Source: a virus
Virus record (IMG/VR): IMGVR_UViG_3300022752_000454
Span: 1 to 21,338 of that record
Reading direction: 5' to 3' (one strand)
DNA length: 21,338 bases
Every line of letters starts with the position of its first letter. Within the stretch, counting starts at the first letter, position 1. Positions 1 through 21,338 of this stretch are shown piece after piece. The position numbers were made by a program, and so were the translations under genes. A model generated the notes under the pieces. It had not been told where the DNA came from and ran no database searches. It saw only the letters and a list, made by a program, of their open reading frames with translations.

Positions 1-65
1 TAGAACAAGATCTTTTAAAAACCTTAAATCCAATTAATAATATAAATTTACACTAAAGGAAAAGT

Positions 66-440
66 ATGGCAACTCAAACAGCGTGGACAGATGAACTCAA
101 AGCTAAAGTTATTGAAATGTATGAACAAGCAGGTCCAACACCTGAAAATTCAACTGAAATCTGCAAAGATATCGCAGAGGAAATTGAAATGTCACCTAAT
201 GGCGTACGCATGGTACTTGTACAGGCTGGAGTCTACGTTAAAAAAGACCCAAGTGCCGGTTCAACTAAGACAACTAAAACTGCGACAGAAGGCGGTAGTA
301 AGCGAGTCTCAAAAGAAACTAGCATTGCTGAACTCAAAGCCGCGATTACCGCAAAAGGCGGACCCATTGATGAGGATATCCTTAGCAAACTCACTGGTAA
401 AGCAGCAGTATATTTTACCCAAGTATTAAAAGCAAATTAA
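66..440 (+). CDS. Small putative HTH DNA-binding protein (related to the D5-like protein)
   Basis: Encodes 124 aa. It opens with a W-T-D-E segment (W7) followed by a predicted helical region to about residue 60, ending in a recognition-helix-like stretch SPNGVRMVLVQAGVYVKK. This has the same layout as the repeats of the protein at 5436-6185 (W/F-T/S-D/E start, then a basic helix), so the two are probably paralogues. Residues 61-85 are a Thr/Ser/Lys-rich linker and the C-terminus is a short helical tail. The start is supported by the Shine-Dalgarno AAAGGA at 55-60. Five of six Leu codons are CTC/CTT and Arg codons are CGC/CGA, unlike the TTA/AGA-rich neighbours, which suggests high expression. 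An intrinsic terminator follows immediately. Role is inferred: an abundant phage DNA-binding or transcription-control protein. No homologue could be searched. Confidence 0.75.
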   Translation: MATQTAWTDELKAKVIEMYEQAGPTPENSTEICKDIAEEIEMSPNGVRMVLVQAGVYVKKDPSAGSTKTTKTATEGGSKRVSKETSIAELKAAITAKGGPIDEDILSKLTGKAAVYFTQVLKAN

Positions 441-444
441 TATT

Positions 445-465
445 GGCGGCCTAGTGCCGCCTTTT
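445..465 (+). terminator. Intrinsic terminator after the first HTH gene
   Basis: A GC-rich 6-bp perfect stem (GGCGGC at 445-450 with GCCGCC at 456-461) and a 5-nt loop is followed by TTTTATTATT. It starts 4 nt after the stop codon. The next gene's ribosome-binding site begins at about 470, so there is no room for a new promoter downstream; downstream expression must come from read-through or an upstream site. Confidence 0.8.
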
Positions 466-481
466 ATTATTGGAGAAATTG

Positions 482-1102
482 ATGGCAAAGCGTCGTAAAA
501 CTGATCTTGAGCTAGAAAAGATGACTGATGCAAATATTGCTAAGGTTATCAAATTATTAGAACCACAAGATGGTAAACCTATAACTAAAAAAGATGCTTG
601 TCAAATATTAGGTATGTCTTATAATACAACTAGACTAGCTAGTATTATTGAAGAATTTAAACAAAAACAGCTACGTATAGCCGAACAAAAAGCTAAATTA
701 CGTGGTAAGCCTATTACTAACAGTGAACGAATTAATATTATTCAAGAATACTTAAGTGGTGCAACTGTTGAAAGTATTAGTAAAATGACTTATCGTGGTT
801 CACATCTTATTAAGCAAGTATTAGAGGATAATAGTGTACCCATACGTCAAACAGGGCACAACTATTTTACTCCGCAGCTAATACCCGACGGCGCTATACG
901 TGATAGATTTCAACTAGATGAAATAGTTTATAGTGCGCGCTATGATAGCATGGCTAAAATTAGAAGCGAAAAGTTAGACCCTAAACATGGGTATATATAC
1001 TCTTTATGGCTATTAAGTGAACGCTGGTTGCAGTGGTGTTGGCAACCAGCGTATGAACTCGCAAGTTTAGAACACTTAAGAAAAATTGGTATAGCAGTAT
1101 AG
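482..1102 (+). CDS. Putative HTH regulatory/DNA-binding protein, function unknown
   Basis: Encodes 206 aa from ATG 482, chosen because GGAG at 472-475 lies 6 nt upstream; an in-frame TTG at 470 overlaps that site and is unlikely. Two HTH-like segments are visible: about residues 34-58 (ITKKDACQILGMSYNTT followed by a helix) and about 71-115 (ITNSERINIIQEYLSGATVE, then a basic helix). A Lys/Gln/Arg-rich helix joins them. The C-terminal 80 residues are different, with clustered aromatics (SERWLQWCWQPAYE), perhaps a small beta domain. Arg codons are mostly CGN. It lies between a terminator and the GH130-like/FkbM cassette. I do not recognise the family; sequence-specific DNA binding is inferred only from the helix patterns. 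The 3' end carries a perfect 11-bp inverted repeat (1021-1052). Confidence 0.75.
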   Translation: MAKRRKTDLELEKMTDANIAKVIKLLEPQDGKPITKKDACQILGMSYNTTRLASIIEEFKQKQLRIAEQKAKLRGKPITNSERINIIQEYLSGATVESISKMTYRGSHLIKQVLEDNSVPIRQTGHNYFTPQLIPDGAIRDRFQLDEIVYSARYDSMAKIRSEKLDPKHGYIYSLWLLSERWLQWCWQPAYELASLEHLRKIGIAV

Positions 1103-1124
1103 TTAATTAATTTATAGGAAATAA

Positions 1125-2105
1125 ATGACATTTTGTAAAAAAATTTTAGAATCTGGTGGTACTATACACCCAATAACTCTACCATTTAATTTAACTAATG
1201 GTACAGGAATATTTAATCCTAGTGTATTCTATGATAAAGATACTGATAAATTATATATAAACATTAGACATTGTCAAGTTACACTCTATCACTCGGAAGA
1301 AGGCATATTTGAAAGTTATTGGGGACCACTACACTATGGTCATCCAGAAAACGACATTACACTAACAACTACTAATTATTTTGGAGAATTAGATCCTAGT
1401 ACGTTTGAATATAAATTTATATCTAAAGTAGATACTAGTTTATTAGATACTAAACCTATTTGGGATTTTGTAGGGTTAGAAGATTGCAGAATAGTTAAAT
1501 GGAATGATAAAATATATGTAAGTGGTGTACGCAGAGATACTACAACAAACGGTCAAGGCAGAATAGAATTATCTGAGCTAAATATTGAGAATAATATTGT
1601 AAAAGAAATATCTAGAAACAGATTGCAACCACCCAATGAAAGTAGCTATTGTGAAAAAAATTGGATGCCAGTAATTGATAAACCTTTAGAATATGTAAAG
1701 TGGTGTAATCCTACAGAGGTTGTAAAAGTAGATTTAAATGTAAATAAAGCTAATCAAATCTTTTTAGGAAAAAGTTTTTGGTATCCTAGAGATTTTCGTG
1801 GAGGTTCACAAGTAATTAATCTAAATGATAATTATAGATTTTGTTGTGTACATACGGTAAATCTTTTTAATTCTGAACAAGGAAGAAAAAATGCTATATA
1901 TAGGCATTGTTTTATTGTTTGGGATAAAGAATGGAACTTAATTAAGTATACACCAGAATTTACATTTTTAGATGCTAAAATAGAATTTTGTGCTGGTATG
2001 ACAAAATATAAAGATAAATTTATATTGACATTTGGTATGCAGGATAATAGCTCATATCTAATAACTATACCAGAAAAAATAATGGAAACAATATGTCTAG
2101 AATAA
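1125..2105 (+). CDS. GH130-like five-bladed beta-propeller protein (mannoside phosphorylase/hydrolase superfamily)
   Basis: Encodes 326 aa, the usual size of a glycoside hydrolase family 130 domain. Motifs run in the family order: FNPSVFYD near residue 30, GLEDCR at 117-122 (GH130 typically G-x-E-D-P-R, so Pro is replaced by Cys), EKNWMP at 177-182, RGGSQ at 225-229, and EFCAGM at 287-292 followed by LTFGMQD. GH130 enzymes phosphorolyse or hydrolyse beta-mannosides; related viral and glycosyltransferase-linked proteins have unproven activity. There is no signal peptide, so it acts in the cytoplasm or on the virion. Shine-Dalgarno AGGAA is at 1116-1120. It overlaps the next gene by 13 nt, so the two are probably translationally coupled. 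Ten of 12 Arg codons are AGA/AGG, unlike the core replication genes, consistent with separate acquisition. Fold assignment is likely; catalytic activity is uncertain. Confidence 0.7.
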   Translation: MTFCKKILESGGTIHPITLPFNLTNGTGIFNPSVFYDKDTDKLYINIRHCQVTLYHSEEGIFESYWGPLHYGHPENDITLTTTNYFGELDPSTFEYKFISKVDTSLLDTKPIWDFVGLEDCRIVKWNDKIYVSGVRRDTTTNGQGRIELSELNIENNIVKEISRNRLQPPNESSYCEKNWMPVIDKPLEYVKWCNPTEVVKVDLNVNKANQIFLGKSFWYPRDFRGGSQVINLNDNYRFCCVHTVNLFNSEQGRKNAIYRHCFIVWDKEWNLIKYTPEFTFLDAKIEFCAGMTKYKDKFILTFGMQDNSSYLITIPEKIMETICLE

Positions 2106-3337
2106 GAGATTTTTTATACAGTTATATTTATAATCCTAGTACGAACAATAAACTTTTATTAGCAGAAGAATATTTTTTACAACAACAGTATGCAGCTGCT
2201 CTTTCATTTTTTCTAAAAACTGCTGAATCTACAGACGATAAAAATCTACAATATTATTGTTTAATAAAATGTGCAAAGTGTTTGGAAATTCCAGGTAATA
2301 GAAAACATAGTGTTACTACACTTTATAAACATGCAGTAAATATTTTACCAGAAAGACCAGAGGCATACTACTGTATAAGTCAATCTTATGAATTATATAA
2401 AGATTGGTATGACGCATATACCTTTGCTAATTTAGGGCTACAAAAAGAATTTATATTAGATAATTATAGTAAAAAATTGAATTTTACTGGCAAATATTTA
2501 TTTATTTTTCAAAAAGCTATAGCTGCTTGGCATATAGGCAGAGGACAAGAATCTAGAAATTTGCTACAGGTACTAATACACGAATATTTTGATAAATTAG
2601 ATCAAGTTCATAGAGATTTAGTTATTAAAAATGCTACTAGTTTAGGTATTGGTCCTATGGGTGTATGTAATGTACCTTATATTAAAAACGAAAACAATCT
2701 TAGATTTAATTTTAAAAATTGGAATATTATAGATAAAAATTATTCTCAAGTTTTACAAGATATATTTGTACTTAGCATGTTAGATGGTAAATATAATGGA
2801 ACTTATTTAGAAATAGGTAGTGGAGATCCCTATCATTTAAATAATACATATCTACTAGAAAGTGTATTTGATTGGACAGGTAAGGGCATAGAAATTCAAA
2901 AAGAATTGTGTGATAAACACAGTTCTAGAAAAAATGAAGTTTTATGTAAAAATGCACTAGAAATAGATTATGAAGAACTATTATCTAGTATTACTTCAAC
3001 TAATAATATAGATTATTTACAATTAGATTGTGAGCCTCCTGAAACAACTTATAAAATAATGACTAAAATACCTTTTGATAAATATAAGTTTGCTGTAATA
3101 ACTTATGAGCACGATCATTATATAGATGCTACTAGACAATATAGAAAAAAATCTAGAGAATTTTTAACTAGTAAGGGCTATTTATTAGTTGTTAATGATA
3201 TTTCTCCAGAAGGTAAATGTAGTTTTGAAGATTGGTGGATTCATCCTGATTTGATAAATCAAGAAATATTAGAAATTATGATTGACAATGACTTATCAAA
3301 AATAAAAAATATAAAACACTATATGTATGGACAGTAA
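2093..3337 (+). CDS. TPR-repeat protein with C-terminal FkbM-type SAM methyltransferase domain
   Basis: Encodes 414 aa in two parts. Residues about 15-190 are helical with TPR-like repeats (AEEYFLQQQYAAALSFFLKT; PERPEAYYCISQSYELYKDW), a scaffold often fused to glycan-modifying enzymes. Residues about 215-400 match FkbM-family methyltransferases: YSQVLQD at 217-223, the SAM-binding strand and loop YLEIGSGDP at 238-246, NNTYLLE, then IDYLQLDCEPPE. FkbM proteins O-methylate sugars or polyketides using S-adenosylmethionine. With the preceding GH130-like gene, the likely substrate is a glycan (host surface polysaccharide or a glycosylated phage component); that is inference. All 12 Arg codons are AGA, the most extreme bias in the window. 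The start overlaps the previous gene by 13 nt and the end overlaps the PC4-like gene by 11 nt. Confidence 0.8.
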   Translation: MSRIRDFLYSYIYNPSTNNKLLLAEEYFLQQQYAAALSFFLKTAESTDDKNLQYYCLIKCAKCLEIPGNRKHSVTTLYKHAVNILPERPEAYYCISQSYELYKDWYDAYTFANLGLQKEFILDNYSKKLNFTGKYLFIFQKAIAAWHIGRGQESRNLLQVLIHEYFDKLDQVHRDLVIKNATSLGIGPMGVCNVPYIKNENNLRFNFKNWNIIDKNYSQVLQDIFVLSMLDGKYNGTYLEIGSGDPYHLNNTYLLESVFDWTGKGIEIQKELCDKHSSRKNEVLCKNALEIDYEELLSSITSTNNIDYLQLDCEPPETTYKIMTKIPFDKYKFAVITYEHDHYIDATRQYRKKSREFLTSKGYLLVVNDISPEGKCSFEDWWIHPDLINQEILEIMIDNDLSKIKNIKHYMYGQ

Positions 3338-3608
3338 TATATTATATGAAAGACTAATAGAAGAAAATTTAGAAAAAGGCTTTCAGGTTAAACTAGTAGT
3401 TAATGATTTTAGAGACATTACTTATATACAATTACGAAAATATTTTTTAAGCTATGAAGGTGAATGGCTTCCTAGTCGCGAAGGAGTTAGTATACCTGCT
3501 AGTATAGAAAATATACATCAACTACTATACGGATTATTAGACATCTGCGCTAGTGCAGAGGGCGAACAAGTAATTAAATTTTTTCACGATAAGATAATAA
3601 AAAAATAA
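3327..3608 (+). CDS. PC4-like (transcription coactivator p15) single-stranded DNA-binding protein
   Basis: Encodes 93 aa with the PC4 signature across residues 20-72: FRDITYIQLRKYF (28-40), then the Gly/Glu turn SYEGEWLPSREGVSIP (42-57), then the amphipathic helix HQLLYGLLDI. PC4-fold proteins are homodimers that bind and unwind single-stranded DNA. Phage T5 encodes a homologue implicated in recombination-dependent replication, and this gene sits beside a T5-type split ligase, so the same role is likely. The ATG lies inside the end of the methyltransferase gene (11-nt overlap) with no strong Shine-Dalgarno, so it may be translated by coupling; a weak candidate promoter (TTGACA at 3282) lies just upstream. 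Confidence in the fold is high because the conserved basic/aromatic strand pattern is complete. Confidence 0.82.
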   Translation: MDSNILYERLIEENLEKGFQVKLVVNDFRDITYIQLRKYFLSYEGEWLPSREGVSIPASIENIHQLLYGLLDICASAEGEQVIKFFHDKIIKK

Positions 3609-3609
3609 C

Positions 3610-3638
3610 TTGAACTATATGTTATAAACTGTTATAAT
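3610..3638 (+). promoter_or_regulatory. Sigma70-like promoter for ligase subunit A (leaderless transcript predicted)
   Basis: TTGAAC (3610-3615), 17-bp spacer, TATAAT (3633-3638). The expected start site is 3645 or 3646 and the ligase ATG begins at 3646, so the mRNA would begin at or one base before the start codon. No Shine-Dalgarno is present. The heptamer GTTATAA occurs twice, 10 bp apart (3621 and 3631), the second overlapping the -10. Confidence 0.8.
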
Positions 3639-3645
3639 ATAATTT

Positions 3646-4599
3646 ATGAATAAATTACACAAATACCTAGACGAAGCAAGTAAAGCCTATTATCAAGGCA
3701 ATCCAATTATTAATGACTTAGTATTTGATATATTAGCAGATAGTTGTGGCTATAACAAAGTAGGTGCACAAATACATGGCCGCAAGGCCAAACACGCCTA
3801 TCAAATGTATAGTTTGCAGAAGTGGTATTCTGATGAAGGCCGTGAAAATCCACTTAAAGATGAACAAGTTACTACTAGTATTAAATTAGATGGGGCTGCC
3901 ATTAGTTTACTATATCTACACGGTAATTTAGCTATGGCTATTACTCGTGGTGATGGAGTTGAGGGTCAACTAATCACAGACAAAATGTATGAGTTCGGTA
4001 ACTTAGTTCCACTAAAAATAAATAGCAATCATAAACTACAAATTACTGGCGAAATCGCCGCACCAAAACATATTGAAAATGCCCGTAACTATGCTGCAGG
4101 CTCACTAAACTTAAAAGATTTAGCAGAATTTCGGACTCGTGCCATACAGTTTTTTGCTTATCAAATAAGTCCACTGGTAAATAAAAGTTGGGTTGATGAT
4201 ATGCTTTGGCTAAAAAGTAATGGGTTTAATACTGTTTTAGAACCAGACTTAGACAAAATCTATCCTACAGATGGACTAGTAGTACGTGTAGTAGATAATA
4301 ATAGATTTGAACAATTGGGTTATACTAGTAAACATCCTCGTGGCGCTTATGCAGTTAAAGAGCGCGCTAAACATGTAGAAACCAAACTTATTGGAGTAGA
4401 GTGGAATGTTGGTAAAACTGGCAAGGTAACTCCAACAGCTTTACTAGAACCAGTATATATTGGCGATGCACTGGTTAGCCGAGCCACACTCAACAATCCT
4501 GGATTTATCGAAGCCCTAGATCTCAAGATTGGCGATACTGTAGCTGTAGCACGTAGTGGCGAAATCATACCATGCATACTGCATAAGGTTGATGCATAA
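3646..4599 (+). CDS. ligA: NAD+-dependent DNA ligase, subunit A (adenylation and OB domains)
   Basis: Encodes 317 aa, the N-terminal half of a bacterial LigA-type ligase. A shortened Ia region is recognisable (AYYQGNPIINDLVFDIL, residues 14-30), followed by HAYQMYSLQKWY. The adenylated lysine is K80 in the motif IKLDGAAISLLY; ITRGDGVEGQ follows. The OB fold carries GKTGKVTPTALLEPVYIGD and ATLNN, then IGDTVAVARSGEIIP. The protein stops exactly where the zinc finger would begin in a single-chain LigA (about 670 aa); the remaining domains are encoded at 4679-5443. This split is the T5 phage arrangement. The complex seals nicks, including Okazaki fragments, using NAD+. It is driven by its own promoter at 3610-3638 with a leaderless start. 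No frameshift joins the halves: 79 nt and a second promoter lie between them. Confidence 0.93.
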   Translation: MNKLHKYLDEASKAYYQGNPIINDLVFDILADSCGYNKVGAQIHGRKAKHAYQMYSLQKWYSDEGRENPLKDEQVTTSIKLDGAAISLLYLHGNLAMAITRGDGVEGQLITDKMYEFGNLVPLKINSNHKLQITGEIAAPKHIENARNYAAGSLNLKDLAEFRTRAIQFFAYQISPLVNKSWVDDMLWLKSNGFNTVLEPDLDKIYPTDGLVVRVVDNNRFEQLGYTSKHPRGAYAVKERAKHVETKLIGVEWNVGKTGKVTPTALLEPVYIGDALVSRATLNNPGFIEALDLKIGDTVAVARSGEIIPCILHKVDA

Positions 4600-4631
4600 T
4601 TTTACAGCTTAGGGGTAGATAAAATTTTAGC

Positions 4632-4660
4632 TTGTAACAGAAAACTAATTACTGTATAAT
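4632..4660 (+). promoter_or_regulatory. Sigma70-like promoter for ligase subunit B
   Basis: TTGTAA (4632-4637), 17-bp spacer, perfect TATAAT (4655-4660) in the 79-nt gap between the two ligase genes. The expected start is near 4667, giving a leader of only about 10-12 nt with no Shine-Dalgarno before ATG 4679. Confidence 0.7.
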
Positions 4661-4678
4661 AATATCTTAAGTTGATAA

Positions 4679-5443
4679 ATGAATATGAAGATACAAATAC
4701 CAACACATTGTCCTTGTTGCAATTATCCTCTGGAATTAATAAATTCTCAATTGTTTTGCCGCAACCAGGCTTGTGATGCTCAGTTACTAAAAAGAGTTGA
4801 ACATTTTTGTAAAACTATGGGCATTAAGGGTATGGGCACTAAAACTATTGAAAAGCTAGAATTAGCTGATATTACAGAACTGTACTATCTAGATGTAGAT
4901 CAGTTAGCTAAACAATTAGGTAGTCAAAAAATTGCTGAAAAATTAATTAGTGAATTAGATCGTAGTCGTAGTGCTAACTTACAACAAGTATTAGCTAGTA
5001 TGAGTATACCACTAGTAGGAAATACAGCAAGTATAAAAATTTGTAGTGTAGTTAATCATATTAGTGAAATCAATATAGAAACCTGTAAAAAAGCTGGATT
5101 AGGTGATAAAGTAACACAAAATCTATTAAATTGGTTAGAGACAGAATTTCCAGAAATGAAAGAATTTTTACCTTTTTCATTTCAAAGTGAAATACCTATA
5201 GTAAACACTAATAATAAAAATGTGTGTATTACAGGTAAATTATCGTCCTTTAAAACAAAAGCCGAAGCATATAAAATATTAGTTAATAATGGATTTAATA
5301 TAACAGAATCTGTAACAAAAACTACGGACTATTTAGTTGATGAGGAAGGTAATAGTAGTACAAAACGTAAAAAGGCCGACGAACTCGGCATTAAAATTAT
5401 TACAAACTTAAATAACTTTTTAAGAGAACTAAAAAATGACTGA
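4679..5443 (+). CDS. ligB: NAD+-dependent DNA ligase, subunit B (zinc finger, HhH and BRCT domains)
   Basis: Encodes 254 aa, the C-terminal half of a LigA-type ligase. The Cys4 zinc finger is C11-x2-C14 and C27-x4-C32 (FCRNQAC), followed by the helix-hairpin-helix region (VEHFCKTMGIKGMGTKTIEK; later LASMSIPLVGNTASIK). Residues about 180-252 form a BRCT domain starting NKNVCITGKLSSF and containing TTDYLVDEEGNSSTKRKKA. It has no adenylation domain and must pair with subunit A. The region supplies nick recognition and DNA encirclement. It has its own promoter; an in-frame ATG at 4685 is an alternative start. The 3' end overlaps the D5-like gene by 8 nt, so ligase B and the D5-like protein are probably co-transcribed. 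Separate promoters for the two halves allow different subunit doses, an oddity for an obligate heterodimer. Confidence 0.9.
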   Translation: MNMKIQIPTHCPCCNYPLELINSQLFCRNQACDAQLLKRVEHFCKTMGIKGMGTKTIEKLELADITELYYLDVDQLAKQLGSQKIAEKLISELDRSRSANLQQVLASMSIPLVGNTASIKICSVVNHISEINIETCKKAGLGDKVTQNLLNWLETEFPEMKEFLPFSFQSEIPIVNTNNKNVCITGKLSSFKTKAEAYKILVNNGFNITESVTKTTDYLVDEEGNSSTKRKKADELGIKIITNLNNFLRELKND

Positions 5444-6185
5444 AAAAACAAAAAAATGGTCTGACGCTACAGTTGATAAACTTATGAAACTTATTGGAAC
5501 ACAGCGTCCTGTAAGTGTGAACACTGTTGAATATGTTGTAGATCAACTTGGTGAAGGATTTACAGCTCGTAGTGTTGCAAGTAAACTTCGTCAACTTGAA
5601 GTAGAAGTTTCTAGCATGGCTAAAGAAAAAGTAAGTGCATTTACTGAAGATGAAGGCGCTGAACTTGCAGAATTTGTTATTAGTAATAATAGCAAATTTA
5701 CTTACAAGCAAATTGCTGAGCAATTTATGGAAGGTAAATTTACAGCAAAACAAATTCAAGGCAAATTGCTTGCACTAGAACTTACAGGTAGTGTTAAACC
5801 TGCTGAAAAAGTAGAAGTAGCTCGTACTTACACTGATAGTGAAGAAGCTAAGTTTATTCAAATGGCAGAACGTGGTGCATATATCGAAGATATTGCTGCC
5901 GCACTCAATAAAACAGTTGCAAGCGTTCGTGGTAAAGCTCTTAGCTTAACTCGTAAGGGTCAAATTGCTAAAATTCCTACTCAGAAAAATAGTTACGCTA
6001 AAGAAACAGTTGATCCTGTTAATGCACTAGGAAATAAAATTCATAGTATGACGGTTGCAGAAATTGCAGCTGCTATTGATAAAACTGAACGCGGTCTTAA
6101 AACGCTTTTAACACGTCGTGGAATTAAAGTTGCAGATTATGATGGTGCTGCTAAGCGTGCTAAAGCAGAGGCTAAAGCAGCCTAG
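5436..6185 (+). CDS. T5 D5-like abundant DNA-binding protein with four HTH-type repeats
   Basis: Encodes 249 aa built of four similar segments, each ending in a basic recognition-like helix: residues 8-57 (FTARSVASKLRQLEV), 69-116 (FTAKQIQGKLLALEL), 132-173 (TVASVRGKALSLTR) and a shorter 192-232 (TERGLKTLLTRRG). A basic Ala/Lys-rich tail closes the protein. Position just after split ligase and upstream of DnaB helicase matches gene D5 of T5, whose product binds double-stranded DNA cooperatively and is needed for replication and the transcription switch. Orthology is inferred from synteny, size and DNA-binding character, not alignment. Codon use is strongly biased: 11 of 17 Leu are CTT and 10 of 11 Arg are CGT with no AGA, indicating very high expression. 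It overlaps ligB by 8 nt and ends 32 nt before a strong terminator. Confidence 0.75.
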   Translation: MTEKTKKWSDATVDKLMKLIGTQRPVSVNTVEYVVDQLGEGFTARSVASKLRQLEVEVSSMAKEKVSAFTEDEGAELAEFVISNNSKFTYKQIAEQFMEGKFTAKQIQGKLLALELTGSVKPAEKVEVARTYTDSEEAKFIQMAERGAYIEDIAAALNKTVASVRGKALSLTRKGQIAKIPTQKNSYAKETVDPVNALGNKIHSMTVAEIAAAIDKTERGLKTLLTRRGIKVADYDGAAKRAKAEAKAA

Positions 6186-6216
6186 TTTACTATACTAATG
6201 TAGCAATATAATTGAT

Positions 6217-6256
6217 GGGCTGGGAGTTCTATTTTGCTCCCAGCCTTTTCTACTTT
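6217..6256 (+). terminator. Intrinsic terminator after the D5-like gene
   Basis: A 9-bp perfect stem (GGCTGGGAG at 6218-6226 with CTCCCAGCC at 6237-6245), 10-nt loop, then TTTTCTACTTTTT. It is the strongest hairpin in the window. The next gene starts at 6269 with no clear promoter between, so it may act as an attenuator separating abundant D5-like mRNA from the fork enzymes. Confidence 0.88.
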
Positions 6257-6268
6257 TTAGGTATATAA

Positions 6269-6568
6269 ATGAAGGTTACAATTACTTATCATGATAATCA
6301 AAGTTTTACTGTAGAAGAAATTGTAAAACAAGCTATTCATAATTATGGTAAATGTGCTAAAATAGAAATAATGCCGGAGTCTACACTAGCATATGATTAT
6401 ATTTATTTTGGTTTGCAACAATTAATAACCCATGAACAGCTTAGCCTATTATTTGAAAAAGATTCTAAATATCAACAAGATATTAAACGACTACGACAAG
6501 AAATATTATATAAAGTAACAGAAATTATAGATCAAGTAATAATTGATAATGAAGCGAAAGTAGGCTAA
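6269..6568 (+). CDS. Conserved-context protein of unknown function (99 aa)
   Basis: Encodes 99 aa. The N-terminal 55 residues look like a small alpha/beta fold (MKVTITYHDNQSFTVEEIVK, then KIEIMPES); the C-terminal half is a long charged amphipathic helix (residues about 58-95, with YQQDIKRLRQEILYKVTEII), suggesting a coiled-coil or dimerisation segment. No catalytic motif is visible and I do not recognise the family. It is the first gene after the D5 terminator and lies 2 nt upstream of the DnaB-type helicase. A helicase-accessory role would fit the position but is speculative. The ribosome-binding site is weak (AGG at 6259-6261). Confidence 0.7.
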   Translation: MKVTITYHDNQSFTVEEIVKQAIHNYGKCAKIEIMPESTLAYDYIYFGLQQLITHEQLSLLFEKDSKYQQDIKRLRQEILYKVTEIIDQVIIDNEAKVG

Positions 6569-6570
6569 AG

Positions 6571-7941
6571 TTGGATACAAGTGCAGTAGTCTTACATAAA
6601 CTACTAGCTGAGCAAAATCTTGAATTATGGGCAAGACTAAAGCTAGTATTTTTAGACCCTGCGTATAGCTCTCTTTATAGTGTAATCAATAAACATTACG
6701 AAAAGTACAATAGTGTACCTTCATTTGATGATTTAACACTTACGTTAAGGGAGGGACCAGCGTCTAAAGCGTTAGCAACTCTTCGTTTAACGGAAGTTCC
6801 TGATGTTAGTGCTGAAATAGCGTTAGATGCATTAATAGACCAATATACACAAAATGAAACCGTAAAATTATTAGATAAATTTGTTGACAAACTACCACTA
6901 TATGATAGCAATGAAATAAAAGAAAGTTTAGCTACAATAGCTATGACTATAGAAGAAAAAACTCACACTAGTGAAAAAGTATTTACTATGGCCGATATGA
7001 TGTTATTCAGGCATCCTAATGAACTAGAAAAAGAACGTGTTTATTTAGGCCTTAATAATACTTTTGATGCTGTTCTTGGAGGTGTTGCCAGACAAGAACT
7101 TATACTTATTGGTGGTAAGCGAGGCAGTGGTAAATCTATTACTAGTAGTAATATTTTTGTTAATCAGTATGAAAATGGTTTTTCAAGTATCTATTTTTCT
7201 ATAGAAATGACTGCTTATGAAGTTATGGAACGCAATTTATCAATATTAGCTGGTGTTGATTTGCAAAGATTAAAACAAAATAAGCTAACTGATGAAGAAG
7301 TATTAAAAGTAGTAAAAAGTCGTGCAAGTATGTTTGAAAACTCAGATCAAACAGTAATGGATTTTTTACGTCATCGTGATAGATTTAAATTTGAAGAAAA
7401 TTTAGTAAGAAATCATGAATTAAAAATTGATAATCAGATGATTATAGTTGATGATAGAGATTTAACAATTAGTAGCATTGATTTACATATAGGTAAAGCA
7501 AAAGCTAAATTTGGAGAAAAACTACAAGTAGTTGTTGTAGATTATCTAAATCAAATCGTAATTGAAGGCAGTGATATGTATGACTGGAAACCACAAATAG
7601 AAGTTAGCAAAAAATTAAAAAATTTAGCTAGAAAATATGAAATTGTTTTAGTAAGTCCTTATCAAATAGATGCAAGCGGCGAAGCTAGATTTGCTAAAGG
7701 TATTCTTGATGCTGCTGATATTGCACTAGTAATGGAAGCACATGATAAAACTACTGGTGCAATTACGTTTGAAACTACTAAAATTCGTGGTGGTAAAGAA
7801 ATGAGATTTACCTGCCCGATTGATTGGGAAACATTAAGAATTAGTCCGCAATCTATAGATAAGCCAGAGCATAAAGAAACAGTTAAAAGAGCAACAAAAA
7901 AGAAAGATGATTCTAGTGCAGACTTACCCTGGAATGCATAA
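6571..7941 (+). CDS. Replicative DNA helicase, DnaB/gp41-type (RecA-fold)
   Basis: Encodes 456 aa. Residues 1-125 resemble the helical N-terminal domain of DnaB (LLAEQNLELWARLKLVFLDP). The RecA-type ATPase core follows: Walker A GGKRGSGKS (181-189), Walker B VVVVDYLNQI with D324, then SPYQIDASGEARFAKGILDA and the C-terminal IRGGKEMRF finger region. The enzyme is a hexameric ring that unwinds the fork and works with the primase encoded next. The start is TTG at 6571: an in-frame TGA at 6550 and absence of any ATG/GTG between leave no better choice, and the next ATG would remove the N-terminal domain. AGTAGG at 6559-6564 is a modest Shine-Dalgarno, 6 nt away. The Lys/Asp-rich tail ends DLPWNA, a possible partner-binding peptide. 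Confidence 0.93.
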   Translation: MDTSAVVLHKLLAEQNLELWARLKLVFLDPAYSSLYSVINKHYEKYNSVPSFDDLTLTLREGPASKALATLRLTEVPDVSAEIALDALIDQYTQNETVKLLDKFVDKLPLYDSNEIKESLATIAMTIEEKTHTSEKVFTMADMMLFRHPNELEKERVYLGLNNTFDAVLGGVARQELILIGGKRGSGKSITSSNIFVNQYENGFSSIYFSIEMTAYEVMERNLSILAGVDLQRLKQNKLTDEEVLKVVKSRASMFENSDQTVMDFLRHRDRFKFEENLVRNHELKIDNQMIIVDDRDLTISSIDLHIGKAKAKFGEKLQVVVVDYLNQIVIEGSDMYDWKPQIEVSKKLKNLARKYEIVLVSPYQIDASGEARFAKGILDAADIALVMEAHDKTTGAITFETTKIRGGKEMRFTCPIDWETLRISPQSIDKPEHKETVKRATKKKDDSSADLPWNA

Positions 7942-7943
7942 AT

Positions 7944-8795
7944 ATGTCAGATCCAGTATTAGAGATATTAAATAAAAATAATTTAAGTTTTAAAGTTAGC
8001 GGCAGAGACTATTTAATAAAATGTTTAAATCCAGAACACGAAGATACTAATCCTAGTTTTAGAATTGATCGTGTTACTGGTATTGCTCACTGTTTTAGCT
8101 GTGGTTTTAAAACTAATATTTTTAAATATTTTGGTATTTTTACTAATCCAGTACCACTTAAAATACTAAATCTTAAAAAGAAACTTGCCGAACTTAGAAT
8201 AAATCCAGAACAAGAACTTCCACCAGGTTATACTCCTTGGACTAAACCATTTCGTGGAATCACTGCACAAACACTTAAGCATTTTGGTGCATTTTATACA
8301 AATCAAGTAGAAAAACTACAAGATAGAATAATATTTCCAGTCAAAGATATTACAAATAAAATAAAAGTATTTGTTGGACGACATACTCTAAGTAATGGAA
8401 ATCCTAGATATTTAAATTATCCTAGCGGTGTGGAACTACCGGTATATCCTAGTTTTTTAGAAAAACCACAAAAAAGTTTGATTCTAGTAGAAGGTATTTT
8501 TGATATGTTAAACCTTTATGATAAAGGAATTAAAAATGCAATATGCTGCTTTGGAACAAATACACTACAAAATTCAACAAAACAAAAATTACTACCATTT
8601 AAAGCACAAGGTGTTACGCATGTATATATATTATTTGATGGCGATGAAGCAGGAGAAAAAGCAGCAAAACAACTTAAGCCAACACTAGAACAAGATGAAT
8701 TTATTGTAGAGATAATTAAATTACCAGAAGGTACTGATCCTGGTGAACTTTCTAAAGAAGATGTAGATAGTATAAGAGAGTATATAACAAAATGA
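7944..8795 (+). CDS. DNA primase, DnaG-type (zinc finger plus TOPRIM)
   Basis: Encodes 283 aa, shorter than bacterial DnaG (about 580 aa) and typical of phage primases. The N-terminal zinc-binding site is C27, H32, C50 and C53 (CLNPEH and HCFSCGF). A linker with the RNA-polymerase-type basic region follows (QDRIIFPVKD, FVGRHT). The TOPRIM fold carries E183 in LILVEGIFDML and the metal-binding acids D232 and D234 in LFDGDEAGEKAA, then EGTDPGEL. It makes RNA primers on the lagging strand. No C-terminal helicase-interaction domain is evident; contact with the helicase may use the short C-terminal helix. It begins 2 nt after the helicase stop and overlaps the polymerase by 4 nt (ATGA), so the three fork genes are translationally linked. 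Confidence 0.93.
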   Translation: MSDPVLEILNKNNLSFKVSGRDYLIKCLNPEHEDTNPSFRIDRVTGIAHCFSCGFKTNIFKYFGIFTNPVPLKILNLKKKLAELRINPEQELPPGYTPWTKPFRGITAQTLKHFGAFYTNQVEKLQDRIIFPVKDITNKIKVFVGRHTLSNGNPRYLNYPSGVELPVYPSFLEKPQKSLILVEGIFDMLNLYDKGIKNAICCFGTNTLQNSTKQKLLPFKAQGVTHVYILFDGDEAGEKAAKQLKPTLEQDEFIVEIIKLPEGTDPGELSKEDVDSIREYITK

Positions 8796-11071
8796 AAATT
8801 GCTGTAATTGATAAAGCACCTAGTCGCACAAAATATGAAAATTATTTTGAGTTTGAATTTGAATTATTTCATATGAGTTCGCAACCAGTTACTAAATTAC
8901 TAAAAAAAGATGTAGATTTAGATATTGATACTGATCTCTATGATTTAGTAATCTTGGTGGGTGCTGAGGCGGCTAAAGAATATGCTAAAGTTACCAGTGT
9001 AACTAATTATGCTGGTCAACTAATAAACAATAAATTTATACCAATTAGTAACCCAGCAATGTTAGCATTTAAACCTGAAGGTAAACCAGATTTTGAGCGT
9101 AGTATAGACAAAATCCATAAATATATTAGTGGAGAAAGTAAAGTAAATAAAACTGGTAATTTTTGCGGCATCAATAGTGAACAAGAAGCACAGGAATTTT
9201 TACAAGAAGTTTTAGAAAATGCTCAGGGCGTAGTTGCCATAGATACAGAAACTACAGGATTATATCCCAGAGATGGATATGTACTTGGTATTAGTATTAG
9301 TTATAAACCTAATCATGGCAGATATATTAGTTGTGATTGCTTAAGTGAAACTAATGCAGAACTATTACAACAAATTTGCAAACAATTTACTGTAGTTTTT
9401 CATAACATGAAATTTGATTATAAAATGCTAAAATTTCATTTAGACATAGAATTTGATCGTAATCGTGTACATGATACCATGGTTATGCACTACGTACTAG
9501 ATGAAACAGATGGTCATGGCTTAAAAGAACTAGCATTAAAATATACGGACTATGGGGATTATGACTCTAAACTAGATGAATTTAAGCGTGAGTATTGTCG
9601 TCAGCATGGTATACTCAATGAAAATTTTACTTATGATCTTATACCATTTGATATTATCAGTGAATATGCCGCAATAGACACAGCAGTTACACTAGAACTT
9701 TATAATAAATTTTGGCCGATTATTCAAAAAAATGATAAATTACATTATGTATATACAGAAATATTAATTCCAGGAACACTATTCTTAATGGATATGGAAG
9801 AAATAGGTATTCCTATTAGTCGTGAACGTATGCAATTAGCCGATAAATATCTTAGCGAAGAAATTCAAAAAGCTAAAGAATATATTTATACATTTGATGA
9901 AGTAAAGCTTTTTGAAAAGAATGAAGGCAAAATTTTTAATCCTAATAGTGTTATGCAGCTAAGAACAATCTTATTTGACTATTTAGGATTAACACCAACT
10001 GGAAAGAAAACGGCTACAGGCGCTATTTCAACAGACGCAGAAGTACTAGAGCAATTAAGTGAAGAACATGAACTTCCTAAAGCAATATTACAAGTTAGAA
10101 AATTATCAAAAATCCAAAATACTTATATACATAAAATTCTTCCAGAGTTAGATCGTGATGATAGGATACGTACTAATTTTAATCTTATCTTTACCACTAG
10201 TGGTCGTTTATCTAGTAGTGGAAAGTTTAATGCACAGCAAATTCCTAGAGATGATCCTATTATCAAAGGTTGTATTAAAGCTTCAGAAGGCTATAAGATT
10301 GTTTCGCAAGATTTAAGAACTGCTGAGATGTATTATGCTGCTGTATTAAGTGGGGATAAAAACTTACAAAAAGTATTTACTGATGGTGGCGACTTTCATA
10401 GTTCAATAGCTAAAATGGTATTTGACCTACCCTGTGAAGTTGATCAGGTAAAAAAGCTATATCCAGATATGCGTCAAAGTGCTAAGGCTATTAGTTTTGG
10501 TATTTTATATGGATCAGGAGCAGATAAAGTTAGTGTAACAGTTACTAAAGCAACAGGCCAACACTATCCAGTAGAACGTGCCCGTGAAGATATTAAGCAG
10601 TATTTTACAACATTTAAAAAACTAAAGCAATGGCTTGATAGTAGAAAACAATTTATTGAACAAAATGGATATACTTACAGCTTTTTTGGCAGAAAAAGAC
10701 GCTTACCTAATGTATTCAGCAGTGACCGAGGAATCGCAGCCCACGAAGTACGTAGTGGAATTAATTCGGAAATCCAATCCCTTGCAAGTGACGTTAACTT
10801 ACTCGGAGCTATTAAAACTGCTAGAACAGTTAGAGAACGTAAACTTGACGCAAGAATCTTCATGCTTGTCCATGACTCAATCGTGGCACTTGTTAAGGAC
10901 AATGACGTAGATGAATACTGTAGTATACTACGCGAATGTACACAATATGACTGGGGTTGTAATATTAGTGGATTTCCTATTGGCGTTGATCAGGATATAG
11001 GAGATGACTATAGCTTTGGAAGTTTTGAGAAAACCTATAGGATTAGCGGCACTGGTTTGGCCCGTATTTAG
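8792..11071 (+). CDS. DNA polymerase, family A, with 3'-5' exonuclease and a degenerate UDG-like N-terminal region
   Basis: Encodes 759 aa. Residues 45-115 resemble a family-4 uracil-DNA glycosylase fold (VILVGAEAAKEYA, then ISNPAMLAFKPEG where an HP motif is usual); this is probably inactive. The proofreading domain has Exo I D151/E153 (IDTETTG), Exo II D209 (FHNMKFDYKM) and Exo III Y292/D296 (YAAIDTAVTL). The polymerase domain has motif A with D507 and E512 (SQDLRTAEMYY), motif B R561-K565-F569 (RQSAKAISFGILYG) and motif C H694-D695 (MLVHDSIV). F569, at the dideoxy-discrimination site, predicts ddNTP exclusion as in E. coli Pol I rather than T7. There is no 5' nuclease domain; that activity is supplied at 17549. 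No intein or intron interrupts the gene. It is the replicative polymerase; a processivity partner was not identified. Confidence 0.95.
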   Translation: MKIAVIDKAPSRTKYENYFEFEFELFHMSSQPVTKLLKKDVDLDIDTDLYDLVILVGAEAAKEYAKVTSVTNYAGQLINNKFIPISNPAMLAFKPEGKPDFERSIDKIHKYISGESKVNKTGNFCGINSEQEAQEFLQEVLENAQGVVAIDTETTGLYPRDGYVLGISISYKPNHGRYISCDCLSETNAELLQQICKQFTVVFHNMKFDYKMLKFHLDIEFDRNRVHDTMVMHYVLDETDGHGLKELALKYTDYGDYDSKLDEFKREYCRQHGILNENFTYDLIPFDIISEYAAIDTAVTLELYNKFWPIIQKNDKLHYVYTEILIPGTLFLMDMEEIGIPISRERMQLADKYLSEEIQKAKEYIYTFDEVKLFEKNEGKIFNPNSVMQLRTILFDYLGLTPTGKKTATGAISTDAEVLEQLSEEHELPKAILQVRKLSKIQNTYIHKILPELDRDDRIRTNFNLIFTTSGRLSSSGKFNAQQIPRDDPIIKGCIKASEGYKIVSQDLRTAEMYYAAVLSGDKNLQKVFTDGGDFHSSIAKMVFDLPCEVDQVKKLYPDMRQSAKAISFGILYGSGADKVSVTVTKATGQHYPVERAREDIKQYFTTFKKLKQWLDSRKQFIEQNGYTYSFFGRKRRLPNVFSSDRGIAAHEVRSGINSEIQSLASDVNLLGAIKTARTVRERKLDARIFMLVHDSIVALVKDNDVDEYCSILRECTQYDWGCNISGFPIGVDQDIGDDYSFGSFEKTYRISGTGLARI

Positions 11072-11570
11072 ATTAGGAGAAAAGGAGCCGTATACTAGCA
11101 ATAAATTAACTTTTTATACTAGTGAATATATTGACTTAGATGACCCTAAATTGTTTAATCGCTATAGAATTGTAGATGATAAAAATATTGACAAGCCTAC
11201 ACTAGGGCTGCGTAGGCTTGTTCTTAAACAACAAAAAGTTAAATTATTTCCTATTGGTTCAGCAATATATTTTTTACAAGATATTATTAAATTAGCTAAA
11301 TCAACAACTTGGTTTATTGATACGCAAGGACAAATATTTCAACATAAAAAACTTGTGCGCGCTAAACTAAAAACATATAAAATTCGTCAAATTTTACCTG
11401 CTACAGGAATAGGCTGTGTTTTAGAAGTTGAAGGTTTAAGTGAAAGATTTAAAAGTTTACAAATACCTAAAGAGTACGAACTATATGCAGGTATACTACA
11501 ATATAATAATTGTAATCTGTTATATGGATATTATTCTGAATCTATTCATCCAACATGGAGATTAGTATGA
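11004..11570 (+). CDS. Unknown protein between polymerase and SF2 helicase (start uncertain)
   Basis: Encodes up to 188 aa from ATG 11004, which overlaps the polymerase 3' end by 68 nt. The overlapping first 23 residues read like a by-product of the polymerase frame, so the true start is doubtful. A good Shine-Dalgarno (AAAGGAG, 11081-11087) lies downstream of the polymerase stop, but no ATG, GTG, TTG or CTG follows it in this frame; TTG 11025 and CTG 11052 are alternatives upstream. The body is alpha/beta with strands and aromatics (IGSAIYFLQDIIKLAKSTTW, WFIDTQGQIFQHKK, CVLEVEGLSERF, LLYGYYSES). No catalytic motif is evident and I cannot name a family. It ends with a 4-nt ATGA overlap with the helicase. 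A perfect 10-bp inverted repeat lies within (11191-11221). Confidence 0.65.
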   Translation: MTIALEVLRKPIGLAALVWPVFRLGEKEPYTSNKLTFYTSEYIDLDDPKLFNRYRIVDDKNIDKPTLGLRRLVLKQQKVKLFPIGSAIYFLQDIIKLAKSTTWFIDTQGQIFQHKKLVRAKLKTYKIRQILPATGIGCVLEVEGLSERFKSLQIPKEYELYAGILQYNNCNLLYGYYSESIHPTWRLV

Positions 11571-12859
11571 AAGCTATTATAACTAATAGAATCTATATGG
11601 ATGATCCTGGAAAATTAAAAAGTAAATTTATTACAGATAATCTTACGTATAAATTTAAGAAAAATACCGGCAGTAAAAAATTTAATTTAATAGAAACAAT
11701 TAGAAATTATAAACTATTATCAAAAGGTATATTAAGTATACCACAAGGTAGATTAGATTTAATACCTGAAGGATATGAAATAGTAGATAAACGCGTAATA
11801 AATTTAGTACCATTTCCAAAACCTAAATATTTATTACGTGAAGATCAATTAGCTGTTTATAATGAAGCTAATGATACTTGTTTTATCAACGCACTAGTAG
11901 GTTGGGGTAAAACATTTACGGCATTACACATTGCCCATAAATGGGGTCAAAAAACATTAATAATTACACATACAACAGCTCTTAGAGATCAATGGTGTGA
12001 TGAAATTAAAGTATTATTTGGAATTGACCCAGGAATTATAGGAAGCGGTCAATATGATATAGAAGATCATTGTATAGTTGTAGGAAATGTACAAAGTATT
12101 GTTAAATATCTTGATAAAATAAATAAAGAATTTGGTACAATTATACTAGATGAAGCACATCACTGTCCAGCAACTACTTTTAGTACAACTATAGATAGTT
12201 TTCATGCTAGATATAGGCTAGCTCTTAGTGGTACTATGGAACGTAAAGACGGTAAACATGTATTTTTTAGTGATTATTTTGGTAATACTATATTTCGTCC
12301 AAAACAGGCAAACACTCTTAATCCTATTATACATATAGTAAAAAGTAATATAAGTCTTAAAACTGGTGTAACTTGGGTTGAAAAAATTAATAATTTAACT
12401 CAAAGCGATTATTACAGACAATTTATTAGTGCAATAGCAAACTACCATATAAATAAAGGACATAGTGTTCTTATAGTAGCAGATAGAGTAGAATTTTTAG
12501 AGGCAGTCAAAAATTATGTTGGAGAAACCTGTTTGCTGGTTACTGGCGACACCAGCTATGAAGAAAGACAATATGCTAAAGAGCAAATCTTATCCAAACA
12601 AAAAATGTGCATTGCTGGTAGTAGACAAATCTTTAGTGAAGGAATCTCTATCAATGCGCTTAGTTGCGTTATCTTAGCAGTACCAATGAGTAATGATAGT
12701 TTATTAGAACAAATTATTGGTAGAATTATGCGCGAATATCCAAATAAATTACAACCAATAGTAGTTGATATTCAATTTAGTGGATGGGCAGATAAAAAAC
12801 AAAATAATGATAGGTTAGGACTATATATCAAAAAAGGCTGGGAAGTACAATTGGTCTAA
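11567..12859 (+). CDS. SF2 DEAH-box DNA helicase (T5 D10-/UvsW-like)
   Basis: Encodes 430 aa from ATG 11567, preferred over ATG 11555 because GGAG at 11557-11560 sits 6 nt upstream. Superfamily 2 motifs are complete: Q-like YLLREDQLAVYNEA, motif I GWGKT (112-116), Ia LIITHTTALRDQW, motif II DEAHH (195-199), motif III SGT (221-223), motif V SRQIFSEGISI and motif VI QIIGRIMRE (from 382). The N-terminal 90 residues are the substrate-recognition part. UvsW-type enzymes of T4 and the D10 helicase of T5 branch-migrate Holliday junctions and remodel stalled forks; position after the polymerase agrees with D10. It is translated by ATGA coupling with the gene before it. The C-terminus has no zinc finger. 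Confidence 0.9.
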   Translation: MKAIITNRIYMDDPGKLKSKFITDNLTYKFKKNTGSKKFNLIETIRNYKLLSKGILSIPQGRLDLIPEGYEIVDKRVINLVPFPKPKYLLREDQLAVYNEANDTCFINALVGWGKTFTALHIAHKWGQKTLIITHTTALRDQWCDEIKVLFGIDPGIIGSGQYDIEDHCIVVGNVQSIVKYLDKINKEFGTIILDEAHHCPATTFSTTIDSFHARYRLALSGTMERKDGKHVFFSDYFGNTIFRPKQANTLNPIIHIVKSNISLKTGVTWVEKINNLTQSDYYRQFISAIANYHINKGHSVLIVADRVEFLEAVKNYVGETCLLVTGDTSYEERQYAKEQILSKQKMCIAGSRQIFSEGISINALSCVILAVPMSNDSLLEQIIGRIMREYPNKLQPIVVDIQFSGWADKKQNNDRLGLYIKKGWEVQLV

Positions 12860-12869
12860 AAATTTTAAC

Positions 12870-12898
12870 TTGTTATCATTATCTAGTCATGATATAAT
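12870..12898 (+). promoter_or_regulatory. Sigma70-like promoter for the SSB operon (leaderless transcript predicted)
   Basis: TTGTTA (12870-12875), 17-bp spacer, TATAAT (12893-12898). The expected start site is 12904-12905 and the downstream ATG begins at 12904, so the mRNA should be leaderless. A small dyad (TATCAT at 12874-12879, ATGATA at 12889-12894) straddles the spacer and -10 and could be an operator. Confidence 0.8.
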
Positions 12899-12903
12899 AT
12901 AAT

Positions 12904-13260
12904 ATGAATCAAAGAAATGTTTTTACATTTAATCTAGCAAAATTAGAATCTATGGCTAATTCTAGCCAAGTTCAGCTAGTAGAATTATTAGAAGATTATT
13001 ATAAAGGATTTAAATATAAATTATCAGGAAGTAGTTATTTAATAAATCCTGGTCAGCTTTTCTTTGATCGTAATATAGATATACTATTTAAAGCACAGTA
13101 TATACGATTAGCGGGTCGAAGAAGTTATCAGCAATATAAAGATTTAGGATATAAACATCTAGATTTAAGTTATTTTCCAGACCTAAATTTACAAGCAATA
13201 AAATATAATCCGCTATTAATAACAGAAAACAACAAAATATACTTCAAATACGAGGAATAA
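12904..13260 (+). CDS. Unknown protein (118 aa), leaderless, co-transcribed with SSB
   Basis: Encodes 118 aa with a basic, Tyr-rich composition. A predicted helical N-terminal third (residues about 8-32, QVQLVELLEDYYKGF) precedes alternating strand-like segments (YKLSGSSYLINPGQLFFDR, DILFKAQYIRLAGRRSYQQY) and a C-terminal strand (NNKIYFKYEE). No motif I know is present. It is the first gene of the operon that encodes the single-stranded DNA-binding protein and its stop codon is immediately followed by the SSB ATG. Its own ATG falls at the predicted transcription start, so it lacks a Shine-Dalgarno. A partner of SSB or an autoregulator is possible on position alone; I do not infer a function. 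Confidence 0.75.
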   Translation: MNQRNVFTFNLAKLESMANSSQVQLVELLEDYYKGFKYKLSGSSYLINPGQLFFDRNIDILFKAQYIRLAGRRSYQQYKDLGYKHLDLSYFPDLNLQAIKYNPLLITENNKIYFKYEE

Positions 13261-13899
13261 ATGGCACTTAGTTTTAAACAAACAAAAGGTAAAGCATTAT
13301 CAAGTAAAGTAGAAACCTATGAATATAAAGATGGCGAAAATATAGTTAGATTAATTGGCGGAGTTCTTCCTAGATATATTTACTGGTTAAAAGGTACTAA
13401 CAATAAAGATATTCCGGTTGAGTGTTTGGCATTTAGTAGAGATAAGGAAAAATTTGATAATCTAGAAAAGGATTATGTACCAGACTATTATCCGGATTTA
13501 CGTTGCACTTGGAGTTATTCTATTAATTGTCTAGATCCTAAGGATGGAAAAGTTAAAGCTTTAAATCTTAAAAAGAAACTATTTGAACAAATAGTTACAG
13601 CTGCAGAAGATTTAAATGATCCTACGGACTATGATACAGGTTGGGATGTAGTATTTAAACGTGTAAAAACTGGCCCACTTCCATTTAATGTTGAATATAC
13701 ACTACAAGTTCTGCGCTGCAAACCACGACCACTTAGTGCCGAAGAACGAAAATTAGCTGATTCTGCACAAAGTATTGATGAAAAATTTCCTAGACCAACA
13801 GCAGAAGAAGTTAAAGCTCTACTAGATAAAATTGCCGAACAGGGTGATGATGATAGTGGTAGTGATAGCGAACAAGAAGCTGTTAAAGAATTAGGTTAA
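13261..13899 (+). CDS. Single-stranded DNA-binding protein, gp32-like
   Basis: Encodes 212 aa. The N-terminus MALSFKQTKGKALSSKVETY is followed by an OB-fold-like core with NIVRLIGGVLPRYIYWLKG, KDYVPDYYPDLRC and TWSYSINCLDPKDGKVKAL, then DTGWDVVFKRVKTGPLPFNV and YTLQVLRCKP, the pattern of T4 gp32-type phage SSBs. The last 20 residues are acidic (GDDDSGSDSEQEAVKELG), as in SSB tails that recruit partners. The classical zinc site is not clearly complete: Cys residues are present but spaced differently. It coats single strands at the fork and in recombination. In T5 order this is the place of D11. A strong Shine-Dalgarno (GAGGAA, 13251-13256) and the terminator immediately after suit an abundant protein. 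Confidence 0.8.
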   Translation: MALSFKQTKGKALSSKVETYEYKDGENIVRLIGGVLPRYIYWLKGTNNKDIPVECLAFSRDKEKFDNLEKDYVPDYYPDLRCTWSYSINCLDPKDGKVKALNLKKKLFEQIVTAAEDLNDPTDYDTGWDVVFKRVKTGPLPFNVEYTLQVLRCKPRPLSAEERKLADSAQSIDEKFPRPTAEEVKALLDKIAEQGDDDSGSDSEQEAVKELG

Positions 13900-13905
13900 A
13901 TAGTG

Positions 13906-13934
13906 GCCCAGTAATGAAAGTTACTGGGCTTTTT
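13906..13934 (+). terminator. Intrinsic terminator after SSB
   Basis: A 9-bp perfect stem (GCCCAGTAA at 13906-13914 with TTACTGGGC at 13921-13929), 6-nt loop, then five T residues. It begins 6 nt after the SSB stop. The sbcD-like gene starts only 16 nt downstream, with no visible promoter between. Confidence 0.87.
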
Positions 13935-13950
13935 CATCACAGGAAAAATA

Positions 13951-14916
13951 ATGAAAATACTTTTTACGGCTGATATACATATAAAATTAGGTCAAAAAAA
14001 TGTTCCTGTAGAATGGGCTAAAAATAGATATAATTTGTTATGGAAAGCATTGCTTGAACAACAAGTTAAAGCAGATTTATTTATTATAGGCGGAGATGTA
14101 TTTGATAAATTGCCTAATATGGAAGAATTAGAAGTTTATTTTGATCTAATAAGTCATTGTACAATACCTACTATTATATATAGTGGTAATCATGAAGCAG
14201 TTAAAAAATCTACTACATTTATGACGAATTTAGCCAAAGCCACTAATTTAATGAGTAATAAACGTAATGTTATAGTTATTGACGATTACTATAGTGATTA
14301 TGGAATAGAATTTGTTCCTTATAATAAACTAAAAGATTTTGAACAAAATAATCCTTGGCCTGAAGGTGGTAATGTATTATGTACGCATGTTCGTGGAGAA
14401 ATACCGCCACACGTTACCGCAGAAGTTAATCTTGATATTTTTAATAATTGGAGCGTTGTATTAGCAGGTGATTTACATAGCTATGAAAATTGTCAGCGTA
14501 ATATATTATATCCTGGTAGTCCTATTACTACCAGTTTTCACAGAGATTTTGTACAAACTGGTATAATACTTTTAGATACTGAAACATTAGAACATAACTG
14601 GATTAAACTAGAATTACCACAATTAATAAGAAAAACTATAGGTGTTGGAGACCCTAAACCGCCTACACCTTATCATCATACAATTTATCAAGTTGAAGGT
14701 GATTTACAAGAACTAGGCGAATTAGAAGATAGTGATCTAATAGATAAAAAAGTCATTAAACGTAACAGTGATGTACAGCTTATGTTGGATAATGATATGA
14801 CATTAGTTGAAGAAGTTAGAGAATATTTACAATATATACTACAACTTCCAGCTGTAACTATTGATAAAGCTGTACTAGAAGTACAAAATCAACTGGATAA
14901 AATAGAGCATGATTAA
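13951..14916 (+). CDS. sbcD: SbcD/Mre11-type nuclease subunit (T4 gp47 / T5 D12-like)
   Basis: Encodes 321 aa. The calcineurin-like phosphoesterase motifs appear in order: D8 and H10 (FTADIHIKLG), IIGGDVFDKLP, IYSGNHEAV, LCTHVRGEIPP and VLAGDLHSYENCQ, then ILYPGSPITTSFHR. These bind two Mn ions and cut DNA ends and hairpins when joined to the SbcC-type ATPase encoded at 15075. The C-terminal 90 residues hold the capping region and the segment that contacts the SbcC coiled coil. Phage versions resect ends for recombination-dependent replication and can degrade host DNA. Shine-Dalgarno AGGAAA lies at 13941-13946. The stop overlaps the 59-aa gene that follows. An internal terminator-like hairpin lies at 14513-14538. 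Confidence 0.92.
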   Translation: MKILFTADIHIKLGQKNVPVEWAKNRYNLLWKALLEQQVKADLFIIGGDVFDKLPNMEELEVYFDLISHCTIPTIIYSGNHEAVKKSTTFMTNLAKATNLMSNKRNVIVIDDYYSDYGIEFVPYNKLKDFEQNNPWPEGGNVLCTHVRGEIPPHVTAEVNLDIFNNWSVVLAGDLHSYENCQRNILYPGSPITTSFHRDFVQTGIILLDTETLEHNWIKLELPQLIRKTIGVGDPKPPTPYHHTIYQVEGDLQELGELEDSDLIDKKVIKRNSDVQLMLDNDMTLVEEVREYLQYILQLPAVTIDKAVLEVQNQLDKIEHD

Positions 14917-15088
14917 CACAGATTATCATCCTAATTTTTACTATGTTGCTAAAATACTTGCTGAACGTAAACATGGTTCGCAAGACTGTTGGCAGCTAGA
15001 ATTTGAAAATGCTGTTGATATAATACTGTTAATAGAACAATTAGGTTATTTAAATAAACGGAAGTTTTGGAGCAATGATAACAATTAA
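14909..15088 (+). CDS. Tiny protein nested between sbcD and sbcC (59 aa), unknown
   Basis: A 59-aa open frame fills the 158-nt space between the nuclease subunits: it begins MINTDYHPNFYYVAKILAE, has a central helix (CWQLEFENAVDIILLIEQLG) and ends in a basic/Asn tail. The ATG overlaps the end of sbcD by 8 nt and the stop lies 14 nt inside sbcC, the same tight overlap used by genuine genes here. It has no strong Shine-Dalgarno and probably depends on coupling. No family is recognised; a structural adaptor for the SbcCD pair is possible but only by position. Confidence 0.6.
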   Translation: MINTDYHPNFYYVAKILAERKHGSQDCWQLEFENAVDIILLIEQLGYLNKRKFWSNDNN

Positions 15089-16877
15089 AGAATTGCGCTG
15101 GAGTAATTGTTTTAGTTATGGTAGTAATAATACTATAAATTTTTTAAAATCTCCACTAACACAGCTTGTAGGTAAAAATGGTCATGGTAAAAGTAGTATT
15201 GCACTTATATTAGAAGAAGTATTGTTTAATAAAAATAGTAAAAATATTAAAAAAAGTGATATTCTTAATAGATATGTTAAAGATAAAACATATACTATTG
15301 AACTTGATTTAAATCGTGATGAAAATGAGTATAGTATAAAAACTACTCGTGGAACAACTCAAACTGTTAAATTATTAAAAAATGGTAAAGATATTAGTGC
15401 ACATACCGCTACACAAACTTATAAAATTATTGAAGATATAATAGGCATTGATCATAAAAGTTTTGCACAAATAGTATATCAAAGTAATGCTATGAGTTTA
15501 GAATTTTTAACAAGTGCAGATACGGCCCGCAAAAAATTTCTTATAGAAATATTAAATCTTAGTAAGTATACTAAAGCTAGCGAAGTATTTAAAGATATTT
15601 CCTTAGAACTAGGTAAAGAAATTAGTAGTACACAAGCTAAAGTTAATACTGTTAGGAGCTGGCTAGATAAGTATGAAAAAACTGATTTAACACCAAAAAA
15701 TCTTAATTTAGTAGAAACTTTAGATAGTAAACTAGAAACTAAATGTGCTGAAATTGGTCTAGAAATTGCTAATCTAGATAAAACAAATCGTAAAATTATA
15801 CAAAATAATACTTATAAACAACAACTTAGTATAATTAATTTAGATTTTTCTAGTTGTAAAACTGTAGATTTAAAAGAAATTAATAAACTACAAGAAGAAC
15901 AAACAGAAAATATGAAAACCGTAAAAGACGGTGAATTATTTATAAAGAAACTAAAAAATTTAAGTGGTATATGTCCTACTTGTTTTAGTCACATTGACAG
16001 TACAAAAACTCAAGAATTAATTAAAACTAAAGATTATGAAGTTGAAATGGCTAGAGCTAGTGCTGCTGCTGCATTAATTAAACGTAATGAACTAGAAAAA
16101 TTAGATAAACAATATAAAGAAACTTTAAAAGCACAACAAGATTTTGAAAGACTGCATCAATTAATTGACAATATATTACCAACAAAAACACTAGATAAAA
16201 ATGAATTAGAAAATCAATATGATAATTTAGCTAGAACTATACAAGAAACTAAACAGCGTATTAAATTAGCTGAGGATGAAAATATTCGAATACAAGCACA
16301 CAATAGTAAAATAGATACTATTCGTCAACAGCTTGAAGAAATGAAAGAAGAATTAGAAGAATATAGCTTTCAGCTACATTTAATGACAGAACGTATGAGT
16401 ATACTTCAAGTACTTACAAAAACATTTTCAACAACAGGATTAGTAGCATATAAAATTGAATGTTTAGTTAAAGATCTAGAATTAATTACTAATGGATATT
16501 TAGTTGATCTTAGTGATGGAAGATTTCAAATTAGTTTTAAAGTAAATAGCAGCGATAAATTATTAGTAGTAATTACTGATAATGGAAAAGATATTGATAT
16601 TAATGCACTTAGTGGCGGTGAAAAAGCCCGTGTAAATGTAGCCACATTACTAGCTATACGCAAATTAATGCAAACATTATCAAGTAGCAGAATTAATTTA
16701 TTAATTTTAGATGAAACAGTAGAAGCACTAGATATAGATGGTAAAGAAAAACTTGTAGAAGTATTACTAGAAGAAGAACATCTTAATACATTTTTAGTGT
16801 CGCATGGATTTAGTCACCCACTTTTAGAGAAAGTAAATGTTATTAAACATGCTAATATATCTCGCATTGAAAGATAA
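15075..16877 (+). CDS. sbcC: SbcC/Rad50-type ATPase subunit (T4 gp46 / T5 D13-like)
   Basis: Encodes 600 aa, compact compared with bacterial SbcC (about 1,050 aa). It has Walker A GKNGHGKSS (33-41), a Q-loop near IVYQSNAMSLEFL, two coiled-coil arms, and a zinc hook C300-P-T-C303 (GICPTCFSHI). The second ATPase half carries the signature ALSGGEKARVNVATLLA, Walker B INLLILDETVEALD and the switch histidine in FLVSHGF. The head dimer binds ATP and opens the SbcD nuclease to DNA; the hook dimerises the arms. The arms are short, roughly 120 residues each way, so DNA tethering reach is reduced. TTGGAG at 15067-15072 is a close-spaced Shine-Dalgarno, and the start lies inside the 59-aa gene. Confidence 0.93.
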   Translation: MITIKELRWSNCFSYGSNNTINFLKSPLTQLVGKNGHGKSSIALILEEVLFNKNSKNIKKSDILNRYVKDKTYTIELDLNRDENEYSIKTTRGTTQTVKLLKNGKDISAHTATQTYKIIEDIIGIDHKSFAQIVYQSNAMSLEFLTSADTARKKFLIEILNLSKYTKASEVFKDISLELGKEISSTQAKVNTVRSWLDKYEKTDLTPKNLNLVETLDSKLETKCAEIGLEIANLDKTNRKIIQNNTYKQQLSIINLDFSSCKTVDLKEINKLQEEQTENMKTVKDGELFIKKLKNLSGICPTCFSHIDSTKTQELIKTKDYEVEMARASAAAALIKRNELEKLDKQYKETLKAQQDFERLHQLIDNILPTKTLDKNELENQYDNLARTIQETKQRIKLAEDENIRIQAHNSKIDTIRQQLEEMKEELEEYSFQLHLMTERMSILQVLTKTFSTTGLVAYKIECLVKDLELITNGYLVDLSDGRFQISFKVNSSDKLLVVITDNGKDIDINALSGGEKARVNVATLLAIRKLMQTLSSSRINLLILDETVEALDIDGKEKLVEVLLEEEHLNTFLVSHGFSHPLLEKVNVIKHANISRIER

Positions 16878-16881
16878 TATC

Positions 16882-17052
16882 ATGCGTGCTAAATATTATG
16901 AAAAAGTATTAAATAAATACAATAAAAAGCATGAATTAGAAACCGAAAAAATAGAACAACTTGAAATAACTAGTTTATATACAGATAGTAAAGGATATAT
17001 AGATTGGACTAAGTTGGCTAAACATGTTAATGAGGCTACAAGTGGTAGATAG
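16882..17052 (+). CDS. Small unknown protein (56 aa) between SbcC and resolvase
   Basis: Encodes 56 aa from ATG 16882, 4 nt after the sbcC stop; the frame is also open upstream inside sbcC, but those residues are hydrophobic by-products. The product is highly charged and helical (MRAKYYEKVLNKYNKKHELE), followed by YTDSKGYIDWTKLAKHVNEA. It overlaps the resolvase start by 11 nt. No family is recognised. Placement in the D13-D14 gap is the only context; existence as a real gene is likely because it fills the space with correct overlaps. Confidence 0.6.
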   Translation: MRAKYYEKVLNKYNKKHELETEKIEQLEITSLYTDSKGYIDWTKLAKHVNEATSGR

Positions 17053-17500
17053 TAGGGCTAAAGGCAATAGAACAGAGATATTAGCGCGAGATATGCTTCG
17101 TAAATATACTGGTTTACCCTGGGAACGAGTTCCTAGTAGTGGCGCACTAGATCCTAAACATGGATTAAAAGGAGATTTATATATACCTAGTAAAAATAAT
17201 TTATATTGTGTTGAAGTAAAAGGTTATGCAGAAGATCATATTAACAGTGGATTACTAACACATAAAACTCCACAAATTTTGGAGTGGTGGCAGCAAACAC
17301 AACGTCAAGCACATCAAGTAGATAAAATGCCGCTATTAATATTTAAATATGATCGCAGCAAATTATTTGGTGCTACAAGTATTGTTTGTGATAATATGAT
17401 GGAAAAACGGTGGTTATTATTTTATTCACAAAATTATGAATTCTATATGTTTTTACTAGAAGATTGGCTTCAGAACAGCAAAACTAAATTTATAGATTGA
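17042..17500 (+). CDS. Hjc-like Holliday junction resolvase / PD-(D/E)xK nuclease (T5 D14-like)
   Basis: Encodes 152 aa from GTG 17042, preferred over ATG 17024 or 17030 because GAGG at 17032-17035 is spaced 6 nt before it. The archaeal-Hjc-type nuclease pattern is complete: E12 (SRAKGNRTEI), D45 in GLKGDLYIP, then E58-x-K60 in CVEVKGY. VPSSGALDP upstream of the catalytic Asp is typical of the family. A basic helix (WWQQTQRQAHQVDK) and a C-terminal strand (PLLIFKYDRS) complete the fold. It should cleave four-way junctions, resolving recombination intermediates before packaging. Position between the SbcC-like gene and flap endonuclease matches D14. It ends just before promoter 17497-17525; the -35 of that promoter overlaps its last codon and stop. 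Confidence 0.85.
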   Translation: MVDSRAKGNRTEILARDMLRKYTGLPWERVPSSGALDPKHGLKGDLYIPSKNNLYCVEVKGYAEDHINSGLLTHKTPQILEWWQQTQRQAHQVDKMPLLIFKYDRSKLFGATSIVCDNMMEKRWLLFYSQNYEFYMFLLEDWLQNSKTKFID

Positions 17501-17525
17501 CTTTTGTTATCAATAGTGTTATAAT
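17497..17525 (+). promoter_or_regulatory. Sigma70-like promoter for the flap endonuclease-dut-nrdJ operon
   Basis: TTGACT (17497-17502), 17-bp spacer, TATAAT (17520-17525). The -35 matches five of six consensus bases and the -10 is perfect. The expected start site is near 17532, giving a leader of about 17 nt with no Shine-Dalgarno before ATG 17549. The 9-mer TTGTTATCA at 17504-17512 also occurs at the SSB promoter (12870-12878). Confidence 0.82.
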
Positions 17526-17548
17526 AATAAATTACACATTAAAATAAT

Positions 17549-18385
17549 ATGAAAACATTTAAACAGTTTGAACTTACAAATAAAACACTAATGATAGTTG
17601 ATGCACTTAATCTTGCATTTCGCTATAAACATAGTAAAGCTAAAGATTTTGCAGAAGATTATTTACATACTGTAGAAAGTTTAGCAAAAAGCTATCGTGC
17701 ACAAAATGTAATTATAGCTGCAGATCAAGGATCTAGTAGTTATCGTAAAACTATTTATGCTAATTACAAGCAAAATCGTAAAGATAAATATGAACAACAA
17801 ACAGAAGCTGAAAAATTAGAATTTGAATTATTTTTTGAAGATTTTAGTAAAACATTAGAATTATTAACGGAATATTATCCAGTATTAAAATTTCAAGGTG
17901 TAGAAGCTGATGATATTGCTGCTTATATTGTGGCCAAACAACATCGACTACAAATTGATCAAATATGGCTAATTTCAAGCGATAAAGATTGGGATTTATT
18001 AATTAAACCTAATACATCAAGATTTAGCTATATTACCAGAAAAGAAATTACTTGGGAAAACTGGACAGATCACTATACATTTGAACCAGAACAATATATT
18101 CATATTAAATGCCTTATAGGTGATAGTGGCGACAATGTTCCTGGTGTAGCTGGAGTTGGACCTAAACGTGCACAACAATTAATCGAAGAATATGGTACTA
18201 CTTGGGATATTATTAACAGTATTCCAATCAGTGGTAAATACAAATATATTGAAGCCATTAATCAATCAAAAACACAATTAATGCTTAATTATCAACTAAT
18301 GGATTTAGTAACCTATTGTAGTGATGCAATAGGTACTGAAAATTGTAAACAAATTGATGAAACACTAAAACTATGTTTAAAATAA
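17549..18385 (+). CDS. 5'-3' exonuclease / flap endonuclease (T5 D15-like)
   Basis: Encodes 278 aa, close to T5 flap endonuclease (291 aa). The metal-binding acids are visible: D18 (MIVDALNLAFRY), AADQG, E119-D121-D122 (VEADDIAAY), SSDKDWDLL and D192/D195 in the H3TH motif GDSGDNVPGVAGVGPKRA (from residue 191). The helical-arch basic stretch SSYRKTIYANYKQNRKDKY binds the flap. It removes RNA primers and 5' flaps, the activity missing from the polymerase at 8792, and works with the split ligase. It is the first gene of its operon with no Shine-Dalgarno. The 3' end overlaps dut by 13 nt. Confidence 0.94.
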   Translation: MKTFKQFELTNKTLMIVDALNLAFRYKHSKAKDFAEDYLHTVESLAKSYRAQNVIIAADQGSSSYRKTIYANYKQNRKDKYEQQTEAEKLEFELFFEDFSKTLELLTEYYPVLKFQGVEADDIAAYIVAKQHRLQIDQIWLISSDKDWDLLIKPNTSRFSYITRKEITWENWTDHYTFEPEQYIHIKCLIGDSGDNVPGVAGVGPKRAQQLIEEYGTTWDIINSIPISGKYKYIEAINQSKTQLMLNYQLMDLVTYCSDAIGTENCKQIDETLKLCLK

Positions 18386-18801
18386 AAGAAATTGAGTGTA
18401 GAGTAGACAACGCAGCCTACTTACCAAAACGATCCAATCCTACTGACGCAGGAGCAGATTTACGCAGCACCGAAACTTTAGATATTTATCCTGGTGAAAC
18501 AAAACTTGTTGATACTGGTGTAGCTGTAAAAATTCCAGAGGGCTTTGCTGGGTTAGTATTTAATAGATCGGGACAAGGCAAAAAGGGAATTATACTACTT
18601 AACTCCGTAGGCGTTATTGATAGTGACTATCGTGGAAATATAAAAATAGCACTAAAAAATATTGGCGAAGATAAGTATGAAATTAATATAGGTGACAGAA
18701 TTGCACAACTAGTAATTATTCCCATAATTATTTGTGATTTTGTTGATAGCTGGAATGATACAAAACGTGGTACTGGAGGATTTGGCAGTACTGGAAAATA
18801 G
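18373..18801 (+). CDS. dut: dUTPase (trimeric, all-beta)
   Basis: Encodes 142 aa with all five family motifs: motif 1 DAGADLRS, motif 2 NRSGQGKKGI, motif 3 GVIDSDYRGNIKI, motif 4 GDRIAQLVIIPI and motif 5 RGTGGFGSTGK. The catalytic Asp is in motif 3 and the C-terminal motif 5 arm closes on a neighbouring subunit. It hydrolyses dUTP to dUMP and pyrophosphate, keeping uracil out of phage DNA and feeding thymidylate synthesis. Motif 2 has Gln-Gly-Lys after RSG, a small variation on the common RSGLA. It overlaps the flap endonuclease gene by 13 nt and is followed after 8 nt by nrdJ. Short length excludes an SSB- or kinase-fused form. Confidence 0.95.
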   Translation: MFKIKEIECRVDNAAYLPKRSNPTDAGADLRSTETLDIYPGETKLVDTGVAVKIPEGFAGLVFNRSGQGKKGIILLNSVGVIDSDYRGNIKIALKNIGEDKYEINIGDRIAQLVIIPIIICDFVDSWNDTKRGTGGFGSTGK

Positions 18802-18809
18802 GAGATATT

Positions 18810-20774
18810 ATGCAAGTAAGCACACGCGCACAAGTAATTACTAGACGAACTTATAATAGGCCAACTAGTGATGATGGTAAACAGTTTGAAAACTGGCAGC
18901 AAACTGTTAGGCGAGTTAAGGATCATCAACATTGGCTATGGGAGCGAGCAGTTGGTCGTCAGCTCTACTTTCATGAGGTAGAAGAATTAGATGAACTAGA
19001 AAAATTAATGCTGGAACGTAAAGTATTAATGGCTGGGCGTACACTTTGGTTAGGTGGTACAACAGTAGCTAAAACTAGAGAAGCTAGTCAATTTAATTGT
19101 AGTTTTACTCATGTAGAAACAGTATATGATGTAGTTGATGTATTATGGTTATTACTTCAAGGATGCGGAGTAGGATTTAAACCTATTGTAGGTACACTAA
19201 ATGGATTCTCAAAACCAATTAAAAATATTCAAGTTGTTAAAAGTCAACGAACAGCTAAGGGTGGACTTGAATACAATGTTGAAACCTGGGATGCAGCAAC
19301 AAAAACTTGGACTATACAAATTGGAGACAGTGCTGAAGCGTGGGCCAAATCTATTGGAAAGCTTCTTGCGGGCAAGTATCCTGCTAATACTCTTATACTT
19401 GATTTTAGTCAATTAAGACCTGCCGGTGAAAGATTAAAAGGATATGGGTGGATTTCAAGCGGTGATAGTGCTATCTCAAAAGCTTATGTTGCAATTGCCA
19501 ACATTCTTAATGGTCGGGCTGATAGCCTTCTTACTAGGATGGATATTCTTGATATTATTAATCATCTTGGAACGATCTTATCCAGTCGTAGAAGTGCTGA
19601 AATTGCTCTTTTTGACTATGGTCAACCGGAATGGCAAGAATTTGCAGTAGCTAAAAAAGATTTTTGGCTGTATAATCGAGAACATCGTCAACAATCAAAT
19701 AACAGCCTAGTATTCAAAGAAAAGCCAACACGCCAAGAGTTAAAAGAAATTTTTAATCTTATGCTAGAGGCTGGTGGTAGTGAACCAGGATTTATTAATG
19801 AACAAGAAGCTCTTAGACGTGCTCCGTGGTTTAAAGGAGCAAATCCTTGTGTTGAAATCTTGTTGGGAAACAAAAGCTTCTGTAACCTTACAGAAACGGA
19901 TATCTCCAAGTTTAAAGGTAATACCGCAGGATTACACGATGCGATCAGATTGGCTGCCAGGGCAAATTATCGTCAAACCTGTGTTAATCTTAAAGACGGG
20001 ATCTTACAAGAAGCTTGGCACCTTAACAACTATTTCTTACGTCTCTGTGGAGTAGGATTAACAGGTATTGCTATGCGCCCAGATATGACTAGTTATGACT
20101 ATGAATATTTAAAGCGCACTGCTACATCAAGTGCCATTTCAATGGCTGATGAACTAGGTTTACCTAGTCCTAAGAATGTTACTTGTATTAAACCTAGTGG
20201 AACACTGTCAAAAATTATGGATTGTACTGAAGGCGTACATAAGCCCCTAGGAAAGTATATTTTTAACAATGTACAATTTAGTACTTATGATCCTATGATT
20301 CCACTACTACGAGATAGTGGCTATAAAGTAATTAATCACCCTACAGATCCAACCGGTGTACTAGTAACATTTCCAGTAGAGTGGAAAGATGTACCTTTTC
20401 ATAAGGAAAACGGTAAAGAAGTTAATCTTGAAAGTGCTGTTTATCAACTAGAACGCTATAAATTACTACAAACTAGTTGGGCACAACAAAATACTAGTGT
20501 AACTATTAGTTATGATCCTAGTGAGGTTACAGAGATTATTGACTGGTTGTTAAATAACTGGGATTGTTATGTAGGGGTTAGTTTTATTTATAGAACAGAT
20601 CCTACTAAAACTGCTCAAGATTTAGGTTATCTTTACCTTCCACAAGAAGTTGTAGATGAAAAAACTTATAAAGACTATGTTTACAATTTAAAATCAATTG
20701 ATATTGAAAGTGCTAACAGTTTTGACGAATTATTAGATGATGAATGCATATCAGGAGTTTGCCCCGTAAAATGA
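18810..20774 (+). CDS. nrdJ: Class II (adenosylcobalamin-dependent) ribonucleotide reductase, monomeric type
   Basis: Encodes 654 aa, somewhat shorter than the Lactobacillus leichmannii enzyme (739 aa). It reduces ribonucleoside triphosphates using a thiyl radical made from coenzyme B12. Active-site residues align by spacing: first redox Cys C97 (FNCSFTHV), radical Cys C347 and E349 (NPCVEILLG), second redox Cys C358 (FCNLTE), and the C-terminal shuttle pair C646/C651 (CISGVC). The 11- and 5-residue spacings equal those of the L. leichmannii enzyme. Other family motifs are LLQGCGVGF, VGLTGIAMRP and CIKPSGTLSKIMDCTEGVH. Shine-Dalgarno AGGAG precedes the ATG. A host or environmental supply of B12 is required. 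No NrdA/B genes lie in the window. Confidence 0.93.
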   Translation: MQVSTRAQVITRRTYNRPTSDDGKQFENWQQTVRRVKDHQHWLWERAVGRQLYFHEVEELDELEKLMLERKVLMAGRTLWLGGTTVAKTREASQFNCSFTHVETVYDVVDVLWLLLQGCGVGFKPIVGTLNGFSKPIKNIQVVKSQRTAKGGLEYNVETWDAATKTWTIQIGDSAEAWAKSIGKLLAGKYPANTLILDFSQLRPAGERLKGYGWISSGDSAISKAYVAIANILNGRADSLLTRMDILDIINHLGTILSSRRSAEIALFDYGQPEWQEFAVAKKDFWLYNREHRQQSNNSLVFKEKPTRQELKEIFNLMLEAGGSEPGFINEQEALRRAPWFKGANPCVEILLGNKSFCNLTETDISKFKGNTAGLHDAIRLAARANYRQTCVNLKDGILQEAWHLNNYFLRLCGVGLTGIAMRPDMTSYDYEYLKRTATSSAISMADELGLPSPKNVTCIKPSGTLSKIMDCTEGVHKPLGKYIFNNVQFSTYDPMIPLLRDSGYKVINHPTDPTGVLVTFPVEWKDVPFHKENGKEVNLESAVYQLERYKLLQTSWAQQNTSVTISYDPSEVTEIIDWLLNNWDCYVGVSFIYRTDPTKTAQDLGYLYLPQEVVDEKTYKDYVYNLKSIDIESANSFDELLDDECISGVCPVK

Positions 20775-20950
20775 ATAATATAGAGTTTAATTTTAAAATA
20801 ACTTATGAAGAAGCAAATATAATTTTAGCTGGATTACAAGAATTACCTGCTAAAATCTCTAATCCACTAACCGCTAAACTTCAGCAACAAGCTCAAGAAC
20901 AATTAAATAAACAGGATAAAGTAACACCTAATTTAGAAGTAGTACAATAA
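20771..20950 (+). CDS. Small phage protein downstream of nrdJ (59 aa), unknown
   Basis: Encodes 59 aa from ATG 20771, which overlaps the nrdJ stop as ATGA; an upstream in-frame ATG at 20744 lies within nrdJ and is rejected. The sequence starts MNNIEFNFKITYEEANIILA, then QELPAKISNPL and a Gln-rich helix (KLQQQAQEQLNKQ). This strand-plus-two-helices plan recalls small proteins common in tailed-phage genomes, but I cannot name one. Tight coupling with nrdJ suggests co-expression; a link to nucleotide metabolism is only positional. A bidirectional terminator follows. Confidence 0.7.
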   Translation: MNNIEFNFKITYEEANIILAGLQELPAKISNPLTAKLQQQAQEQLNKQDKVTPNLEVVQ

Positions 20951-20990
20951 ATAAAAAACCCAGTAGAATAAATCTACTGGGTTTTTTATT
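20951..20990. terminator. Bidirectional terminator between convergent genes
   Basis: A 9-bp stem (CCCAGTAGA at 20959-20967 with TCTACTGGG at 20973-20981) is extended by six A-T pairs formed by the flanking A- and T-runs, with a 5-nt loop. The T-run serves the + strand operon ending at 20950 and the A-run, read in reverse, serves the minus-strand gene ending at 20991. Confidence 0.9.
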
Positions 20991-21338
20991 TTATAGTGGT
21001 GTATCTAGTATACTATCTTCTTCGTCTATAGTCATATCACCCATGTTATGAAGTTGACTAAATACATCAATTAATATATCACGATAAGGTTGATCTACCA
21101 TATGTAAATCAAATAAGTATACATCTAAATGATCATTTCTAAGTAGTTCAGCATGATACATAAATTGTCCAAATGCTTCTAATTCTTGACTAATATTATT
21201 ATTAGCATAATCTTCTAGAACTTGTGCAATAACTATTCTATCTGTATACGGAATTATACCTTTATTTGCTAATTTTACTAGCTGTAGTGCTTTTGATTCT
21301 CGTTCACGCATAATTTGATCTCGTTTTGCGCTACTCCA
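20991..21338 (-). CDS. Unknown minus-strand protein, probably 5'-truncated by the window edge
   Basis: The only minus-strand gene. From an internal ATG at 21311 it would be 106 aa, but the frame stays open for nine more codons to the window edge and that ATG has no Shine-Dalgarno, so the gene most likely starts outside. The visible part is helical and acidic: RERESKALQLVKLANKG, then YTDRIVIAQVLEDYANNN, ELEAFGQFMYHAELL, HLDVYLFDLHMVDQPYRD and an acidic end (DMTIDEEDSILDTPL). No catalytic motif is recognised. It converges on the nrdJ operon and marks the boundary of the replication cluster. Confidence 0.65.
   Translation of the reverse strand, partial: WSSAKRDQIMRERESKALQLVKLANKGIIPYTDRIVIAQVLEDYANNNISQELEAFGQFMYHAELLRNDHLDVYLFDLHMVDQPYRDILIDVFSQLHNMGDMTIDEEDSILDTPL

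Follow-up and report, generated by a model that had tools for sequence, protein, structure and literature searches.

Background

What are two genes that look like glycan enzymes doing in the middle of the replication genes of a virus? The question is raised by a virus fragment of 21,338 bases (hereafter the window, meaning the whole stretch of DNA analysed), which bears a T5-like replication cluster and whose DNA polymerase has its nearest counterparts among phage records in Vibrio phages such as Thalassa (49% identity). Two overlapping plus-strand genes of 326 and 414 aa (the second at 2093-3337; Table 1), here called the cassette, sit amid these replication genes and not among tail genes, overlapping each other by 13 bases, while the second overlaps the PC4-like gene by 11 bases. 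An initial annotation, made from the letters alone, had read the pair as an acquired GH130-like and TPR-FkbM module with foreign Arg codon use; its coordinates and Arg codon counts were correct on recount. Elsewhere in the window, an NAD-dependent DNA ligase is carried in two genes at 3646-5443 (an adenylation/OB part and a part with BRCT), and a ribonucleotide reductase at 18810-20774 has a B12-dependent (class II) insertion domain, with a match that is sub-threshold for that domain.

Table 1. Features of the cassette and its borders in the window
Feature	Position	Strand	Evidence
Left flanking gene, 206 aa; core replication-cluster gene, left slot border	482..1102	+	phrog_3611 ('helicase'), PHROG E 2.6e-52
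GH130/GT108-like five-bladed propeller, 326 aa; proposed beta-mannosyl transferase/phosphorylase	1125..2105	+	AlphaFold2, PDB folds, hhalign, sub-threshold PF04041
GLEDCR motif, aa 117-122; D120 corresponds to GH130 catalytic Asp	1473..1490	+	Invariant residues in 60 relatives; aligns with GH130 'EDPR'
TPR domain, aa 1-190 of second protein; conserved propeller partner	2093..2662	+	AlphaFold2, TPR profile, invariant residues
FkbM-like SAM-dependent methyltransferase domain, aa 206-414; exchangeable cargo	2708..3337	+	Rossmann-type fold; 37% identity to DSL-LC02 protein
Right flanking gene, PC4-like ssDNA-binding protein, 93 aa; right slot border	3327..3608	+	Pfam PF02229 E 7e-7

Results and discussion

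The cassette occupies a variable slot between two core genes

T5-like contigs were located through their polymerase, and 40 of them, some near-identical, covered the site between the two flanking genes. The cassette was present in 10/40 and absent from 30/40, so the same pair is not found here in all relatives, and the flanking 206-aa gene occurred in relatives with and without it. Where the slot was empty (L110, L121, L122, and L140), the 206-aa and PC4 genes abutted or overlapped by a few bases, L110 having a polymerase 92% identical to that of the window. At the same place, other cassette-free relatives had short unrelated genes or a small ORF (~55 aa) predicted to encode a membrane protein. 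These empty sites in close relatives are direct proof that the cassette interrupts the replication cluster, as initially annotated: it is an accessory insert between two core genes. Because many close relatives are empty at the slot, its position also supports the idea of an acquired module, to which codon use (below) adds little.

The slot has also seen traffic of its own. Among relatives whose polymerases are 91-92% identical, the propellers are just 57-72% identical, and therefore alleles have been exchanged at this site. In one relative, a GT2-methyltransferase fusion gene (L142:2279-3538) stands in place of the cassette between the 206-aa and PC4 genes, so that the slot seems to gather glycan enzymes.

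Arginine codon use is distinctive but weak as evidence of origin

AGA/AGG account for 22/24 Arg codons in the cassette (10/12 AGR in the first gene and 12/12 AGA in the second), against CGT/CGC in 11/11 for the D5-like gene and CGN in 10/14 for the 206-aa gene. The remaining window genes pooled have 100 AGR to 147 CGN codons (100/247; Fisher p 1e-6 versus the cassette, in a comparison picked post hoc), and the contrast is repeated in eight cassette-bearing relatives, with AGR:CGN of 159:62 in the cassette and 592:1002 in core genes. The contrast is therefore real and recurrent, yet its reading as foreign Arg codon use held up only in part. Since the AT-rich base composition alone already gives an expected 62-67% AGR, the cassette lies only moderately beyond neutrality (p 0.001-0.005), and the core genes are the CGN-enriched side of the contrast. 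Across 67 diverse loci, the AGR share of the propeller gene was about that of its neighbours (0.62 vs 0.59, p 0.13). We therefore rejected codon use as proof of foreign origin; it is compatible with exchange between phages, and weak as proof because AT bias accounts for part of it.

The first protein is predicted to be a mannoside-type propeller enzyme

The Pfam GH130 profile (PF04041) scored 16.4 bits on the first protein, under its cut-off of 26 (16.6 bits in relative L062), and neither Pfam nor NCBIfam accepted it as GH130 at their cut-offs. A PDB sequence search gave chance matches only, so fold comparison was needed. With 60 viral relatives as the alignment, AlphaFold2 predicted a five-bladed beta-propeller (pLDDT 90.5), whose best PDB folds by Foldseek were Leishmania MPT-2 and MPT-4, followed by GH130 phosphorylases and mannosidases; the top four matches were all Leishmania GT108-group proteins, and many GH130 structures matched with a probability of 1.00 and TM of 0.5-0.6. 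An hhalign comparison of the propeller profile with GH130 proteins fetched from bacterial genomes gave a probability of 94. Predicted fold and profile alignment thus back the initial GH130-like assignment of this gene, and we predict with high confidence that it encodes a GH130/GT108-type five-bladed mannoside enzyme, for which the low profile diversity (family Neff 2.6) and the TM range would be compatible with various donors and linkages.

Residue conservation can be followed into the presumed active site. G117, E119, D120, and R122 of the GLEDCR motif are invariant across 60 propeller relatives, N31, R48, and D307 are as well, and N31, R48, E119-D120, and D307 align to GH130 active-site positions. 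In the Leishmania MPT/MTP proteins (GT108; PDB 6q4x, 6q50), which include mannosyltransferases and mannose phosphorylase (MPT-2 and MPT-4 being GDP-Man-dependent mannosyltransferase and mannose phosphorylase), the catalytic Asp of the propeller, inactive as D94N in the PDB, is of the same type as the invariant D120; these proteins are eukaryotic and share just 14-16% identity with the phage propeller.

In GH130, Glu replacing basic phosphate-binding residues marks hydrolases (PMC4599007). The invariant R225 of the phage propeller sits at the Glu of 'ESGPP' in aligned GH130 proteins, that is, at one hydrolase Glu, with the other phosphate-binding/Glu-pair positions being poorly aligned, and under this rule a transferase or phosphorylase would be a better guess than a hydrolase. 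The propeller might instead have a degradative role, working as a mannosidase or phosphorylase to supply host metabolism with sugar or to open up host polysaccharide, as GH130 enzymes are mainly catabolic (PMC4599007), but the Arg at the hydrolase Glu and the steady coupling to a TPR scaffold and biosynthetic tailoring enzymes described below make this role unlikely. Although it has in common with GH130 enzymes the five-bladed fold and the N, R, E/D-D, and D active-site positions, the phage protein differs in falling under the Pfam cut-off, in R225, and in a biosynthetic rather than catabolic context.

The second protein joins a TPR domain to a methyltransferase fold

In the AlphaFold2 model of the second protein (pLDDT 94.2), an N-terminal TPR domain precedes a methyltransferase of Rossmann type. 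By itself, the window TPR protein was under Pfam cut-offs; the profile of its family matched consensus TPRs in the PDB (E 2.7e-22), in agreement with the helical model, and residues Y27, Y54, R70, R88, P89, and E90 of the domain were invariant across 66 relatives. The TPRs of OGT/SPY were the top PDB fold matches, and methyltransferases were among the others. With the protein glycosyltransferases OGT and SPINDLY, the phage system shares the pairing of a TPR domain with a catalytic unit of glycan type, although the catalytic fold is different, the phage catalytic part resides in a separate protein, and the TPR similarity is generic.

The methyltransferase domain of the window had no match to FkbM (PF05050 / TIGR01444) in Pfam or NCBIfam. 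It shares 37% identity with a DSL-LC02 phage protein that is annotated FkbM and only borders on the Pfam cut-off; a homologue in L005 scored 22.6 bits against the FkbM cut-off of 22.7. The folds hence agree with the initial TPR-FkbM call, short of the FkbM family cut-off, and structure prediction returned glycan-enzyme types for both proteins (propeller; TPR plus methyltransferase fold) rather than unrelated folds.

Propeller and TPR form a constant core with exchangeable cargo

We examined the best 80 of at least 599 loci together with loci that a second scan, using the TPR-FkbM protein as query, had added, all contigs being fragments, and the proportions therefore refer to nearer relatives. 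In this set, the gene following the propeller carried a TPR domain in 67/77 dereplicated loci, mostly in overlapping frames, and a TPR plus the methyltransferase of the window type in 46/77; in L041, propeller and TPR form a single ORF. Propeller distances followed TPR distances (Mantel r 0.72), while methyltransferase distances gave r of 0.26 versus propeller and 0.34 versus TPR, though the TPR shares its polypeptide. The shared propeller-TPR history may partly be phage phylogeny. The FkbM domain was absent in L008, L009, L114, L116, L124, and L129, and alternative cargo included classical FkbM, Methyltransf_24, GT2, GT17, GT25, DUF6445, and radical SAM/SPASM domains, as well as GDP-mannose dehydratase-type epimerase and a mannose-6-phosphate isomerase domain. 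The conserved unit is thus not propeller plus FkbM: the fixed unit is propeller plus TPR, and the methyltransferase is swappable cargo.

Two arrangements illustrate the range of cargo. In L103:9016-11199, the TPR-methyltransferase protein also includes the C-terminal domain of a mannose-6-phosphate isomerase as a fusion, which may connect it with the supply of mannose. In two close relatives, DUF6445 genes lie behind the TPR-FkbM gene (L006:10219-11511 and L007:10220-10819), L006 with an extra FkbM.

The family is widespread in phages and essentially confined to them

The cassette is no isolated case: propeller relatives occur on at least 599 IMG/VR viral contigs. Named phages have few: propellers were found in 3/50,697 phage records, two of which are Synechococcus phages, S-SCSM2R and DSL-LC02, with homologous propeller and TPR genes adjoining (55%/43% and 45%/34% identity). 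These have larger genomes of another kind (244 kb and 168 kb, respectively) with DUF6445 and FkbM with radical SAM as cargo, and their pair is annotated just as 'MGP protein' / 'beta-mannosyltransferase'. We found no description of the propeller-TPR pair in the openly licensed literature. To our knowledge, the Leishmania enzymes have no TPR partner gene or cargo.

Among 84,980 bacterial and archaeal genomes, the propeller occurred on nine contigs, almost all of which carry the title of a metagenome bin, with a TPR gene next to it in 9/9. One of these, 3 kb long, comes from a near relative of the window phage, and the longer contigs tested had tail sheath stabiliser, head-tail adaptor, or portal genes; because cellular hits were limited to these, the family is essentially confined to phages. 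We rejected a recent one-off import from a bacterium, because the family is essentially phage-only and related alleles stand at the same place in several relatives. Separately, L101 and L105, L106, and L107 are phage contigs inside Verrucomicrobia and Rhodobacteraceae bins, with three cassette copies in one bin.

A proposed role and its possible acceptors

We propose that the cassette serves phages, and phages alone, as a mobile module for glycan modification. The propeller would transfer a beta-linked mannose or manno-configured sugar from GDP-mannose or mannose-1-phosphate, or would act as a phosphorylase; the TPR domain would bind the propeller and/or the acceptor; and the TPR protein would bear interchangeable tailoring enzymes, in this phage a methyltransferase of FkbM-like type, with O-methylation of the transferred sugar as its expected task. 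Catalytic activity, donor sugar, propeller-TPR contact, sugar methylation and, above all, the acceptor are what we infer from genes and models. We put the explanation as a whole, in which a beta-mannosyl transferase of viral type works through a TPR adaptor and varying tailoring enzymes on a phage structural protein, at a probability of about 50%.

What, then, might be modified? Most cassette copies lie elsewhere than the replication cluster, many near tail genes. Among the best 80 of at least 599 loci and those of the second scan, collagen-like genes were within two genes of the cassette in 18/76 versus 9.1 expected (permutation p 2e-4), and genes upstream of the cassette often match tail-fibre PHROGs, which together suggest tail fibres as the acceptor. 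Collagen and cassette co-occurred in 27/32 of a mixed set without matched control, and in T5-like relatives, which are fragments, cassette carriers showed no clear excess of collagen genes over non-carriers (~5/10 vs 4/17). The acceptor is probably either collagen-like tail fibres or a host surface glycan; of the two, a structural protein of the phage, in many cases a tail fibre of collagen-like type, is the likelier. Virion glycosylation of mycobacteriophages, as cited in PMC12619734, places glycans on capsid and tail proteins, whereas in the present system it is a prediction from genes and models. The fullest version of our proposal, a phage-exclusive modular machine in which a mannosyltransferase-TPR base takes pluggable GT, methyltransferase, oxygenase-like, or radical-SAM cargo and adds sugars to tail fibres, often collagen-like, of the phage itself, is more tentative, and we would hold it at less than even odds.

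The same enzymology could be turned on host lipopolysaccharide or another surface glycan, altering the infected cell to exclude other phages. Work on pelagimyophages favours such a target where glycosyltransferases are encoded in the host-recognition regions of phages (PMC7029224). In L105 and its relatives, the cassette is followed by genes of heptose kinase/adenylyltransferase type, and genes of GDP-mannose dehydratase type lie near the cassette or elsewhere in the same phage. However, we recognised neither a membrane transferase nor a flippase as a partner within the cassette, and a constant TPR partner beside collagen and tail-fibre genes better fits a protein acceptor, so that we regard a host-surface target as somewhat unlikely, if the strongest competitor.

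The seat of the cassette in the replication cluster, adjoining the 206-aa gene, PC4, and ligase, raises a further reading, namely sugar-type hypermodification of phage DNA, and phage glycosyltransferases often act on DNA according to literature cited in PMC12619734. We consider this very unlikely: the window has no recognisable enzyme for base hydroxymethylation, most copies of the cassette lie elsewhere, many near tail genes, and the slot here is an exchange site that is empty in many relatives. Modification of a phage structural protein remains our preferred reading.

Conclusions

If tail fibres are glycosylated by this system, there would be consequences for host range, for recognition, and for the stability of the particle, and the family would offer beta-mannosyl transferases whose tailoring domains can be exchanged. 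The pattern of a constant core with swapped cargo yields clear predictions for one cultured phage, S-SCSM2R on Synechococcus WH7803. With hundreds of uncultured aquatic phages carrying it and almost none isolated, the cassette may point to a large unrecognised branch of viral glycobiology.
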